Positions 1-64,000 of a stretch of 64,000 nucleotides of DNA are shown piece after piece; positions within the stretch are counted from its first letter, which is position 1; each line of letters opens with the position of its first letter. Source of the DNA: Streptomyces sp. AV19 (lineage in GTDB: Bacteria > Actinomycetota > Actinomycetes > Streptomycetales > Streptomycetaceae); assembly GCF_015999245.1 (NCBI RefSeq), contig NZ_JAEAMR010000007.1, forward strand, positions 108,806 to 172,805. Reading direction: 5' to 3'. The position numbers were made by a program, and so were the translations under genes. The notes below the pieces were generated by a model. It saw only the letters and a program-made list of their open reading frames with translations. It was not told the origin of the DNA and ran no database searches.

Positions 1-486
1 CAGCGCCTTGTACGTCCCCTCCGGATCGGCCGTCGTCACCCGCTGCCCGCCCCGGGCCTTCTCGAAGGCGTCCAGCAGGCGCCCGGCGGAAGCACCCTGC
101 TGCTCCAGCAGCTCGGCGACCCGCCCGCCCTTGGCCGCGATCCCGATCAGCAGGTGCTCGGTGGAGACGTACTCGTCCCCCAGATCCCGCGCCCGCTCGC
201 CCGCGTCCACCAGCACGGCCTGGAGCTCCCTCGTCGGCTGCGGCGGCGCGACGGTGGACCCCTGCACGCTCGGCAGCGCGGCCAGCACCCGCTCGGCCCC
301 GCCGCGCAGCACGGCGGCGTCCGCCTCGACGGCGGCCAGCAGATCCAGCAGGTTCTCGTTCTCCCGGTTGGCGAGCAGGGCGATCAGCAGGTGGGCCGGG
401 GTCATGTCGGCATGCCCGGCCGCCACGGCCCGCTCATGGGCGGCGCTCAGCGCCTCACGGCTCTTGTTGGTCAGCTCGGCATCCAC
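1..486 (-). CDS. clpB: ClpB disaggregase, N-terminal part (runs off the window)
   Basis: ATP-dependent protein disaggregase that works with DnaK-DnaJ-GrpE to rescue aggregated proteins in the cytoplasm. Only the first 162 codons are present; the family is usually about 850-870 residues. What is seen is the Clp_N double repeat, with HADMTPAHLLIALL near residue 26 and a second half around STEHLLIGIAAKGG. The start is GTG (VDAELTNKSRE), chosen because it matches the usual ClpB N-terminus and follows a GGAGGAG ribosome binding site. A HAIR operator lies about 70 bases upstream, so HspR repression is expected. No AAA+ module is visible because the gene leaves the window. Confidence 0.93.
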   Translation of the reverse strand, partial: MDAELTNKSREALSAAHERAVAAGHADMTPAHLLIALLANRENENLLDLLAAVEADAAVLRGGAERVLAALPSVQGSTVAPPQPTRELQAVLVDAGERARDLGDEYVSTEHLLIGIAAKGGRVAELLEQQGASAGRLLDAFEKARGGQRVTTADPEGTYKAL

Positions 487-554
487 GGTCGGGGGCTCCT
501 CCTCGGGCTCGTCCTGCTGCGAGTGCTCGTCCTGCTGTGAGGAACGTGCGATAA

Positions 555-575
555 GTTGAGTCTATTCCACTCAAC
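555..575. promoter_or_regulatory. HAIR operator (HspR site) of clpB
   Basis: GTTGAGT, 7-base spacer, ACTCAAC: a perfect inverted repeat fitting the HAIR consensus CTTGAGT-N7-ACTCAAG except for the outermost base pair. It lies about 70 bases upstream of the clpB start and probably overlaps its promoter. HspR repression of clpB and dnaK through such sites is established in Streptomyces. Confidence 0.88.
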
Positions 576-596
576 CTTGGTTTGGGGAGTGCGTCG

Positions 597-610
597 GGGA
601 CAAGTGACCC
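597..610. promoter_or_regulatory. degenerate DosR-type palindrome upstream of PPOX gene
   Basis: GGGAC-AAGT-GACCC matches the 5-4-5 architecture of DosR/DevR boxes (GGGAC-N4-GTCCC) at nine of ten arm positions. It is about 75 bases upstream of the PPOX-family gene. Weak on its own; reported because the second PPOX gene at the far end of the window has a perfect copy. Confidence 0.25.
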
Positions 611-683
611 TCTTGTGAGTGAAGCCCTGGGGAGGGGCGGCCGCCACCGCAGGCGGTGCGACCGTCCAACTACCCTGACCCCC

Positions 684-1103
684 ATGGCCCATGACCTGCG
701 CAACCTCCCCGACGCCTACCTCGCCTTCTGGCGCGCGCGCCACTTCCCGACGCTCACCACTCTCCGCCGGGACGGCAGCCCGCACGTCGTACCCGTGGGC
801 GTCACCTTCGACGCGGAGACCTCGACGGCCCGAGTGATCACGCGTAAGCAGAGCACCAAGGTGGCCAACGTCCTGGCCGCCGGGCCGGACGGCGCCCGGG
901 TCGCCGTCTGCCAGGTCGCGCCGGGCGGGTCATGGGCGACGCTGGAGGGCACGGCCGTCGTCGTCACCGAGCCGGAAGAGGTCGCGGACGCGGTCGCCCG
1001 CTACGCGGAGCGGTACGAGCGGACTCCGTCGCCCAACCCCGACCGGGTGCTGATCCGGATCGCGGTCACGCGGGCCATGGGCTCGGTGCGGCCGGCCGCG
1101 TAG
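684..1103 (+). CDS. PPOX-class (pyridoxamine 5'-phosphate oxidase-like) flavoprotein
   Basis: A 139-residue split-barrel flavin/F420-binding family protein. Recognisable features are the N-terminal helix and TLRRDGSPHVVPVG strand near residues 25-38, the ITRKQSTKVANVL segment around 53-65 and the EGTAVVV strand. Members of this size in actinobacteria often bind F420 or FMN; the substrate cannot be told from sequence. ATG was chosen at MAHDLRNLP. There is no clear Shine-Dalgarno sequence, but TACCCT ends 7 bases before the ATG, so transcription may be leaderless. The gene stands alone between clpB and the dnaK operon, in opposite orientation. Confidence 0.85.
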   Translation: MAHDLRNLPDAYLAFWRARHFPTLTTLRRDGSPHVVPVGVTFDAETSTARVITRKQSTKVANVLAAGPDGARVAVCQVAPGGSWATLEGTAVVVTEPEEVADAVARYAERYERTPSPNPDRVLIRIAVTRAMGSVRPAA

Positions 1104-1193
1104 TCCGCGTCCCCGCCGAGCAGACACCCGGGACGCCGATTTCCGACGCGGCGATGGGGTACGCGCTCGGCACGGGCGCGCGCCCGGCGCGCC

Positions 1194-1226
1194 GGAGGCC
1201 CGCCACCCATGGGGTGACGGGCCTCC
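1194..1226. terminator. bidirectional hairpin between PPOX gene and hspR
   Basis: GGAGGCCCG pairs with CGGGCCTCC, with an inner CACCC/GGGTG extension after one mismatch. It sits between the convergent PPOX gene and hspR, so it can serve both. Confidence 0.7.
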
Positions 1227-1245
1227 TCGATACCGGAGCAGGCGC

Positions 1246-1698
1246 TCAGCGCTCCCGCTTGCCCGGCCGCCAGACGACCAGCGCGCTGGTCTGCTGGACC
1301 TCCTGGTACGGGACGAGGTCCCGCCGGTAGGAGGCGTGCACCGCGGCCTCGCGCTGCTGCATCGCCGCGGCGGCGCCCTCGACCACCGTCTGGAGCTCGG
1401 TGACGCGCTGCTGGAGCGCGGCCACCTGGTTCTCCAGTTCGATGATGCGCTTGATACCGGCCAGGTTGATGCCCTCGTCCTGCGACAGCGACTGCACCTG
1501 GCGGAGCAGCTCGATGTCGCGGGCCGAGTAGCGGCGGCCGCGCCCGGCCGTGCGGTCGGGGGAGACCAGGCCGAGGCGGTCGTACTGGCGGAGGGTCTGC
1601 GGGTGCAGGCCCGAGAGCTGGGCCGCGACGGAGATGACGTACACCGGTGACTCGTCGGTCAGCTCGTAGGGGTTACGACGGCGTCCGTCGCCGTTCAT
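1246..1698 (-). CDS. hspR: heat-shock repressor HspR (MerR family)
   Basis: Autoregulatory repressor of the dnaK operon and clpB, binding HAIR sites and helped by DnaK as co-repressor in characterised species. The 150-residue product has a MerR-type winged helix-turn-helix at residues 19-60 (YVISVAAQLSGLHPQTLRQY, then RRYSARDIELL). A leucine-rich helix at about 80-115 is likely a coiled coil. The ATG start at 1698 has an AAGGGAG about 10 bases upstream; an in-frame GTG at 1707 overlaps the dnaJ stop (GTGA) but is too near that ribosome binding site. Last gene of dnaK-grpE-dnaJ-hspR. Confidence 0.93.
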   Translation of the reverse strand: MNGDGRRRNPYELTDESPVYVISVAAQLSGLHPQTLRQYDRLGLVSPDRTAGRGRRYSARDIELLRQVQSLSQDEGINLAGIKRIIELENQVAALQQRVTELQTVVEGAAAAMQQREAAVHASYRRDLVPYQEVQQTSALVVWRPGKRER

Positions 1699-1703
1699 CG
1701 CGG

Positions 1704-2888
1704 TCACGCTCCCTTCGCTGCCTGGAACAGCTCTGCGCGCGGGTCCTCACCCGCCGTCGCCTCGCGGAAGGTCTCCAGGGCGTCCCGGGCCTTGTCGCTG
1801 AGGTCCGTGGGCACGGTCACCTCGACGGTGACCAGCAGGTCGCCGCGGGTGCCGTCCTTGCGCACCGCGCCCTTGCCGCGGGCGCGCATGGTGCGGCCGT
1901 TGGGCGTGCCGGGCGGGATCCGCAGGGTGACCGGAGGACCGCCCAGGGTGGGCACCTTGACCTCGCCGCCGAGCGCCGCCTCCGTGAAGGTGACGGGCAC
2001 CGTGACGGTGAGGTTGTCGCCCTTGCGCCCGAAGACCGGGTGCGAGCCGACGTGGACGACGACGTACAGGTCGCCGTTGGGACCGCCGCGCTCGCCGGGC
2101 GCGCCCTTGCCGCGCAGCCGGATCCGCTGGCCGTCGGAGACGCCCGCGGGGATCCGGACCTGCATGGTGCGCGACGAGGTGGCCCGCCCGCTGCCCTTGC
2201 AGACGTCGCAGGGGTTCTCGGGGATCAGCCCGCGGCCCTTGCAGTCGGGGCAGGGGTCGGTCAGCGAGAAGCCGCCGCCCGCGCCGCGCGACACCTGGCC
2301 GGTGCCGACGCAGGTCGGGCAGACCCTGGGCGTGCCGTTCTTGTCGCCCGTGCCGGAGCAGGACTTGCAGGCCGCCGAGGAGGACATCCGCAGCGGGACG
2401 GTGGCCCCGTCCACGGCCTCGGTGAAGCTGAGCGTCACCTCGGACTCGATGTCCTGGCCCCGGCGCGGCTGGGTGCGCGGTCCCGCGCCGCCCCGGTTGA
2501 ACAGGCCGCCGAAGACGTCGCCCAGGCCCCCGCCGAAGCCGCCGGCCCCGGCCCCGCCCTGGGCGCCCCCGAAGAGGTCGCCCAGGTCGAAGTTGAAGGA
2601 GCCGCCGCCGCCCGGGCCGGGTCGGCCCCCCTGACCAAAGACGGCGCCGTTGCCGAACAGCGCCCGGGCGTCGTCGTACTCCTTGCGCCGCTTGGCGTCG
2701 GCGAGGACGTCGTACGCCTCGGAGATCTCCTTGAAGCGCTCCTCGGCCGCGGCGTCGCCCTTGTTGGCGTCCGGGTGGAACTCGCGGGCGAGCTTCCGGT
2801 ACGCCTTCTTGATCTCCGCCTCGGTGGCGTCCTTGGAGACGCCGAGGGCCTTGTAGTAGTCCTTCTCCAGGAAGTCCTTGGTGCTCAT
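1704..2888 (-). CDS. dnaJ: chaperone DnaJ
   Basis: Type I Hsp40 co-chaperone, 394 residues, which stimulates DnaK ATPase and delivers substrates. The J domain is at residues 10-75 with the HPD motif at 38-40. A Gly/Phe/Pro-rich linker runs to about residue 150. The cysteine-rich zinc domain has four CxxCxGxG repeats (CKSCSGTG, CPTCVGTG, CPDCKGRG, CDVCKGSG), followed by the two C-terminal beta domains. Streptomyces carries more than one DnaJ; this is the operon copy. It starts 45 bases after grpE and its stop overlaps the alternative GTG of hspR. Confidence 0.95.
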   Translation of the reverse strand: MSTKDFLEKDYYKALGVSKDATEAEIKKAYRKLAREFHPDANKGDAAAEERFKEISEAYDVLADAKRRKEYDDARALFGNGAVFGQGGRPGPGGGGSFNFDLGDLFGGAQGGAGAGGFGGGLGDVFGGLFNRGGAGPRTQPRRGQDIESEVTLSFTEAVDGATVPLRMSSSAACKSCSGTGDKNGTPRVCPTCVGTGQVSRGAGGGFSLTDPCPDCKGRGLIPENPCDVCKGSGRATSSRTMQVRIPAGVSDGQRIRLRGKGAPGERGGPNGDLYVVVHVGSHPVFGRKGDNLTVTVPVTFTEAALGGEVKVPTLGGPPVTLRIPPGTPNGRTMRARGKGAVRKDGTRGDLLVTVEVTVPTDLSDKARDALETFREATAGEDPRAELFQAAKGA

Positions 2889-2933
2889 CCCCGGCGTCCC
2901 TCCTCCCGGTGCTCAGTGCCGTGCGTCATCGCG

Positions 2934-3568
2934 TCAGCCCTCGTCCGGGCCACCGCTCTCCTCGTCGGACTCGCCCTCGCCCTTGGCGGACTGGGCGCCC
3001 GGCTGGGGCTCGGCGACCGCGACCCGCGCCGGGCGGACCGTACGCTCGCCGATCCGATACCCCGGCTGCAGGATCTGCACGCACGTGGTCTCGGTGACGT
3101 CCGGCGCGTAGCTGTGCATCAGCGCCTCGTGGATCAGCGGGTCGAAGGGCTCGCCCTCCTTGCCGAACTGCTGGAGGCCCAGCTTCGCCACGACCGTCTC
3201 CAGCGACTCGGCGACGGACTTGAAGCCGCCGACGAGCTCGCCGTGGTCACGGGCGCGGCCGATGTCGTCCAGCGTGGGGAGCAGCTCGGACAGGAGGTTG
3301 GCCGTGGCCACCTCCTTGACCTGCACCCGGTCCCGCTCGACCCGGCGGCGGTAGTTCTGGTACTCCGCCTGGAGCCGCTGCAGGTCCGCGGTGCGCTCGT
3401 TGAGCGCGGCCTGGGCCTGGTCCAGCTGGGCCTGGAGGCCCACCTCGACCAGCTCCTCGCCGGCCGGGGCCGCGCCCGCCTCCTCGGCGGGTGCGGCGCC
3501 CTTCTCGTCGGCCGGCTTGCCGGAGGGAGTGCCTTCAGGCTTGTCGTCGAAGCCCGGGGTCTCCTCCG

Positions 3569-3572
<4 letters not shown>
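2934..3572 (-). CDS. grpE: nucleotide exchange factor GrpE
   Basis: Releases ADP from DnaK. The 212-residue protein has an acidic, low-complexity N-terminus, a long helix from about residue 50 to 90 (the paired-helix region) and the C-terminal beta-wing with the family motif [10 protein letters not shown] and [12 protein letters not shown] near its end. The acidic, proline-rich tail after residue 190 is a usual actinobacterial extension. The GTG start overlaps the dnaK stop as GTGA, indicating translational coupling. Confidence 0.95.
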
Positions 3573-5446
<1,874 letters not shown>

Positions 5447-5464
5447 GTCGATTCCTCCAGCTGA

Positions 5465-5485
5465 CTTGAGTGGAACAGGCTCAAG
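5465..5485. promoter_or_regulatory. HAIR operator 1 of the dnaK operon
   Basis: CTTGAGT, 7-base spacer, GCTCAAG: one mismatch to the HspR consensus. It begins 19 bases upstream of the dnaK start codon. Confidence 0.88.
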
Positions 5486-5516
5486 GGTGCAACACGGAGG
5501 CCACTCTGTCAACGGA

Positions 5517-5537
5517 ACTGAGTCGAGGGGGCTCAAC
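5517..5537. promoter_or_regulatory. HAIR-like operator 2 of the dnaK operon
   Basis: ACTGAGT, 7-base spacer, GCTCAAC: a weaker match to the HAIR consensus, 52 bases (centre to centre) from the first site. Several inverted repeats at the dnaK promoter are known in S. coelicolor, so a second HspR contact is reasonable. Confidence 0.65.
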
Positions 5538-5656
5538 TCTCGTGCGTCCAAGATCGGCAAGAGGGGCTTCCAAGGCTTGCCTGCGCGACGCAGATCACCG
5601 GCGCTGCGGGTACAGCGCGCGGCCGAGAGTGAGTAGTCTCGTACGGACTGGATAAG

Positions 5657-5670
5657 TTACCGATTAGTAA
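5657..5670. promoter_or_regulatory. operator-like palindrome TTACCG-N4-GTAA upstream of etfD-like gene
   Basis: TTAC-CGATTA-GTAA, overlapping the perfect inverted repeat CGATTA-G-TAATCG (5661-5673). It lies 30 bases upstream of the reductase start. The same TTACCG-N4-GTA pattern occurs twice upstream of the acyl-CoA dehydrogenase gene, suggesting a shared regulator. Confidence 0.5.
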
Positions 5671-5699
5671 TCGCTCTCGCAGGTCCGAGGAGCCCTCCC

Positions 5700-7988
5700 A
5701 TGCAACTCGCCGCGATCATTGTGTCGCTGGTCCTCATCGCGGTCGGCGTCGCGCTGTTCGGCCGTGCCATCCTGCAGATCTACCAGCACATGAGGCTCGG
5801 CCAGCCGGTGCCCAAGGGCACCCGCACCGCCGACCCCAAGCAGCGCACGGTCACGGTGGTCAAGGAGTTCCTGGGCCACACCCGGATGAACCAGTGGGGC
5901 ACGATCGGCGTCGCGCACTGGGGCGTGGCGGTGGGCTTCTTCGCGCTGCTGCTGACGATCGTCAACGCCATCGGCCAGCTCTTCAAGGCCGACTGGCTGC
6001 TGCCGATCATCGGTGACTGGCTGCCGTTCGAGATCTTCGTCGAGTTCTTCGCCCTGATCACCACGCTCGGCATCCTCACCCTGATCGCCGTCCGGCAGCT
6101 CAGCAAGCCGGGCAGGCCCGGCCGCAAGTCCCGCTTCGCGGGCTCCAACTTCGGCCAGGCCTACTTCGTCGAGGCCGTCATCCTCATCGTCGGCGCCTCG
6201 ATCCTGACGCTGCGCGGCCTGGAGGGCGCCCAGCACGGCGTGGACCACTACGAGGCCGGGTTCTTCGCCTCGTACCCGCTGGTCGCGGCGTTCGACGGGC
6301 TGAGCGTCGAGACCCTGCAGAACGTCACGTACCTGGTCGCCATGATCAAGATCGCGACGTCCTTCATCTGGATGATCACGATCTCCCTCAAGACCGACAT
6401 GGGAGTGGCCTGGCACCGCTTCCTGGCCTTCCCCAACATCTGGTTCAAGCGCGAGGCCGGCGGTGACGTCGCACTGGGCGCGCTGCAGCCGATGGTCAGC
6501 AAGGGCGAGCCGATCGACTTCGAGGACCCGGCGGAGGACGCGGTCTTCGGCGTCTCGAAGATCGAGGAGTTCTCCTGGAAGGGCCTGCTCGACTTCTCCA
6601 CCTGCACCGAGTGCGGCCGCTGCCAGTCGCAGTGTCCCGCCTGGAACACCGGCAAGCCGCTCTCCCCCAAGCTCATGATCATGGCGCTGCGCGACCACGC
6701 GCACGCCAAGGCGCCGTACCTGCTCGCCGGCGGCGGGAAGAACGCGGAGGGCGAGGAGCAGGCCACCGCGGAGCAGCTCGCCGACGTCCCCGCGGCCGCG
6801 CTGGCCGAGGCCGAGCGCCCGCTGATCGGGACGCTCGAAGCTGCGTCCAACGGCCTGGGCGGCGTCATCGACCCGGACGTCCTGTGGTCCTGCACCACCT
6901 GCGGCGCCTGCGTCGAGCAGTGCCCGGTGGACATCGAGCACGTCGACCACATCGTCGACATGCGCCGCTACCAGGTGATGATCGAGAGCTCCTTCCCGTC
7001 CGAGGCGGGCACGATGCTCAAGAACCTGGAGAAGAAGGGCAACCCCTGGGGCCTGGCCAAGAAGCAGCGCCTGGCGTGGACCAAGGAGGTCGACTTCGAG
7101 GTCCCGGTCGTCGGCAAGGACGTCGAGGACCTCACGGAGGTCGACTACCTCTACTGGGTCGGCTGCGCCGGCGCCCTGGAGGACCGCGCCAAGAAGACGA
7201 CCAAGGCGTTCGCGGAGCTCCTGCACATCGCGGGCGTCAAGTTCGCCATCATGGGCGGCGAGGAGGCGTGCACCGGCGACTCGGCCCGCCGCCTCGGCAA
7301 CGAGTTCCTCTTCCAGCAGCTCGGCCAGCAGAACGTCGAGATGCTGAACATGGCCTTCGGTGAGGACTCGGAGGACGAGTCCACCAAGAAGCCCAAGTCC
7401 AAGAAGAAGATCGTCGCGACCTGCCCGCACTGCTTCAACACCATCGCCAACGAGTACCCGCAGCTCGGCGGCGAGTACGAGGTCATCCACCACACGCAGC
7501 TGCTCCAGCACCTCGTCGACGAGGGGAAGCTGATCCCCGTCACCCCGGTCGAGGGTCTGATCACCTATCACGACCCCTGCTACCTGGGCCGCCACAACAA
7601 GGTCTACACACCACCGCGCGAGATCATCGCCAAGGTGCCGGGCCTGCGGAACGAGGAGATGCACCGCCACAAGGAGCGCGGCTTCTGCTGCGGCGCCGGC
7701 GGCGCGCGCATGTGGATGGAGGAGCGCATCGGCAAGCGCATCAACAACGAGCGCGTGGACGAGGCGCTGTCCCTCAACCCCGACATCGTCTCGACGGCCT
7801 GCCCGTTCTGCCTCGTCATGCTGACCGACTCGGTCAACGGCAAGAAGAACGAGGGCAAGGCGAAGGAGTCGATCCAGGTCGTGGACGTCGCCCAGCTCCT
7901 GCTGGACTCCGTCAAGACCCCCGTCGAGCCCGAGGGCGACGGCGAGACGGCCGACGCGCCGGAGCCCGACCCGGAGCCGGTGAAGTAG
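5700..7988 (+). CDS. membrane Fe-S reductase, EtfD-like (heterodisulfide-reductase type)
   Basis: 762 residues. The N-terminus has about five membrane helices (residues 3-23, 76-98, 110-135, 156-175, 205-235) like the gamma subunit of respiratory nitrate reductase. Two 4Fe-4S motifs follow: CTECGRCQSQCP near 302 and CTTCGACVEQCP near 398. Two CCG domains follow (CPHCFNTIANEYP near 575, GFCCGAGGARMW near 661). This is the architecture of mycobacterial EtfD, which passes electrons from ETF and acyl-CoA dehydrogenases to the menaquinone pool; that role is inferred here. A GAGGAG ribosome binding site precedes the ATG. The C-terminal tail is acidic and proline-rich. Monocistronic, with its own terminator and an operator-like palindrome upstream. 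Confidence 0.88.
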   Translation: MQLAAIIVSLVLIAVGVALFGRAILQIYQHMRLGQPVPKGTRTADPKQRTVTVVKEFLGHTRMNQWGTIGVAHWGVAVGFFALLLTIVNAIGQLFKADWLLPIIGDWLPFEIFVEFFALITTLGILTLIAVRQLSKPGRPGRKSRFAGSNFGQAYFVEAVILIVGASILTLRGLEGAQHGVDHYEAGFFASYPLVAAFDGLSVETLQNVTYLVAMIKIATSFIWMITISLKTDMGVAWHRFLAFPNIWFKREAGGDVALGALQPMVSKGEPIDFEDPAEDAVFGVSKIEEFSWKGLLDFSTCTECGRCQSQCPAWNTGKPLSPKLMIMALRDHAHAKAPYLLAGGGKNAEGEEQATAEQLADVPAAALAEAERPLIGTLEAASNGLGGVIDPDVLWSCTTCGACVEQCPVDIEHVDHIVDMRRYQVMIESSFPSEAGTMLKNLEKKGNPWGLAKKQRLAWTKEVDFEVPVVGKDVEDLTEVDYLYWVGCAGALEDRAKKTTKAFAELLHIAGVKFAIMGGEEACTGDSARRLGNEFLFQQLGQQNVEMLNMAFGEDSEDESTKKPKSKKKIVATCPHCFNTIANEYPQLGGEYEVIHHTQLLQHLVDEGKLIPVTPVEGLITYHDPCYLGRHNKVYTPPREIIAKVPGLRNEEMHRHKERGFCCGAGGARMWMEERIGKRINNERVDEALSLNPDIVSTACPFCLVMLTDSVNGKKNEGKAKESIQVVDVAQLLLDSVKTPVEPEGDGETADAPEPDPEPVK

Positions 7989-8003
7989 TCCCCTCCGACG
8001 ACC

Positions 8004-8034
8004 CGGGGCCCCGCGACGCGTTCGCGGGGCCCCG
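8004..8034 (+). terminator. intrinsic terminator after the EtfD-like gene
   Basis: A 13-bp perfect stem (CGGGGCCCCGCGA / TCGCGGGGCCCCG) with a 5-base loop, starting 15 bases after the stop codon. Confidence 0.85.
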
Positions 8035-8131
8035 AGGTTTCCCCTAGGGGTTGTCACAGCTCCGCAGCAAGCGGGCTTCCGAGGCCCCCGCCCGGCACCA
8101 CCACCCCCCGCGAGCGGGTACGTTCGAAGGC

Positions 8132-9118
8132 GTGGCTGGATTCAGGATGGGACGCGGACAGGGCCCCGGCGAGGGAGACCCCGCGCGGCAAGGACAACAC
8201 CCGGGGCAGCAGGCCCCGTACGGCGGCCCGGCGTACGGTGGCGGCCCCGCGTACGGCGGGGGTCCGGGCGGCGCGCCCGGCGGTCACGGCGCACCGCAGG
8301 CGCCGTCGCAGTGGCAGGCCCGCCCCGGCGGGCGGGACGAGCCCGAGTACTTCGGCGGGGGCCAGCCGTACCACCAGCCGCCGCAGCCGCCCGGACCGCA
8401 GGCGCCGTACGACCCGTACGGCCGCCCCGGCGACAGCCCCGGGCACACCCAGCAGTTCGGCATCGGCGACGCCCCGGACGCGTACGGCCCCGACGGCGGC
8501 CACGGCGGCCACGGCGATCACGACGACTACGGCGACGCCCAGACCTACGGCGGCCAGGCGCCCGCCCCGCCGTCCGGTCCCCGGCTGCACTGGAAGGATT
8601 TGCTGACGGGGATCGTGCTGCGGCCCTCGGCCACCTTCTGGCAGATGCGCGACCACGCCATGTGGGGCACCGCGCTGATCGTCACCTTCGTCTACGGCCT
8701 GCTCGCGGTCTTCGGCTTCGACAAGGCCCGCAAGGACGTGCTCAACGCGACGCTCGGCAACAGCATCCCGCTGGTGCTGACGGCCGGCGTCCTGGTCCTG
8801 ATCTCCGCCCTGATCCTGGGCGCGGTCACCCACACCCTGGCCCGCCAGCTGGGCGGCGACGGCCTGTGGCAGCCGACGATCGGCCTCTCGATGCTGATCA
8901 TGTCGCTCACGGACGCGCCGCGCCTGGTGCTCGCGGTCTTCCTCGGCGGCGACAACGCCCTCGTGCAGTTGCTCGGCTGGGCCACCTGGCTGCTGGCCGG
9001 CTATCTGCTCACCTCGATGGTGAGCAAGTCCCACGACCTGCCCTGGCCCAAGGCGTTGGGCGCGTCGGCGATCCAGCTGGTCGCCCTGCTGTCGCTCATC
9101 AAGCTCGGCACGCTGTAA
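8132..9118 (+). CDS. Yip1-family integral membrane protein
   Basis: 328 residues. The first 150 are a disordered Gly/Pro/Tyr/Gln-rich cytoplasmic region with repeated PAYGGG units. The Yip1 domain follows from HWKDLLTGIVLRPSATFWQM, with about five membrane helices to the C-terminus. Function in bacteria is not established. The GTG (VAGFRMGRGQ) was chosen because the upstream in-frame sequence is unlike coding sequence; TACGTT ends 7 bases before it, so leaderless translation is possible. An ATG 15 bases on is the alternative. A 14-base duplication (GCACGCTGTAATCG twice) repeats the stop-codon region. Confidence 0.8.
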   Translation: MAGFRMGRGQGPGEGDPARQGQHPGQQAPYGGPAYGGGPAYGGGPGGAPGGHGAPQAPSQWQARPGGRDEPEYFGGGQPYHQPPQPPGPQAPYDPYGRPGDSPGHTQQFGIGDAPDAYGPDGGHGGHGDHDDYGDAQTYGGQAPAPPSGPRLHWKDLLTGIVLRPSATFWQMRDHAMWGTALIVTFVYGLLAVFGFDKARKDVLNATLGNSIPLVLTAGVLVLISALILGAVTHTLARQLGGDGLWQPTIGLSMLIMSLTDAPRLVLAVFLGGDNALVQLLGWATWLLAGYLLTSMVSKSHDLPWPKALGASAIQLVALLSLIKLGTL

Positions 9119-9145
9119 TCGAGCACGCTGTAATCGGGTACGTAC

Positions 9146-9180
9146 GGAGGGCCCCGGACGCGACGCGTCCGGGGCCCTCC
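9146..9180 (+). terminator. strong hairpin terminator
   Basis: A 16-bp perfect stem (GGAGGGCCCCGGACGC and its complement) with a 3-base loop between the Yip1-family gene and the next gene. Confidence 0.88.
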
Positions 9181-9251
9181 GGCACAATCGCCTCGGCGTC
9201 CCCCCACACCCCTTGCGCCACAGGTTTCTGGTTTCGCAGCAAGGACCCCGC

Positions 9252-10640
9252 ATGCTCCGACGCACCGCCGTACGCCGCGCCTCGGCGACGGCCCTCGTCC
9301 TCACCTCCGCCGCTCTCGGGCTCACCGTGCCGGCCGGCGCGGCCCAGGCGGCGCCCGTCACCTGCGCGCCCGGTGTCTGGAAGGCGGAGTTCTTCCCGAA
9401 CACCACCTTCCGCGGCACTCCGAGGAAGACCGCCTGCGACAACGCCATCGCCGAGAACTACGGCACCGGTGCCCCGGCCGGCCTGCCCCGCGACAACTTC
9501 GGCGTCCGCTGGACGACCACCCGCGACTTCGGCTCCGGCGGCCCCTTCACCCTCACCGCGGAGGCCGCCGACGGCATCCGGGTCTACCTCGACAACGTCC
9601 TGAAGATCGACCTGTGGAAGGACGTCCCGAAGACGCGGAAGAAGGCGGTCCGGCTCACCGTCCCCAAGGGGAAGCACACGCTCCGGGTGAACTACGCGGC
9701 CTTCACCGGCCCCGCGAACGTGAAGTTCACCTACGCACCGGTCACCAGCAAGGCCGACGACAAGGTCAAGCCGCTCGCCCCGGCCCGGCCGAAGGCCTCC
9801 TACGACGCCAAGTCCGGCAGGGCGACGCTCGGCTGGGGGCGCAACAACGAACTCGACCTGGCCGGTTACCAGGTCCACCGCCGCGTCCTGCCCGCGTCCG
9901 GCAAGGCGGGCGCCTGGGCCGTCGTCAGCGGCAAGAAGCCGCTGACCGGCACGTCCTTCACCGACCGCCCGAAGTCCGACGGCAGCTCCTACGCCTACGC
10001 CGTCACCGCCCTCGACAAGGCGGGCAACGCCTCCGCCCGCTCCGCCGAGGCGAGGATCGGCACGGCGGCACCGGCCCCGGCCGCGCCGGCCGGGCTGGCG
10101 GTGTCGGGCGACTACCTGGAGGCCAGGCTGACCTGGGCGAAGAGCAAGGAAACGGGCCTGGCCGGCTACCGGGTCTGGCGCCGCGACCCGCGGCACGACT
10201 GGCAGCCCGTCCTGACGACGCGGGAGACCTCGGCCACCGACACACCCGTGGCCGACGGCACCGCCTACGAGTACGCCGTCACCGCGCTCGGCGCCGGGGG
10301 CAAGGAGTCGGGGCGTTCCGCGTCCGTCGCCTTCGCGTCCGTGGACCGCAGCCTGCCCCAGGCGCCCCTCGACCTCGCGGCCTTCGACACGCCCCCGGTG
10401 GGTGTCGCCCTGTACTGGCGGATCCGCGACGACGCCACGCACTTCCGCGTCTACGGCCGGGACGAGGACGGCGGCGCGGACTTCACCTGTCTCGGCTCCG
10501 TACAGGGCGAGGACCTGAAGTTCCTGGACCGGACCATCAGGCCCGGCCGGATCCGGAGCTACTACGTCACCGCCGTGAACGACCAGGGCGTGGAATCCGG
10601 CCGCAGCAAGGTCGTGCGCAACGGGGACGAGCCGTCCTGA
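9252..10640 (+). CDS. secreted protein with PA14-like and three fibronectin III-like domains
   Basis: 462 residues. A signal peptide (residues 1-33, ending GAAQAAP) indicates export. Residues 40-155 resemble a PA14 beta-barrel: WKAEFFPNTTFRG, FGVRWTTTRDFGSGGPFTLTA, then DGIRVYLDNVLKIDLW and KGKHTLRVNYAAF. Three FnIII-like modules follow (about 178-270, 278-370, 375-460), each with a Y/A-Y-V-T-A strand such as YAYAVTALDKAGN. Probably a cell-surface or extracellular carbohydrate-binding or adhesion protein; no catalytic motif is seen. AAGGA lies 6 bases before the ATG. Confidence 0.85.
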   Translation: MLRRTAVRRASATALVLTSAALGLTVPAGAAQAAPVTCAPGVWKAEFFPNTTFRGTPRKTACDNAIAENYGTGAPAGLPRDNFGVRWTTTRDFGSGGPFTLTAEAADGIRVYLDNVLKIDLWKDVPKTRKKAVRLTVPKGKHTLRVNYAAFTGPANVKFTYAPVTSKADDKVKPLAPARPKASYDAKSGRATLGWGRNNELDLAGYQVHRRVLPASGKAGAWAVVSGKKPLTGTSFTDRPKSDGSSYAYAVTALDKAGNASARSAEARIGTAAPAPAAPAGLAVSGDYLEARLTWAKSKETGLAGYRVWRRDPRHDWQPVLTTRETSATDTPVADGTAYEYAVTALGAGGKESGRSASVAFASVDRSLPQAPLDLAAFDTPPVGVALYWRIRDDATHFRVYGRDEDGGADFTCLGSVQGEDLKFLDRTIRPGRIRSYYVTAVNDQGVESGRSKVVRNGDEPS

Positions 10641-10679
10641 CGTATGCCGTCCTGCCCCACGGCGTCCCGGCATACGGCA

Positions 10680-10715
10680 GAGGGCCCCGGCTCCTGGAAC
10701 GGAGCCGGGGCCCTC
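10680..10715. terminator. bidirectional terminator
   Basis: A perfect 15-bp stem (GAGGGCCCCGGCTCC / GGAGCCGGGGCCCTC) with a 6-base loop between convergent genes. Confidence 0.88.
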
Positions 10716-10730
10716 ACCGGACGTGCACGC

Positions 10731-11228
10731 TCACGCGTCGAGGACCTGGCCCTCGCGCCGCACCACCGGCGGCTCCACGCTCCACGGGAAGTTGATCCAC
10801 TCGTCGGTGCGCTTCCAGATGTACTCGCACTTCACCAGCGAGTGCGACTTCTCGTAGATCACCGCGCTGCGGACCTCGGCGACGTGCTCGAGGCAGAAGT
10901 CGTGGACGAGCTTCAGCGTCTTGCCGGTGTCGGCGACGTCGTCCGCGATCAGGACTTTCTTGTTGGAGAAGTCGATCGCGTTCGGGACGGGCGCCAGCAT
11001 GACCGGCATCTCCAGGGTGGAGCCCACGCCGGTGTAGAACTCCACGTTCACGAGGTGGATGTTCTTGCAGTCCAGCGCGTAGGCGAGGCCACCGGCGACG
11101 AAGACGCCGCCGCGCGCGATGGAGAGGATGATGTCCGGCTCGTAGCCGTCGTCCGCGATGGTCTGCGCCAGCTCACGGATGGCCTGCCCGAAGATCGGGT
11201 AGGTCAGGTTCTCGCGGATGTCACTCAC
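10731..11228 (-). CDS. phosphoribosyltransferase (purine salvage type)
   Basis: 165 residues, type I phosphoribosyltransferase fold. The PRPP-binding loop VLIADDVADTGKTL lies at about residues 89-102. ILSIARGGVFVAGGLAYAL at 31-49 is the pyrophosphate-loop region. The size and the WKRTDEWINFPW C-terminus resemble Gpt-like xanthine/hypoxanthine transferases; the exact base is not certain. GTG at 11228 (VSDIRENLTYPIFG) fits the family N-terminus and follows AAGG. It lies 20 bases downstream of dcd on the same strand, so both may form a nucleotide-metabolism operon. Confidence 0.85.
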   Translation of the reverse strand: MSDIRENLTYPIFGQAIRELAQTIADDGYEPDIILSIARGGVFVAGGLAYALDCKNIHLVNVEFYTGVGSTLEMPVMLAPVPNAIDFSNKKVLIADDVADTGKTLKLVHDFCLEHVAEVRSAVIYEKSHSLVKCEYIWKRTDEWINFPWSVEPPVVRREGQVLDA

Positions 11229-11248
11229 TGTTGCTCGCCTTGCTCTGC

Positions 11249-11824
11249 TCAGACCTGGGTTCGGTGGAAGTTCTGGAAGGACCGCGAGGGTGTCGGCCCG
11301 CGCTGCCCCTGGTAGCGGGAACCGTGCTTGGCGGACCCGTACGGGTGCTCGACCGGCGAGGTCAGCCGGAACATGCACAGCTGGCCGATCTTCATGCCCG
11401 GCCAGAGCTTGATCGGGAGCGTCGCCATGTTCGACAGCTCCAGCGTCACGTGCCCGGAGAAGCCCGGGTCGATGAAGCCGGCCGTGGAATGCGTGAGCAG
11501 CCCGAGCCGGCCGAGGCTGGACTTGCCCTCCAGCCGCGAGGCGACGTCATCGGGGAGCGTGATGACCTCGTACGTCGAGGCCAGCACGAACTCGCCGGGG
11601 TGCAGGATGAACGCCTCGTCCCCCTCCGGCACCACCTCGCGCGTGAGGTCCGCCTGCTCCACGGCGGGGTCGATGTGCGGGTACCGGTGATTCTCGAACA
11701 CCCGGAAGTAGCGGTCCAGCCGTACGTCGATGCTCGACGGCTGCACCATCGACGCGTCGTACGGATCGATCTTCACCCGCCCGGCGTCGATCTCGGCCCG
11801 GATGTCCTTGTCTGAGAGAAGCAC
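11249..11824 (-). CDS. dcd: dCTP deaminase
   Basis: 191 residues, full family length. It deaminates dCTP to dUTP for dTMP synthesis; some actinobacterial members are bifunctional and also release pyrophosphate. Signatures are [16 protein letters not shown] near residue 28, [20 protein letters not shown] near 110 and the catalytic Glu in HVTLELSN just after. The C-terminus closes with [15 protein letters not shown], the usual nucleotide-gating tail. GTG start (VLLSDKDIR). Confidence 0.96.
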
Positions 11825-11855
11825 GGGTCGAGGATACGCGGAGACGGAGCACGAC

Positions 11856-11886
11856 GCGGGCCCGGTCCGAGGGGGACCGGGCCCGC
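11856..11886 (-). terminator. hairpin terminator after the small zinc-ribbon gene
   Basis: A perfect 13-bp stem (GCGGGCCCGGTCC / GGACCGGGCCCGC) with a 5-base loop, between the 54-aa gene and dcd on the same strand. Confidence 0.8.
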
Positions 11887-11908
11887 GAGGCCGTTCACCG
11901 CTTTATGA

Positions 11909-12073
11909 TCAACGCTTCCGGTGCGCCACGGGCACCGAGTGCCGGAGCCGGGCGCAGCGCGGGCAGCGCAGCAGCCGCCCGGGGCCGAGCCGCCCGGGAC
12001 CGAGGTTCTGCATCGGGAACGAAGCGGTGCTGAACACGTGCCCTTCGGCACAACGGACGACGGTGCGCTCCAT
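11909..12073 (-). CDS. 54-residue small zinc-ribbon-like protein
   Basis: A short gene reading MERTVVRCAEGHVFSTASFP at its N-terminus and LLRCPRCARLRHSVPVAHRK near the end. CAEGH near residue 8 and CPRC near residue 39 can bind one zinc ion. I recall near-identical small proteins in many streptomycetes, but no function is known to me. Basic C-terminus. AAGGGA lies 6 bases before the ATG. It stands alone, upstream of dcd and behind its own terminator. Confidence 0.75.
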   Translation of the reverse strand: MERTVVRCAEGHVFSTASFPMQNLGPGRLGPGRLLRCPRCARLRHSVPVAHRKR

Positions 12074-12302
12074 CGAGTCCCTTTCCCATGGACGTGAAAG
12101 ACAAAAGCCACATTAGGGGATGTATAGGACGTGCCCCTACCCGGCACTCCCGCCGCCCCCGGACGGGCTGTCCGCGCCACACGGTACGCCCCAACTCCCG
12201 TCCCCCACGCCCGCGTCCCCCTCCTGTGCGCTCCCCTTCCACACCACCCCCGCAAGCAGAAAAGGCCCCTCGCGACAGATGCGCGGGGAGCCTCGGATGG
12301 GG

Positions 12303-12308
12303 TAGAGT
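12303..12308 (+). promoter_or_regulatory. possible -10 element of the tRNA-Gly gene
   Basis: TAGAGT, about 34 bases upstream of the mature tRNA 5' end. No convincing -35 element was recognised. Confidence 0.3.
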
Positions 12309-12341
12309 GTGCGACGATGCGACGCCTTGAGGGGCGTCCTC

Positions 12342-12412
12342 GCGGGCGTAGTTTAATGGTAGAACATGAGCTTCCCAAGCTCAGAGCGCGAGTTCGATTC
12401 TCGTCGCCCGCT
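12342..12412 (+). tRNA. tRNA-Gly (anticodon CCC)
   Basis: 71 bases. The acceptor stem GCGGGCG pairs with CGCCCGC, with discriminator T. D arm with AATGGTAG. The anticodon stem TGAGC/GCTCA encloses loop TTCCCAA, giving anticodon CCC. The T arm GCGAG-TTCGATT-CTCGT contains the GTTCGATTC signature. No encoded CCA. A terminator follows 8 bases downstream. Confidence 0.96.
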
Positions 12413-12420
12413 CTTGATGA

Positions 12421-12451
12421 AAGGCCCAGGTCAGCGACCTGGGTCTTTTTC
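12421..12451 (+). terminator. intrinsic terminator of tRNA-Gly
   Basis: CCCAGGTC-AGC-GACCTGGG stem, extended by A/T pairs, ending in TCTTTTT. It overlaps the last codons of the universal stress protein gene on the other strand. Confidence 0.88.
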
Positions 12452-13045
12452 ATTGTCTTCTTGATTGCTGTCTTCTTCGTTGCCGTCTTCTTCGTTGCCC
12501 CGATGACTCGGGGGCTCCGCGGCATCGGCGCGCCCCAACTCCTCCGGGATCAGCCCCGGTTCAGGCGGTGCCGGGGGAAGCGTGGAGGCGGCCGGGGGCG
12601 GGGACGGCCAGACGAGGAGGAGCGGGCAGGGGGCGTGGTCCACGACGAAGCGAGTGGCGGGGGCGAGGCTGCGGGGGCCCAGGCGGGTGCGGTCGCCGTC
12701 GCGGGCCACGACGAGGAGGTCGGCGCCTTCCGCGGCGGCGACGACTTCGCGCTCGGGGACCCCGGCCCGCGCCGCGCGGGAGCACGGGCGGCCCAGGTGC
12801 CCGGCGGCGGCCGCGAGGAGTTCGCCGGCCGAGGCGGCCGCCGCCCGCTCCATGCGGGTGCCCGGGTCGCGTTCCGGCCGGCCGCGGCCGAGGAGGTGGG
12901 CGAAGGCGCCGTGGGCGGCCTCGGTGACGTCGGCCTCGGACACGTGGAGCAGGACGACGTCCGTGCCGTCCGGTACGTGGGTGCGGGCGGCGGCGACGGC
13001 CGCGCGCCAGGTGCCCTCGGTGATCCAGACGATGACGGCCACCAC
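12431..13045 (-). CDS. universal stress protein family protein with acidic repeat tail
   Basis: 204 residues. Residues 1-145 form a UspA-like fold: VVAVIVWITEGTW at the N-terminus, ADLLVVARDGDRTRLGPRSLAPATRFVVDHAPCPLLLV at the end of the domain (a variant of the G-2x-G-9x-G-S/T loop). The last 30 residues are an acidic tail with an exact GNEED-GNEED duplication (15-bp tandem repeat at 12471-12500). The gene starts 6 bases after the permease stop, so the two are probably one operon. GTG at 13045 or the next GTG at 13042; the latter is better spaced from GGAG. Confidence 0.75.
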   Translation of the reverse strand: MVAVIVWITEGTWRAAVAAARTHVPDGTDVVLLHVSEADVTEAAHGAFAHLLGRGRPERDPGTRMERAAAASAGELLAAAAGHLGRPCSRAARAGVPEREVVAAAEGADLLVVARDGDRTRLGPRSLAPATRFVVDHAPCPLLLVWPSPPPAASTLPPAPPEPGLIPEELGRADAAEPPSHRGNEEDGNEEDSNQEDNEKDPGR

Positions 13046-13051
13046 GGCTCC

Positions 13052-14305
13052 TCAGCCTCCGACGACCTGCGACGCGCCCCACAATGCCACCACCGCGACG
13101 ACGAGCCCGGCAGGCACGGTGAGCAGGCCGAGCCGGGTGAACTCCCCGAGATCCACCCGCCGGTCGTGGGCGTGCACGACGCGCCGCCACAGCAGCGTGG
13201 CCAGCGAACCGGCGTAGGTGAGGTTGGGGCCGATGTTCACCCCGGTCAGCGTGGCGAGGACGGCGGCGGGGCCCGAGGGCGCCGTCAGCGGCAGGAGCAC
13301 CAGGACGGCGGGGAGGTTGTTGACGACGTTCGCCAGGACGGCCGCCAGGGCCGCGACGCCGAGCAGCGCGGGCAGCGACGTGCCGTCCGGGACGAGGCGC
13401 CCGAGACCGGTGTCGAGCCCGTTGTCGACCACCGCCCGGACGACGATCCCCAGCGCCAGGACGAAGGCGAGGAACAGCGGCGAGGCGGCGCGGACGATTC
13501 CGGCGGGCGTGGTGCGGCGCGCGGCCAGGGAGCGGACGGCCAGGACCAGCGCGCCGGCCAGGGCCGCCCAGGCCGGGTCCGCGCCGAGCGCCGGGGCGAG
13601 GACGAAACCGCCCAGCGTGCAGGCCACGGTGGCCAGGACGAACACGGGCGTCCTCGGGGTTCCGGTATGCGGCGCGAGTGACTCCTCCATCAGGTCGCGG
13701 GCGAAGAAGCGGCGGAAGACGGCGTACTCGACGGCGATCGCCGCCAGCCAGGGCAGGGCCATCAGCGCGGCGAACCGGGTGAAGCCCAGCCCGCTCGCGG
13801 CGAAGCCCAGCAGGTTGGTCAGGTTGGAGACGGGCAGCAGCAGCGACGCCGTGTTCGACAGGTGCGTGCACGCGAAGACGTGCGGCTTCGACCGCACCCC
13901 GAGGCGCCGGGCGGTGACGAACACCACCGGGGTCAGCAGCACCACGGTGGCGTCCAGGCTCAGCACCGCCGTGGTCACCGACGCGACCAGGAAGACCTGC
14001 CCGAGCAGGCGGCGCGGCCGTCCGCCCGAGGCGCGCGCCATCCAGGCCCCGCAGGCGCGGAACAGCCCCTCGCCGTCGCAGAGTTCGGCGATCACCAGCA
14101 CCGCCGCCAGGAAGCCGGCCACCGGTGCCAGCCGCTCCGCTTCTTCGGCCGCGTGCTCCCACGGGATCAGCCCCGCGCCCACGACGACCACCGCGGCCGG
14201 GACCGCCGCCACCGCTTCCGGCAGGCCTCGGGGACGCACGACGGCGAAGGCCAGCACCCCGACGAGCAGGGCGAGGGACAGGGCTTCCGCGAGCGGCGCG
14301 TTCAG
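13052..14305 (-). CDS. ArsB/SLC13-type permease
   Basis: About 417 residues and 10-12 membrane helices. The C-terminal half carries NVVNNLPAVLVLLPL and TGVNIGPNLTYAGSLATLLW, hallmarks of the ArsB/NhaD ion transporter superfamily; DATVVLLTPVVF is the matching motif of the first half. The substrate is unknown; arsenite or a dicarboxylate/anion are possible. No ATG or GTG precedes the first helix in frame. The best start is an unusual CTG (CTG-AAC-GCG-CCG), with GGAGGA 7 bases upstream. A 17-codon ORF ends in a TGA overlapping this CTG. Confidence 0.75.
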   Translation of the reverse strand: MNAPLAEALSLALLVGVLAFAVVRPRGLPEAVAAVPAAVVVVGAGLIPWEHAAEEAERLAPVAGFLAAVLVIAELCDGEGLFRACGAWMARASGGRPRRLLGQVFLVASVTTAVLSLDATVVLLTPVVFVTARRLGVRSKPHVFACTHLSNTASLLLPVSNLTNLLGFAASGLGFTRFAALMALPWLAAIAVEYAVFRRFFARDLMEESLAPHTGTPRTPVFVLATVACTLGGFVLAPALGADPAWAALAGALVLAVRSLAARRTTPAGIVRAASPLFLAFVLALGIVVRAVVDNGLDTGLGRLVPDGTSLPALLGVAALAAVLANVVNNLPAVLVLLPLTAPSGPAAVLATLTGVNIGPNLTYAGSLATLLWRRVVHAHDRRVDLGEFTRLGLLTVPAGLVVAVVALWGASQVVGG

Positions 14306-14440
14306 GGCGGGATCCTCCAGGTCCTCCGGTGCGCGAACGGGTCCGAGGGCCTCATGGAACCAGACCCGGCCCCTCCCGCCCGGCCGATGCGGCCGGTCCG
14401 TCGACGGCCCTGCCTTTACCCTTGGGGCCGCCGATGGCGA

Positions 14441-14479
14441 AACGACGTACAGGAACGACGTACGGGAACGACGTACAGG
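14441..14479. repeat. three tandem 13-bp repeats upstream of the kinase gene
   Basis: AACGACGTACAGG, AACGACGTACGGG, AACGACGTACAGG in direct tandem, ending 19 bases before the GTG of the Ser/Thr kinase. They could be an operator array or replication slippage. Confidence 0.9.
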
Positions 14480-14497
14480 GACGGAACGGAGCGTGCG

Positions 14498-16165
14498 GTG
14501 ACGGCGGGGGAGACGAACGGCGACGAGCTGATAGGCACGGCGCTCGGGGGGCGTTACCGGGTGACCGCGACGATCGGGCGCGGCGGCATGGGCGTGGTCG
14601 CCCGGGCGGTGGACGAACTGCTGAACAGGGAGGTCGCCGTCAAGGTCCTGCGGGCCTTCACCGACGCCTCCGCGGCCGAACTGGCCGATCTGCGGGCCCG
14701 GATGCAACGCGAGGCGCAGGCCGCCGCCCGCATCCGGCACGGCGGCGTGGTCACCGTGCACGACGTGACCGAGGAGCAGGGCCTTCCGGTCATCGTCATG
14801 GAACTCGTCGACGGACCCTCGCTCGACGACGTGCTGACGGAGCGTGGCGCGCTGGAGCCGCACGAGGCCGCGGCGATCGGCGCCGAGCTGATGGACGCGC
14901 TCGACGCCGCGCACCGGGCCGGCGTGCTGCACCGGGACGTCAAGCCGGCGAACGTGCTGCTGGAGCGGGGCGGACGGGTCGTGCTCACCGACTTCGGCAT
15001 CGCCAGCATGGAGGCCGGCGACGAGGCCATGGACAAGCTGACCCGCAGCGGGCAGCTCGTCGGCTCCCTCGACTACCTCCCGCCGGAGCGCGCGCAGGGC
15101 AGGGAGCCCGGCCCCGCGTCGGACATCTGGTCGCTGGGCATGACGCTGTACGCGGCGGTGGAGGGCACCTCGCCGTTCCGCCGGACCTCCGTGTGGTCCA
15201 CCTTGTCGGCGATCGTCACCGAGCCCCTGCCGGAGCCCCGGCGGGCGGGGCCGCTCGCGCCGGTGCTGCGGGCGCTGATGGCGAAGGAACCGGAGAGCCG
15301 GCCGACCGCCGACCAGGCGCGCGGGATGCTGGCGCGGGTGGCCGCGGGCGGGACGGCGAACACGGCGGCACCGGCGCCCACTCCGACGGAGGTCACCGCC
15401 CCGGCGCCGCCGCCCGGTTTCGGTGCCGCGCCGCCCTTCCACCGGCCCTCGCCGCCGCCTCCGGCGCCCGTCGTGCCGGTCGTGCCCGTCGCGGGCCCCG
15501 CTCCGGGCGCCGGCCGCGCCGCGTCCGGCCGTGGGCGGCGGCGCGGCCGTGCCCTCGTCGCGGCGGCGGCCGCGGCCGTCGTGCTCGCCGGGGGCGGCGT
15601 GACCTACGCGCTGGTCGGCGCCAAGGACGACAAGGACGCCAAGGGCGGGACGAGCGGTACGGAAGCGCAGGCGGCGCCCACCGCGGCCGGTTCCCCGGCG
15701 GGCGGCGGCAGGACGGACGAGGGCGGAACGATCATCGGCGGGACCGCCTCGGCCTCCCCGTCCCCTGCCCGGAGCACGGCCTCGCCCGGAAAGCCGTCCG
15801 CCACGCCCTCGCGCACGCCGGCGTCCCCCTCGGCCAAGGCGAGCCCGACGAAGGCCAAGCCCTCCGCCACGAAGGCCAAGCCCGGCTCCGTGTCGAAGAG
15901 TTGCGGCGGGTGGACCCACCGCGACCCGAAGCCGGGGACCTACGGTTACCTGTCCGGCGACTACCACCTGGTGACGGGCCCGTACCAGGCGTGCTCCTCC
16001 GTGGCGCGGGTCAAGGCGGGCAAGAAGCTCTGGTACCACTGCTCCGTCGTCAACGCCCATGGCAACACGTGGATTTACGCACGCGTGGAGGGGACGAAGA
16101 CCGCGGGCTGGATGTCGGCCGACAACCTCACGCGCGAGAGCGGCCGGCCGGTCACCTGCACCTGA
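14498..16165 (+). CDS. transmembrane serine/threonine protein kinase
   Basis: 555 residues, Hanks-type kinase. Kinase motifs: IGRGGMGVV near residue 27, AVKVL lysine near 49, HRDVKPANVLL near 147, DFGIASM near 167 and a PPERAQG activation-segment motif. A Pro/Ala-rich juxtamembrane region leads to one membrane helix at about 350-371. The extracellular part is Ser/Thr/Pro/Lys-rich, then about 85 residues with Cys and Trp (CGGWTHRDPKPG to ADNLTRESGRPVTCT) that look like a small SH3-like domain, not PASTA repeats. GTG start with GGAG 6 bases upstream. Divergent from the permease gene. Confidence 0.9.
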   Translation: MTAGETNGDELIGTALGGRYRVTATIGRGGMGVVARAVDELLNREVAVKVLRAFTDASAAELADLRARMQREAQAAARIRHGGVVTVHDVTEEQGLPVIVMELVDGPSLDDVLTERGALEPHEAAAIGAELMDALDAAHRAGVLHRDVKPANVLLERGGRVVLTDFGIASMEAGDEAMDKLTRSGQLVGSLDYLPPERAQGREPGPASDIWSLGMTLYAAVEGTSPFRRTSVWSTLSAIVTEPLPEPRRAGPLAPVLRALMAKEPESRPTADQARGMLARVAAGGTANTAAPAPTPTEVTAPAPPPGFGAAPPFHRPSPPPPAPVVPVVPVAGPAPGAGRAASGRGRRRGRALVAAAAAAVVLAGGGVTYALVGAKDDKDAKGGTSGTEAQAAPTAAGSPAGGGRTDEGGTIIGGTASASPSPARSTASPGKPSATPSRTPASPSAKASPTKAKPSATKAKPGSVSKSCGGWTHRDPKPGTYGYLSGDYHLVTGPYQACSSVARVKAGKKLWYHCSVVNAHGNTWIYARVEGTKTAGWMSADNLTRESGRPVTCT

Positions 16166-16170
16166 GGGGA

Positions 16171-16189
16171 CGGGCCCGCGCGGGGCCCG
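16171..16189 (+). terminator. short hairpin after the kinase gene
   Basis: CGGGCCC-5-base loop-GGGCCCG, 5 bases after the stop codon. Confidence 0.6.
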
Positions 16190-16310
16190 CGGCGTGACCG
16201 TCCATGACCGGGAGCGGTACCGGCGGTACGTCGCCCGGCTCCTGCCGGCGCGAAGGCGTCGTCCTGCCGGCCGGGGCACCGGACCGCTCCGACCCCGTCC
16301 GAAGCGCCGT

Positions 16311-17504
16311 TCAGAGCCCGTCCGGCAGCAGGCGCAGGGCGCAGAGGGCCAGGGCCAGGTCCGCGACGGACCGGGGGTCGGCCAGGGAGCGGCCGGTGAG
16401 GTCCTCCAGTCTGCGCAGGCGGTAGCGGACGGTGTTGGGGTGGCAGTACAGGAGGCGGGCGGCCGCGGCGGCCGAGCCGCCCGCGGCGAACCAGCGCTCC
16501 AGGGTGTCCAGCAGGCGGTCGCGTTCGGCGGCCGGCAGGGCGCGCACCCGGCCCAGGACGGTGCCGGCGATACGGCCGGCCTCCTCCGGGGCCGCCGCGA
16601 CCAGCAGGGACACGGGACTGTCAGTGAACCGGGCCACCCCCGGGGCCCGCCCGCCCGGCCCGGTCAGGGCCAGCCGGGCCAGGCGCAGGGCCCGGGGGGT
16701 CTCCCCCAGCGCCCGGTAGGGCGGGCTGACGCCGACGCGGGAGGAGGCGGCACGGTCGAGGACGCCCAGGGCCGCCCCCTCGGCGTCCGGCGCGCGGAGC
16801 GCGACGACGCCGATCCGGAGGCCGGGCAGCAGGCGCCAGGCCGAGCGGGCGCCCTCGGCCTGGAGGCGGGGTTCGATGCCGGGCAGGGCCTCCCGGCCCG
16901 GGGCGGGCACCTCGGCGGCCACCACGACGAACGTCCCCTCGGTGGGCAGCCCGAGCGCGTGGGCCGCCTCCCAGAGGGTGGTCCGGTCGGTGAGCAGCCC
17001 GGTGAACAGGGCCTCGACCAGGGCGGATCGTTCCCGTTCGCGCTGCAGCGTCATCTCCGTGGCCGCCTCGCGGTACGCGTCGCCGGACGCCGCCGCCAGC
17101 CCCTCCTTGACCCACCACGCGGCCAGCGCGGTGACGCTCTCCACGGTGACCCCGTCGGCCGCGCTCACCTCGGCGGCCAGCGCCGACCAGAGGAACTCGG
17201 AGCCGACGCGGTAGGCGTGCAGCAGCTCGGCCAGCGGCACCCCCCGGCGGGCGCCGTCCCGGCCGGTCCGCCGGGCCGACTCCATCCCCGCGCCGCGCCC
17301 GTGCGCCAACTGCCCCAGCACCAACTCGGCATTGCGCCGGCACGACCCCAGGAGCTCGTCGGAGGGCACGCGTTCTTCACTGCCGTAGTACGCCACTTCG
17401 GCCCTTATGCGGCGGACCATGCCCTCGGCGAGGGCGGGCGCACGCGCCAGCAGCGCGGCCGCGGCGGGGGCGACCTCGGGCGGCGGTCCGGGGGCGCTGC
17501 TCAT
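16311..17504 (-). CDS. PucR/CdaR-family transcriptional regulator
   Basis: 397 residues. The N-terminal part (residues 30-140) is the helical sensor domain common in streptomycete PucR-like regulators. The middle resembles the GGDEF-like CdaR fold. The C-terminus holds a helix-turn-helix of the HTH_30 type: TLERWFAAGGSAAAAARLLY, then CHPNTVRYRLRRLEDLTGRS near residues 345-385. The ligand is unknown. ATG at MSSAPGPPPE. The gene is divergent from the secreted lipase gene, 177 bases away, which it may control. Confidence 0.88.
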   Translation of the reverse strand: MSSAPGPPPEVAPAAAALLARAPALAEGMVRRIRAEVAYYGSEERVPSDELLGSCRRNAELVLGQLAHGRGAGMESARRTGRDGARRGVPLAELLHAYRVGSEFLWSALAAEVSAADGVTVESVTALAAWWVKEGLAAASGDAYREAATEMTLQRERERSALVEALFTGLLTDRTTLWEAAHALGLPTEGTFVVVAAEVPAPGREALPGIEPRLQAEGARSAWRLLPGLRIGVVALRAPDAEGAALGVLDRAASSRVGVSPPYRALGETPRALRLARLALTGPGGRAPGVARFTDSPVSLLVAAAPEEAGRIAGTVLGRVRALPAAERDRLLDTLERWFAAGGSAAAAARLLYCHPNTVRYRLRRLEDLTGRSLADPRSVADLALALCALRLLPDGL

Positions 17505-17681
17505 GACCGGCAGGTTACAAAGCCGCGCCCGGCAAGGGGTGTTGTTGTGCCCGGGGACAACGGGACGTCCGCGTTCCTGTGCTCCCGCACATGGCTCACG
17601 GGACGGTGCGCCACGACGATACCGGCAACGTTACCGGCCGGTTTCGTCCCACCGCTCCCCTCACCCTCCCCAGGAGGAACC

Positions 17682-18596
17682 GTGCCCAGAGCCGCATCGA
17701 AGCCCGCCAATCACCGCACGGCGACGCGAGGTTGGCGTTCCGCCCTGACCGGCGGCGCCCTCCTCTCCACCGCCCTCGCTCCCTGGGCCGTCCCCGCCCA
17801 CGCCGCGGACGCGCCCGTCGGCGGCAGGTACGTCGCGCTCGGGGACTCCTACGCCGCCGGCGCCGGGATACCCGCCCAGTCCGGCGGCCTGTGCCTGCGT
17901 TCCGACCACAACTACGGCCGCCTCGTGGCCGCGGCCCTCCGCAGCGCCGCGCACCAGGACGTGACCTGCGCCGCCGCCAAGGTCAGCGCGCTGACCGCGA
18001 CCCAGACCGACGCCGGGATACCCGTCAACGGCCCCCAACTGGACGCTGTTTCACGTGAAACCAGCCTGGTCACGCTCACCGTCGGCGGCAACGACCTCGG
18101 CACCTCGGACCTCGGGTTCGTGGACGTCGTGGCCGCCTGCACCGCCCTGGCCCCGACGAGCCCCTTCGGCGCGCCCTGCCGCGACCACTACAAGGACACC
18201 CTCGGCCGACGCCTCGACGCCGCCGCACCCCGGCTGACGCAGGCGCTGCGGACGATCCGTGAACGGGCCCCGCACGCCCGGGTGCTCGTGACCGGCTACC
18301 CGTCGTTGATCCCCGCCGACGCGAAGAAGTGCGTCGGCAAGCTGCCGGTCACCACCGGCGACGTCGCGTACCTGCGGTCCGTCCTCGGCGACCTCAACTC
18401 CATGGTGTCGCGCGCCGCGGAGGGCGGCGGCGCCACGTACGTCGACACCCTGGGACCGACGGAGGGTCACGACGGCTGCTCGGCCGACCCGTGGATCCAG
18501 GGCCTCGTCCCGACGTCCCCCACCCTGCCGCTGCACCCCGACGCCACCGGCGAACGCGTCATGGCCGACGCGGTACTGCGCACCCTCGGCCGCTGA
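17682..18596 (+). CDS. secreted SGNH/GDSL-family lipase or esterase
   Basis: 304 residues with a signal peptide ending near AHAAD (residue 43). SGNH blocks: GDSYAAGAG with the nucleophile Ser at 56, Gly in the ITAT-like segment, GGND near residue 130, and the catalytic His in LPLHPDATGE near the C-terminus. Six cysteines fit the three disulfides of the Streptomyces scabies esterase / S. coelicolor lipase group. GTG start with AGGAGG 6 bases upstream. Its stop codon TGA directly abuts the stop of the next, convergent gene (TGATCA). Confidence 0.92.
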   Translation: MPRAASKPANHRTATRGWRSALTGGALLSTALAPWAVPAHAADAPVGGRYVALGDSYAAGAGIPAQSGGLCLRSDHNYGRLVAAALRSAAHQDVTCAAAKVSALTATQTDAGIPVNGPQLDAVSRETSLVTLTVGGNDLGTSDLGFVDVVAACTALAPTSPFGAPCRDHYKDTLGRRLDAAAPRLTQALRTIRERAPHARVLVTGYPSLIPADAKKCVGKLPVTTGDVAYLRSVLGDLNSMVSRAAEGGGATYVDTLGPTEGHDGCSADPWIQGLVPTSPTLPLHPDATGERVMADAVLRTLGR

Positions 18597-19454
18597 TCAG
18601 CACGCCCCTCCGCCCAGCTTCGCCTCGATCCACCGGACCCCGGAGCGGACCACGTCCCGCGCCTCGAAGAGGTGGCACTCGGCGGCGCCGACGGTGCCAC
18701 GGACACCGATTCCGGCGGCGAGCATCTCCCGGGCGATCACCGTGAACGGCCATTCGCCCGCCGGGACCACCGGGGTGTAGTCGAAGGCTCCGTCCTCGGT
18801 GTCGATGTCCCGGAACCTGCGCCAGACGCGCTCGCCGCCGACGAGGACCGGCTGTTCGTAGTCCACGTACCGCTTGCCGGGCGCCTCGGCCAGGGCCTCG
18901 GCGTGGTGCAGCAGGGTCAGGGTGTCCAGGGGCGCGCCCAGCAGCAGGACCCGGCCACCGGCCGCGACGAGCCGGGCCAGGGGGCTGTCCGGTCCGTGCG
19001 GATGGTCCCAGGGCTGATCGGCCATCAGCTCCGCGGCCGCCGCCCCGAGCGCGACGAAGCTCGCGTCGGGGTGGCGGCCGCGGACCGCGCCGGACTCGTG
19101 GCGGAGGGCCTCGGGCAGCCGGCCGTTGTTGTGGTCGGCCTCGCTCAGAGCCGGGTCGTAGGGAGGCCACCCGTCCCGGGCGGCCTCCCGCCACTCCTCG
19201 GGCCAGTCGGCGAGGTCGTACGGGGGCGCGTCGTTCCAGCCGGCCGGCGCCATCAACGTGCCGCGCCCGCCGACGGTTTCGGCGAGCGCGGCGATGACGG
19301 TGCGCGGACCGCCCGGTACGAAGCCGAGGGCCGACAGCCGTGTGTGGAACATGACGACGTCGCCCTCGCCGAGCCCGAGCGCACGGAGTTCGCGGACCAG
19401 CCGGCCGTGCGTCACGGGGCCGCCGGCGAGTTCGAGCAGCTTCCTCTCGTCCAT
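18597..19454 (-). CDS. AAC(3)-family aminoglycoside N-acetyltransferase-like protein
   Basis: 285 residues. It resembles antibiotic N3-acetyltransferases, which transfer acetyl from acetyl-CoA to the 3-amino group of deoxystreptamine. Signatures are DVVMFHTRLSALGFVPGG near residue 30, LMAPAGWND, ADQPWDHPHGPDSPLARLV near 150 and LLGAPLDTLTLLHHAEALAE near 175, with the paired His expected in the active site. Chromosomal homologues exist in streptomycetes without conferring resistance, so activity on aminoglycosides is an inference. ATG start without a strong ribosome binding site; T8 lies in the upstream gap. Confidence 0.83.
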   Translation of the reverse strand: MDERKLLELAGGPVTHGRLVRELRALGLGEGDVVMFHTRLSALGFVPGGPRTVIAALAETVGGRGTLMAPAGWNDAPPYDLADWPEEWREAARDGWPPYDPALSEADHNNGRLPEALRHESGAVRGRHPDASFVALGAAAAELMADQPWDHPHGPDSPLARLVAAGGRVLLLGAPLDTLTLLHHAEALAEAPGKRYVDYEQPVLVGGERVWRRFRDIDTEDGAFDYTPVVPAGEWPFTVIAREMLAAGIGVRGTVGAAECHLFEARDVVRSGVRWIEAKLGGGAC

Positions 19455-19513
19455 GGGCCGATGCTGGCCCTCCGGACAGGGACGGCGCACCCCCTTTTTT
19501 TTCTCTGTCGGCG

Positions 19514-20017
19514 CTACCAGTCGAGCGCCGTGTCGGCGTCCGACTGCCAGTAGGTCACGGCGGCCGTGTCGTCGATGTAGGTGCCCTTGGGGAGGGTCAC
19601 CTTCGCCCGGCCGTCGGCCGGGCCGTGGCCGTTGTCGAGGAAGACCCGCAGGGTCCGGACGGTACGGCCGTCGTGCCCGCTGCCGTCGGGGGCGTAGAGA
19701 CGGATGCCCGCGTACGCCGACTCGCCGGGCGCCAGCGTGACCACGGCCTGCGGCTTGCTCTCCTCCACGACGCGGGTCACGGACTGGTCGTCGTCGAAGC
19801 CCAGGTACGGGTGGAGGTAGGCGTTGCACGCGGTGCGGCCGGTGTTGGTGGCGGCCAGGAGCTGGTGGCCGAGGGGGTGGGGCACGTTCTGGACGGTCAG
19901 CTTGACGTCGGCCGTGGAGCAGGCACGGGTCACGGGGGCCGCCTGGCCCTGACCGGCGGTCACGGCGAGGACGCCGGCCGCGAGGACGGCGGACGTGGCG
20001 AGGCTGGCTATGCGCAT
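19514..20017 (-). CDS. secreted DUF4232 protein
   Basis: 167 residues with a signal peptide (1-27, ending GQAAP). The DUF4232 domain begins at ACSTADVKLTV, includes CNAYLHPYLGFDDDQ and LAPGESAYAGIRLY, and ends in a WQSDADTALDW tail. Function unknown; the fold is an immunoglobulin-like sandwich with a conserved disulfide. AGGAG precedes the ATG, inside a 14-base tandem duplication. A 34-residue membrane ORF lies 49 bases upstream on the same strand. A lipoprotein of the same family is encoded at 47051-47635. Confidence 0.85.
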   Translation of the reverse strand: MRIASLATSAVLAAGVLAVTAGQGQAAPVTRACSTADVKLTVQNVPHPLGHQLLAATNTGRTACNAYLHPYLGFDDDQSVTRVVEESKPQAVVTLAPGESAYAGIRLYAPDGSGHDGRTVRTLRVFLDNGHGPADGRAKVTLPKGTYIDDTAAVTYWQSDADTALDW

Positions 20018-20024
20018 GGCTTGT

Positions 20025-20054
20025 TCTTCTCCTGTTGAGGAATTCCTGTTGAGG
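20025..20054. repeat. tandem duplication around the DUF4232 ribosome binding site
   Basis: The unit TTCCTGTTGAGGAA is repeated in tandem with small variation. It contains the AGGA used as the ribosome binding site of the downstream (minus-strand) gene. Confidence 0.7.
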
Positions 20055-20066
20055 AATGCGGGCGTT

Positions 20067-20171
20067 TCAGAGGTGGCGCAGGAGCGCGGCGACCGTTCCG
20101 ACGGACGCGGCGAGGACTCCCAGAGCCACGGCGTCGATGAGCTCGACCCGGAGGCGGAACCTGGTCCGCAC
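20067..20171 (-). CDS. 34-residue putative single-pass membrane peptide
   Basis: Reads VRTRFRLRVELIDAVALGVL, then AASVGTVAALLRHL. A short Arg-rich N-terminus is followed by a hydrophobic helix from about residue 11 to 31. CAGGAG lies 6 bases before the GTG, a good ribosome binding site. No known family. It sits 49 bases upstream of the DUF4232 gene on the same strand and could be its operon partner. It could also be chance in a short reading frame. Confidence 0.5.
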   Translation of the reverse strand: MRTRFRLRVELIDAVALGVLAASVGTVAALLRHL

Positions 20172-20300
20172 GGCGACTCCTGTCCGGATCACCGCCCGGT
20201 GCGGGGCCGCACCGGCCGTGCTTCCGTGCCGACAGCCTGCGATGTGGCGCGTTCCGGCGCCAAGGCGCGGCGGATCTTTGGGGAAGCTGGAACGGCTGCA

Positions 20301-20306
20301 TATAGT
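20301..20306 (+). promoter_or_regulatory. candidate -10 hexamer of the membrane XRE regulator gene
   Basis: TATAGT, about 58 bases upstream of the ATG, in an otherwise very G+C-rich region; GGAAC lies 11 bases before it. Housekeeping or ECF recognition cannot be decided by eye. Confidence 0.35.
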
Positions 20307-20364
20307 CCGGCCTGGGGGAATTGCCGCGCCCTGGAACGCGGGCCTGGGACGGGGGAACAGCGGG

Positions 20365-21840
20365 ATGGCCGAGCCGGTCGAGGCGTTCGCGGAACGGCTC
20401 CGCGAGCTGAAGGAACGTTCCGGGCACAGCTACGGCGCACTGGCCAAGCGGCTGCACATGAGTACGTCGACCGTGCACCGCTACTGCAACGGCGCCGCCG
20501 TCCCCACGGAATTCGCCCCGGTGGAACGGTTCGCCCGGCTCTGCGGTGCGCGGCGCGAGGAACTCGTGGAGCTCCACCGCGCGTGGATCGTGGCCGACGA
20601 CGCGCGACGGCGCAAGGCGGGCCCGGCCCGGAAGGAAACGGCCGGACCGGCGGAAGCGCCGCCTCCCGAGGCGACGGATCCGGCCAAGCGGCCGGTACCC
20701 GAAGGCCCGCCGGAAGACACCGCGGAACGGGACGGGCAGCTTGCCTCCCCCGGAACAGACGCGCCGGAGTCGATCGACACGGCCGTACCCGAGCCCGCTC
20801 CGCACGTGGCGGCCCGCCCCGCCGGACGCCGCCGCCTCCGGCACACCCTGCTCGCCGCCGCCCTCGCCGCCGTCGTCGTACCCGCCGCCGTCGTCGCCGG
20901 CTGCTCCGCCGGTTCGCAGCGGGCGGACCGGGACGGGGCCGCCCCCGCCGGACCGACCGCGAGCGCCACCTGGCGTCCGCCCCGGGCGGACGTACCGCCC
21001 GGGACGAGCACGCCGCCCTCCCCCCGGAACACCCCGGACCGTTCCACCCCGCCCGGAACGGACGGGCGGCCGCTGCCGCCGGACGTCACCGGCAGCCCGG
21101 CACCCGGTCCGGAAGGGAGCGTTCCGAGCAGCCCTCCCGACCGCGAGAAGAAGGGCCGCGAGAAGAAGGAAGGGAAGAACACTCCGGCCCACCGCCCGGA
21201 CGCTCCCGCTCCCCTGACCGTCTCCGTCCGCCCGTACGCCCTCACCGAACGCTGCGACACCCTCTATCTGACGGGCCGTCAGCCCGGTGCGGTCGTCGCA
21301 CCGCCCGAGGGCAAGGACGCGGGCGACTGGACGGCCGCGATGCAGGCGGTGCCCGGCGGGCGGATGCGTCTCCAGGTGACCGTGCAGGGCACGGAGCGGA
21401 AGGCGGTCGTGCTGCACGCGATGCGGGTGCGCGTGGCCGGGGAACGCAGACCGCCGCTGGACTGGTCCGCCTACGCCATGGGCGACGGCTGCGGCGGCGG
21501 GCTCACCCCCGCCCACTTCGACGTGGACCTGGACCGGGACCGCCCCGCCGCGCGCCCCGTGTCCGGGCGCCAGGGCGACCTCGTCATCCCCGCGACGGAC
21601 TTCCCCTACAAGGCGTCCTCGACCGACCCGCAGGTGCTCGACGTCCTCGCCCACACCGACGGACACGACGTCAGCTGGTACTTGGAGCTGGACTGGAGCA
21701 GCGGCGACCGGCACGGGACACTGCGGATCAAGGACCGGGGGCAGCCGTTCCGCACCAGTGCGGTCAAGGAACGACCGCAGTACGCCTACCGGTTCGACAC
21801 CAGGACGTGGGAACTGCTGCCGGACTACGCCCGCCGCTGA
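20365..21840 (+). CDS. XRE-family regulator with transmembrane helix and extracellular domain
   Basis: 491 residues. The N-terminal helix-turn-helix is at about 8-65 (AFAERLRELKERSGHSYGAL then MSTSTVHRYCNGAAVP). A charged linker follows, then one membrane helix near 155-178 (LLAAALAAVVVPAAVVAGC). A long Pro/Gly-rich extracellular stretch to about 285 leads to a C-terminal beta-rich domain (LTVSVRPYALTERCDTLYL to the end). This layout is frequent in streptomycetes and suggests a one-component sensor of cell-surface state; the signal is unknown. The ATG follows GGGGGA. Confidence 0.85.
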   Translation: MAEPVEAFAERLRELKERSGHSYGALAKRLHMSTSTVHRYCNGAAVPTEFAPVERFARLCGARREELVELHRAWIVADDARRRKAGPARKETAGPAEAPPPEATDPAKRPVPEGPPEDTAERDGQLASPGTDAPESIDTAVPEPAPHVAARPAGRRRLRHTLLAAALAAVVVPAAVVAGCSAGSQRADRDGAAPAGPTASATWRPPRADVPPGTSTPPSPRNTPDRSTPPGTDGRPLPPDVTGSPAPGPEGSVPSSPPDREKKGREKKEGKNTPAHRPDAPAPLTVSVRPYALTERCDTLYLTGRQPGAVVAPPEGKDAGDWTAAMQAVPGGRMRLQVTVQGTERKAVVLHAMRVRVAGERRPPLDWSAYAMGDGCGGGLTPAHFDVDLDRDRPAARPVSGRQGDLVIPATDFPYKASSTDPQVLDVLAHTDGHDVSWYLELDWSSGDRHGTLRIKDRGQPFRTSAVKERPQYAYRFDTRTWELLPDYARR

Positions 21841-21878
21841 GAGATCAAGTGCCGAGGGATCAAGCGTCCTCCGAGGGA

Positions 21879-22625
21879 TCAGGCGTCCTCGGACGGCTCG
21901 TCCTCATAGGGCGCCTCTTCCATGATCCGTTCGCCGAGCTCGTCGGCCCACAGCTGCGCCCAGCGGCGCAGACCGGCGACGTCCTCCGCGTCCAGGCCGT
22001 GGGCGGCGAAGGCCCGGTCGTCGATCCACTCGGCCCCATCCAGGCGGGCCCGCAGGTCGGCGGGGTCGAGGCCGTCGGGGCCGCGCGCGTGCCGGCGTCC
22101 GAACTCCTCGATTTCGGCGGCCGGCCAGCGGTCGGCGGCGCCGTACACGTCGATCAGGTCGCGGGCCAGTCCCCGCTCGGCGAGGGCACGCACCTTGAGG
22201 CCCACGGCGTCCTCGGCGGCGAGGGCCGGGCCCAACTCCGTGACGACGGGCGGGCGCCACATCGTCTCCTTGAGGAGGTCGAGCGGGAACTCCTCCCCGT
22301 CGTCGGGAGCGGTGGCCGCCAGCCGCGCGGAGAGCGGGCCGGTCTCCACGTCGCGCACCCGCCAGCCGCGCTCGCGCAGCCCGGCCCGGACGCCGGCGGC
22401 GATGTCCGCCATCGCGTCCTGCGATTCGGTGGCGAGGGCCACGCCGACGCCGGTCCGGCGGGTCAGCCCGTGGGCCCGCAGCGCGTAGCCGCCGGCGAGG
22501 ACGAGCGACCAGGGCGCGCCGACGGAGACGGCGTCGGCGATCATCCGCCGGTGCGGCGCGGGCAGTTCGGGGCCGGCGTCCGGAGAACCCGGTGCGGCGG
22601 ATGGCATGCCGTTCATCATGGTCAT
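21879..22625 (-). CDS. AbiEii-like nucleotidyltransferase-fold protein with degenerate active site
   Basis: 248 residues of the nucleotidyltransferase AbiEii/AbiGii family. The first motif is intact (LVLAGGYALRAHGL near residue 42). The usual DxD-bearing strand after the conserved Arg reads RRTGVGVALATES, so the catalytic aspartates are missing. The later acidic residue is kept in FPLDLLKETMWRP. GLKVRALAERGLARDLIDVY and the C-terminal WAQLWADELGERI are typical. There is no AbiEi-type antitoxin neighbour. Probably not an active toxin. The exact start among the ATG codons in MTMM is uncertain. Confidence 0.72.
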   Translation of the reverse strand: MTMMNGMPSAAPGSPDAGPELPAPHRRMIADAVSVGAPWSLVLAGGYALRAHGLTRRTGVGVALATESQDAMADIAAGVRAGLRERGWRVRDVETGPLSARLAATAPDDGEEFPLDLLKETMWRPPVVTELGPALAAEDAVGLKVRALAERGLARDLIDVYGAADRWPAAEIEEFGRRHARGPDGLDPADLRARLDGAEWIDDRAFAAHGLDAEDVAGLRRWAQLWADELGERIMEEAPYEDEPSEDA

Positions 22626-22639
22626 TGTCCCGCACGACG

Positions 22640-22671
22640 GAGCCGCCCCCGGGCGGTCCCGGGGGCGGCTC
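22640..22671 (-). terminator. hairpin terminator after rodlin gene 1
   Basis: A perfect 14-bp stem (GAGCCGCCCCCGGG and complement) with loop CGGT. Between it and the rodlin stop lies a CCGT/CCGTCAGTCGTT-rich direct-repeat stretch (about 22690-22737). Confidence 0.8.
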
Positions 22672-22728
22672 GCGGCGCGGCGATCCCGTCGGTCGATCCG
22701 TCAGTCGTTCCGTCCGTCCGTCGTTCCG

Positions 22729-23121
22729 TCAGTCGTTGGCGGAACCGTTGCCGGACAGGATCGGAATGTGGTCCAGGATGTGCGACAGCGCGTCGTCGCC
22801 GTCGTTGATCGTGGAGTTCTCGGTGCACATCTGCTGCTGCTGCGAGGAAAGGATCGGCACGTCCTGCAGACCGATGTTCAGCAGGCCGATGAGCGACTGG
22901 GCGCCGAGCTTGCCGATGGCGATGCACGGCTTGTTGAACGAGCCGTTGATCAGGCCCATCTGGGGGCTCATGTAACCGCCGGTGTAAGTATTCCCGTACA
23001 TCTGCACTGCTTGGTTGGCGTTGGCGACGCCGTCGTCGTGTCCGGCTGCCAGCGCGGGACCGACGGATCCGCCGACTGCGGAAACCGTCAGTGCGGCCGT
23101 GGCCACTACCTTCTTGATCAC
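22729..23121 (-). CDS. rodlin (RdlA/RdlB family), copy 1
   Basis: 130-residue secreted protein of the aerial-hypha and spore-surface rodlet layer. Signal peptide at residues 1-26 (ending PALAAG). The rodlin core is visible: YGNTYTGGYMSPQMGLINGS, NKPCIAIGKLGAQSLIGLL, NIGLQDVPILSSQQQQMC, and the C-terminal DALSHILDHIPILSGNGSAN. The two mature cysteines are conserved. GTG start after GAAGGA. In tandem with a second rodlin gene 162 bases upstream on the same strand. No chaplin gene is near. Confidence 0.92.
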   Translation of the reverse strand: MIKKVVATAALTVSAVGGSVGPALAAGHDDGVANANQAVQMYGNTYTGGYMSPQMGLINGSFNKPCIAIGKLGAQSLIGLLNIGLQDVPILSSQQQQMCTENSTINDGDDALSHILDHIPILSGNGSAND

Positions 23122-23224
23122 GATGGTTCCTTCGCTCTGGTCGTTTTGCGAGCGCTACTTGCGTAACTCGGTTGTCCAGGAAAAGTCATCGGGCTTCATT
23201 CATTCGGCCGTACAAACACGGAAA

Positions 23225-23261
23225 CCCCCTGCCGCGGGTCCCGCACACCCGCCGCAGGGGG
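23225..23261 (-). terminator. hairpin terminator between the rodlin genes
   Basis: CCCCCTGC/GCAGGGGG stem, continued after one mismatch by GCGGGT/ACCCGC, with a 7-base loop. The two rodlin genes are therefore probably separate transcripts. Confidence 0.78.
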
Positions 23262-23283
23262 AATCCCGTGCTCGCTCCCGGGA

Positions 23284-23676
23284 TCAGCCGTTGGCCGAAC
23301 CGTTGCCCGAGATGATCGGGATGTCGTCGATGAGGTGCGACAGCTGGTCGTCGCCGTCGTTGATCGTCGAGTTGTCGGTGCACTGCTGCTGCTGCTGCGA
23401 GGTGAGGATCGGGATGTCCTGGAGGCCGATGTTGATGAGCCCCAGCACCGACTGCAGGCCCAGCTTGCCGATGGCGATGCAGGGCTTGTTGAGCGTGCCC
23501 TGGATCAGGCTCATCTGCGGGCTTTCCTTGCCCCCGGTCTTGGTGTTGCCGTAGCCGGTCTTCGAGCCGTTCGCGTTGGCCACGTCCTGGTCGTTGCTGA
23601 GGGCCAGCGCCGGGGAGCTGACGGCGCCGACCGTGGAGACCGTCATGACGGTCGTGGCGAGTACCTTCTTGAGCAC
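23284..23676 (-). CDS. rodlin (RdlA/RdlB family), copy 2
   Basis: 130 residues, same length as copy 1 and clearly paralogous. Signal peptide (residues 1-25, ending SPALALS), then GYGNTKTGGKESPQMSLIQG, NKPCIAIGKLGLQSVLGLIN, IGLQDIPILTSQQQQQC and DQLSHLIDDIPIISGNGSAN. GTG start (VLKKVLATT) preceded by AAAGG; the longer upstream frame is not supported. Expected in the rodlet layer together with chaplins encoded elsewhere. Confidence 0.92.
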   Translation of the reverse strand: MLKKVLATTVMTVSTVGAVSSPALALSNDQDVANANGSKTGYGNTKTGGKESPQMSLIQGTLNKPCIAIGKLGLQSVLGLINIGLQDIPILTSQQQQQCTDNSTINDGDDQLSHLIDDIPIISGNGSANG

Positions 23677-23920
23677 GTGATTAGCCTTTCGATCGTGTAG
23701 CGCCCCCACTGAGAAAGCGATCTGCACAACTCCCGCCCCGGAAGAGAGGTTCCGGGCTTTCACTCATTCGAGCCAGTGTGGCGGAAGCCCTCACCGGGCA
23801 ATTTCCGGGAATGCCGTCGGTACGAAAAGCGGCTGGTCCTCGCGCATTTCCGGACACGGTTCGTCACCGCAAGAAGACCGCAAGAAGACCGCAAGAAGAA
23901 TTGCCGAAGCGAAGGGCCTG

Positions 23921-24136
23921 TCAGCGGCGCCAGCTGATCGGCGAGACGAATCCGGAGGGCCGCCAGCGGGCCGGTGTGCACAGCAGTCCGTGGGCGGAGA
24001 AGCCCGCGGGCAGGGCGAGGCCGGTGCCCGCGGCGGCACAGGCGAGGAGAACCGCGGTCACGGCGGCGAGTTCCTCGTGGCCGGCGGCTCCCCTCTCGAC
24101 CCGGACGAGCGGGTCCGCCGGGAGCGGGTCGGTCAT
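23921..24136 (-). CDS. acyl-CoA carboxylase epsilon subunit-like protein
   Basis: 71 residues. The N-terminal strand VRVERGAAGHEELAAVTAVL and the Trp/Arg-rich C-terminus (RWRPSGFVSPISWRR) resemble epsilon subunits (AccE/PccE) of actinobacterial acyl-CoA carboxylases, which tether alpha and beta chains. Usually such genes lie next to an accB/pccB; none is here, so this is an orphan copy of the kind seen in polyketide clusters. Assignment by pattern only. Confidence 0.62.
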   Translation of the reverse strand: MTDPLPADPLVRVERGAAGHEELAAVTAVLLACAAAGTGLALPAGFSAHGLLCTPARWRPSGFVSPISWRR

Positions 24137-24571
24137 GGCCTCCACTCTTCCTGCCGGTGCGCCCCTTCCACCGTCTCCCGACGGCGGCACCGGAGGAACC
24201 CCGGTACGTCCGAACGGGTGACGGGTCTGTCGGAGGGCGGATCGCGCGTCCGGATGAACCGCCCCGCGCGCCCGCCGGGGGCGGGGGCCCGCGCGCCGGA
24301 GCGGACGGCGGTCCCGGCGTCCCTCATCTCCCGGCCGTGAACGGCGAGTTGGGGACCGCAACGGCTTGCCGTGGAGCCGCCCGCCACCGAGGCTCCTCCG
24401 CAGGCGGGTTCGCGCGCCCGGCACCCACCGGGCGGGCGATGCGGGGAAGTTGTGACGCCACCGCCGAGCATGTATGGCCGTGGGGACCGAGGAGAGGGCG
24501 GGCCGGGAGAGGCTCCCGCCGACGACAGCACGGGCACGGCGGAACGCGGAACCAAGGAGAGCAGGGACCAC
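24137..24571. other. 435-bp intergenic region between epsilon-like gene and TetR gene
   Basis: It must hold the divergent promoters of both genes. I see a very G+C-rich centre (around 24255-24300, self-complementary) but no recognisable -10/-35 pair, operator or small gene. Confidence 0.5.
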
Positions 24572-25147
24572 ATGGGCAGCACCCCCCACACGCGCAGGAG
24601 CGACACACGGGAACGCATCCAGCGCACCGCGCTGGACCTCTTCGTGACCCGCGGGTACGAGAAGACCTCCCTGCGGGAGATCGCCGAGCAGCTCGGGGTC
24701 ACCAAGGCGGCGCTCTACTACCACTTCAAAACGAAGGAGGACATCCTCCGCGCCATCTCCGACCATGTCGGCGGGCCCGTGGACGAGCTGATCGACTGGG
24801 GCGAGGCGCAGCCGCCGACGCCGGAGGTCAAGCGCGAACTCCTGTGCCGCTACAGCGAGAAGCTGCGCGGGGCGGTCCCCGTGTTCCGCATCCTCCAGGA
24901 GAACCAGGCGTCGCTGCGGACCCTCGACATCGGCGGGCGGCTGCGGGAGCGGGTGACCCGGCTGTCCCGGCTGATGCGGGCGGGGGACGAGGCGCTCGAC
25001 GCCCAAGTGCGGTTCTCCAGCGCGCTGTTCACGGTCCACTTCGGGGCCCTGGTGCTGGACGACGTCGTGGGCGACCCGGAGGAGAAGCGTCTCGCCACCC
25101 TGGACGTGGCCCTGGAGGTGCTGGGGACGGCCGTCGCCGGCCGGTGA
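24572..25147 (+). CDS. TetR-family transcriptional regulator
   Basis: 191 residues. The N-terminal helix-turn-helix is clear: RERIQRTALDLFVTRGYEKT, SLREIAEQLGVTKAALYYHF and KTKEDILRAIS (residues 14-60). The C-terminal ligand domain is all-helical with no recognised effector. ATG chosen at MGSTPHTRRSD, with AGGGA 6 bases upstream. It converges on an ScbR-like receptor gene. Confidence 0.88.
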   Translation: MGSTPHTRRSDTRERIQRTALDLFVTRGYEKTSLREIAEQLGVTKAALYYHFKTKEDILRAISDHVGGPVDELIDWGEAQPPTPEVKRELLCRYSEKLRGAVPVFRILQENQASLRTLDIGGRLRERVTRLSRLMRAGDEALDAQVRFSSALFTVHFGALVLDDVVGDPEEKRLATLDVALEVLGTAVAGR

Positions 25148-25168
25148 CGGCGGGCGCGCCGGGCCCCG

Positions 25169-25885
25169 TCAGCCCACGGCGACGGGGGCGAAGGCCGGCG
25201 GCGGCCCGGCGGCCCCGGCGGCGCGCAGCCGTTCGGCCTCGGCGAGCGCCCGGGCGCCGCGGCCGGGGGCCACGTCGAGGCGGGCCAGCACGGAGGGGAC
25301 GGCGATGCTGGGCATGACGTGCTCGTAGAGGGCGATGGCCCGGCGCTCCAGGTCGGCGCGGCGGGTGGCGGCCTGGGACATGGTGTTGATCCCGGCGTAG
25401 GCACCGACGATCAGCTCGGCGGTGTCGGCCGGCACCACGTGCGGCAGCACCTCGCCGCGCTCCTTGCCCTCGGCCAGGACCCGGACGTGCAGCCGGGTCC
25501 AGCCGTGGAAGGGGCCGCTGCGGTTCAGGGCCGCCGAGCCCTGGTCCAGGGTGAGCCGGACGCTGCCGCGCAGCAGCGGGTCGTCCGCCATCCGGTGCGC
25601 GAACACCATGCCCAGGTCCACGAGTTGCTGCATCCGGGAGGTGACCGGCGGCTCGGGGAGGCGGGGCGCCTCGACGAGCTGGGCGTCGATCACGGCGTGC
25701 GCGAGGTCCTCCTTGGAGGCGAAGTGGAAGTAGAGCGCGCCCTTGGTCACTTCGGCGCGGGCCAGGATCTCGGTGATCGTGGCCGCTTCGTAGCCCCGCT
25801 CGTCGAAGACCACCGCGGCCGCTTCGAGGATGGTCCGGCGGGTCCTGATCGCCCGGTCCTGCTTCGCCACGGTCCGCCTCCGCAT
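25169..25885 (-). CDS. ScbR-like gamma-butyrolactone receptor (TetR superfamily)
   Basis: 238 residues. The helix-turn-helix RRTILEAAAVVFDERGYEAA...TEILARAEVTKGALYFHFASKEDLAHAVI (about residues 17-65) is typical of ScbR/ArpA-type receptors. Also typical are the middle helices with VRLTLDQGSAALNRSGPFHGW and the WTRLHVRVLAEGKERGE segment. Such proteins repress antibiotic or morphogenetic genes until a gamma-butyrolactone binds. No AfsA-type synthase lies in this window, so this could be a pseudo-receptor. ATG at 25885; a GTG 15 bases inside is the alternative. Confidence 0.82.
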   Translation of the reverse strand: MRRRTVAKQDRAIRTRRTILEAAAVVFDERGYEAATITEILARAEVTKGALYFHFASKEDLAHAVIDAQLVEAPRLPEPPVTSRMQQLVDLGMVFAHRMADDPLLRGSVRLTLDQGSAALNRSGPFHGWTRLHVRVLAEGKERGEVLPHVVPADTAELIVGAYAGINTMSQAATRRADLERRAIALYEHVMPSIAVPSVLARLDVAPGRGARALAEAERLRAAGAAGPPPAFAPVAVG

Positions 25886-26219
25886 CGATAGCCCGCCCCC
25901 GCGGTGCGGCGGCGCCGGCACTGTCACCGGAATCAAACCGACGTGTACGAATCCCCGCCACCGCGGGCACCCGGCCCGTCCGACGAGCCTACGCAGCCGG
26001 GCCACGTCAGCGGAGGACGGCGAACCGGCCATGTCCGGGGCCCCGCCGAGCACCCCGCCGACCTCGCACCTTGCCCGAGGGGCAACGGGCGGCGGGCGGG
26101 CGGACGGGCCGCCGGCGGGGGAGGGCGGCCGTCCACCCGGCCGAAAGCCACCCGTGGGCGTGCCGGGGACCGGGGAGCACGGCAGACCGGACGGTACGCG
26201 TCCGCCGCGGGCCGTGCGA
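25886..26219. other. 334-bp intergenic region upstream of the ScbR-like gene
   Basis: No gene seen. On the minus strand GTCGGTTTGATTCCGG (about 25929-25944) looks like half of an autoregulatory element (ARE) for butyrolactone receptors. The other half is not convincing. Confidence 0.4.
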
Positions 26220-26318
26220 TCAGGGCTGGATGTTGCCGATCATGTAGCAGACGATCGCGATCACGATGAGGGCCAGTACGACAACGGTCTTTCGTTCCTT
26301 GCGCGTCATGGATTCCAT
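26220..26318 (-). CDS. 32-residue small membrane protein
   Basis: Reads MESMTRKERKTVVVLALIVI then AIVCYMIGNIQP. A positive N-terminus precedes one hydrophobic helix (about residues 11-28), so it should sit in the membrane with the N-terminus inside. GGGAGG lies 5 bases before the ATG. I recall similar tiny membrane proteins in streptomycetes, but no function. Monocistronic, between the ScbR-like and esterase genes. Confidence 0.65.
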   Translation of the reverse strand: MESMTRKERKTVVVLALIVIAIVCYMIGNIQP

Positions 26319-26643
26319 CACGCCTCCCAGACAGCGTCCGATGGCTCGGACCGCCCTGCTCGGGAAACTACTCGTGTTCGGGTGGTTACACCACGGCACG
26401 ATCGAAAGTCTGAGCAGGACTTGAGGATTGGCCCTCCGGTTGCCCCGGCCGTCCTCCGCCCGCCCCGCCCGCGCTCCCCTCCGCACCAGTCCGCCGGACA
26501 TATGACCGTTTGGCTTCCCCGGACCCATCCGGGTTCTCGTCCTCCGTTACGGCCGATTCCCGCCCGCTTCGTCGTTATGGTCTGCCGTGCCGTCCTTCGC
26601 CGGCGACCGCTTCGAGGGAGATTTCGAGGGAGATCACGACGGG
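26319..26643. other. 325-bp intergenic region with operator-like and tandem repeats
   Basis: It contains an inverted repeat GTGGT-TAC-ACCAC (26382-26394) upstream of the small membrane gene. It also contains a perfect tandem TTCGAGGGAGAT duplication (26611-26634) just before the esterase start. No gene seen. Confidence 0.6.
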
Positions 26644-27756
26644 ATGACTCTCAGCCTCACCGGAAACGTCTTCCTCGCGCTGCTGGTCGCGGCGGCGGTC
26701 CTGGCCGTGCTGGCCGTGCTGCTGCTGTGGACGCGGATCCCGGGTCCGGCCCCGGTGCGCTGGGGGGCGCGGCTGCTGATGGTCCTCCTCTGCCAGGCCA
26801 CCGCGATCTGCGTGGTGGCCGCCTGGATCAACACCAGTTACGGCCTCTACGCGTCCTGGGACGACCTGCTGGGCAGGACGGCCGGCGCCGGTCCGGTCGC
26901 CATGCAGGGGCCGCCGGCCGAGCACGCCACGTTCACCAGGGACGACAACGGCATGCGGGAGACGTACTTCCGCGGCACCCGCTCCGCCCTGTCCGGCCAG
27001 GTGATGGTGTGGACTCCGCCGCAGTACGACGAGCCGCGCTACCGCCGGACGTCCTTCCCCGTGGTCATGCTGCTGCACGGCGTCCCCGGGTCGCCCCAGT
27101 CGTGGACGGAGCAGGGCCGGATGCCGCGGGCGTACCAGAAACTCCTCCAGGAGGGCGCCACCGGCCCGTTCATCCTCGCCGTACCCGTGATCAACCCCGG
27201 CGGGCGGGACACCGACTGCTCGGACGCGGGCGGGCGCAACGTGGCGACCTGGCTCTCGCAGGACGTGCCGGACCTCGTGCGGCGGCACTTCCGCGCCGCG
27301 CCGCAGCCCAAGTCCTGGGGGCTGCTGGGGATTTCCACCGGCGGCTTCTGCGCGGCCAAGCTGCCGCTGCAGTTCCCCCGGGTCTTCGCCGCGGGCGCGG
27401 CCCTCGACCCCGACCCGCTCAACGGCGACGGCGGCGCGCTCACGGACCCCGTCCTGCGCGAGCGCAACAGCCCGACCTGGCTGGTCGCCCACACCCGCTC
27501 GGACGCGGCCCTCTTCCTGGCCACCTCGCGCCAGGACCGCGTCAGCCCGCCGTCCTACCTGGAGGAGTTCCAGCGGGCCGCGTCGGGGAGCCGGGTGCGG
27601 CTGAGGACGATGCTCCTCGACAAGGGCGGGCACAACTACCGGACGTGGTCCGCGCTGTACCCGGAGACGTTCGCCTGGCTCACCCGGCAACTGCCGGGCG
27701 GGCCGGGCCCGTTCAGTGCTTCTTCGGACGGTCCTGGACGTCCTGCGGGAAGGTGA
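26644..27756 (+). CDS. membrane-anchored esterase (alpha/beta hydrolase), copy A
   Basis: 370 residues. Two N-terminal membrane helices (about 8-30 and 37-60) place the catalytic domain outside. The esterase/antigen-85-like domain shows LLHGVPGSPQSWT near 142, nucleophile motif GISTGGFC near 230, a likely acid in HTRSD, and catalytic His in DKGGHNYRTW near 325. The substrate is unknown. ATG at MTLSLTGNVF; an in-frame ATG-less extension upstream contains the 12-bp duplication. It is a paralogue of the convergent downstream gene and overlaps it by 44 bases at the 3' ends. Confidence 0.82.
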   Translation: MTLSLTGNVFLALLVAAAVLAVLAVLLLWTRIPGPAPVRWGARLLMVLLCQATAICVVAAWINTSYGLYASWDDLLGRTAGAGPVAMQGPPAEHATFTRDDNGMRETYFRGTRSALSGQVMVWTPPQYDEPRYRRTSFPVVMLLHGVPGSPQSWTEQGRMPRAYQKLLQEGATGPFILAVPVINPGGRDTDCSDAGGRNVATWLSQDVPDLVRRHFRAAPQPKSWGLLGISTGGFCAAKLPLQFPRVFAAGAALDPDPLNGDGGALTDPVLRERNSPTWLVAHTRSDAALFLATSRQDRVSPPSYLEEFQRAASGSRVRLRTMLLDKGGHNYRTWSALYPETFAWLTRQLPGGPGPFSASSDGPGRPAGR

Positions 27757-28909
27757 GCTGCTTGCTCATCCAGGCCATCGCCGGGCCGATCTCCCGCTGC
27801 CAGGTCTTGAAGCCGTGGCTGCCCTCGGGGAGCACCATCTCGGCCACGTGCAGGTTCTTCTCGCGGGCGGCCGCGACGAAGCTCTCGGTCGCCTCGTAGT
27901 TCTTCTCGCCCTTGCGGCTGGTGGCCACCAGCAGCGAGACCCGCGGCACCGGCTTGTTCTCCAGGCGCCACATCAGGTCGTGCTCGCGCTTGCGCTCCTC
28001 GGCCTTCTCGCCCGAGCCGAAGAGGTTGCCGGTGGCGATGTCGTTCTTGATGTGGAAGTCGCCGGAGAGGGAGGCGGCGACCGGGTAGACGTCCGGGGCG
28101 CGCATGGCGAGCTGGAGGGCGCAGGTGCCGCCGGAGGAGTAGCCGAGGACGCCCCAGGACGAGGCGTGGTCGCCCACGCGGTAGGCGCTGCGCAGCGCCT
28201 CGGGCAGGTCCTTGGTGAAGAACGTCTCGGCCTGCGGGCCGTCGGGGACGTCCACGCACTCGGTGTCGCGCGGGGAGGCGATGGTCGGGGCGAGCATCAC
28301 GATCACCGTCGGGCTCATCTGCTTCTCCTGGAGCAGCCGGGCCGCGTTCAGCGGCACCCGGAGGTTGCGCGCGACGCTGGCCCGGCCGCCCGGGTAGCCG
28401 CTGACGGCGACCATGACGGGGAAGCGGGTGCGCTCGTACTGCTTCTGGAAGTACTGCGGGGGCAGGTAGACGTAGGCGGGGTTGACCGCCTGGGAGCGCT
28501 TGCCGAGGACGCGCACCGAGCGGATCGCGCCGACCTTGTCCTCCGGGCCCTTCGGGTAGCCGGGGAAGGACTCGACGTTCTCGCCGTCAGTGGGCTGGAT
28601 CAGGCCGTTCGCCGATTCGTCGACCTTGGCGCGGGGGCCGTCCGTGTTGATCTCGGTGATGTTGACCGGCGCCTTGTCGACCCGGCCGAGCAGCTGGTTC
28701 CAGGTGCCGAAGAAGCCGACATTGGCGTTGACCGCGAGCAGCACCGCGCCCATGATCGACAGCTGGGTGAGCAGGATCGAGCCCAGCCGGCCCAGGACGG
28801 GCAGGGGTCCCTTCCCGGAGAGCCGCGGCCAGACCCACACCATGAGCCCCACGCACAACACGGCGGCGAAGGCCACCGTGTACAACAGCGACCTGCTGGT
28901 CAGGCCCAT
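27713..28909 (-). CDS. membrane-anchored esterase (alpha/beta hydrolase), copy B
   Basis: 398 residues, same layout as copy A: two N-terminal helices (LLYTVAFAAVLCVGLMVWVW and LGSILLTQLSIMGAVLLAV). A periplasm-facing linker leads to an esterase domain with SGYPGGRASVARN, nucleophile motif GYSSGGTCAL and catalytic His in PEGSHGFKTW. Related to putative esterases of the mycolyltransferase/esterase-D superfamily. ATG at MGLTSRSLLY. The last 44 bases overlap the 3' end of copy A on the other strand. Confidence 0.82.
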   Translation of the reverse strand: MGLTSRSLLYTVAFAAVLCVGLMVWVWPRLSGKGPLPVLGRLGSILLTQLSIMGAVLLAVNANVGFFGTWNQLLGRVDKAPVNITEINTDGPRAKVDESANGLIQPTDGENVESFPGYPKGPEDKVGAIRSVRVLGKRSQAVNPAYVYLPPQYFQKQYERTRFPVMVAVSGYPGGRASVARNLRVPLNAARLLQEKQMSPTVIVMLAPTIASPRDTECVDVPDGPQAETFFTKDLPEALRSAYRVGDHASSWGVLGYSSGGTCALQLAMRAPDVYPVAASLSGDFHIKNDIATGNLFGSGEKAEERKREHDLMWRLENKPVPRVSLLVATSRKGEKNYEATESFVAAAREKNLHVAEMVLPEGSHGFKTWQREIGPAMAWMSKQLTFPQDVQDRPKKH

Positions 28910-29201
28910 GCGGTTCTCACTCCCTGCCCCAGAGGTGGGTACTCATGTTCGGATCGGCGATGCTCAACGAATAAGAGGCCGGAAAGGGCCGCAAGGGTTG
29001 CCCTGTCCGCATTTCTTCCCCGGCCCGTGTCCTGCGCGCATCCCGCGCTTCGCCCGCCGTTACCGCGCCGGACACGCTCCGGGCGCGCGCCGCGGCCGGC
29101 GGGCGGCATCTGGCCGAACGGCACCTTCCGCCCGATGGTGGAGGGAAGGCCCGGAGGGGGCTCCGCGGGGACGGACCGGGACACCGGTGGAGGTGGGCGG
29201 C

Positions 29202-30560
29202 ATGGCGGACGGCGGCGCGACGACGGGGGCCGAGGACGCGAAGGGCCGGCTCGGCGGCCTGTTCGCGCCGGTCCACGAGGAGGTCACCGCGCTCGACCTC
29301 CCGGTGACCGGCCGCGTCCCGGACGCGCTGCGCGGCCGCTACCTGCGCAACGGGCCCAACCCGCTGCGCCGCGACGACCCGTCCGCGTCCCACTGGTTCG
29401 CCGGCGAGGGCATGGTGCACGGGGTGCGGCTGCGCGACGGCCGCGCCGCCTGGTACCGCAACCGCTGGGTGCGCTCGGACGCCGTCACCCGGCAGCTGGG
29501 CGAGAAGGTGCTGCACGGGCCGCGGCACCTGGTGGACTTCGCGCCCAACACCCACATCCAGCGGTTCGCCGGGCACCTGCTGGCCCTGGTCGAGGGCGGC
29601 GCCCTCCCCTACGAGCTGGACTCGCAGCTCGACACCGTGGGGCCCTTCGACTTCCACGGGACGCTGCCCGGCGGGTTCGCCGCGCACACCGTCGTCGATC
29701 CGGCGGGCGGCGAGCTGCACGCGGTCGCGTACTGCCCGGCCTGGCCGTACGTGCAGTACCTGGTCGCCGGGACGGACGGCTGCGTGCGGCACCACGCCGA
29801 CGTCCCCGTCGAGGGGCGGCCGATGATGCACGACTTCTCGCTCACCGCCCGCCACGTGCTGCTCTACGACCTCCCGGTGGTCTTCTCCGCCGGGTCCGGC
29901 CCCTCGGGCAACGCCTTCGACTGGGATCCCGGCCGCCCGGCCAGGGTCGGCGTGCTGCCGCGCGAGGCCGGCCCGGACGAGGTGCGCTGGCTGGAGACGG
30001 ACCCCTGCTTCGTCTTCCACGCCGCGAACGCCCACGAGCACGACGGGGTGATCACCGTCCATCTCGTCCGCCACGAGCGCTTCTTCGACGGTCCCGGGAG
30101 CGCCCGGCCGGCCCACCTGGAGCGGTGGACGGTGGACCCGGCCGCCGCGGCGGTGCGCCGGGAGCAGCTGGACGACCGGCCGGTGGAGCTGCCGCGCGTC
30201 GACCCCCGGCGGCTGACCGCCCGGCACCGCTACGCGTACGCGGTGCACGAGCGGGTGGGCGGGGACCGGACCGGCCTCGGCCGGGGGCTGCTCAAGTACG
30301 ACCTGGAGCGCGGGACGTGCGAGGAGTACCCGGTCCCGGCGGACGGGGACGTCGGCGAGGGCGTCTTCGTCCCCGCCGCGCCCGGGGCCGCGGAGGACGA
30401 CGGCTGGGTGCTGGCCTACGCGTACGACCCCGGCCGCGCGGCCAGCGACCTGCTGGTGATCGCGGCCGGGGACTTCGCGGCCGGGCCCGTCGCCCGGGTC
30501 CACCTGCCGGTACGGGTCCCGGTCGGGGCGCACGGCAACTGGATCCCCGACCCGGTGTAG
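29202..30560 (+). CDS. carotenoid cleavage oxygenase family protein
   Basis: 452 residues, RPE65/carotenoid oxygenase fold. These non-haem iron enzymes cleave carotenoids or stilbenoids. Family motifs: RYLRNGPNPL near residue 47, HWFAGEGMVHGVRL near 65. Likely iron-ligand histidines lie in GFAAHTVV, MMHDFSLT, FVFHAANAHE and VPVGAHGNWIPDP. GGAGG lies 8 bases before the ATG. No carotenoid biosynthesis gene is adjacent, so the substrate is open. Confidence 0.9.
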   Translation: MADGGATTGAEDAKGRLGGLFAPVHEEVTALDLPVTGRVPDALRGRYLRNGPNPLRRDDPSASHWFAGEGMVHGVRLRDGRAAWYRNRWVRSDAVTRQLGEKVLHGPRHLVDFAPNTHIQRFAGHLLALVEGGALPYELDSQLDTVGPFDFHGTLPGGFAAHTVVDPAGGELHAVAYCPAWPYVQYLVAGTDGCVRHHADVPVEGRPMMHDFSLTARHVLLYDLPVVFSAGSGPSGNAFDWDPGRPARVGVLPREAGPDEVRWLETDPCFVFHAANAHEHDGVITVHLVRHERFFDGPGSARPAHLERWTVDPAAAAVRREQLDDRPVELPRVDPRRLTARHRYAYAVHERVGGDRTGLGRGLLKYDLERGTCEEYPVPADGDVGEGVFVPAAPGAAEDDGWVLAYAYDPGRAASDLLVIAAGDFAAGPVARVHLPVRVPVGAHGNWIPDPV

Positions 30561-30585
30561 ATCCGGTGCGGGGGGACCGGCGCGG

Positions 30586-30631
30586 GGCCCCGTGTAGGGG
30601 ATCCGTGGGACGGAGCCGGCTCCACGGGGCC
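30586..30631 (+). terminator. possible terminator after the carotenoid oxygenase gene
   Basis: GGCCCCGTG pairs with CACGGGGCC across about 28 bases that contain a smaller GAGCCGGCTC palindrome. Confidence 0.4.
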
Positions 30632-30718
30632 GGTCCACGGGGCCTGACGGGGCGTTGGGGCTAGCCTTACCGTCACCCCCAGTCGGTACATTCCGGATAA
30701 AGGTAAGGATTTCTCCCC

Positions 30719-31771
30719 ATGGGAATTCGCAGCCTGCTGCGGAACGCGTTCGGCCGGCCCAAGGAGCCCGGGAGCGGGACGCCCGCCCTCCCCCAGCAGG
30801 GCACCGCCGCCACCGCCAGCGCCCCCGCCGCGTACGCCGCCCTCTCGGTCCCCGCCCAGCCCACCGGCGACCGCATCCCCGACCCCGGCACGCTCCCGCC
30901 CGTCCCGCCCAGCCCCATCCCGCCCGGCCCCGAGCCGGTCCCCGAGCCCGAGCCCGCCCCGCCGATGCCCGGCCCGCACCCCGTGCCCGAACCGGAGCCC
31001 GCGCCCCGGCCCGAGCCCGAGCCCTCGCCGGCGGGACCGGAGCGGGCCGCCCCGGAGAAGACCGGCCCGGAGAAGACCGGCCTGGAGAAGGTGCGCCGCA
31101 CCGCGCCCGGCCTGGTCGGCCTCTACCGCAAGGCCGGCGACGCCCTGCGCGAGGAGGGCCTGACCGGCCGGCGGGCCGCCGTCCATCTGGTGCTCGACCG
31201 CTCCGGGTCGATGCGCGGCCACTACCGCGACGGCAGCGTCCAGCACCTCGCCGAGCGGGTGCTCGCGCTCTCCGCCCACCTCGACGACGACGCCACCGTC
31301 CCCCTCGTCTTCTTCTCCACCGAGGTGGACGGTGTCTCCGAGCTCGGCCTCGACCGCCACCGCGGGCTCATCCAGGAACTGCACGGTTCCTACGGGCACA
31401 TGGGCCGCACCAACTACCACCTGGCCATGCGGGCCGTCATGGAGCACCACTCGGCCTCCGCCGCCGGCGTGCCCGCGCTCGTCGTCTTCCAGACCGACGG
31501 CGGGCCCTCCAGCCGGGCGGAGGCGGAGAAGGCGCTGCGCGAGAGCGCCGGGCTGCCGGTCTTCTGGCAGTTCGTCGGCTTCGGCGAACCGGCGGGCCGG
31601 GGCTTCGAGTTCCTGCGCGGTCTGGAGGACTGGCCCGCCGTGGACAACGCAGGCTTCTTCCCGGCCGGACGCGATCCCCGCGCCCTGCGCGAGGAGGAGC
31701 TCTACCGCGGCCTGACGGCCGGCTTCGCGGCCTGGCTCACCCGGGCCCGGGCCGCGGGGACCGTCCGCTGA
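30719..31771 (+). CDS. VWA-domain protein (TerF/TerY-like)
   Basis: 350 residues. The N-terminal 110 residues are Pro/Glu/Ala-rich and probably disordered. A von Willebrand A domain follows, with a full MIDAS: LVLDRSGSMRG near residue 158, a Thr in MGRTNYHLAM near 227 and Asp in VVFQTDGGPSSR near 255. The LPVFWQFVGFGE strand and DNAGFFPAG tail resemble tellurite-resistance TerF/TerY VWA proteins. No ter operon is adjacent. AAGGTAAGGA precedes the ATG. The 3' end overlaps the convergent histidine kinase gene by 35 bases. Confidence 0.85.
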   Translation: MGIRSLLRNAFGRPKEPGSGTPALPQQGTAATASAPAAYAALSVPAQPTGDRIPDPGTLPPVPPSPIPPGPEPVPEPEPAPPMPGPHPVPEPEPAPRPEPEPSPAGPERAAPEKTGPEKTGLEKVRRTAPGLVGLYRKAGDALREEGLTGRRAAVHLVLDRSGSMRGHYRDGSVQHLAERVLALSAHLDDDATVPLVFFSTEVDGVSELGLDRHRGLIQELHGSYGHMGRTNYHLAMRAVMEHHSASAAGVPALVVFQTDGGPSSRAEAEKALRESAGLPVFWQFVGFGEPAGRGFEFLRGLEDWPAVDNAGFFPAGRDPRALREEELYRGLTAGFAAWLTRARAAGTVR

Positions 31772-32768
31772 CCCGGCTGCGCGCGAGGTCCACGGTCACC
31801 CGCAGGCCGCCCCCGCGGCGGGGGACGGCCTCGGCCGTCCCCCCGTGGGCCCGCGCGATGGAGCGCACGATCGACAGCCCGAGCCCCGCGCCGCCGCCCA
31901 GCCGCTCCCGGCCCTCGCCGCGCCGGAACGGCTCGAAGAGCCCCTCCACCTCCGCGGCCCGCACCACCGGGCCGGTGTTGGCCACCACCAGCCGGCCGGG
32001 CTCCACGGTCACCTCGACCCGGCCGCCGCGGTGGTTGTAACCGACCGCGTTGCGCAGCAGGTTGCCCACCAGCTGGGCCATCAGCACGCGGTTGCCGCTC
32101 AGCGGCGCGGGCCCGCTCCGCACCGCGACCGTCACGCCCTCGCGCCCGGCCCGGGCGGCCACCGCGGCCACCTCCTCGTCCACGACCCCGCCCAGGTCGA
32201 ATGGCTCCGGCCGCTCGATCCCGTGCTCGCTCCCGGCCAGCACGAGCAGGCCCTCGATGACCCGCTCCGACTTGCGGTTGGTCTCCAGCAGCACCGCCCT
32301 GGTCCGGGCCAGTTCCTCCGCCGACGGCTCGCCCTCCAGCCCGACCTGGATCGCCGCCCGCTGGGTGGCGAGCGGGGTGCGCAGTTCGTGCGAGGCGTTG
32401 GCGATGAAGCGGCGCTGGCTGTCGAACGCGCCCTGCACCGGGGAGAGGAACCGGCCCGCCGTCCACCAGCCGACCCCCACCGCGAGCAGCGCCATCGCCA
32501 GCAGCGCCCCCGCCGACCAGACGATCAGCTCCTGCGAGGCGGCGGCGCTCACGTCGCCGGAGATGCGGTGCAGCGTGGTGGCGTTCACGGACTGGCCCCG
32601 CACCGCCCGGACCGGAGTGGCCGTCTCCGCGATCAGGAAGGCACGCTCGCGGGTGCTGTGCCGGGACAGCAGGTTGACGGTGATCAGCAGGCCGGCGCCC
32701 AGCATCAGGAAGATCCCGCCGAACGCCCCGGCGATCCTGGCGCGCGCGGTCAGGACGGGCCGCTTCAC
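31737..32768 (-). CDS. two-component sensor histidine kinase
   Basis: 343 residues. Membrane helices at about 11-34 and 81-104 enclose a short (about 45-residue) extracellular sensor. The H box FIANASHELRTPLATQ carries the phospho-acceptor His127. The N box (LVGNLLRNAVGYN) and the GGGAGLGLSIVRSIARAHGG lid motif follow. The GTG start overlaps the stop of the response regulator (GTGA), so the pair is translationally coupled. The signal is unknown. Confidence 0.92.
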   Translation of the reverse strand: MKRPVLTARARIAGAFGGIFLMLGAGLLITVNLLSRHSTRERAFLIAETATPVRAVRGQSVNATTLHRISGDVSAAASQELIVWSAGALLAMALLAVGVGWWTAGRFLSPVQGAFDSQRRFIANASHELRTPLATQRAAIQVGLEGEPSAEELARTRAVLLETNRKSERVIEGLLVLAGSEHGIERPEPFDLGGVVDEEVAAVAARAGREGVTVAVRSGPAPLSGNRVLMAQLVGNLLRNAVGYNHRGGRVEVTVEPGRLVVANTGPVVRAAEVEGLFEPFRRGEGRERLGGGAGLGLSIVRSIARAHGGTAEAVPRRGGGLRVTVDLARSRVSGRSPRPGPG

Positions 32769-33418
32769 AGCGCGTACCCGACGCCCTGCACGGTGCGGAT
32801 CAGCTGCGGCTCGCCCAGCTTGCCGCGCAGCTTGCTCATCGCCACGCGCACGGCGCCGGTGAACGGGTCGGCGTGCGCGTCCCACGCCCGTTCCAGCAGT
32901 TCCTCGGCGGAGACCACGGCGCCGTCCGCCTCCAGCAGGATCTGCAGCAGCGAGAACTCCTTGGGCGAGAGCCCCAGTTCGCGCCCGTCACGGCTGGCGG
33001 TGCGGCGCACCGTGTCCAGCCTCAGCCCGTCCCGCTCCAGCAGCGGCGGCGAGGGACGGGCGCTGCGGCGGCGCAGCGCGCGCACCCGGGAGATCAGTTC
33101 CGGGAACTCGAAGGGCTTGGGCAGGTAGTCGTCGGCCCCCAGGTCCAGCCCGGCGACCCGGTCCTCCATGCTGCTCGCCGCCGTCAGCATGAGGATGCGC
33201 GTCCGCGCCCCGGAGGCGACCAGCCGCCGCGTCACGTCGTCCCCGTGCACCCGGGGCAGGTCGCGGTCGAGCACGAGCACGTCGTAGTCGTGCAGCCCGA
33301 GGTAGGCGAGGGCCGCGTCCCCGCTGTAGACGGTGTCCACCGCGAACCCCGCCCGGCGCAGCCCGGTGGCCACGAGCTCGGCCAGGGTTTCCTCGTCCTC
33401 GGCGACCAGCACTCGCAT
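32765..33418 (-). CDS. OmpR/PhoP-family response regulator
   Basis: 217 residues. The receiver has the acidic pair at E7-E9, phospho-acceptor D51 in VLVLDRDLP, and conserved T/K (LMLTAA, DYLPKPF). The winged-helix DNA-binding domain occupies about 125-217, with LGLSPKEFSLLQILLEADG and VRVAMSKLRGKLGEPQLIRTVQGVGY. Partner of the downstream kinase. Four CCGTA/TCGTA units at about 10-bp phase lie 105-145 bases upstream, as expected for autoregulation by an OmpR-type protein. Confidence 0.93.
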   Translation of the reverse strand: MRVLVAEDEETLAELVATGLRRAGFAVDTVYSGDAALAYLGLHDYDVLVLDRDLPRVHGDDVTRRLVASGARTRILMLTAASSMEDRVAGLDLGADDYLPKPFEFPELISRVRALRRRSARPSPPLLERDGLRLDTVRRTASRDGRELGLSPKEFSLLQILLEADGAVVSAEELLERAWDAHADPFTGAVRVAMSKLRGKLGEPQLIRTVQGVGYAL

Positions 33419-33523
33419 GACGTCGTCCTCACCTCGCTGGGATCATCCCGCTGGATCGTGCGGTGTACCTCGCCCCCTTCTTCCAGAATGCGGTGTATCA
33501 GAGGAGATGTTTCGCGGATGTCT

Positions 33524-33564
33524 CCATACGGGTCCCTACGGATGCCTACGGATCCATACGAGCC
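33524..33564 (-). promoter_or_regulatory. direct-repeat operator array upstream of the two-component operon
   Basis: On the minus strand: TCGTATGGAT, CCGTAGGCAT, CCGTAGGGAC, CCGTATGG. The four units are spaced about one helical turn, typical of OmpR/PhoP-family binding sites. Confidence 0.5.
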
Positions 33565-33720
33565 GAACGGCCCGGAACGTACGGGCGTCAGGGCCGGCCG
33601 GAGCGGGGTCCCCGAACGCGGAGAGTGACCGTCCGGGCGACCTCTCCGCGTAATCCCGGCGCCCCGCGACATCACCCTCCGTCACCGATCAGGACGGCAC
33701 GAAGTGGGCATCGTAACGGT

Positions 33721-33924
33721 GTGAACGATGAATTCCCCCTCGGCAGCTACGTCATCGACACCCGCACCGGACGGCTGGGACAGATCATGGACACCCACGC
33801 CGGTTACGTTCAGCTACGACCACCGCGCGGCGGGATCGAGTGGTCCTGTCCACCGGCGGCCATCCGGTTCCCCTCCGAGGCCGAGATCGCGGCCGGGGCC
33901 GGCGAGGCCGGGTGCGGCCGGTGA
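33721..33924 (+). CDS. conserved hypothetical 67-residue protein
   Basis: Reads [20 protein letters not shown] at its start, with [20 protein letters not shown] in the middle. Probably a small beta-barrel-like domain; no function known. I recall this type commonly paired with DUF7848 proteins in streptomycetes. The GTG start has no strong ribosome binding site and may be leaderless. Its stop overlaps the GTG of the next gene (GTGA). Confidence 0.7.
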
Positions 33925-34169
33925 GCGCCCGCAGCGTCTTCCTGTTCGGCACCTGGACGTTGCAGCCCGACCAGGAGCCCGACGCGGAGCCGGTGACGTA
34001 CGCGATGCAGTGCGCGGTGTGCGGCGAGAGCTCGGGGCCCGCCGAGGACTTCCTCGACGCGCAGCACTGGACCTTCCGGCACGCGGGCCGCAACCCCTCG
34101 CACCACACCTACCGGGAGTTGATCAGGCGCCCCTGGCGGGCCTGGATGGACCGGCCCCACGGGGCCTGA
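33921..34169 (+). CDS. DUF7848-type small protein
   Basis: 82 residues: [20 protein letters not shown] (Cys31-x-x-Cys34), then [20 protein letters not shown] and [18 protein letters not shown], the conserved features of this actinobacterial family. The single CxxC plus two His could bind a metal. Function unknown. Translationally coupled to the preceding 67-residue gene. Confidence 0.78.
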
Positions 34170-34279
34170 ACGGAAAACGCCGCGCGGCTGCCCCCTGGTG
34201 CTCGGATACGCTAAAGGTGACTGTGACCTACGCGTCACGGATTCCGTCACCCCGAGCATCGACCAGGGAGCAGCCGGCA

Positions 34280-35995
34280 ATGGCTCGACACCTCATCACC
34301 AGCGCCCTTCCGTACATCAACGGGATCAAGCACCTGGGCAACATGGTGGGGTCCATGCTCCCGGCGGACGTCTACGCCCGCTTCCTGCGCCAGACCGGCC
34401 GCGAGGCGCTCTACATCTGCGCCACCGACGAGCACGGCACCCCGGCCGAGCTGGCCGCCAAGGAGGCCGGTCTGCCGGTCGGCGAGTTCTGCGCCCAGCA
34501 GCACGAGGTGCAGAAGGCCATCTACGACGGCTTCGGCCTCTCCTTCGACTACTTCGGCCGCAGCTCCTCCCCGGAGAACCGGGAGATCACCCAGCACTTC
34601 GCGCGGCAGCTGCAGAAGAACGGGTTCATCGAGGAGCGGGCGATCCGCCAGGTGTACTCGCTCGCGGACGAGCGCTTCCTGCCCGACCGCTACATCGTCG
34701 GCACCTGCCCGCACTGCGGCTACGACAAGGCGCGCGGCGACCAGTGCGAGAACTGCACCCGCGTCCTGGACCCGACCGACCTGATCGACGCCCGTTCGGC
34801 GATCAGCGGCAGCAGCGAGCTGGAGGTGCGCGAGACCAAGCACCTGTTCCTGCTGCAGTCCAAGCTCCAGGGCGAGGTCGAGGCGTGGATCGACGAGCAC
34901 GGCAAGGACTGGCCGGTGCTGGCCTCCTCGATCGCCCGCAAGTGGCTGACCGAGGGCCTGCACGACCGGGCCATCACCCGTGACCTGGACTGGGGCGTGC
35001 CGGTGCCGGCCGACACCTGGCCGGAGCTGGCGGCCGAGGGCAAGGTCTTCTACGTGTGGTTCGACGCCCCGGTGGAGTACATCGGCGCGACCAAGGAGTG
35101 GGCGGACCAGCAGCCGGAGGGCCGCGACTGGAAGTCGTGGTGGTACGAGGCGACCGACGTCCGCTACACGCAGTTCATGGCGAAGGACAACGTCCCGTTC
35201 CACACGGTGATGTTCCCGGCCACCGAGCTCGGCACCCGCGAGCCCTGGAAGAAGGTCGACCACGTCAAGGCCTTCAACTGGCTGACGTACTACGGCGGCA
35301 AGTTCTCCACCTCGCAGAAGCGCGGCATCTTCACCGACGCCGCCCTGGAGCTGCTGCCCGCCGACTACTGGCGCTACTTCCTCATCGCCAACGCCCCGGA
35401 GTCGGACGACTCGTCCTTCACCTGGGAGCACTTCACCTCCTCGGTCAACAAGGACCTCGCCGACACCCTGGGCAACTTCGTCAACCGCGTGCTGTCCTTC
35501 TCCCGCAAGCGGTTCGGCGACGAGGTCCCGGCCGGCAACGAGGCGGGCGCGGCCGAGGCGGAGCTGGGCGAGGAGATCGCGCGGCTGCTCGCGGAGTACG
35601 CCGAGCACATGGAGGAGCTCCAGTTCCGCAAGGCGGCGCAGGCGCTGCGCGCCCTGTGGAGCGCGGGCAACTCCTACCTGGAGACCAAGGCCCCCTGGCT
35701 GGAGATCAAGACCGACCCGGACGGCGCCGCGCTGACGCTGCGCACGGCGATGAACCTGATCCACCTCTACGCGGTGGTCTCCGAGCCGTTCATCCCGGCC
35801 TCGGCGGCGGCGATGCGCTCGGCGTTCGCCCTGCCCGCCGACGACCGGACGTGGATCACCCAGGACGAGGCCCGTTCGCTGTCGCTGGTCCCGGCCGGCA
35901 CGCCGTTCACCGTCCCGCCGGTGCTCTTCGCGAAGATCACCGATGAGGACCTGGCGTCCTACAAGGAGCGCTTCGGCGGGGACGACGCCGCCTGA
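34280..35995 (+). CDS. metG: methionyl-tRNA synthetase
   Basis: 571 residues, class I synthetase. HIGH-equivalent KHLGN at residues 19-23. Zinc-knuckle cysteines in [17 protein letters not shown] near 146-162. [10 protein letters not shown] motif near 260. KMSKS-equivalent FSTSQKRG near 343. Helical anticodon-binding domain to the end. It lacks the C-terminal EMAP-like tRNA-binding extension. ATG start at [20 protein letters not shown]. Its own terminator follows. Confidence 0.96.
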
Positions 35996-36007
35996 GCCGA
36001 CTGATCA

Positions 36008-36040
36008 GGGGGCCCGGAACGACATGTTCCGGGCCCTTTG
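36008..36040 (+). terminator. intrinsic terminator of metG
   Basis: GGGCCCGGAAC-GACAT-GTTCCGGGCCC followed by TTTGT. Confidence 0.9.
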
Positions 36041-36136
36041 TCATGCCCGTTGATCGTTCGGCAATCGTTCGTTGAGCGCGGCCCGCCAGGCTGTTCGGTG
36101 TTGGGTCGTGGGGGAGACGAAGAAAGAGCCGAACCA

Positions 36137-36514
36137 GTGTTGGATGACCATCGCATCACCGTGAGCGTGCACGCCACCGACGAGCTGGGGCGGGCCAGGA
36201 TCGTCCGCCAGCTGCGGACCCTGCCCGAAGTCCGGGTGGTGGGGGAGTCGGCCGCCGTCGAGCTCCTGCTGCTGGGGCGCCACGACCGGGACGCCGCCGA
36301 GCAGTTGCGCCGCAGGACCCGGGAGAGCTGGGCACCGCTGGTGGTGGTGGCCGACGAGCTGGGCGAGACGGAGCTGATGGCCGTGACGGAGTACGGCGTA
36401 CGGTCCGTGCTCTGGGGGCACCGCCTCACGCCGCGGCGGCTGGGGCGCGCCGTGCACGCGGCGGCGGGCTGCTGCCCGCCGGAGCCGCTGCCGAGACTGA
36501 AGGCGCTGGTGTGA
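36137..36514 (+). CDS. truncated response-regulator-like protein
   Basis: 125 residues: VLDDHRITVSVHATDELGRARIVRQLRTLPEVRVV..., a receiver-like fold of the orphan LuxR-type family I recall from this locus in other streptomycetes. Those relatives continue into a LuxR helix-turn-helix; here the frame stops at LPRLKALV and no HTH coding sequence follows in any frame before the terminator. The phospho-acceptor Asp is not evident. Either a decayed gene or a stand-alone receiver-like protein. The start (GTG) has no strong ribosome binding site. Confidence 0.6.
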   Translation: MLDDHRITVSVHATDELGRARIVRQLRTLPEVRVVGESAAVELLLLGRHDRDAAEQLRRRTRESWAPLVVVADELGETELMAVTEYGVRSVLWGHRLTPRRLGRAVHAAAGCCPPEPLPRLKALV

Positions 36515-36548
36515 CGGGGGCACTGGTGTGACAGAGGGCGCGGCATGA

Positions 36549-36584
36549 CGAAGGGGCCCGGCGCATCGGTGCCGGGCCCCTTCG
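36549..36584. terminator. bidirectional terminator before aspS
   Basis: A 16-bp stem with one G-T pair (CGAAGGGGCCCGGCGC and complement) and loop ATCG, between the truncated regulator and the convergent aspS. Confidence 0.9.
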
Positions 36585-36594
36585 CTCACCGCGT

Positions 36595-38394
36595 CTACTT
36601 CGTCGGCTTGTACGGCGTCGCCTTCGCCGGGCCGGTGCGGATGTTCAGGTGCAGCTCCTTCAGCCGCGCCTCGTCGACCTCGCTCGGGGCGCCCATCAGC
36701 AGGTCCTGGGCGTTGCCGTTGAGCGGGAAGGCGATGGTCTCGCGGATGTTGGGCTCGTCGGCCAGCAGCATGACGATGCGGTCGACGCCCGGGGCGATGC
36801 CGCCGTGCGGCGGGGCGCCGAACTTGAACGCGCGCAGCATGCCGCCGAACTCGCGCTCCACGTCGTCCTTGGAGTAGCCGGCGATCTCGAAGGCCCGGTA
36901 CATGACCTCGGGCTCGTGGTTACGGATCGCGCCGGAGGACAGCTCGGTGCCGTTGCAGACGATGTCGTACTGCCAGGCCAGGATGTCCAGCGGGTCCATC
37001 GTGTTCAGCGCCTCCAGGCCGCCCTGCGGCATGGAGAACGGGTTGTGCGAGAACTCGACCTGCCCGGTGTCCTCGTTCTTCTCGAACATCGGGAAGTCGA
37101 CGATCCAGCAGAAGCGGAAGACGTTCTCCTCGAACTGGCCGGCGCGCTTGGCGGCCTCGACGCGGACCGCGCCCATGATCTTGGAGACCTCGTCGAAGTC
37201 ACCGGCGCCGAAGAAGACCGCGTGGCCGGGCTCCAGGCCCAGACGCTCGGCGAGGGCCTTGACGTCGTCCTCGGTGAGGAACTTGGCGATCGGGCCGGTG
37301 AGCGCCGCCTTGTCGGGGAGTCCTTCGCCGACGCGGACCCAGGCCAGGCCCTTCGCCCCCTGCTCGACCGCGAAGTCGCCGAGGCCGTCGAAGAACTTGC
37401 GCGGCTGGTCCTGGACGGCCGGCACGGCCAGCGCCCGGACGTGCTTGCCGGCGAACGCCTTGAACTCGGAGCCCGCGAAGACGTCGGAGACGTCGGCCAG
37501 CTCCAGCTTGGCGCGCAGGTCCGGCTTGTCGGAGCCGTACTTGAGCATCGCCTCGCGGAACGGGATGCGCGGGAACGGCGAGGTGACGTGGCGGCCGTTG
37601 CCGAACTCCTCGAAGAGGTCGGTCATGACCTTCTCGATGACCTGGAAGACGTCCTCCTGCTCGACGAAGGACATCTCCATGTCGAGCTGGTAGAACTCGC
37701 CCGGCGAGCGGTCGGCGCGGGCGTCCTCGTCGCGGAAGCAGGGCGCGATCTGGAAGTAGCGGTCGAAGCCCGCGATCATCAGCAGCTGCTTGAACTGCTG
37801 CGGGGCCTGCGGCAGCGCGTAGAACTTGCCGGCGTGCAGACGAGAGGGCACCAGGAAGTCGCGCGCGCCCTCGGGGGAGGTCGCGGACAGGATCGGGGTG
37901 GCCAGCTCGTTGAAGCCGAGGGAGGTCATCTTCTGGCGGAGCGCGGAGATGACGGCCGAGCGCAGCATGATGTTGCGGTGCATGCGCTCGCGGCGCAGGT
38001 CGAGGAAGCGGTACTCCAGGCGCCGCTCCTCGTTGACGCCGTCCTCGGCGTTGATGGTGAAGGGGATCTGGTCGGCGGCGCCGAGCACCTCGACCTCGGT
38101 CACCTCGATCTCGACCTCACCGGTCGGCAGGTCCGGGTTGACGTTCTCCGCGCCGCGGCTCATGACCTTGCCGTCCACGCGGACGACGGTCTCCTTGGTG
38201 AGGCGGCCCAGCGCCTCGTTGGCGGGGGTGCCGGGGCGGGCGACGAGCTGGACGAGACCGTGGTGGTCACGGAGATCGATGAAGAGGATGCCGCCCAGGT
38301 CGCGCCGATTGTGCAGCCAGCCACTCAGGCGTACGTCGGTGTCGACGTCCGCCGCACGGAGCTCGCCGCAGGTGTGGGACCGGTAACGATGCAT
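36595..38394 (-). CDS. aspS: aspartyl-tRNA synthetase (bacterial type)
   Basis: 599 residues, class II. N-terminal OB-fold anticodon domain with [20 protein letters not shown]. Motif 1/2 region with [20 protein letters not shown] near 220. Bacterial GAD insertion at about 310-415. Motif 3 [14 protein letters not shown] near 540. Bacterial-type AspRS in organisms that use GatCAB is often non-discriminating (Asp and Asn tRNAs); not decidable here. ATG at [13 protein letters not shown]. Three 13-bp repeats lie 43-82 bases upstream. Confidence 0.96.
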
Positions 38395-38436
38395 CGTTCA
38401 TCCAAGTCGTGGTCGAAGGCGTGGATCGAGGGGTGC

Positions 38437-38475
38437 GCTGCACTGGCCCGCTGCACTAGGTTGCTGCACTGGGTT
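38437..38475. repeat. three tandem 13-bp repeats upstream of aspS
   Basis: GCTGCACTGGCCC, GCTGCACTAGGTT, GCTGCACTGGGTT in direct tandem, 43-82 bases upstream of the aspS start, in the divergent region shared with the phosphatase gene. A further CAGCACT lies at 38487-38493. Confidence 0.88.
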
Positions 38476-38558
38476 AGCGTGCATACAGCACTGAGCAAGG
38501 GTACTGCCCCACCCGCCTTCGGTGGTCTGCCTCCAAGAAACCCACATAAAGTGGGGCA

Positions 38559-40721
38559 ATGCGCACCGAGGACGTCCTGGCCGCCGTCGCGACCGGCCTG
38601 TGGCACTGGGACAGGGCCACCGGATCCGTCGCCTTCGACGCCGAGGCCGCCCGTCTGCTGGGTCTGCCCGCCCGGCGGGCCGAGCTGACCGAGTCCGGCA
38701 CCCGGGCGCGCTTCCACGCGGTGGACTGGGTGGAGTTCCAGGGCGTGATCAGCCTGGCCGTGGCGGAACACACACTGGCCGAGGCCCGGGTCCGGGTGGT
38801 GGACGAGGCCGGGCTGGTGCTGCGGACCGTCCGCGCCCGCGCCAGGCCGGTGGAGCGGGACGGTTCCCCCGCGCTCGTCGGCACCCTGGAGGAGGTCCCC
38901 GAGCCGCACCCGGGCACCTCGCCCCGGCGCAGCGCCGTCACCGGCGACTGGCGGCGCAACCGCGAGGCCTTCCTGCTGGACGCCGGCCGGGCGCTGGCCG
39001 AGGCGCGCTCGACCGCCGAGGTGCTGCGGGTGGCCGCGGGCCTGTCGATGCCCGGCTTCGAGCCGTCCGCCCTGGCGGTCTTCGGCACCGACGGCAGCCG
39101 GGTGACGATGATCGGCCACCACGGCTACGGGACCGACGACGTCGAGGCCCTCCTCGAGATGCCGATGGACAGCAGCCACCCCGCCGTCGAGGTCATCCGC
39201 TCCGGCCGGGCCATCTACATCCCCTCGCCGGACGACTACGCGCGCCGCTTCCCCCTTATCTGGCCGATGGTGGAACGATTCCGCAGGCGGGCCTGGGCCT
39301 TCCTGCCGCTGATCAACGCGGGGCAGACGATCGGCGCCTGGATGGCGGGCTTCAGCGTCCCGGTCTCCTTCACCCCGGACGAGCGCTCGGTGCTCACCAC
39401 GGTGGCCCGGATGCTCGCCCAGGCGCTCGGCCGGGCCAGCGTCCACGAGTCCGAGAAGGAGCTCTCGGTCGGCCTCCAGCGCGCGATGATGCCGACCGTG
39501 CAGCCGGACATCCCCGGGATGTCGGTGGCCGCCCGCTACGTGCCCACCGGCGGCGGCCTCCAGGTCGGCGGCGACTGGTACGACATGATCCCGCTGCCCA
39601 ACGGCAAGCTCGCCCTGGTCATCGGCGACGTCCAGGGCCACGACGTACGCGCCGCCGGGCTGATGGGCCAGCTGCGGATCGCCCTGCGCGCATACGCCTC
39701 CGAGGGCCACCACGCGGACGCCGTGCTCTCCCGCGCCTCCCGCTTCCTCGCCGGCGTCAACGGCGGGCCGGACGCCTTCGAGGAGACGGACCCGCGCTTC
39801 GCCACCTGCCTCTACATCGAGGTGTGCCCCACCACCGGGCTGCTGGTCATCGCCCGGGCCGGACACCCCGACCCGGCGATCCGGCTGAGCGACGGCACCC
39901 TGCTGGTGCGCTCCACGGCCGGCGGGCTGCCGCTGGGCATCGACCCGGACACCGACTACCCGACCACCCGCCTCGTCCTCGAGCCCGGCGAGACGATGCT
40001 GGTGTGCACCGACGGCCTGATCGAGACCGGCGGCCACGACCTGGAGACCGGCTGGCAGCGGCTGCGCGAGGTCATCGAGGCCGAGCCGGCCGGGGACGCC
40101 GCCCACGCGGAGGGCACAGAGTTCCTGGAGAAGCTGGCCGACGGCCTCGTCCAGGCCGTGCACGGCCCCTCGTCCCACTACACGACCGGCCCGCTGGTGG
40201 ACCGGCGCGAGGACGACATCGCGCTGCTCCTGCTGCGCCGCGAGGTGCCCGCGGCGCTCCCCGGCGGCCGCGCACCGGTGCCGCCGCGGCGCACGGTCCT
40301 CACCATCGCCCAGGCGGAGCCGGAGCGCATCGCGGAGGCCCGGCAGCAGGTGCGGGACCTGATGCACGACTGGCCGGACGAGGACCAGAAGGACTCCGCG
40401 GTGCTGATGGTCTCCGAGATGGTCACCAACGTCCTGGTGCACACGGACGGGGACGCGCTGCTGATGGCCGCGATATCCGGGCACCCCGGCCGCCGCCGCC
40501 TGCGCGTGGACGTCGCCGACGCCAGCGACGAGCTGCCGCACCGCCGCCACCCGGGGGAGATGGCCTCCTCCGGGCGCGGCCTGCTGCTGATGGAGATGCT
40601 CGCCGGGGCGTGGGGGGTCGAGCCCCAGGGCGAGGGCAAGAACATCTGGTTCGAGCTCTACGAGGACGGGGTGCCGGAGACCGGGACCGCCGGGATGGCC
40701 GACCTGGAGGTCATCACCTAG
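38559..40721 (+). CDS. PAS-GAF-SpoIIE phosphatase with C-terminal ATPase domain
   Basis: 720 residues, cytoplasmic. PAS-like N-terminus (residues 1-105), GAF domain (about 140-300), SpoIIE/PP2C Ser/Thr phosphatase (about 325-550) with GGDWYDMIPLPNGKLALVIGDVQGHD and VCTDGLIETGG. A HATPase_c anti-sigma-like domain closes the protein (about 575-705), with MVSEMVTNVLVHTDGD and RGLLLMEMLAGAWGV. Such proteins act in partner-switching control of sigma factors; the partner is unknown. ATG preceded by GTGGGG, itself part of a CCCAC/GTGGG inverted repeat (38541-38555). Confidence 0.9.
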   Translation: MRTEDVLAAVATGLWHWDRATGSVAFDAEAARLLGLPARRAELTESGTRARFHAVDWVEFQGVISLAVAEHTLAEARVRVVDEAGLVLRTVRARARPVERDGSPALVGTLEEVPEPHPGTSPRRSAVTGDWRRNREAFLLDAGRALAEARSTAEVLRVAAGLSMPGFEPSALAVFGTDGSRVTMIGHHGYGTDDVEALLEMPMDSSHPAVEVIRSGRAIYIPSPDDYARRFPLIWPMVERFRRRAWAFLPLINAGQTIGAWMAGFSVPVSFTPDERSVLTTVARMLAQALGRASVHESEKELSVGLQRAMMPTVQPDIPGMSVAARYVPTGGGLQVGGDWYDMIPLPNGKLALVIGDVQGHDVRAAGLMGQLRIALRAYASEGHHADAVLSRASRFLAGVNGGPDAFEETDPRFATCLYIEVCPTTGLLVIARAGHPDPAIRLSDGTLLVRSTAGGLPLGIDPDTDYPTTRLVLEPGETMLVCTDGLIETGGHDLETGWQRLREVIEAEPAGDAAHAEGTEFLEKLADGLVQAVHGPSSHYTTGPLVDRREDDIALLLLRREVPAALPGGRAPVPPRRTVLTIAQAEPERIAEARQQVRDLMHDWPDEDQKDSAVLMVSEMVTNVLVHTDGDALLMAAISGHPGRRRLRVDVADASDELPHRRHPGEMASSGRGLLLMEMLAGAWGVEPQGEGKNIWFELYEDGVPETGTAGMADLEVIT

Positions 40722-40743
40722 CGGCCCCGGGCGGGGGCCTTTT
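40722..40743 (+). terminator. terminator after the SpoIIE phosphatase gene
   Basis: GGCCCC-GGGCG-GGGGCC followed by TTTT, 2 bases after the stop codon. Confidence 0.75.
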
Positions 40744-40760
40744 CGTTCCCGTGGGCGGGG

Positions 40761-41714
40761 CTACGCCTCGTCCGCCGGGACCGAGCCCAGCCGTCCGGCG
40801 CGAAAGTCGTCGAACGCCTGGGCCAGCTCGACGTGCGTGTTCATCACGAACGGCCCGTAGTGCGCCATCGGCTCCCCGATCGGCCGCCCGCCCAGCAGCA
40901 CCACCTCGAAGTCGGGGCTGCGCGACTCCTGCGAGGCGTCCGCCCGCACGGTGACCGCGTCTCCGTCGCCGAAGACCACCGACTGGCCCGAGCGGAACGG
41001 CCGCCCCTCGGTACCGGCGGTGCCGCGCCCGGCCATCGCGTAGGCGAGGGCGTTGAAGCCGGGAGGCCACGGAAGAGTGAGCTGCGCGCCCGGGGTCAGT
41101 GACACGTGAAGCATCGTGATGGGCGTGTGGGTGACCCCGGGCCCCTGGTGCCCGTCGATCTCCCCGGCGATGACCCGCAGCAGCGCCCCGCCGTCGGCAG
41201 AGCTGAGCAGCTTGACCTTGCCCCCGCCGATGTCCTGGTAGCGGGGCGCCATCATCTTGTCCTTCGCGGGCAGGTTCACCCACAGCTGGAGGCCGTGGAA
41301 GAGCCCGCCGCTGACCACCAGCGCCTCCGGCGGCGCCTCGATGTGCAGCAGCCCGGACCCGGCGGTCATCCACTGGGTGTCGCCGTCGGTGATGGTCCCG
41401 CCGCCACCGTGCGAGTCCCGGTGGTTCATGATCCCGTCGATCATGTAGGTGACGGTCTCGAAGCCCCGGTGGGGGTGCCACGGGGTGCCCTTGGGCTCGC
41501 CCGGGGCGTACTCCACCTCCCCCATCTGGTCCATCATGATGAACGGGTCCAGGTACCGGTAGTCGATCCCCGCGAAGGCGCGGCGGACGGGGAAGCCCTC
41601 GCCCTCCAGGCCCTGCGGAGCGGTGGCGACGTGCAGTACCGGGCGCTGCCGGGCGTCCGCGGGAGCGGAGACGCGGGGCAGGGACAGCGGATTCTCGACG
41701 GTTACGGCGGGCAT
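40761..41714 (-). CDS. pirin family protein
   Basis: 317 residues, two-domain cupin. N-terminal metal site HPHRGFETVTYMIDGIMNHRDS (HPHR near 80, second His near 98-125) and GSGLLHIEA. C-terminal cupin with GAQLTLPWPPGFNALAYAMAG and a variable tail. Pirins include quercetinases and redox regulators; the role here is unknown. ATG at MPAVTVENPLSLP with GGAGG upstream. Confidence 0.92.
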   Translation of the reverse strand: MPAVTVENPLSLPRVSAPADARQRPVLHVATAPQGLEGEGFPVRRAFAGIDYRYLDPFIMMDQMGEVEYAPGEPKGTPWHPHRGFETVTYMIDGIMNHRDSHGGGGTITDGDTQWMTAGSGLLHIEAPPEALVVSGGLFHGLQLWVNLPAKDKMMAPRYQDIGGGKVKLLSSADGGALLRVIAGEIDGHQGPGVTHTPITMLHVSLTPGAQLTLPWPPGFNALAYAMAGRGTAGTEGRPFRSGQSVVFGDGDAVTVRADASQESRSPDFEVVLLGGRPIGEPMAHYGPFVMNTHVELAQAFDDFRAGRLGSVPADEA

Positions 41715-41822
41715 GTCGGCCTCCTCGGAAGGTTCGCCCCCAATTTAGTTGAAGGGTGAACAACCGGCAAGCGGTTCCGCATTCCCGGGCGGGTTCCGGG
41801 GGCGGTCGCCGCTTCGCGGGTG

Positions 41823-41885
41823 GTTCGCCGCCTTCCGGGCGGAGTTCGCCGCTTTCCGGGGAGAGTTCGCCGCTTTCCGGGGGAG
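41823..41885. repeat. three tandem 21-bp repeats upstream of a secreted protease gene
   Basis: Each unit begins GTTCGCCGC(C/T)TTCCGGG. A more degenerate unit precedes them (about 41800-41822). They end 16 bases before the ATG and contain the only GGAGGG near the start. Confidence 0.85.
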
Positions 41886-41901
41886 GGTGGACACTTGATC
41901 A

Positions 41902-42876
41902 ATGCGCGCCAGATCCGCCGGCCCCGGCAAGGCCGGTTACACCGTCCTCTTCGCCACCGTGCTGGCCCTGGCCGTCCTCGGCCTGCTGGTGGCGGGCCGG
42001 GGCTCGGCCACCGACGGTTCCCTGGCCCAGGGCGAGTCCTCCGGGCACTACGCCGAGCCGGAGGAGGCCGGGGACAGAACCGCCGACGCCATGGCCTCGG
42101 CGGTGCGCACGGAGCCGGGGACGGCGCGGGCGGCGGCCGGTCACGGCTCTGCCCGCCGCACGGAGCCCTTGCCCCGCTCCGAGCCGCTGGAGGCGGCGCC
42201 CACGGAACCCTCGCCCGCGATCGGGCCGCTGTTCTACGCCGACGACTCCGGTCAGGCCGGTCAGTCCGGTCAGTCCGGTCAGGACGAGCCGCCGGGGCAC
42301 GGCTGCACCGCCGGCGTCGTCCACAGCGAGCGGGGCGATCTGCTGGTCACCGCCGCGCACTGCGTGCACACCGACGGCTTCCACACCGACATCGCCTTCG
42401 CCCCCGGCTACCACGACGGCGTCGCGCCGTACGGGATCTGGGTGCCCACCTCCATCGACGTGGCCCCCGAGTGGATAGCGGACCGGGACGAGGACCACGA
42501 CGTGGCCTTCCTGCGCGTACGCCAGGTCGGCTCGGACACCCCCGTCGAGCAGGTGACGGGCGCCGAGCGGATCGCCTTCCACCCGCCCACGGACAAGCCG
42601 GCCCGGGTGCTCGGCTACCCCGGGGACGGCGAGCGCCCGCTCGGCTGCCAGAACACGACGCGGGCCGAGGGCCGGACCCAACTCCGCTTCGACTGCCGGG
42701 GGATGCCCGGCGGTACGAGCGGCAGCCCGCTGCTGACGGATGTGGACGCGGCGACGGGGCTGGGGACGGTCGTCGGGGTGCTGGGGGGCAAGGACGAGGG
42801 CGGGGACGACGAGACGTCGTACAGCTCTTACTTCGGGGATGCGGTTGAGGAGTTGTACGGGAGGGTGGTGCGGTAG
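41902..42876 (+). CDS. secreted or membrane-anchored trypsin-like serine protease
   Basis: 324 residues. Signal anchor at about 13-33 (YTVLFATVLALAVLGLLVAG), then a 95-residue linker with a QAGQSGQSGQ repeat. Chymotrypsin fold: catalytic His in LLVTAAHCVH near 153, Asp in EDHDVAFLRV near 198 and Ser in GMPGGTSGSPLL near 275. Cys pairs are present. Close in pattern to V8/trypsin-like streptomycete peptidases (S1/S1B). ATG near the tandem repeats; the ribosome binding site is distant. Confidence 0.87.
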   Translation: MRARSAGPGKAGYTVLFATVLALAVLGLLVAGRGSATDGSLAQGESSGHYAEPEEAGDRTADAMASAVRTEPGTARAAAGHGSARRTEPLPRSEPLEAAPTEPSPAIGPLFYADDSGQAGQSGQSGQDEPPGHGCTAGVVHSERGDLLVTAAHCVHTDGFHTDIAFAPGYHDGVAPYGIWVPTSIDVAPEWIADRDEDHDVAFLRVRQVGSDTPVEQVTGAERIAFHPPTDKPARVLGYPGDGERPLGCQNTTRAEGRTQLRFDCRGMPGGTSGSPLLTDVDAATGLGTVVGVLGGKDEGGDDETSYSSYFGDAVEELYGRVVR

Positions 42877-42912
42877 GGCGCGGGGGCGCGGCGCTTGCGG
42901 TTTTCGAGGGTG

Positions 42913-43188
42913 CCCCGGTCCCTCCCTTTCACCGTTTCCTCCGGGGCTCCGCCCCGGGCCCGCAACGCGGCTTCGCCGCGTTGACCGGGGGCGGAGCCCC
43001 CTGGACCCCCGAAGCGCCCTTCGGGCGCTGTCCTCAAACGCCGGACGGGCTGAAGTGCGCGCCCGGGCACGAATTCAGCCCGTCCGGCGCTTGAGGACAA
43101 AGCGGCGCAGCCGCTTTGCGGGGCCCGGGGCGCAGCCCCGGGAGAAACGGTGAAAGTGGGGGTGCCCCCTCTGGGGGAGGGACCGGGG
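42913..43188. repeat. large intergenic palindromic repeat, copy A
   Basis: A 276-bp nested palindrome filling the gap between the protease gene and the convergent SseB-like gene. Outer arms CCTTTCACCGTTTC / GAAACGGTGAAAG. Then G+C-rich sub-hairpins. Inner arms GTCCTCAAACGCCGGACGGG / CCCGTCCGGCGCTTGAGGAC. The same modules recur at 47634-47716 and 58535-58691. It also works as a bidirectional terminator. Confidence 0.9.
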
Positions 43189-43213
43189 CCAACTCCCCGC
43201 CCACGAACCGGCC

Positions 43214-43666
43214 TCAGCCGTACATCCGCCGCATCGCGAAGTCCACCATCTGCTCGACCGCCTTCGCGTCGAAGACCATCCGGTGGTCGCCCTCCATGTC
43301 GAGGACGAAGCCGTAGCCCGTCGGCAGCAGGTCGATCACCTCGGCGCCCGTGATGACGAAGTACTTCGACTCCTTCCCGGCGTACCGCCGCAGCTCCTTG
43401 AGCGACGTGAACATCGGGATCACCGGGTGCTGCGTGTTGTGCAGGGCGAGGAAGCCGGGGTTGTCGCCCCGCGGGCAGTAGACCTTCGAGTTGGAGAAGA
43501 TCACCTGGAAGTCCTCGGCGGACATCGAACCGGTCGTGAAGGCCCGTACCGCGTCCGCGAGCGACGGCGGCGACGGCTCGGGGTAGAGCGGCTGCTCGCC
43601 GTAGCCGCCGGGCTGCTGCGGCGGGGCGTAGCCCTGTTGTCCCACGTTCGTGTCGTAGCCGTACAT
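43214..43666 (-). CDS. SseB-like N-terminal domain protein
   Basis: 150 residues. A Tyr/Gln/Gly/Pro-rich N-terminal 35 residues are followed by an SseB-type domain: ADAVRAFTTGSMSAEDFQVI, SKVYCPRGDNPGFLALHNTQ, HPVIPMFTSLKELRRYAG and TGAEVIDLLPTGYGFVLDME. Named after the E. coli serine-sensitivity protein; role in actinobacteria unknown. ATG start. It is divergent from the acyl-CoA dehydrogenase gene. Confidence 0.83.
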   Translation of the reverse strand: MYGYDTNVGQQGYAPPQQPGGYGEQPLYPEPSPPSLADAVRAFTTGSMSAEDFQVIFSNSKVYCPRGDNPGFLALHNTQHPVIPMFTSLKELRRYAGKESKYFVITGAEVIDLLPTGYGFVLDMEGDHRMVFDAKAVEQMVDFAMRRMYG

Positions 43667-43715
43667 GGGCAGAAGCGTAACGAGTCACAGTTGGCCGAAC
43701 AGGGGTTGCTTCTTA

Positions 43716-43754
43716 TTACCGGTGGGTAGCATCATGCAGATTACCGACCGGTAC
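43716..43754. promoter_or_regulatory. two operator-like sites TTACCG-N4-GTA upstream of acyl-CoA dehydrogenase
   Basis: TTACCGGTGGGTAG (43716-43729) and TTACCGACCGGTAC (43741-43754), 25 bases apart, 45-83 bases before the start codon. Both share the TTACCG-N4-GTA pattern with the site at 5657-5670 upstream of the EtfD-like gene. Confidence 0.5.
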
Positions 43755-43798
43755 GAACGAAGAACGCCCCTCTCGTCACCCCTTACGGAGCCGTTGTC

Positions 43799-45625
43799 AT
43801 GGGCCACTACAAGTCGAACCTCCGCGACATCGAGTTCAACCTCTTCGAGGTGCTCGGCCGCGACAAGCTGTACGGCACCGGCCCGTTCGCGGAGATGGAC
43901 GTCGATACCGCCAAGGACATCCTCTCGGAGATCGCGCGCCTCTCGGAGAACGAGCTGGCCGACTCCTACGCGGACGCCGACCGCAACCCGCCCGTCTTCG
44001 ACCCCGAGACCAACACCGCCCCCGTCCCGGACACCTTCAAGAAGAGCTACCGGGCCTACATGGACGCCGAGTGGTGGCGCCTGGGCATCCCGGAGGAGAT
44101 CGGCGGCACCGTCGCCCCGCGCTCCCTGCTCTGGGGCTTCGCCGAGACGATCCTGGGTGCCAACCCGGCGGTCTGGATGTATTCGTCCGGCCCGGCCTTC
44201 GCCGGCGTGCTGTTCGCGGAGGGCACCGAGCAGCAGAAGCACATCGCGAAGGTCGCGGTCGAGAAGGAGTGGGGCTCGACCATGGTGCTGACCGAGCCGG
44301 ACGCCGGCTCGGACGTCGGCGCCGGCCGCACCAAGGCGATCAAGCAGGAGGACGGCTCCTGGCACATCGAGGGCGTGAAGCGCTTCATCACCTCGGGCGA
44401 GCACGACATGGCGGACAACATCCTCCACTACGTCCTCGCGCGCCCCGAGGGCCACGGCCCGGGCACCAAGGGCCTCTCCCTCTTCCTCGTGCCGAAGTAC
44501 GAGTTCGACTTCGAGACCGGTGAACTGGGCGCGCGCAACGGCGTCTACGCCACCAACGTCGAGCACAAGATGGGCCTCAAGGCCAGCAACACCTGCGAGA
44601 TGACCTTCGGCGACAAGCACCCCGCCAAGGGCTGGCTCATCGGCGAGAAGCACGACGGCATCCGCCAGATGTTCATGATCATCGAGTTCGCGCGGATGAT
44701 GGTCGGCACCAAGGCCATCGCCACCCTCTCCACCGGCTACCTCAACGCGCTGGAGTACGCCAAGGAGCGCGTCCAGGGCCCGGACCTGGCGAACTTCATG
44801 GACAAGTCCGCGCCGAAGGTCACCATCACCCACCACCCCGACGTCCGCCGCTCGCTGATGACGCAGAAGGCGTACGCGGAGGGCATGCGCGCCCTCGTCC
44901 TCCACACCGCCGCCGTCCAGGACGACATCCTGGTCAAGGAGGCCGCGGGCGAGGATGCCAAGGCGCTGCACGGCCTCAACGACCTGCTGCTGCCCATCGT
45001 CAAGGGCTACGGCTCCGAGAAGTCCTACGAGCAGCTGGCCCAGTCGCTGCAGACCTTCGGCGGCTCCGGGTACCTCCAGGAGTACCCGATCGAGCAGTAC
45101 ATCCGCGACGCGAAGATCGACACCCTCTACGAGGGCACCACGGCCATCCAGGGCCAGGACTTCTTCTTCCGGAAGATCGTCCGCGACCAGGGCCAGGCCC
45201 TCACCACGCTCTCCGAGGAGATCAAGAAGTTCCTCGCCGAGGCGCCCGGCGGCGAGGAGCTGACGGCCTCCCGCGACCGGCTGGCCAAGGCCGCCGCCGA
45301 CCTGGAGGCGATCGTCGGCATCATGCTGACCGACCTCGCCGCCACCGAGAAGGACGTCAAGTCCATCTACAAGGTCGGCCTCAACACCACCCGCTTCCTG
45401 CTGGCCGCCGGTGACGTCGTCGTCGGCTACCTGCTGCTGCGCGGCGCCGCCGTGGCCGCCGAGAAGCTGCCGAACGCCTCCGCCAAGGACAAGCCGTTCT
45501 ACACCGGCAAGATCGCCGCCGCGAAGTTCTTCGCCGCGAACGTCCTGCCCGGCGTCTCGGTCGAGCGCACCCTCGCCGAGGGCGTGGACCAGTCGCTGAT
45601 GGAGCTGGACGAGGCCGCGTTCTAG
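43799..45625 (+). CDS. acyl-CoA dehydrogenase (long form, FadE type)
   Basis: 608 residues, longer than the usual 380 because of N- and C-terminal extensions (DUF1974/ACDH_C-like, about 470-600). It catalyses FAD-dependent alpha-beta dehydrogenation of acyl-CoA in beta-oxidation. Signatures are [20 protein letters not shown] near 162, [19 protein letters not shown] near 198, catalytic-loop [13 protein letters not shown] near 443. ATG at [20 protein letters not shown]. Two operator-like palindromes precede it. Tandem 14-bp repeats and a terminator follow. Confidence 0.93.
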
Positions 45626-45677
45626 AACCGGCGTCCTGGAACCGGCGTCCTGGAACCGGCGTCCTGGAACCGGCGTC
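45625..45677. repeat. tandem 14-bp repeats after the acyl-CoA dehydrogenase gene
   Basis: GAACCGGCGTCCTG three times plus 11 bases of a fourth copy, beginning at the last base of the stop codon and ending at the terminator stem. Confidence 0.92.
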
Positions 45678-45710
45678 GAAGGCCCGCTCCGAGGGAGGAG
45701 CGGGCCTTCG
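45677..45710 (+). terminator. intrinsic terminator after the acyl-CoA dehydrogenase gene
   Basis: A perfect 14-bp stem (CGAAGGCCCGCTCC and complement) with a 6-base loop. Confidence 0.88.
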
Positions 45711-45733
45711 CACGTCCTCCCTATCCTGGCCGT

Positions 45734-47023
45734 ATGAGCACTGCGCACCGCTTCGACCGCGGCCACACCGACGACCTCATGTCCTTCCTCGCGGCGAGCC
45801 CCTCGCCGTACCACGCGGTGGCCAACACGGCCGCCCGGCTGGAGAAGGCGGGCTTCCGGCAGCTCGCGGAGACCGACGCGTGGGACGCCTCGTCGGGCGG
45901 CAGGTTCGTGCTGCGGGGCGGCGCGGTCATCGCCTGGTACGTGCCCGAAGGCGCGGCCCCCGCCACCCCGTTCCGCATCGTCGGCGCGCACACCGACTCC
46001 CCCAACCTGCGCGTCAAGCCGCTGCCCGACACCGGGGCGCACGGCTGGCGCCAGGTCGCCGTGGAGATCTACGGCGGCACCCTGCTCAACACCTGGCTCG
46101 ACCGCGACCTCGGCCTCTCCGGCCGGATCACGCTGCGCGGCGGCGAGCACCGCCTCGTCAACGTCGACCGCCCGCTGCTGCGCGTCCCGCAGCTGGCCGT
46201 CCACCTCGACCGGGGCGTCAACGACGGCCTGACGCTGGACCGGCAGCGCCACATGACGCCGCTCTGGGGCCTCGGCAGCGCACAGGAGGGCGACCTCATC
46301 CGCTTCGTCGCGGCGGAGGCGGGCGTGGAGGCGCGGGAGATCACCGGCTGGGACCTGATGACGCACAGCGTCGAGCCGCCCGCCTACCTCGGCCGCGAGC
46401 GCGAGCTGGTGGCCGGGCCCCGGATGGACAACCTCCTTTCCGTGCACGCCGGTACGGCCGCGCTGGCCGCGGCCTCCTCCTCCGACGACCTGTCGTACAT
46501 CCCCGTCCTGGCCGCCTTCGACCACGAGGAGAACGGCAGCCAGTCCGACACCGGGGCCGAGGGGCCGCTGCTCGGCAACGTCCTGGAGCGCTCGGTGTTC
46601 GCGCGCGGCGGCACGTACGAGGACCGGGCGCGGGCGCTCGCCGGCACGGTCTGCTTCTCCTCCGACACGGGGCACGCCGTGCACCCCAACTACGCGGAGC
46701 GGCACGAGCCGGGGCACCACCCGGTCGCCAACGGCGGGCCGTTGCTCAAGACCAACGTCAACCAGCGGTACGCGACGGACGGTGTCGGGCGGGCGCTGTT
46801 CACCGACGCGTGCGAGCGGGCGGGCGTGCCGTGGCAGCACTTCGTCTCCAACAACTCCGTTCCCTGCGGCACCACGATCGGGCCGATCACGGCGGCGCGG
46901 CACGGCATCACCACGGTCGACATCGGCGTCGCTATCCTCTCCATGCACTCCGCCCGCGAACTGTGCGGCGCGGACGACCCGCATCTGCTCGCCTCGGCGC
47001 TGACCGCCTTCCTGGAAGGCTGA
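45734..47023 (+). CDS. M18-family aminopeptidase
   Basis: 429 residues, dizinc aminopeptidase of the aspartyl-aminopeptidase group. Zinc and catalytic residues visible in IVGAHTDSPNLRVKP near 82, GPRMDNLLSVHAGT near 231, AFDHEENGSQSDTGA near 265, SSDTGHAVHPNY near 315 and the C-terminal SMHSARELCG. Cytoplasmic; releases N-terminal acidic or other residues from peptides. ATG at MSTAHRFDRGH. Confidence 0.95.
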   Translation: MSTAHRFDRGHTDDLMSFLAASPSPYHAVANTAARLEKAGFRQLAETDAWDASSGGRFVLRGGAVIAWYVPEGAAPATPFRIVGAHTDSPNLRVKPLPDTGAHGWRQVAVEIYGGTLLNTWLDRDLGLSGRITLRGGEHRLVNVDRPLLRVPQLAVHLDRGVNDGLTLDRQRHMTPLWGLGSAQEGDLIRFVAAEAGVEAREITGWDLMTHSVEPPAYLGRERELVAGPRMDNLLSVHAGTAALAAASSSDDLSYIPVLAAFDHEENGSQSDTGAEGPLLGNVLERSVFARGGTYEDRARALAGTVCFSSDTGHAVHPNYAERHEPGHHPVANGGPLLKTNVNQRYATDGVGRALFTDACERAGVPWQHFVSNNSVPCGTTIGPITAARHGITTVDIGVAILSMHSARELCGADDPHLLASALTAFLEG

Positions 47024-47050
47024 GCCGTCCCATCCCGGGGGAACGAACCC

Positions 47051-47635
47051 ATGACCGACCGCTCTCTTCCGCGCATCGCCCTCGCCGTCGTCGCCGCCGT
47101 GGCCGCCTTGTCCCTCACCGGGTGCGGCGGGGGCGGGAGTTCGGACTCGGACGCGGACGCGAAGGCGTCGGCCGAGGCGTCCTCTCCCGCGGAGGGGGAG
47201 GACAGCGCGGGCTCGGGCGTGGCGAAGGGCGACGCGTGCGCGCCGTCGGACGTCAGGCTCCAGGCACGGCCGGCGGCCTCCGGACGCGTCCTGCTGGTGG
47301 CCACGGCGGCCAAGGCGTGCACGGCGTACGGGTTCCCGTTCCTGCGCTTCGACAAGGACCAGGCGACGGCGGACATGGACGCGGCGTCGAAGCCGGCGGC
47401 GCCGGTGCGGCTGGCGGTCGGCAAGTCCGCCTACGCCGGCATCGTGCCGACGTCGGCGGACGGCGCGACGCCGAGGGAGGCGAAGGAGCTGTCCGTCTCG
47501 CTCCAGGCGAAGAACGGGGATCCGGTGGAGGGCGGCGAGGTCAGGGCGGCGCTGCCGGGTGGGAAGTTGAGGATCGACGACTCGGTGCGGACGACGTATT
47601 GGGTGGCGGATGAGGCGGCGGCCCTGAAGGGCTGA
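47051..47635 (+). CDS. DUF4232 lipoprotein
   Basis: 194 residues. Lipobox LSLTGC gives lipid-modified Cys25 after a short hydrophobic signal. A Ser/Asp/Ala/Glu-rich linker leads to the DUF4232 domain (ACAPSDVRLQARPAASGRVL, CTAYGFPFLRFDKDQA, LAVGKSAYAGIVPTSADGAT, TTYWVADEAA). Same domain as the secreted protein at 19514-20017. It lies 27 bases after the aminopeptidase gene on the same strand, so it could be cotranscribed. Confidence 0.85.
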   Translation: MTDRSLPRIALAVVAAVAALSLTGCGGGGSSDSDADAKASAEASSPAEGEDSAGSGVAKGDACAPSDVRLQARPAASGRVLLVATAAKACTAYGFPFLRFDKDQATADMDAASKPAAPVRLAVGKSAYAGIVPTSADGATPREAKELSVSLQAKNGDPVEGGEVRAALPGGKLRIDDSVRTTYWVADEAAALKG

Positions 47636-47716
47636 TTTTCTCCCCGCCCCGCCCTTTCACCGTTTCTTCCGCGCTCCGCGCGGGGGCAACGGTGAAAGGG
47701 CGGGGTTGGGGAAAAT
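47634..47716. repeat. intergenic palindromic repeat, copy B (minimal, also terminator)
   Basis: Outer arms CCCCGCCCTTTCACCGTT / AACGGTGAAAGGGCGGGG with a small CCGCGC/GCGCGG hairpin inside. It lacks the inner ACGCCGGACGGGC module of copies A and C. It fills the whole gap between two convergent genes. Confidence 0.9.
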
Positions 47717-49546
47717 TCACCCGTCCAGACCCGCCAGCACCAGCGGCAACCGGCCCGCGCCCCCCGCAACCACCCGCACCGGAACCCCCCAGTCCTGCTG
47801 ATGCACATGGCACGCCGGATACTCGTTCGCCGGATCGTCGTCGCACGACGCCGCCATCGCGGAGACATGCAGGACGCCCTCCCCCACACCGTCCGCCAGG
47901 ACGACCCGCCGGACGAGGTCCGTCCCCGCACCCGCCCCCGACGCCAGCAACTCCGGCGGCGTCGCGCTGACGAGCAGCCGCGTCGACGGCCCGTACCGCG
48001 TGTCCAGCTTCTGCCCGGCCGGTGCCTCGAAGATGACGGCGAGCTCCAGCTCGCCGGGCGCGACCTCCGTCGCGGCCCGCTGCGTGCGGTGCGCCACGGA
48101 CTCCACCCGCACCGCCTCCTCCGGCAGCCGCAGCCGCGTCAGCCGGTGCCGGGCCGACTCGACGACGAGAATCTCGTCGGAGTCGGGCACGAGCACCGCG
48201 TCGGACGGCTCCCGCAGGTCCGTGGCCAGCGTGCTCACCTCACCCGTCGCCGGGTCGAAGCGGCGCAGCGCGTGGTTGTACGTGTCGGACACGGCCACGG
48301 AACCGTCCGGCAGCGCGGTCACGCCCAACGGGTGCTGGAACAGCGCCTGCTGAGCGTCACCGTCCCGGTGGCCGAAGTCGAACAGCCCGGCCCCGACGGC
48401 GGTCCGCACGGCGAACCCGTCGCCGTCCCGCTCCACGTACCGCAGCGCGGACGTCTCGGAGTCGGCGATCCACAGCCGGTCCCCGGCGGCGGCCAGCCCG
48501 GACGGCTGGGCGAACCACGCCTCGCGGGCCGGGCCGTCCACCAGGCCCTCGTTGGTGGTGCCCGCGGCGACCTCGACGGTCCCCGTCGCCGGGTCGTACG
48601 TCCACAGCTGGTGGGCGCCGGCCATGGCGATCCAGAGCCGGTCCGCGAACCAGGCCACGTCCCAGGGGGACGAGAGCGCGACCTCGCGGGCGGGCCCGGA
48701 CGTCGCCGCACCCTGCCACCACTGACGGCCGGTGCCGGCGACGGTGGTGACCTCGTGGGTCTCCGGGTCGTAGGCGCGCAGCGCGTGGTTGACGGTGTCG
48801 GCGACGATCACTCGCCCGTCGGGCAGGAGCTCGAGGCCCTGCGGCTCGCTGAAGCGGACGGGCTCGTCGCTCAGCCCGCGCTCGCCGGTGCCGACGCGCC
48901 GGACGACGGTCTCGCCGTCCTCCGCGAGCTCGACGAGCTGGTGCCGGGTGGTGTCCGAGACGAGGAACCGGCCGCCGGGCAACGCCAGCGCCTTGCCCGG
49001 GAACCGCAGATCGGTCGCCACCGGCTCGGGCGCCACGTACGGCCCGTCCCCCCGCCGCAGCGTCCCCTTGGCCCCGTGCTCGGCCTCCAGCTCGGTGACC
49101 AGCGCCTCCAGTGCGTGCGCGTGCCCTTCGCCGGCGTGCTGGGCGACGACGTACCCCTCGGGATCGATCACGACGAGCGTCGGCCAGGCGCGGACCGCGT
49201 ACTGCTTCCACGTCGCGAGCTCGGGGTCGTCGAGGACGGGGTGGTGGACGCCGTACCGCTCGACGGCGTCGACGACGGCCTGGTGCTCGGCCTCGTGCAC
49301 GAACTTCGGCGAGTGCACGCCGATGATCACGGTCGTGTCCCGGTGCTTCTCCTCCAGCTCGCGCAACTCGTCCAGGACATGGAGGCAGTTCACGCAGCAG
49401 AACGTCCAGAAGTCGAGAATCACCACGCGTCCGCGCAGCTCCGCGAGGCTGAGCTCCTTCCCACCCGTGTTGAGCCAACCACCCTTGCCGATCAGCTCGG
49501 GGGCACGGACGCGGGGGCGGCGCGGGGCCGGGGAGGCAGCGTTCAT
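47717..49546 (-). CDS. NHL-repeat protein with N-terminal thioredoxin-like domain
   Basis: 609 residues, NHLRC2-like. Residues 20-165 are a thioredoxin/TlpA-like fold: GRVVILDFWTFCCVNCLHVL, with a CCVNC active-site variant near 52, TVIIGVHSPKF and YAVRAWPTLVVIDPEGYVVA. Residues 180-480 are a beta-propeller of NHL repeats (for example FSEPQGLELLPDGRVIVADT, FQHPLGVTALPDGSVAVSDT). A C-terminal beta domain ends the protein. Possible thiol oxidoreductase; no signal peptide. ATG start at MNAASPAPRRP. Confidence 0.88.
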   Translation of the reverse strand: MNAASPAPRRPRVRAPELIGKGGWLNTGGKELSLAELRGRVVILDFWTFCCVNCLHVLDELRELEEKHRDTTVIIGVHSPKFVHEAEHQAVVDAVERYGVHHPVLDDPELATWKQYAVRAWPTLVVIDPEGYVVAQHAGEGHAHALEALVTELEAEHGAKGTLRRGDGPYVAPEPVATDLRFPGKALALPGGRFLVSDTTRHQLVELAEDGETVVRRVGTGERGLSDEPVRFSEPQGLELLPDGRVIVADTVNHALRAYDPETHEVTTVAGTGRQWWQGAATSGPAREVALSSPWDVAWFADRLWIAMAGAHQLWTYDPATGTVEVAAGTTNEGLVDGPAREAWFAQPSGLAAAGDRLWIADSETSALRYVERDGDGFAVRTAVGAGLFDFGHRDGDAQQALFQHPLGVTALPDGSVAVSDTYNHALRRFDPATGEVSTLATDLREPSDAVLVPDSDEILVVESARHRLTRLRLPEEAVRVESVAHRTQRAATEVAPGELELAVIFEAPAGQKLDTRYGPSTRLLVSATPPELLASGAGAGTDLVRRVVLADGVGEGVLHVSAMAASCDDDPANEYPACHVHQQDWGVPVRVVAGGAGRLPLVLAGLDG

Positions 49547-49607
49547 GGGTCAAGGGTGCCATTCCCGGATGAACACACGATCACAGGTGGCTGACAGGGT
49601 CGAGCGG

Positions 49608-49635
49608 ACGGCCCCGCCCACGTGAGCGGGGCCGT
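49608..49635 (-). terminator. terminator of the 43-aa/62-aa gene pair
   Basis: ACGGCCCCGC-8-base loop-GCGGGGCCGT, 7 bases after the 62-residue gene on the minus strand. Confidence 0.75.
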
Positions 49636-49641
49636 GGAGGC

Positions 49642-49830
49642 TCAGACAAGGCCGATCCCGGCCTGGGCCTTGATGGTGGCCACGGCATCGCTGCTGAGCC
49701 AGCGCAGAGGCACGACGGTCCACCGGTCGCCCTTGCGCATGATCACGGCATTGCCGTCCTTGGTGCGCCCGATGTGAATGAACCCGTGGTCGCGCCGTAG
49801 GTCTTTCGCAAGATGCTCGCCGTGGATCAC
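49642..49830 (-). CDS. hypothetical 62-residue protein
   Basis: Begins VIHGEHLAKDLRRDHGFIHI and continues GRTKDGNAVIMRKGDRWTVV; a small basic alpha/beta domain with no recognised family. GGGAAG precedes the GTG. It starts 3 bases after the stop of the 43-residue gene, so the two are one operon. Base composition is lower in G+C than flanking core genes. Part of the small-gene cassette next to the XRE/PLD-like regulator. Confidence 0.6.
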   Translation of the reverse strand: MIHGEHLAKDLRRDHGFIHIGRTKDGNAVIMRKGDRWTVVPLRWLSSDAVATIKAQAGIGLV

Positions 49831-49833
49831 GCA

Positions 49834-49965
49834 CTACTTCCCTTCGCGCTCCTCGTCGTCGGCCATGCTGCTGTAGACGCTACCGTTCTGGGAAACCTGC
49901 GTATCGGGGTCGGTCACCTGGTCCCGGTTCTCGTTCGGGTCCCAGTCGTCGTCCTGCTTGCCCAT
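49834..49965 (-). CDS. hypothetical 43-residue acidic protein
   Basis: Reads MGKQDDDWDPNENRDQVTDP then DTQVSQNGSVYSSMADDEER to its end; very rich in Asp, Glu, Asn and Gln, so probably disordered. AAGGAG lies 8 bases before the ATG, a strong ribosome binding site that supports a real gene. No family known. Operon with the 62-residue gene downstream. Confidence 0.6.
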   Translation of the reverse strand: MGKQDDDWDPNENRDQVTDPDTQVSQNGSVYSSMADDEEREGK

Positions 49966-49996
49966 CCGCGCGCTCCTTCGGGATCAACACTGTGCC

Positions 49997-50019
49997 GGCG
50001 CAGGGGCTGCCCCTGTGCC
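49997..50019 (-). terminator. hairpin terminator downstream of the 79-aa/73-aa gene pair
   Basis: GGCGCAGGGG-CTG-CCCCTGTGCC with one G-T pair, about 70 bases beyond the 73-residue gene on the minus strand. Confidence 0.65.
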
Positions 50020-50089
50020 GTCGTGCAGTGGTGCGCTCCGCCCAGCCGCCTCCAACGGGAGTTGAAAGCGAAGAGCAACGGCGCGGACT

Positions 50090-50311
50090 TCACGGTGCCG
50101 GGTTCTTGTGAGGTGTCGTCTGCTGGTGTGCATTGAGTTCTGCTCGTAGCCGGGCGGCGGCGTTCTGGCACCCGACGCGCAGCGCGGCATCGATCCCGTG
50201 ATGGAGGGCGAGGCACCTCGGGCACGTGCGGTAGGTGTGCAGCGTGGCACCCGAAGGTCGGGTCACGCCGACCAAAGGGCGGGGGTATTGGTACGAAGGC
50301 CGATCACTCAC
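50090..50311 (-). CDS. hypothetical 73-residue protein with CPRC motif
   Basis: Begins VSDRPSYQYPRPLVGVTRPS; includes TYRTCPRCLALHHGIDAAL, where CPRC plus the following His pair and a later Cys could bind a metal. No recognised family. The GTG overlaps the TGA of the 79-residue gene (GTGA) and follows GGGAG, so the two are translationally coupled. Confidence 0.65.
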   Translation of the reverse strand: MSDRPSYQYPRPLVGVTRPSGATLHTYRTCPRCLALHHGIDAALRVGCQNAAARLRAELNAHQQTTPHKNPAP

Positions 50312-50547
50312 GGGCGCTCCCGGGTACTCACCGCACTCGGCCGGTTCGGGCCCTGATGCCCCACCGTGTGCCACCGCAAGTGGACATTGCAGTCGGACAC
50401 CGTGGTCAGGTCGCCTCCGGCTCGCGCCCGGTTCCGTACGGCCACGAGTTCTGCACTGGCTGCACAGCCTTCTACCGGGGTTAGTTCCGGTACCAGGCGC
50501 AACGGCAGTTCAACCGTCGCGGAGCTGAATCGCGTGGGTTCGGTCAT
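50308..50547 (-). CDS. conserved small protein (79 residues) linked to XRE regulators
   Basis: Begins MTEPTRFSSATVELPLRLVP; middle part VEGCAASAELVAVRNRARAG and DLTTVSDCNVHLRWHTVGH. I recall close relatives, usually with CAAC, encoded next to GntR- or XRE-type regulators in integrative elements and accessory islands of streptomycetes. Function unknown. ATG start; its stop overlaps the start of the 73-residue gene. Divergent from the XRE/PLD-like regulator. Confidence 0.7.
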   Translation of the reverse strand: MTEPTRFSSATVELPLRLVPELTPVEGCAASAELVAVRNRARAGGDLTTVSDCNVHLRWHTVGHQGPNRPSAVSTRERP

Positions 50548-50605
50548 GCGGTGATCTTCGTGCTGAACATGGGACGGGGGAACCTCCCGCGTTCCCCACT
50601 TCGGG

Positions 50606-50643
50606 ACGTCCCACGACAGGTAGAACGTCCCTGTGAACGTCCT
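50606..50643. promoter_or_regulatory. three ACGTCC iterons in the divergent promoter
   Basis: ACGTCCC (50606), ACGTCCC (50625) and ACGTCCT (50637); the first lies inside the palindrome GGGACGTCCC (50603-50612). They stand 20-60 bases upstream of the XRE/PLD-like regulator and 60-95 bases from the divergent 79-residue gene. Confidence 0.4.
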
Positions 50644-50663
50644 GAGTACGAGGGAGTGGACAC

Positions 50664-51404
50664 GTGCCGAACGAACGCTTACGGGCTGCCATGGCATCCG
50701 GTGGATGGACGCACGCCGCCCTGGCCCACGCGTCCGGTGTTGATCCCAAGTCCGTTGAACGGTGGATCAATCTCGGTCGGACACCGCGGCGAGTGACAGC
50801 GCTCAGGGCCGCCGAGGTCCTGGGGGAGGATGTCCACACGCTATGGCCGGCCCTCCGGCAGGCACGGACGGCGCGGGCTGTCAGCCCCGAACTCGTCGCG
50901 CTCTACGCCCAGCGGGCCGACCTCCCCGTCTCCGTCTTCGCAGAGCTTCTCGCGCAAGCGCAGCGCCGGATTGACGTACTGGTCTACGCAGCCGTCTTCC
51001 TGCACGAGGCGTACCCCCGCCTGAACGACCTGTTGAGCGAGCGCGCCACCGAGGGGTGCTCGGTCCGTATCGCCGTGGGTGATGCCGACAGCGCCAACGT
51101 CCAACAGCGCGGCCAGGAAGAGGCATTCGGCCACGGCATCGAATCCCGCTGCCGTCTGGCGCTGATGCACTACCGGCCGCTGCTCGGTTTACCGGGGATC
51201 GAGGTGCGGACTCACGGAACGACTCTCTACAACAGCCTGTACCGTGCCGACGAGCAGGTGTTGGTCAACGCTCACGTATGGGGTGTCAACGCCTTCGCAG
51301 CGCCCGTGTGGCACCTTCGGCGCAACAACCGTGGGGGCATGTTCGACACCTATATGGAGAGCTTCGACGCTGTGTGGGAAACCGCACGGCCGGTGGAGAG
51401 GTGA
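50664..51404 (+). CDS. XRE regulator fused to a phospholipase-D-like (DUF5919) domain; TTA codons
   Basis: 246 residues. An N-terminal helix-turn-helix (about 5-62: THAALAHASGVDPKSVERWI) is followed by a C-terminal alpha/beta domain (about 85-243) of the PLD-like/DUF5919 kind: AQAQRRIDVLVYAAVFLHEA, GCSVRIAVGDADSANV and GTTLYNSLYRADEQVLVNAH. The classic HxK motif is not evident. Two leucine codons, L6 and L176, are TTA, the rare codon read by the bldA tRNA; I saw no other in-frame TTA in the window's genes. GTG start after GGGAG. The NUDIX gene follows 4 bases later. Confidence 0.8.
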   Translation: MPNERLRAAMASGGWTHAALAHASGVDPKSVERWINLGRTPRRVTALRAAEVLGEDVHTLWPALRQARTARAVSPELVALYAQRADLPVSVFAELLAQAQRRIDVLVYAAVFLHEAYPRLNDLLSERATEGCSVRIAVGDADSANVQQRGQEEAFGHGIESRCRLALMHYRPLLGLPGIEVRTHGTTLYNSLYRADEQVLVNAHVWGVNAFAAPVWHLRRNNRGGMFDTYMESFDAVWETARPVER

Positions 51405-51408
51405 GCGC

Positions 51409-51879
51409 GTGGCACGGACCGAGTACTACGACGACCCGAGCGCGCCCGAGCCCAACAGCCTGGTCGTGGCGGCATCCGCCGTCGTCACCGACGACCGGGG
51501 CCGCATCCTGCTCCAGCGGCGCAGGGACAACGACCTGTGGGCGCTGCCGGGCGGCGCGATGGACATGGGGGATTCGCTGCCCGGCACTGCCGTACGGGAG
51601 GTCGAGGAGGAGACCGGGCTGCGCGTCGAGATCACGGGGCTCGTCGGTACGTATACCGACCCCCGGCACATCATCGCGTACAGCGACGGCGAGGTGCGCC
51701 GGCAGTTCAACGTGTGCTTCACGGCCCGGGCCGTCGGCGGCGCGCTGGCGATTTCCGACGAGAGTACGGAGCTCCGGTTCGTCGAGCCGCGAGAACTCGA
51801 TTCACTCCCCATGCATCACACCCAGCGGCTGCGCCTTCAGCACTTCCTGGAGCACCGTCCCACGCCCTATCTGGGATAG
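51409..51879 (+). CDS. NUDIX hydrolase
   Basis: 156 residues. Full Nudix box: GGAMDMGDSLPGTAVREVEE then ETGL (residues about 48-71), fitting G-x5-E-x7-REUXEEXGU except for a Gly/Asp variant at the first acidic position. It hydrolyses a nucleoside diphosphate linked to X; substrate unknown. The C-terminus has STELRFVEPRELDSLPMH, common in ADP-ribose or nucleotide-sugar pyrophosphatases. GTG at 51409, 4 bases after the regulator stop, so the two are an operon. Confidence 0.9.
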   Translation: MARTEYYDDPSAPEPNSLVVAASAVVTDDRGRILLQRRRDNDLWALPGGAMDMGDSLPGTAVREVEEETGLRVEITGLVGTYTDPRHIIAYSDGEVRRQFNVCFTARAVGGALAISDESTELRFVEPRELDSLPMHHTQRLRLQHFLEHRPTPYLG

Positions 51880-51943
51880 CGGCGCCCCCGCCTGAGTACG
51901 GCTACTCATGCACGCGAGACGGGAGCGGAGAAGACTCCGTCGC

Positions 51944-52357
51944 ATGTCGTCGTCACTGCCCGAAGCACCGCCGGTCGTGGTCCCGCACGGCCTCGACGCC
52001 CACCGCCGGAGCGGACTGCCGTGGTACGTGGATCTGCTCATCGCCCTCTTCCTGCTGGGGCTGGAGGGTGTCGTGGGGGCGGTCCTCCTGCTCGTCGTGG
52101 TCGTCGAGGAGTGGGGCGGGCGCCCGGCGGCGGACACGGGCGGGCAAGTGAGGACCACCGCTGCCGTGGTCGCCGCGTGCGCCTTCGTGGTCGTCGTGGC
52201 GGCGGTGCTCGGGCGCGCCTGGATCACCGTCACGGTTCAAGCGGCGGTCGTGGTCGCCGCCTGTTCTGTGGCGGTGACGGGGTATGCGTCCGAGGCCACA
52301 GCACCGATACGGGCCGGTCAAGCGGAACTTGGAGCACCCATTTTGCCGTCCCTTTAA
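51944..52357 (+). CDS. small integral membrane protein, unknown
   Basis: 137 residues. A proline-rich N-terminus (SSSLPEAPPVVVPHGLDAH) is followed by three membrane helices: about 24-48 (YVDLLIALFLLGLEGVVGAV), 65-85 and 90-112. No recognised family. ATG at 51944 with GGAGAAG 12 bases upstream; an upstream in-frame ATG at 51908 has no ribosome binding site. The next gene starts 2 bases after its stop. Confidence 0.65.
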   Translation: MSSSLPEAPPVVVPHGLDAHRRSGLPWYVDLLIALFLLGLEGVVGAVLLLVVVVEEWGGRPAADTGGQVRTTAAVVAACAFVVVVAAVLGRAWITVTVQAAVVVAACSVAVTGYASEATAPIRAGQAELGAPILPSL

Positions 52358-52359
52358 TC

Positions 52360-53589
52360 GTGAAGAGAACACACATCCGCGCCACGCGCCTCGTCGCCGC
52401 CTCCGCCGCCCTCGGCCTCGCTCTCACCTGCGGCACCGCCCACGCCGCCGGGAAGCCCTCGAAGGAGCCCAAGGGGAGCCTCACCCAATACGCGCTCTCC
52501 CCCGGACTGTTGAAGATCACCGGTGGGCGGACCGCCGGGAACCCGACGCAGGTGCACGGGGTGCTGGGCATGCCCAAGGGCAAGGGGCCGCACCCGGTCG
52601 CCGTCGTGATGCACGGGGCGCATCACAACTGCGTGACCGCCAAGAAGGGGGACGGCATCACGCAGAACCCGGTGAAGACCGCATGGCCGTTGGTGTGTGC
52701 CAAGCCGGGGAAGAAGGAGAAGGGCGTCGGGCCCGACTACCTGCGGCAGGACGCCGGGCTCTCGCACGTCGTGGAGGCGCTGACGCGGAAGGGGTTCGTC
52801 GCCGTGTCGATCGACGTCGTCTCGCCGGAGATCTGGTGGGGCGGCGAGACCGATCCCGTGAAGGGGTACACGGATCTTGTCGACGCGCATCTGAGGCTGC
52901 TCTCCGACCTCAACAAGGGCGTCAGCCATGGGCTGAAGATCCCCGACGTCAAGGGGCGGATCGACACCTCCCGCGTCGGGCTCGTCGGGCACAGCCGCGG
53001 CGGCGGGTACGTGCTGTCGCAGAAGGCCGCCCAGCGGAAGGGGCTGTTCGGGGCCGTGGCCATCGAGCCGGCCGAGTACGCCGAGAAGGCCACGCACAAG
53101 GTGCCCGTGCTCAACATCCGTGGCGGGTGCGACGAGGACACCGGGCCGGACGCCGGGCTGACGACGGTGAAGGGCCTGGCCAAGTCCGGCCGGACCAAGG
53201 TCGCCGCCGATGTGCTGCTGCCCGGCGCCGGGCACACCATGATGAACACCAACCTCGCGCCCGCCAGGAAGGACGGGAGCGTCGGTGAGTGCAAGCGCGC
53301 CAAGGTCGCGAAGCCCGCCGCCGCCCGCGACCAGGTCGCCCAGCTCACCGCCGCCTTCCTGGAGCAGGCGCTGCACAAGGCGGGCTCCTACCGGCTCCCC
53401 GCCGTCAAGGGCCTCGCGCCCAAGGGCGGCAACCTCCGCAAGGGCGGACCGGCCGTGACGTTCCGGGAGGCGCGCCCGGAGACGTACGCCGATCCGCACA
53501 GGATCCGGGAGACCGTCTCCAAGGAGCGGCTGCTGCCCGCGATCCCGAAGACCCTGAAGGTCAACAAGACGCCCGACGCGGGCATCTGA
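52360..53589 (+). CDS. secreted alpha/beta hydrolase
   Basis: 409 residues. Signal peptide (1-30, ending GTAHAAG). Hydrolase fold with VAVVMHGAHHNC near 82, nucleophile elbow VGLVGHSRGGGY near 207, acid region NIRGGCDEDTGPD and catalytic His in LLPGAGHTMMN near 285. A C-terminal 100-residue region with LEQALHKAGSYRLP is outside the core fold. Substrate unknown. GTG start; no clear ribosome binding site, 2 bases after the preceding stop, so translational coupling is likely. Confidence 0.83.
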   Translation: MKRTHIRATRLVAASAALGLALTCGTAHAAGKPSKEPKGSLTQYALSPGLLKITGGRTAGNPTQVHGVLGMPKGKGPHPVAVVMHGAHHNCVTAKKGDGITQNPVKTAWPLVCAKPGKKEKGVGPDYLRQDAGLSHVVEALTRKGFVAVSIDVVSPEIWWGGETDPVKGYTDLVDAHLRLLSDLNKGVSHGLKIPDVKGRIDTSRVGLVGHSRGGGYVLSQKAAQRKGLFGAVAIEPAEYAEKATHKVPVLNIRGGCDEDTGPDAGLTTVKGLAKSGRTKVAADVLLPGAGHTMMNTNLAPARKDGSVGECKRAKVAKPAAARDQVAQLTAAFLEQALHKAGSYRLPAVKGLAPKGGNLRKGGPAVTFREARPETYADPHRIRETVSKERLLPAIPKTLKVNKTPDAGI

Positions 53590-53652
53590 GGCCGGTCGAG
53601 CCGGAGAGGGGTAAGGGCGCGGCAGCGACACGCCGTGCGGTCGGCTCCGGCC

Positions 53653-54444
53653 CTACCCCTCGCCCAGGCCCAGCACCCGGTTGCGCAGCGCCGGGAATTC
53701 CTTCCGGGTGCGGGCCACCCGTTCCATGTCGAGGTCCAGGCGGAGGATCTCCTCGCCGGCGCCCGCCTCGGCGAGGACCTCGCCCCAGGGGTCCACCACG
53801 ACGCTGTACCCGGCCTGCTCCACACCCCCGTTGGTGCCGGCCGTGCCGACGGCCAGGACGTACGCCTGGTCCTCGACCGCCCTGGCCCGGGCCAGCAGCG
53901 ACCAGTGGGCGCGGCGCGCCGCGGGCCAGCCGGCGGGGATGACGAGGGTCTCGGCCCCGGCGTCCACCAGCGCGCGGAACAGCTCGGGGAAGCGCAGGTC
54001 GTAGCAGGTCGCCAGGCCGACGACCGTCTGCGGGAGTTCCGCGGTGACGACCTCGCCGCCCGCGCTCATCAGCACGGCCTCGCCCTCGTCGAAGCCGAAG
54101 AGGTGGATCTTCCGGTAGGTGCGGACGAGCTCCCCCGACGGATCGAATACCAGTGAGGTGTTGAACAGGCCGTCCGCGCCGCCCTGTTCGATGATCGAGC
54201 CCGCGTGCAGCCACACGCCCGCGTCGCGCGCGGCGGCCGACATCAGCCGGGACGTGGGGCCGTCGACCGGCGACTCGGCCTCGTGGAGGAACTGGGGGGA
54301 GGCGAAGGCGCCCGTGGTCCACAGTTCGGGGAGCACGACGAGGTCGCTGTCGCGCTCCTCGCGGACGAGCCGGGCCACGCGCTCGCGCCGCTCGTCCGGC
54401 GACTCCGCCGCGTCGACGGCCAGCTGGATCAGTGAGACGCGCAC
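53653..54444 (-). CDS. carbon-nitrogen hydrolase (nitrilase superfamily amidase)
   Basis: 263 residues. Catalytic Glu in DLVVLPELWTTGAF near 41, Lys in TYRKIHLFGFDEGEAV near 110 and Cys in VVGLATCYDLRFPELFRALV near 147: the E-K-C triad of the superfamily. The pattern is closest to omega-amidase/NIT2-type hydrolases; cytoplasmic. The start is GTG (VRVSLIQLAVDA), with alternative upstream GTG codons in frame. Divergent from the maleylpyruvate-isomerase-like gene. Confidence 0.9.
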   Translation of the reverse strand: MRVSLIQLAVDAAESPDERRERVARLVREERDSDLVVLPELWTTGAFASPQFLHEAESPVDGPTSRLMSAAARDAGVWLHAGSIIEQGGADGLFNTSLVFDPSGELVRTYRKIHLFGFDEGEAVLMSAGGEVVTAELPQTVVGLATCYDLRFPELFRALVDAGAETLVIPAGWPAARRAHWSLLARARAVEDQAYVLAVGTAGTNGGVEQAGYSVVVDPWGEVLAEAGAGEEILRLDLDMERVARTRKEFPALRNRVLGLGEG

Positions 54445-54561
54445 AGGTACCACCACTTTCCACCCATGAAACCTCTGCCGGGTTGCCCTTGCGCAGCGTA
54501 ACTTAAGAGACCCAGACCGCACTTGCCCCGCGCACGTACGCACCGCACGACGAGGGATCAC

Positions 54562-55392
54562 GTGACCGTCCACCCAAGCCTTCAGCCGGCGATCGACGCC
54601 TGGGCCCATTCCATCGAAGCGATCAACGAGTTGGTGAGACCCCTCGCCGAGTGCGATTGGAACCGGCCGACGGACTGCCCGGGGTGGTCCGTGCGCGACG
54701 TGGTCTCGCACGTCATCGGGGTCGAGAACGAGATGCTGGGCGAGCCGCGGCCGATCCACACGCTGCCGCGCGATCTGTACCACGTCACCGACGAGTTCTC
54801 CCGCTACATCGAGGTGCAGGTCGATGTGCGGCGCTGCCACACCGCGCTGGAGATGACCTCGGAGCTGGAACTGACGATCATCCGGCGGTCGCGGCAGCTG
54901 CGCGGCGAGACCCGCTCCCCGCGGGCGCCGGTGCGCTGGCCGCTGGGTTCGGGGAACGAGCAGACCCTCGAACGGGCGTTGACCGTGCGGGCCTTCGACG
55001 TCTGGGCGCACGAGCAGGACCTGCGCCGGGCGCTGGGCGTGCCCGGCAACCTGGACGCGCCCGGCGCGCTGGTCGCGCGGGACGTGCTGGTCGCCGGGCT
55101 GCCCGGGGTGGTGGCCGGGAAGGCGGGCGCGCCCGCCGGTTCGGCGGTGGTCGTGGACGTGCACGGGCCGGTGGAGTTCCTGCGGACCGTGCGGGTGGAC
55201 GGGGCCGGGCGGGGCACGGTGGACTCCAGCGTCTCGCTGGGCCCGGCGGTGACGCTGGCGACGGACTGGGAGACGTACGTCCGGCTGGCCTGCGGGCGGG
55301 TACGGCCGGAGGCGGTGGCCGACCGGGTCAAGGCGGAGGGCGAGCCGGGGCTGGCGGCGGCGATCCTGCGGGAGTTCGCCGTCACGCCGTAG
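54562..55392 (+). CDS. maleylpyruvate isomerase-family mycothiol-dependent enzyme
   Basis: 276 residues, DinB-like four-helix bundle. Metal-ligand pattern: CPGWSVRDVVSHVIGVENEM with His near 50, a Glu, and VRAFDVWAHEQDLRRALG with HxxDL near 153-157. A C-terminal domain resembles the MDMPI C-terminal/SCP2-like region. Uses mycothiol, the actinobacterial thiol; the substrate is unknown. GTG start with GAGGGA upstream. Confidence 0.88.
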   Translation: MTVHPSLQPAIDAWAHSIEAINELVRPLAECDWNRPTDCPGWSVRDVVSHVIGVENEMLGEPRPIHTLPRDLYHVTDEFSRYIEVQVDVRRCHTALEMTSELELTIIRRSRQLRGETRSPRAPVRWPLGSGNEQTLERALTVRAFDVWAHEQDLRRALGVPGNLDAPGALVARDVLVAGLPGVVAGKAGAPAGSAVVVDVHGPVEFLRTVRVDGAGRGTVDSSVSLGPAVTLATDWETYVRLACGRVRPEAVADRVKAEGEPGLAAAILREFAVTP

Positions 55393-55475
55393 CGCTGCCG
55401 CGCGGTCGCACGGTCGGTCGCCCGGAACGGGTCGTGCCGTCCCCCAGCGGCCCCGGCCGTCGTGCCGCGACCGCC

Positions 55476-56783
55476 TCAGGGGGATACCGGCACGTGCACC
55501 GTCTCCACCCGGGACGCCACGATCCGTTCCTGCTCGCGCCGTTGGGCCCGGCCGCGCAGCCGCAGGATCTGGGTCAGGCCCAGCGCCTGGAGGGCGAAGA
55601 CCGAGGCGAGGGCGGCCCGGTAGTCCTCCCCGGTGGAGTCCAGGATCAGGCCGATGGCCAGCAGGGTCGTGATGGAGGCGGTGAAGCCGCCCATGTTGAC
55701 GATGCCGGACGCCGTGCCCTGCCGCTCCGGAGGGTTGGCGGGACGGGCGAAGTCGAAGCCGATCATCGAGGCGGGGCCACAGGCGCCGAGCACCGAACAC
55801 AGCGTGATCAGCAGCCACATCGGGGCGTGCGGCCCGGGCCAGGCGAGGGTGGCGGCCCACAGCAGGGCGGTGGCGGCGACCGTGCCCAGGGCGAGCGGCA
55901 GCCGGGCGGCGTGGTGGCGGCCGATGATCTGGCCGTAGACGAGGCCGACGGCCATGTTCACCAGCACGACGAGGGTGAGGAGTTCGCCGGCGGTCCCCCG
56001 GTCGAGGCCCTCGGCCTCCACGAGGAACGGCATGCCCCACAGCAGCAGGAAGATCATGGCGGGGAACTGGGTGGTGAAGTGCACCCAGAGGCCGAGCCGG
56101 GTGCCGGGCTCGCGCCAGGCGAGGGCGATCTGGCGGCGGACGTAACCGGCGCCGGGGTGCGGGGCGGGCACCGGCTCGTACCCCCGGGGGTGGTCCTGGA
56201 GGAAGGCCACGAGCAGGACGAGGACGAGCACGCCGGACGCCGCGCTGCCCGCGAAGGTGGTGGTCCAGCCGTGGGTGTGCAGCAGCTGGGCGAGGACGAG
56301 GGTGGAGACCAGGTTGCCGGCCATCCCGAACAGCGCCGCCACCTGGGCGATCATCGGGCCGTGCCGGGCGGGGAACCAGCGGGCGCCCAGCCGCAGGACG
56401 CTGATGAAGGTCATCGCGTCGCCGCAGCCCAGCAGCGCGCGGGCGGCGAGGGCGCCGGCGTAGGAGTGGGAGAGCGCGAAGCCGAGCTGTCCGGCGGTGA
56501 ACAGCAGGACGCCGAGGGCGAGCACCTTCTTGGTGCCGAGGCGGTCGACCATCAGGCCGACGGGTATCTGCATCCCGGCGTAGACGAGCAGCTGGAGTAT
56601 GGAGAAGGTGGACAGCGCCGAGGCGTTGATGTGGAAGCGCTCGGCGGCGTCGATGCCGGCCACGCCCAGGCTGGTGCGGAAGACGATGGCGGTGAAGTAG
56701 ACGGCGACGCCGATGCCCCAGACGGCGACCGCCCGCCGGCCGCCGGGCGGATCGCCGGGCAGGGCCGCGGCCGGGGAGCTCAT
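55476..56783 (-). CDS. major facilitator superfamily transporter
   Basis: 435 residues with about 12 membrane helices. MFS motif between helices 2 and 3: GLMVDRLGTKKVLALG near 78. The pattern (RTSLGVAGIDAAERFHINAS, CGDAMTFISVLRLGARWFP) resembles nitrate/nitrite or anion:cation symporter-like MFS proteins; the substrate is open. The ATG overlaps the stop of the GntR regulator gene by 4 bases (ATGA), so the regulator very likely controls this transporter. Confidence 0.9.
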   Translation of the reverse strand: MSSPAAALPGDPPGGRRAVAVWGIGVAVYFTAIVFRTSLGVAGIDAAERFHINASALSTFSILQLLVYAGMQIPVGLMVDRLGTKKVLALGVLLFTAGQLGFALSHSYAGALAARALLGCGDAMTFISVLRLGARWFPARHGPMIAQVAALFGMAGNLVSTLVLAQLLHTHGWTTTFAGSAASGVLVLVLLVAFLQDHPRGYEPVPAPHPGAGYVRRQIALAWREPGTRLGLWVHFTTQFPAMIFLLLWGMPFLVEAEGLDRGTAGELLTLVVLVNMAVGLVYGQIIGRHHAARLPLALGTVAATALLWAATLAWPGPHAPMWLLITLCSVLGACGPASMIGFDFARPANPPERQGTASGIVNMGGFTASITTLLAIGLILDSTGEDYRAALASVFALQALGLTQILRLRGRAQRREQERIVASRVETVHVPVSP

Positions 56784-57445
56784 CGGACGTCTCCCTGGGC
56801 GAGGTTGCGCACCCAGCCCACGTGCCGGTCGACGACGGCGACCGCGGCGGCGGCGTCGCCGGAGCGCAGGGCGTCGAGGATCTCGGTGTGCTCGGCGATG
56901 TTCTTGGCGATCCGGTCGGGGTGGGCGTGCATGGCCGCGACCCCCATCCGCAGCTGGCGGTCGCGCAGCTGGTCGTAGAGGCGGGAGAGGATCTGGTTGC
57001 CGGCGCTGCGGACGATCTCCGCGTGGAAGGCGCGGTCGCTGACCGAGACGGCGGCCAGGTCGCCCTCGGCGGCCTGCCGCCGCATGTCCTCGACGAGCTC
57101 CTCCAGCCTGCTGATCAGCGCCGGCGGGGCGGGCACCGCCTTGGCCGCCGCGTGCTTCTCCACCAGCAGCCGGGTCTCCACCACATCCGCGATCTCCTGG
57201 GCGGACACGGCCAGCACGAGCGCCCCCTTCTTCGGGTAGAGCTTGAGCAGTCCCTCACCCTCCAGCCGCAGCAGCGCCTCCCGCACCGGGGTGCGGGACA
57301 CCCCGACGGCCTCGGCGAGCCCGCCCTCGGTGAGCAGCGTCCCCCCGGCGTAACGCCGGTGCAGGACACCGTCCTTGACGTGCGCGTAGACGCGCTCGGC
57401 GGCGGGGGGCTGTCTGACCTGTGCGGACACGGAGGAGGTAGGCAT
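56780..57445 (-). CDS. GntR/FadR-subfamily (FCD) transcriptional regulator
   Basis: 221 residues. N-terminal winged helix: RVYAHVKDGVLHRRYAGGTL, then EGGLAEAVGVSRTPVREALL (about 18-65). C-terminal FCD domain with metal-binding pattern: D/H residues in VSDRAFHAEIVRSAGN, and AEHTEILDALRSGD plus VDRHVG. No Shine-Dalgarno is visible; TATCTA ends 10 bases before the ATG at 57445, so leaderless translation is possible (GTG at 57451 is the alternative). Operon with the MFS gene. Confidence 0.9.
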   Translation of the reverse strand: MPTSSVSAQVRQPPAAERVYAHVKDGVLHRRYAGGTLLTEGGLAEAVGVSRTPVREALLRLEGEGLLKLYPKKGALVLAVSAQEIADVVETRLLVEKHAAAKAVPAPPALISRLEELVEDMRRQAAEGDLAAVSVSDRAFHAEIVRSAGNQILSRLYDQLRDRQLRMGVAAMHAHPDRIAKNIAEHTEILDALRSGDAAAAVAVVDRHVGWVRNLAQGDVR

Positions 57446-57530
57446 GCGCACAGCATAGATACAAGACAGATGCTTGATGAGGGCATGTCCGCGATCCGGA
57501 CGGGTCGTGGTACGTACCGGCTCTGGACGC

Positions 57531-58337
57531 TCAGTCGTTCAGCGGGATGATGAACACGAAGCGCAGGTCCTGGCGTTGTATCGGCAGCAGGACGTGGCTG
57601 GTCACGCGGATCTCGGCGTGGTCGTGGTACGGCAGGCGCAGCCGGAAGAGGTGCCCGTCGCGGTGTTCGACGACGTCGTGTTCCTCGGCCCAGATGCGCC
57701 GGCAGGCGGCGTCGGAGTCCAGCACCTCGCGGACCAGGGAGCGCAGTTCGGCGTTGCCGGGGTTGCTGTTGGCGGCGACGCGGAGCATCGCCAGGTAGGT
57801 CCGGGCGCAGCTGTTCTCCCAGTCGAGCATCTGCTCGCGGGCCTCGGGGTGGAGCAGTGCCCAGCGCATCAGGTTGGCGCCGGGGCGCAGCACCCAGGGG
57901 AACCACTCGCCCATGAGGCGGTTGGAGGCGACGACGTTCCAGGCCATGTCGGAGAGGTAGGACGGGTAGGTGGTCTGCTGGACGAGCAGGTCCCGTACGC
58001 CCTGCGGGAGTTCGCCGGCGGCGGTGCGCGGCTCGGGCGGGCGGCGGCCGCAGACGGCGAGGAAGAGGGTGAGCGTCTCGGCCTCGCTCAGCCGCAGCGC
58101 GGCGGCGACGCGGAGCAGGAACCCCTCGGAGAAGTCCCGCCGGCGGCCGGCCTCCAGGGCGCGGTACCAGCCCTCGCTGACGCCGGTCAGCCGGGCGACG
58201 TGCTTCTGGGAGAGCAGGCGGCCGGGGCGGGGGTGGGTCCAGCGCAGCTCGGGGACGGTGCGGGCGTCCACGCGGGAGCGCCAGGCGCGGAGCAGACGGC
58301 TGATGGACTCGCCGTCGCGCACGTCGTCCGCGTCCAC
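57531..58337 (-). CDS. XRE regulator with MmyB-like ligand-binding domain
   Basis: 268 residues. Helix-turn-helix at about 35-90 (LLSQKHVARLTGVSEGWYRA then EAGRRRDFSEGFLLRVAAAL). An MmyB-like PAS-related domain follows, with YPSYLSDMAWNVVASNRLMG and NLMRWALLHPEAREQMLDWE. DLRFVFIIPLND ends the protein. This family is common in streptomycetes and binds hydrophobic ligands in the one known structure. GTG start; an ACACT-GCA-AGTGT palindrome lies 17 bases upstream. Confidence 0.88.
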   Translation of the reverse strand: MDADDVRDGESISRLLRAWRSRVDARTVPELRWTHPRPGRLLSQKHVARLTGVSEGWYRALEAGRRRDFSEGFLLRVAAALRLSEAETLTLFLAVCGRRPPEPRTAAGELPQGVRDLLVQQTTYPSYLSDMAWNVVASNRLMGEWFPWVLRPGANLMRWALLHPEAREQMLDWENSCARTYLAMLRVAANSNPGNAELRSLVREVLDSDAACRRIWAEEHDVVEHRDGHLFRLRLPYHDHAEIRVTSHVLLPIQRQDLRFVFIIPLND

Positions 58338-58353
58338 CGGGCCTCACCTTCCG

Positions 58354-58366
58354 ACACTGCAAGTGT
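58354..58366. promoter_or_regulatory. operator-like palindrome upstream of the MmyB-like gene
   Basis: ACACT-GCA-AGTGT, a perfect inverted repeat just upstream of the regulator's start; a likely autoregulatory site. Confidence 0.4.
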
Positions 58367-58534
58367 TGGTCAATGTTAAGTAAATTGCCCGTCACGGGCC
58401 ATTCCGCCCTCCGGGGGTGGAATTGTCCGAGGCCGCTCACGCCTGCGTGGAGGGTCCGGATGCGTGGCGGCTCCGCACCGGAGGGGGGTGCGGGGCCGGC
58501 TCGCGCCGGGCCCTTCGCGTTTCGCCCGCCCCCG

Positions 58535-58691
58535 GCCCGCCCTTTCACCGTTTCTCCCGGGGCAAGCCCCGGAGCCCCGCCGCGGCTCCGCCGCGCTGAC
58601 CGGAGGCTGCGCCCCCTGGACCCCCGAAACCGCGCTCCGCGCGGTTGTCCTCAAACGCCGGACGGGCTGATTCAGCCCGTCCGGCGTTTGA
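58535..58691. repeat. intergenic palindromic repeat, copy C
   Basis: CCTTTCACCGTTTC module, G+C-rich sub-hairpins, then a near-perfect inverted repeat of 20-bp arms (TCAAACGCCGGACGGGCTGA, 58651-58670, and complement 58672-58691). The right outer arm is missing, so this is a partial copy of the unit at 42913-43188. It fills most of the 360-bp gap before the bkd operon end. Confidence 0.9.
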
Positions 58692-58697
58692 AAAAAC

Positions 58698-60125
58698 CTA
58701 CCCCCAGATCATCAGCCGCTGCGGCCGCTCCAGCACCGCCGCCACGTCCGCCAGCACCTTCGACCCCAGCTCCCCGTCCACCAGACGGTGGTCGAAGGAC
58801 AGCGCCAGCGTCGTGACGTGCCGCGGCTTGACCTCGCCCTTGTGCACCCACGGCTGCAGCTTGATCGCGCCGAAGGCCAGGATCGCCGACTCGCCGGGGT
58901 TGAGGATGGGCGTGCCCGTGTCCACGCCGAAGACGCCGACGTTGGTGATCGTCACCGTGCCGCCGGACATGTCCGCCGGGCTCGTCTTCCCCTCCCGCGC
59001 CGTGCTCACCAGGTCGGACAGCGCCTGCGACAGCTCCGGGAACGTCTTGGCCTGGGCGTCCTTGATGTTGGGGACGATCAGGCCGCGCGGCGTCGCGGCG
59101 GCGATGCCGAGGTTGACGTACTCCTTGCGGACGATCTCCTGGTTCTCCTCGTCCCAGGCCGCGTTGACGTCCGGGTTCCGCCGGATCGCGACGAGCAGCG
59201 CCTTGGCCACGAACAGCAGCGGGTTGACGCGCAGCCCGGCCATGTCCGGGTCGGCCTTCAGCTTCTGGACGAGCTTCATCGTGCGGGTCACGTCGACGGT
59301 GACGAACTCCGTGACGTGCGGCGCGGTGAAGGCGCTGGCCACCATGGCCTGCGCGGTGGCCTTGCGGACGCCCTTGACCGGGATGCGGGTCTCGCGGGAG
59401 GCGGCCGGCACCACGGCAGGGGCCACCGGGGCCTCGGGCTCGGCGGCGGCCGGCGCGACCGCGGCCTGCGCGGCGGCGTGCACGTCGTCACGGGTGACGA
59501 CCCCGCCCGGCCCGGTGGGGGTGACGGCGGCCAGGTCGATGCCGAGGTCCTTGGCCAGCTTGCGGACCGGCGGCTTGGCCAGGGGCCGCTCCGCGCCCGC
59601 CACGGCGGCGCCGACGCCCGCCGGGACGGCCGGCTCGGCCGGAGCGGGAGCCGGGGCCGCGTGCCCGTTCAGCTCGGCCTGGACGGCCGCCGCGTACGCC
59701 GCCTTCGGAGCGGTCTCCGCCCGGGCGGCCTTGCGCGGACGGCGCTTGGTGGAGGACGGCGCCGCGCCGTACCCGACCAGGACGGCCTGGCGGCCCTGGG
59801 GCTCGGCCTCCGGCTCGGGAGCGGCCGGGGCGGCCCCGGCCGCCGACGGCTTTGCCGGGCCCGCGCCCGGCTGCGTGTCGACGGAGATGATCGGCGTACC
59901 GACATCCACCGTCGTGCCCTCCTCGAAGCGCAGCTCGTGCACCACGCCGTCGAAGGGGATCGGCAGCTCCACGGCCGCCTTGGCGGTCTCGACCTCGCAG
60001 ACCACCTGCCCGTCGGAGACGGTGTCCCCGACGGCCACGTACCACTTGAGGATCTCCGCCTCCGTGAGGCCCTCGCCCACGTCGGGCATCTTGAACTCGC
60101 GGAAGCGCTCCGTGCTCGCAGTCAT
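58698..60125 (-). CDS. bkdC: branched-chain 2-oxo acid dehydrogenase E2 (dihydrolipoyl acyltransferase)
   Basis: 475 residues. Lipoyl domain at 8-85 with the lipoylated Lys49 in CEVETAKAAVEL. An Ala/Pro linker leads to the E1/E3-binding domain at about 185-220 (VRKLAKDLGIDLAAV, TPTGPGGVVTRDDV). The catalytic acyltransferase domain (about 245-475) has the active-site His/Asp in LSFDHRLVDGELG. ATG at 60125 has GGAGAG 8 bases upstream; GTG at 60131 is too close. Third gene of the E1alpha-E1beta-E2 operon, supplying branched acyl-CoA from Val, Leu and Ile for fatty acids. Confidence 0.93.
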   Translation of the reverse strand: MTASTERFREFKMPDVGEGLTEAEILKWYVAVGDTVSDGQVVCEVETAKAAVELPIPFDGVVHELRFEEGTTVDVGTPIISVDTQPGAGPAKPSAAGAAPAAPEPEAEPQGRQAVLVGYGAAPSSTKRRPRKAARAETAPKAAYAAAVQAELNGHAAPAPAPAEPAVPAGVGAAVAGAERPLAKPPVRKLAKDLGIDLAAVTPTGPGGVVTRDDVHAAAQAAVAPAAAEPEAPVAPAVVPAASRETRIPVKGVRKATAQAMVASAFTAPHVTEFVTVDVTRTMKLVQKLKADPDMAGLRVNPLLFVAKALLVAIRRNPDVNAAWDEENQEIVRKEYVNLGIAAATPRGLIVPNIKDAQAKTFPELSQALSDLVSTAREGKTSPADMSGGTVTITNVGVFGVDTGTPILNPGESAILAFGAIKLQPWVHKGEVKPRHVTTLALSFDHRLVDGELGSKVLADVAAVLERPQRLMIWG

Positions 60126-60146
60126 CGTCACGACTCTCCTTGGCCC

Positions 60147-61136
60147 TCAGTACGCAAGCGAGCGGTCTACGGCGTCGAGTACCCGGTCCAGTCCGGGAAG
60201 GTACTCGTCCTCCAGCCGCGACGGCGGATAGGGGGCGTGGTAGCCGCCGACCCGCAGGACGGGGGCCTCCAGGTGGTAGAAGCAGCGCTCGGTGATCCGG
60301 GCCGCGATCTCGGCGCCGGAGCCGAAGAAGACCGGGGCCTCGTGGACCACGACGAGCCGGCGGGTGCGCTCGACGGACGCCTGGATCGCGTCGAAGTCGA
60401 CCGGCGAGATCGACCGCAGGTCCAGGACCTCCAGCGACCGGCCCTCCTCCTCGGCCGCCGCGGCGGCCTCGAGACAGGTCTTGACCATGGGCCCGTAGGC
60501 GGCCAGCGTCAGGTCGGTGCCGGTCCGCACGGTGCGGGCGGTGTGCAGCGGGCCCGGCGTCGCTGTGTTGGCATCGGGATCCACCTCGGAGCGGTCGTGG
60601 TAGCGCCGCTTGGGCTCGAAGAAGATGACCGGGTCGTCGCCGGCGATCGCCTGCTGGAGCATCCAGTAGGCGTCGGAGGCGTTCGACGGCGAGACGACCT
60701 TCAGGCCCGCGACGTGCGCGAACAGCGTCTCGGGGGACTCGCTGTGGTGCTCGACGGCGCCGATGGCCCCGCCGTAGGGGATGCGGATGACGACCGGCAG
60801 CTTGATCTTGCCGAGCGCGCGGGCGTGCATCTTGGCGAGCTGGGTGACGATCTGGTCGTACGCTGGGAAGACGAACCCGTCGAACTGGATCTCCACCACC
60901 GGCCGGTAGCCGCGCAGCGCCAGGCCGATCGCGGTGCCGACGATGCCGGACTCGGCGAGCGGGGTGTCGATGACGCGGTCCTCGCCGAAGTCCTTCTGCA
61001 GGCCGTCGGTGACGCGGAAGACGCCGCCGAGCTTGCCGACGTCCTCGCCCATGACCAGGACCTTGGGGTCGGACTCCAGCGCCGTGCGCAGCGAGGCGTT
61101 GATCGCCTTGACGATCGAGAGCTTCTCGGTGGCCAT
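60147..61136 (-). CDS. bkdB: branched-chain 2-oxo acid dehydrogenase E1 beta
   Basis: 329 residues, transketolase-like beta chain. VLVMGEDVGKLGGVFRVTDG near 27-46, TPLAESGIVGTAIGLALRGY near 58, PVVIRIPYGGAIGAVEHHSE near 115-134, and the C-terminal transketolase domain with DLRSISPVDFDAI and VVHEAPVFFGSGAEIA. Pairs with E1 alpha to bind thiamine diphosphate. Its ATG overlaps the TGA of the alpha gene by one base (TGATG). 21 bases separate it from E2. Confidence 0.95.
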   Translation of the reverse strand: MATEKLSIVKAINASLRTALESDPKVLVMGEDVGKLGGVFRVTDGLQKDFGEDRVIDTPLAESGIVGTAIGLALRGYRPVVEIQFDGFVFPAYDQIVTQLAKMHARALGKIKLPVVIRIPYGGAIGAVEHHSESPETLFAHVAGLKVVSPSNASDAYWMLQQAIAGDDPVIFFEPKRRYHDRSEVDPDANTATPGPLHTARTVRTGTDLTLAAYGPMVKTCLEAAAAAEEEGRSLEVLDLRSISPVDFDAIQASVERTRRLVVVHEAPVFFGSGAEIAARITERCFYHLEAPVLRVGGYHAPYPPSRLEDEYLPGLDRVLDAVDRSLAY

Positions 61137-62287
61137 CAGTTGCTCTCCTCGTCCGCGAACTGCGCCTGGTAGGCGGCGAATTGCGCGCGCTCCTCGTCGA
61201 CCAGCGCGTGGCCGTCCGCGTAGATGTTCTCGAAGATCGCCGTGTCCTCGGGGTCCGGCATGGTGCGCACGGTGTCGCGGACGCGCTTGGCGAGGGCGTC
61301 GCTCTCGGCCTCCAGCGCGGCGAAGAACTCCTCGTCGGCGTACCCCTCGCGCTCCAGGTGGCGGCGCAGGCGCAGGATCGGGTCCTTGGCCTCCCACAGC
61401 TCCCGCTCCTCGTCGCGGCGGTAGCGGGTGGGGTCGTCGGAGGTGGTGTGGGCGCCCATCCGGTAGGTGAACGCCTCGACGAGCATGGGGCCCTGCCCGG
61501 TGCGGGCGCGCTCCAGCGCGGCCTTGGTCACCGCGAGGCAGGCCAGCACGTCGTTGCCGTCGACGCGGACGCCGGGGAAGCCGAAGCCCTGGGCGCGGCG
61601 GTAGAGCGGGACGCGGGTCTGCTTCTCGGTGGGCTCGGAGATGGCCCACTGGTTGTTCTGGCAGAAGAAGACCACGGGGGCGTTGTAGACCGCGGCGAAG
61701 GTGAACGCCTCGGCCACGTCGCCCTGGCTGGACGCGCCGTCGCCGAAGTAGGCGATGACGGCGGAGTCGGCGCCGTCCTTGGCGACGCCCATCGCGTAGC
61801 CGGTGGCGTGCAGCGCCTGGGAGCCGATGACGATCGTGTACAGGTGGAAGTTGTTCTCGTTGGGGTCCCAGCCGCCGTGGTTGACGCCGCGGAACATCCC
61901 GAGGAGGTTGGTCGGGTCCACCCCGCGGCACCAGGCGACGCCGTGCTCGCGGTAGGTGGGGAAGACGTAGTCGTCGTCCCGGGTGGCCCGGCCGGAGCCG
62001 ATCTGGGCGGCCTCCTGGCCCAGCAGGGAGGCCCACAGGCCCAGTTCGCCCTGGCGCTGGAGGGTGGTGGCCTCGCCGTCGAAGCGGCGGGTCAGCACCA
62101 TGTCGCGGTACAGGCCGCGCAGTTCCCCGGGCGTCACGTCGATGGCGTAGTCGGGGTGGCCGACCCGCTCGCCCTCGGGCGTCAGCAGCTGTACGAGCTC
62201 CGGCTGGTCCGGCCCGCCGGCCGGCTTCTTCGCGCCGGCGCGTTTGCCGCCGCGCGGCTTGCGCGCGGCGGTGCTGTCCACGGTCAC
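61136..62287 (-). CDS. bkdA: branched-chain 2-oxo acid dehydrogenase E1 alpha
   Basis: 383 residues. The thiamine diphosphate motif is GDGASSQGDVAEAFTFAAVY...CQNN near 183-212. MVLTRRFDGEATTLQRQGELG near 64 and VEAFTYRMGAHTTSDDPTRYR near 287 (phosphorylation-loop region) mark a branched-chain rather than pyruvate enzyme. A Lys/Arg/Ala-rich N-terminal 25 residues is extra. GTG start (VTVDSTAARK) with GGAGGAG 6 bases upstream. First gene of the operon, divergent from a DevR-like regulator. Confidence 0.94.
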   Translation of the reverse strand: MTVDSTAARKPRGGKRAGAKKPAGGPDQPELVQLLTPEGERVGHPDYAIDVTPGELRGLYRDMVLTRRFDGEATTLQRQGELGLWASLLGQEAAQIGSGRATRDDDYVFPTYREHGVAWCRGVDPTNLLGMFRGVNHGGWDPNENNFHLYTIVIGSQALHATGYAMGVAKDGADSAVIAYFGDGASSQGDVAEAFTFAAVYNAPVVFFCQNNQWAISEPTEKQTRVPLYRRAQGFGFPGVRVDGNDVLACLAVTKAALERARTGQGPMLVEAFTYRMGAHTTSDDPTRYRRDEERELWEAKDPILRLRRHLEREGYADEEFFAALEAESDALAKRVRDTVRTMPDPEDTAIFENIYADGHALVDEERAQFAAYQAQFADEESN

Positions 62288-62638
62288 GTGTGCTCCTCCG
62301 TCTGTCGGCCCCCGGGGTCGCCGGTGGCCGTAGGGGGTCCCCCCGCCGTGGGGCTGGGGGTGCTCGCCCGCTTCCCGACGGCACACGGGGTGGGTGTGCC
62401 GAGGCCGGAACCGGGCGCGACAGGCGCCCCGGCGAATGGCCTGCAATAGGCACGTTACCCAGTACCCGGCATTCCTGCGAAACCCTGTCTGACCTGCGAT
62501 TTTGCTTGGATTTCCAAGTAAATCCAGAAAGGGCCGCAGCGGTACTGGTCAGAGCCTTGCGAGCCTCCTCCGCCGAAGCGGAGTTACCGCCGGAACGACC
62601 GCACGTTATCCCGGAGGACAAGAGCAGGGGAAGACTCG
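62288..62638. promoter_or_regulatory. 351-bp divergent intergenic region with A+T-rich nested palindrome
   Basis: It contains TGGATTT-CCAAGT-AAATCCA (62507-62526), nested with CTTGG-ATTT-CCAAG (62505-62518), in a stretch of unusually low G+C. It is placed between the bkd operon and the DevR-like gene, so it may be an operator for either, for example an Lrp/AsnC-type BkdR site. No gene seen in the gap. Confidence 0.5.
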
Positions 62639-63316
62639 ATGTGTGAGACTGACACTGTGCGCGAACAAGGAAAAATCACGGTATTTCTGCTTGACGACCA
62701 CGAGGTGGTGCGGCGCGGCGTCCACGAGATGCTCTCCGTCGAGGAGGACATCGAGGTGGTCGGCGAAGCCGGTACCGCGGCCGACGCTTTGGTGCGCATT
62801 CCCGCCACCCGGCCCGACGTCGCCGTTCTGGACGTCCGTCTTCCGGATGGCAGCGGAGTAGAAGTATGCCGTGAGATCCGCGCGCAGGACGAGGGCATCA
62901 AATGTCTGATGCTCACCTCGTTCGCCGACGACGAGGCGCTTTTCGACGCGATCATGGCCGGGGCCTCGGGATATGTGCTCAAGGCGATTCGCGGCAATGA
63001 GCTGCTGTCCGCCGTGCGCGACGTGGCCGCCGGAAAGTCGCTGCTCGATCCGGTCGCGACCGCCCGGGTGCTGGAGCGGCTGCGGGACGGCAAGGACCCC
63101 AAGGGCGACAACAAGCTCGCCTCCCTCACCGAGCAGGAGCGCCGCATCCTGGACCTGATCGGGGAGGGCCTGACCAACCGCGTGATCGGCGAGCGGCTGC
63201 ACCTCGCCGAGAAGACCATCAAGAACTACGTCTCCAGCCTGCTGTCCAAGCTGGGCATGGAGCGCCGCTCCCAGGCCGCCGCGTACGTCGCCCGGCTCCA
63301 GGCGGAGAAGCGCTGA
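62639..63316 (+). CDS. DevR/DosR-like NarL-family response regulator
   Basis: 225 residues. Receiver with DDHEVVRRGVHEML near 19-32, phospho-acceptor D65 in DVAVLDVRLPDGSGVEVCRE, and the conserved LTS and GYVLKAIRG positions. LuxR-type helix-turn-helix at about 160-222: LTEQERRILDLIGEGLTNRV, AEKTIKNYVSSLLSKLGMER. Both halves closely follow the mycobacterial dormancy regulator DevR (DosR) pattern. No cognate kinase lies in the window. ATG at 62639 after GGGAAG; a GTG at 62657 is possible. A DosR-type box lies just downstream, before the next gene. Confidence 0.9.
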   Translation: MCETDTVREQGKITVFLLDDHEVVRRGVHEMLSVEEDIEVVGEAGTAADALVRIPATRPDVAVLDVRLPDGSGVEVCREIRAQDEGIKCLMLTSFADDEALFDAIMAGASGYVLKAIRGNELLSAVRDVAAGKSLLDPVATARVLERLRDGKDPKGDNKLASLTEQERRILDLIGEGLTNRVIGERLHLAEKTIKNYVSSLLSKLGMERRSQAAAYVARLQAEKR

Positions 63317-63381
63317 CACGGCCGGAAGTCGCCGGACCGAGGCCGAAAAGCACCCGTCCCAAAGGGCCTGCCGCCCGTTTA

Positions 63382-63395
63382 GGGACCAACGTCCC
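63382..63395. promoter_or_regulatory. DosR/DevR-type box GGGAC-CAAC-GTCCC
   Basis: A perfect 5-4-5 inverted repeat agreeing with the mycobacterial DosR core (GGGAC-TWWA-GTCCC) in both arms. It is centred 65 bases upstream of the PPOX-family gene and 72 bases after the DevR-like gene. Confidence 0.65.
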
Positions 63396-63453
63396 GGGCG
63401 CGACGGGGCGGGTGGCTCTACGTGCACCGGGGGTGACGGTGCAGAGTAAGCGC

Positions 63454-63879
63454 ATGCCTTCAGACGAGTACCGAGCGCTCGAACTGCTCGAACGAGCCCC
63501 CTACGGGCGGCTCTCGGTGACCATGCGCGCGCTCCCGTTCGTCATCACCACCCGGCACATCGTCTCCGACGGCAGGGTCCTGATCCGGCTGCACGGCGGC
63601 TACGGCTACGGACGCGCCTGCGACGGCTCGGTCGTCGCCTACAACGCCGACAACTTCGGCGACCGGGAGGAGGGCGACGAGCGCGTCTGGCACATCCAAC
63701 TCATGGGCACCGCCCGGACGTTCACCCCGGACCCGGCCGAACTCCCGCGCTTCGGCCCGGCCCCCCGCATCGCCGACGACAAACCCTTCGTCCCCGAATA
63801 CCTGTGCATAGAACCGCAGTTCATCACCCTGCACCACCTCGAAGGCGTACCCACGAGGGCCGCCGCGCACGCTTCGTGA
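63454..63879 (+). CDS. PPOX-family (pyridoxamine 5'-phosphate oxidase-like) flavoprotein
   Basis: 141 residues. Split-barrel pattern: ALELLERAPYGRLSVTMRAL near residues 8-27, PFVITTRHIVSDGRVLIRLH, then GSVVAYNADNFGDREEGDER and WHIQLMGTARTFT. Probably binds FMN or F420; the substrate is not known. ATG at MPSDEYRALELL; the ribosome binding site is weak. A DosR-type palindrome upstream suggests control by the adjacent DevR-like regulator. Confidence 0.82.
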   Translation: MPSDEYRALELLERAPYGRLSVTMRALPFVITTRHIVSDGRVLIRLHGGYGYGRACDGSVVAYNADNFGDREEGDERVWHIQLMGTARTFTPDPAELPRFGPAPRIADDKPFVPEYLCIEPQFITLHHLEGVPTRAAAHAS

Positions 63880-63894
63880 ACTAACATTTGGGGC

Positions 63895-64000
63895 GTGCCG
63901 CGCTCACTTGTCCACAACGCACCGCCCCACGCCCCACCCCCCGACGGCGCCCTGCGCACCCTGCTGCGCCGCTACCGGCAGGCGGGCGAGCCCGTCTCCT
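63895..64000 (+). CDS. unidentified protein, N-terminal fragment (window edge)
   Basis: 35 codons present, beginning VPRSLVHNAPPHAPPPDGAL, RTLLRRYRQAGEPVS. Not enough to assign a family. TAACAT ends 7 bases before the GTG, fitting a leaderless start; the GTG is otherwise without a ribosome binding site. It starts 15 bases after the PPOX stop. Confidence 0.5.
   Translation, partial: MPRSLVHNAPPHAPPPDGALRTLLRRYRQAGEPVS

Follow-up and report, generated by a model that had tools for sequence, protein, structure and literature searches.

A recurrent TTA at codon 6 of a Streptomyces HTH/PLD-fold regulator gene as a putative bldA-dependent switch

Known TTA-bearing regulators and the present locus

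According to the available text of PMC10327506, an average Streptomyces genome contains 177 ORFs with TTA, 92% of which have a single one; such ORFs are often enriched in transcription functions, and the majority of Streptomyces TTA codons are poorly conserved. This makes adaptive TTA codons difficult to distinguish from drift. Among conserved cases, AdpA is the best known in the available part of PMC4255298: it is a DNA-binding regulator whose in-frame TTA recurs in Streptomyces and is rare in other actinobacteria. The same part of this source presents the WhiJ-like TTA-bearing regulators, e.g., SCO1242, as a DNA-binding family with many paralogues, some of which frequently carry TTA, while whiJ paralogues are reported to sit with bldB and abaA paralogues (PMC10294661, available text).

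The gene considered here was found in a window of 64,000 nucleotides of Streptomyces sp. AV19 DNA, the whole stretch that was analysed. It shares with AdpA a TTA that recurs in Streptomyces and is rare elsewhere, and with the WhiJ-like regulators a wealth of paralogues. However, the AdpA TTA lies between the two domains of the protein and is present in 14 of 14 genomes (PMC4255298, available part), whereas here TTA occupies codon 6, occurs in about one third of relatives, and has a putative bldA dependence; unlike the whiJ paralogues, the gene adjoins a NUDIX hydrolase gene. Early TTA codons are known too among the 11 conserved positions given in PMC10327506 (e.g., in a helicase at nt 16–19); in that list, as available, AdpA is the only entry named as helix-turn-helix, and none fits this regulator by name and position. 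The regulator family has no recognisable name in the available TTA lists of PMC4255298 and PMC10327506, and no paper linking the HTH/DUF5919-type family to bldA was found in searches of an open-licence library, where DUF5919 had no match; the claim of newness derives from these absences. TrmB and TrmBL2 are likewise regulators with a PLD-like C-terminal domain, but they are archaeal, and the HTH part of the present protein matches phage-type repressors, the comparison with TrmB covering the C-terminal domain. Codon 6 offers many changes on the tree together with two controls, an internal one in the NUDIX partner and an external one in the outgroup, thus making the question of whether TTA use is adaptive testable by a one-base swap of TTA to CTA, an exchange already made many times at this codon in nature.

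The regulator gene, its upstream region and its NUDIX neighbour

The regulator gene occupies positions 50664–51404 of the forward strand, encodes 246 aa from a GTG start and opens with GTG CCG AAC GAA CGC TTA. Both in-frame TTA codons reported in the first-pass annotation, L6 (50679–50681) and L176 (51189–51191), are present. Codon 6 is very probably translated, since the list of open reading frames holds no in-frame start earlier than the GTG at 50664, a Shine–Dalgarno-like GAGGGAG read from the sequence (50650–50656, forward strand) lies 7 nt before it, and N3, R5, L6, and R7 are invariant in the regulator alignment (41 sequences). The annotation had seen no other in-frame TTA in the genes of the window, and a survey of each TTA triplet on both strands agrees. 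Triplets were kept if they fell within an ORF that had a start codon and spanned no fewer than 80 codons, the coding-type profile was judged by eye from GC at the three codon positions, and no further in-frame TTA was seen in a plausible gene; the TTA at 52354 shares its frame with a real-looking gene but lies upstream of the likely start, GTG 52360. Counting across genes, proposed in the annotation as a check, gave 3 TTA among 6371 leucine codons in 179 rough genes from ten stretches of the genome (the window and nine of 20 kb), where genes were called by positional GC with no trained gene finder, and where codon 6 of the regulator is not in the count because the caller chose a late start for it. 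The genome has a tRNA-Leu(UAA) gene, one among 11 long tRNA genes examined. The same genome encodes two more relatives of the regulator (L002 and L003, ~46% and ~33% identity), both without TTA in the aligned part.

From its domains and predicted model, the product would be a small HTH protein with a degenerate PLD-like domain. HTH_3 is narrowly over the Pfam cut-off (23.5 bits vs. 23), and DUF5919 (PF19319), at 22.5 bits, is near but below its cut-off of 23.5. In the AlphaFold2 model (pLDDT 89, pTM 0.68), the N-terminal domain resembles phage-type repressors, e.g., P22 c2 (Z 10.7, 64 residues), and the C-terminal domain is PLD-like, its best matches including archaeal TrmBL2 (Z 14.3, 137 residues, rmsd 2.7, 17% identity) and PLD-family proteins. 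Active PLD enzymes carry the catalytic motif HxK(x)4D. This motif was not found in the regulator, where H184 is invariant but T186 stands two residues on in at least 90% of the 41 sequences; with threonine in place of the HKD lysine, the domain is likely a sensor rather than an enzyme.

For the comparison with relatives, 238 loci were taken; 234 could be aligned from close to the start, and merging of identical rows left 221; 39 of 40 outgroup loci were added (L336 was skipped). The final rows comprise 115 orthologues (window included) and 85 Streptomyces paralogues, which form the 200 Streptomyces-group rows, and 58 others. The search for related loci kept the best 80 of 163, and the paralogues were the best-scoring among the matches listed, which biases both sets towards close relatives. 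Codon 6 reads TCC in one orthologue row because of misalignment, and L004, L200, and L252, whose matches contain an in-frame stop, were kept.

Upstream of the gene, a putative operator/promoter (50603–50642, forward strand) includes the palindrome GGGACGTCCC (50603–50612), TAGAAC (50621–50626), and the direct repeats GAACGTCC (50623–50630 and 50635–50642). At least two ACGTC/GACGT motifs are found upstream in 114 of 115 orthologues, 61 of 85 Streptomyces paralogues, and 49 of 58 others; their mean number in the 110 bp upstream is 3.7, 2.7, and 3.5, respectively, vs. 1.3, 0.6, and 0.4 within a stretch of the gene taken as control. A scan of 50500–52000 found neither a consensus (sigma-70) promoter nor a terminator. 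The exact composite operator pattern has one match in its own genome, the regulator locus itself; no regulon is proposed on its basis, as 37 matches at up to three mismatches stood against 23 for a reversed control. The gap from TANAAC to the start is 36–38 nt in 90 of the 108 orthologue rows having the motif. Seven orthologues (L004, L007, L080, L093, L095, L104, and L108), six of them with TTA at codon 6, bear an ATG 6 nt after TANAAC, an arrangement that suggests leaderless mRNAs.

The NUDIX hydrolase gene (51409–51879, forward strand; Pfam NUDIX 74.9 bits) is TTA-free and begins 4 nt past the regulator stop codon. Of the 115 orthologue rows, 114 have a NUDIX gene after the regulator, as do 84 of the 85 Streptomyces paralogues and 44 of the 58 others; none of the 198 NUDIX partners found beside the 200 Streptomyces-group rows contains TTA. 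If codon usage were AT-rich or foreign in general, both genes should show it, so the NUDIX gene serves as an internal control: its aligned leucine codons in the Streptomyces groups hold 0 TTA and 124 CTA in 2536, vs. 33 TTA and 173 CTA in 4437 for the regulator without codon 6 (p 1e-7, the Fisher tests in this work counting related sequences as independent). For the NUDIX genes outside Streptomyces, the count is 1 TTA in 447 leucine codons. A divergent small ORF (50308–50547, reverse strand, 79 aa), whose reality is unsure, has no Pfam match, and a similar ORF occurs at 6 loci only. The NUDIX gene and the small ORF contain no TTA in 198 and 6 cases, respectively, and the idea that a TTA in either one compensates was rejected. 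The scanned neighbours were NUDIX or had no Pfam match over the cut-off; for the WhiJ system, whose regulator is XRE-type, AbaA/BldB-type neighbours would be expected.

Codons 6 and 176 across relatives

TTA stands at codon 6 (TTA6) in 64 of the 200 Streptomyces-group rows, window included. The orthologue rows hold CTA 55, TTA 39, CTG 12, and CTT 6 at this position, the Streptomyces paralogue rows CTG 26, TTA 25, TTG 10, CTT 10, CTA 9, and CTC 5, and TTA is found in 1 of the 58 rows from other families of the class; when the Nocardia rows are moved to the outside group, the counts become 62 of 198 vs. 3 of 60 (p 1e-5). The annotation had asked whether codon 6 is TTA in orthologues, and the answer is divided: TTA occurs in 39 of 115, but CTA is commoner. 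Beyond codon 6, TTA accounts for 16 of 2476 leucine codons of the regulator in orthologues and 17 of 1961 in Streptomyces paralogues.

On the 200-row tree, TTA at codon 6 changes 29 times, these changes being unpolarised because parsimony does not separate gains from losses. The 17 other columns with leucine in at least 60% of rows have 0–10 TTA each and 11 changes together, column 53 ranking next with 10 TTA and 5 changes. The fitted rate of TTA gain is 1.98 at codon 6 vs. no more than 0.34 in any of the seven further columns where TTA occurs. The tree is longer for the other-family rows than for the Streptomyces-group rows (25.1 vs. 20.7). A 221-row tree gave 31 changes in codon 6 TTA vs. 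56 on average over 100 shuffles, which means that the codon is also inherited. Judged by its recurrence in the sequences of relatives, TTA at codon 6 does exceed chance.

The preference is not for TTA alone. Among the 60 relatives belonging to other families, 19 have TTG at codon 6, 9 have CTA, and 1 has TTA; TTG or CTA thus occupies 28 of 60 positions vs. 196 of 1445 other leucines (p 2e-9), while TTA elsewhere in these regulators makes up 11 of 1445. An additive weak-codon expectation derived from CTA and TTG predicts 2.3 TTA in orthologues, where 39 are seen, and 5.3 in Streptomyces paralogues, where 25 are seen; for the outsiders, with 60 rows at codon 6 set against 58 merged rows elsewhere, it predicts 6.9, and 1 is seen. 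The excess of TTG and CTA together with the low TTA in outsiders indicates that codon 6 is prone to weak codons in all groups compared, with TTA proper favoured only in the Streptomyces group.

The view taken in the annotation that the TTA codons are of the bldA type finds support for codon 6 (TTA in 39 of the 115 orthologues and in 25 of the 85 Streptomyces paralogues vs. 1 of 58 outside, with the cognate tRNA gene present) but not for codon 176. Among 110 orthologues, the latter is TTA in the window only, the others having mostly valine or threonine codons, and there is no sign among them of TTA beyond chance; L180, a paralogue with ~46% identity, has TTA in this column too. The codon 176 TTA is best read as a chance change, incidental to the first, and the idea that two such codons in one regulator are striking was not borne out. 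TTA elsewhere in the regulator is found in 31 of 136 rows without TTA6 (often early, at codons 47, 53, and 74) vs. 1 of 64 with TTA6 (p 4e-5, related rows counted as independent), this sole row being the window. Such a shortage of second TTAs would be what 'one gate is enough' predicts; in tree-independent pairs, which are too few, it is not significant. At orthologue codons 54, 55, 59, 76, 147, and 244, the third position is A or T in 70–90% of 105–110 rows vs. a mean of 19%, and no cause of this was found.

Possible role of the codon and rival explanations

The reading preferred here, to which a probability of about 0.58 is assigned, is that TTA6 reflects selection in Streptomyces for bldA-dependent translation of the HTH/PLD-fold regulator, at a position that tends to carry weak codons anyway, i.e., that it may be a selected, Streptomyces-type switch codon. 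Scarce tRNA-Leu(UAA) would stall the ribosome at the sixth codon, ahead of any folded protein, and the regulator, if bldA-dependent, would be absent early and appear late, waiting for this tRNA. It may bind the upstream ACGTC repeats and control its own operon, in either direction: as a repressor, it would allow the NUDIX enzyme to be made early and shut down late; as an activator, the reverse. The TTA-free NUDIX gene would itself be ungated. More tentatively, and with somewhat less than even odds, one may picture a widespread two-gene operon in which streptomycetes repeatedly gate the regulator only, at codon 6, sparing the NUDIX gene, so that the bldA tRNA shifts the regulator-to-enzyme ratio and TTA/CTA turnover toggles the gate between species. 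Alternatively, polarity of an untranslated first gene could lower both the regulator and the NUDIX enzyme. According to the available text of PMC2000904, such polarity has been proposed for other TTA operons, and products of genes downstream of TTA codons are absent or reduced in a bldA mutant; the NUDIX product could fall too, which weakens the view that it is not gated.

Several points speak against this reading. Most of the 115 orthologue rows lack TTA6, and with CTA (55) at least as common as TTA (39), the gate must often be absent; given the weak codons at positions 5 and 7, TTA is not the sole target of the pressure. TTA6 is also present in both Nocardia orthologues, and PMC10327506 (available text) holds that control by TTA may matter in most Actinobacteria. 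TTA genes expressed in bldA-deficient strains are also on record (PMC4932002, available text).

The codons flanking position 6 lead to another explanation, namely that weak codons 5–7 keep the mRNA start unstructured or slow early ribosomes, TTA being merely the weakest of them. AGA or AGG occupies codon 5 in 89 of 115 orthologue rows (AGA alone in 45), these two making up 1.3% and 4.2% of arginine codons beyond codon 10; orthologue codon 7 is enriched in CGA/CGT, and paralogue codon 5 is A- or T-ended in 55%. The rare arginine codons of the orthologues are unexplained by the bldA reading, and the enrichment of TTG and CTA at codon 6 outside Streptomyces and the seven apparently leaderless orthologues fit an initiation effect as well. 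Folding energy over −30..+36 is weakest with TTA6 (mean −19.1 vs. −20.7 for CTG in orthologues and −18.5 vs. −19.9 in paralogues), but the gap to CTA6 is only 0.4–0.6 kcal/mol. Moreover, TTA6 is followed by CGC or CGG in many paralogues, codons 2–10 of 215 neighbouring genes hold one TTA and one CTA in 170 leucines, and only in the Streptomyces groups is TTA far more frequent than the additive expectation, which makes this explanation rather unlikely. It is quite improbable that an overlapping nucleic-acid signal (an operator, a regulatory RNA, or a promoter element) over codons 5–7 keeps the last base of YTA fixed. Codon 6 ends in A in 94 of 110 orthologues, ACGTC repeats lie upstream, and an imperfect palindrome (50681–50702) starts at the last base of the codon; however, the codon has this ending in 34 of 85 paralogue rows and in 10 of 60 outsiders despite the kept upstream repeats, and codons 5–7 of the window bear no ACGTC-type repeat. 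A relic of horizontal transfer with low-GC codon usage would agree with CTA at 3–5% of regulator leucines, with a GC3 of 0.79 for the regulator in the window, and with the occurrence of the family in Nocardia as well. Nevertheless, the NUDIX partner has a similar CTA usage but no TTA, and TTA is concentrated at a single codon, leaving such an origin very improbable.

The named orthologues before merging include two from Nocardia (both TTA at codon 6) and one each from Wenjunlia (TTA), Actinacidiphila (CTA), and Kitasatospora (CTG). The Nocardia orthologues (L104 and L108) are 77–78% identical and combine TTA6 with the leaderless layout, which suggests their transfer from Streptomyces.
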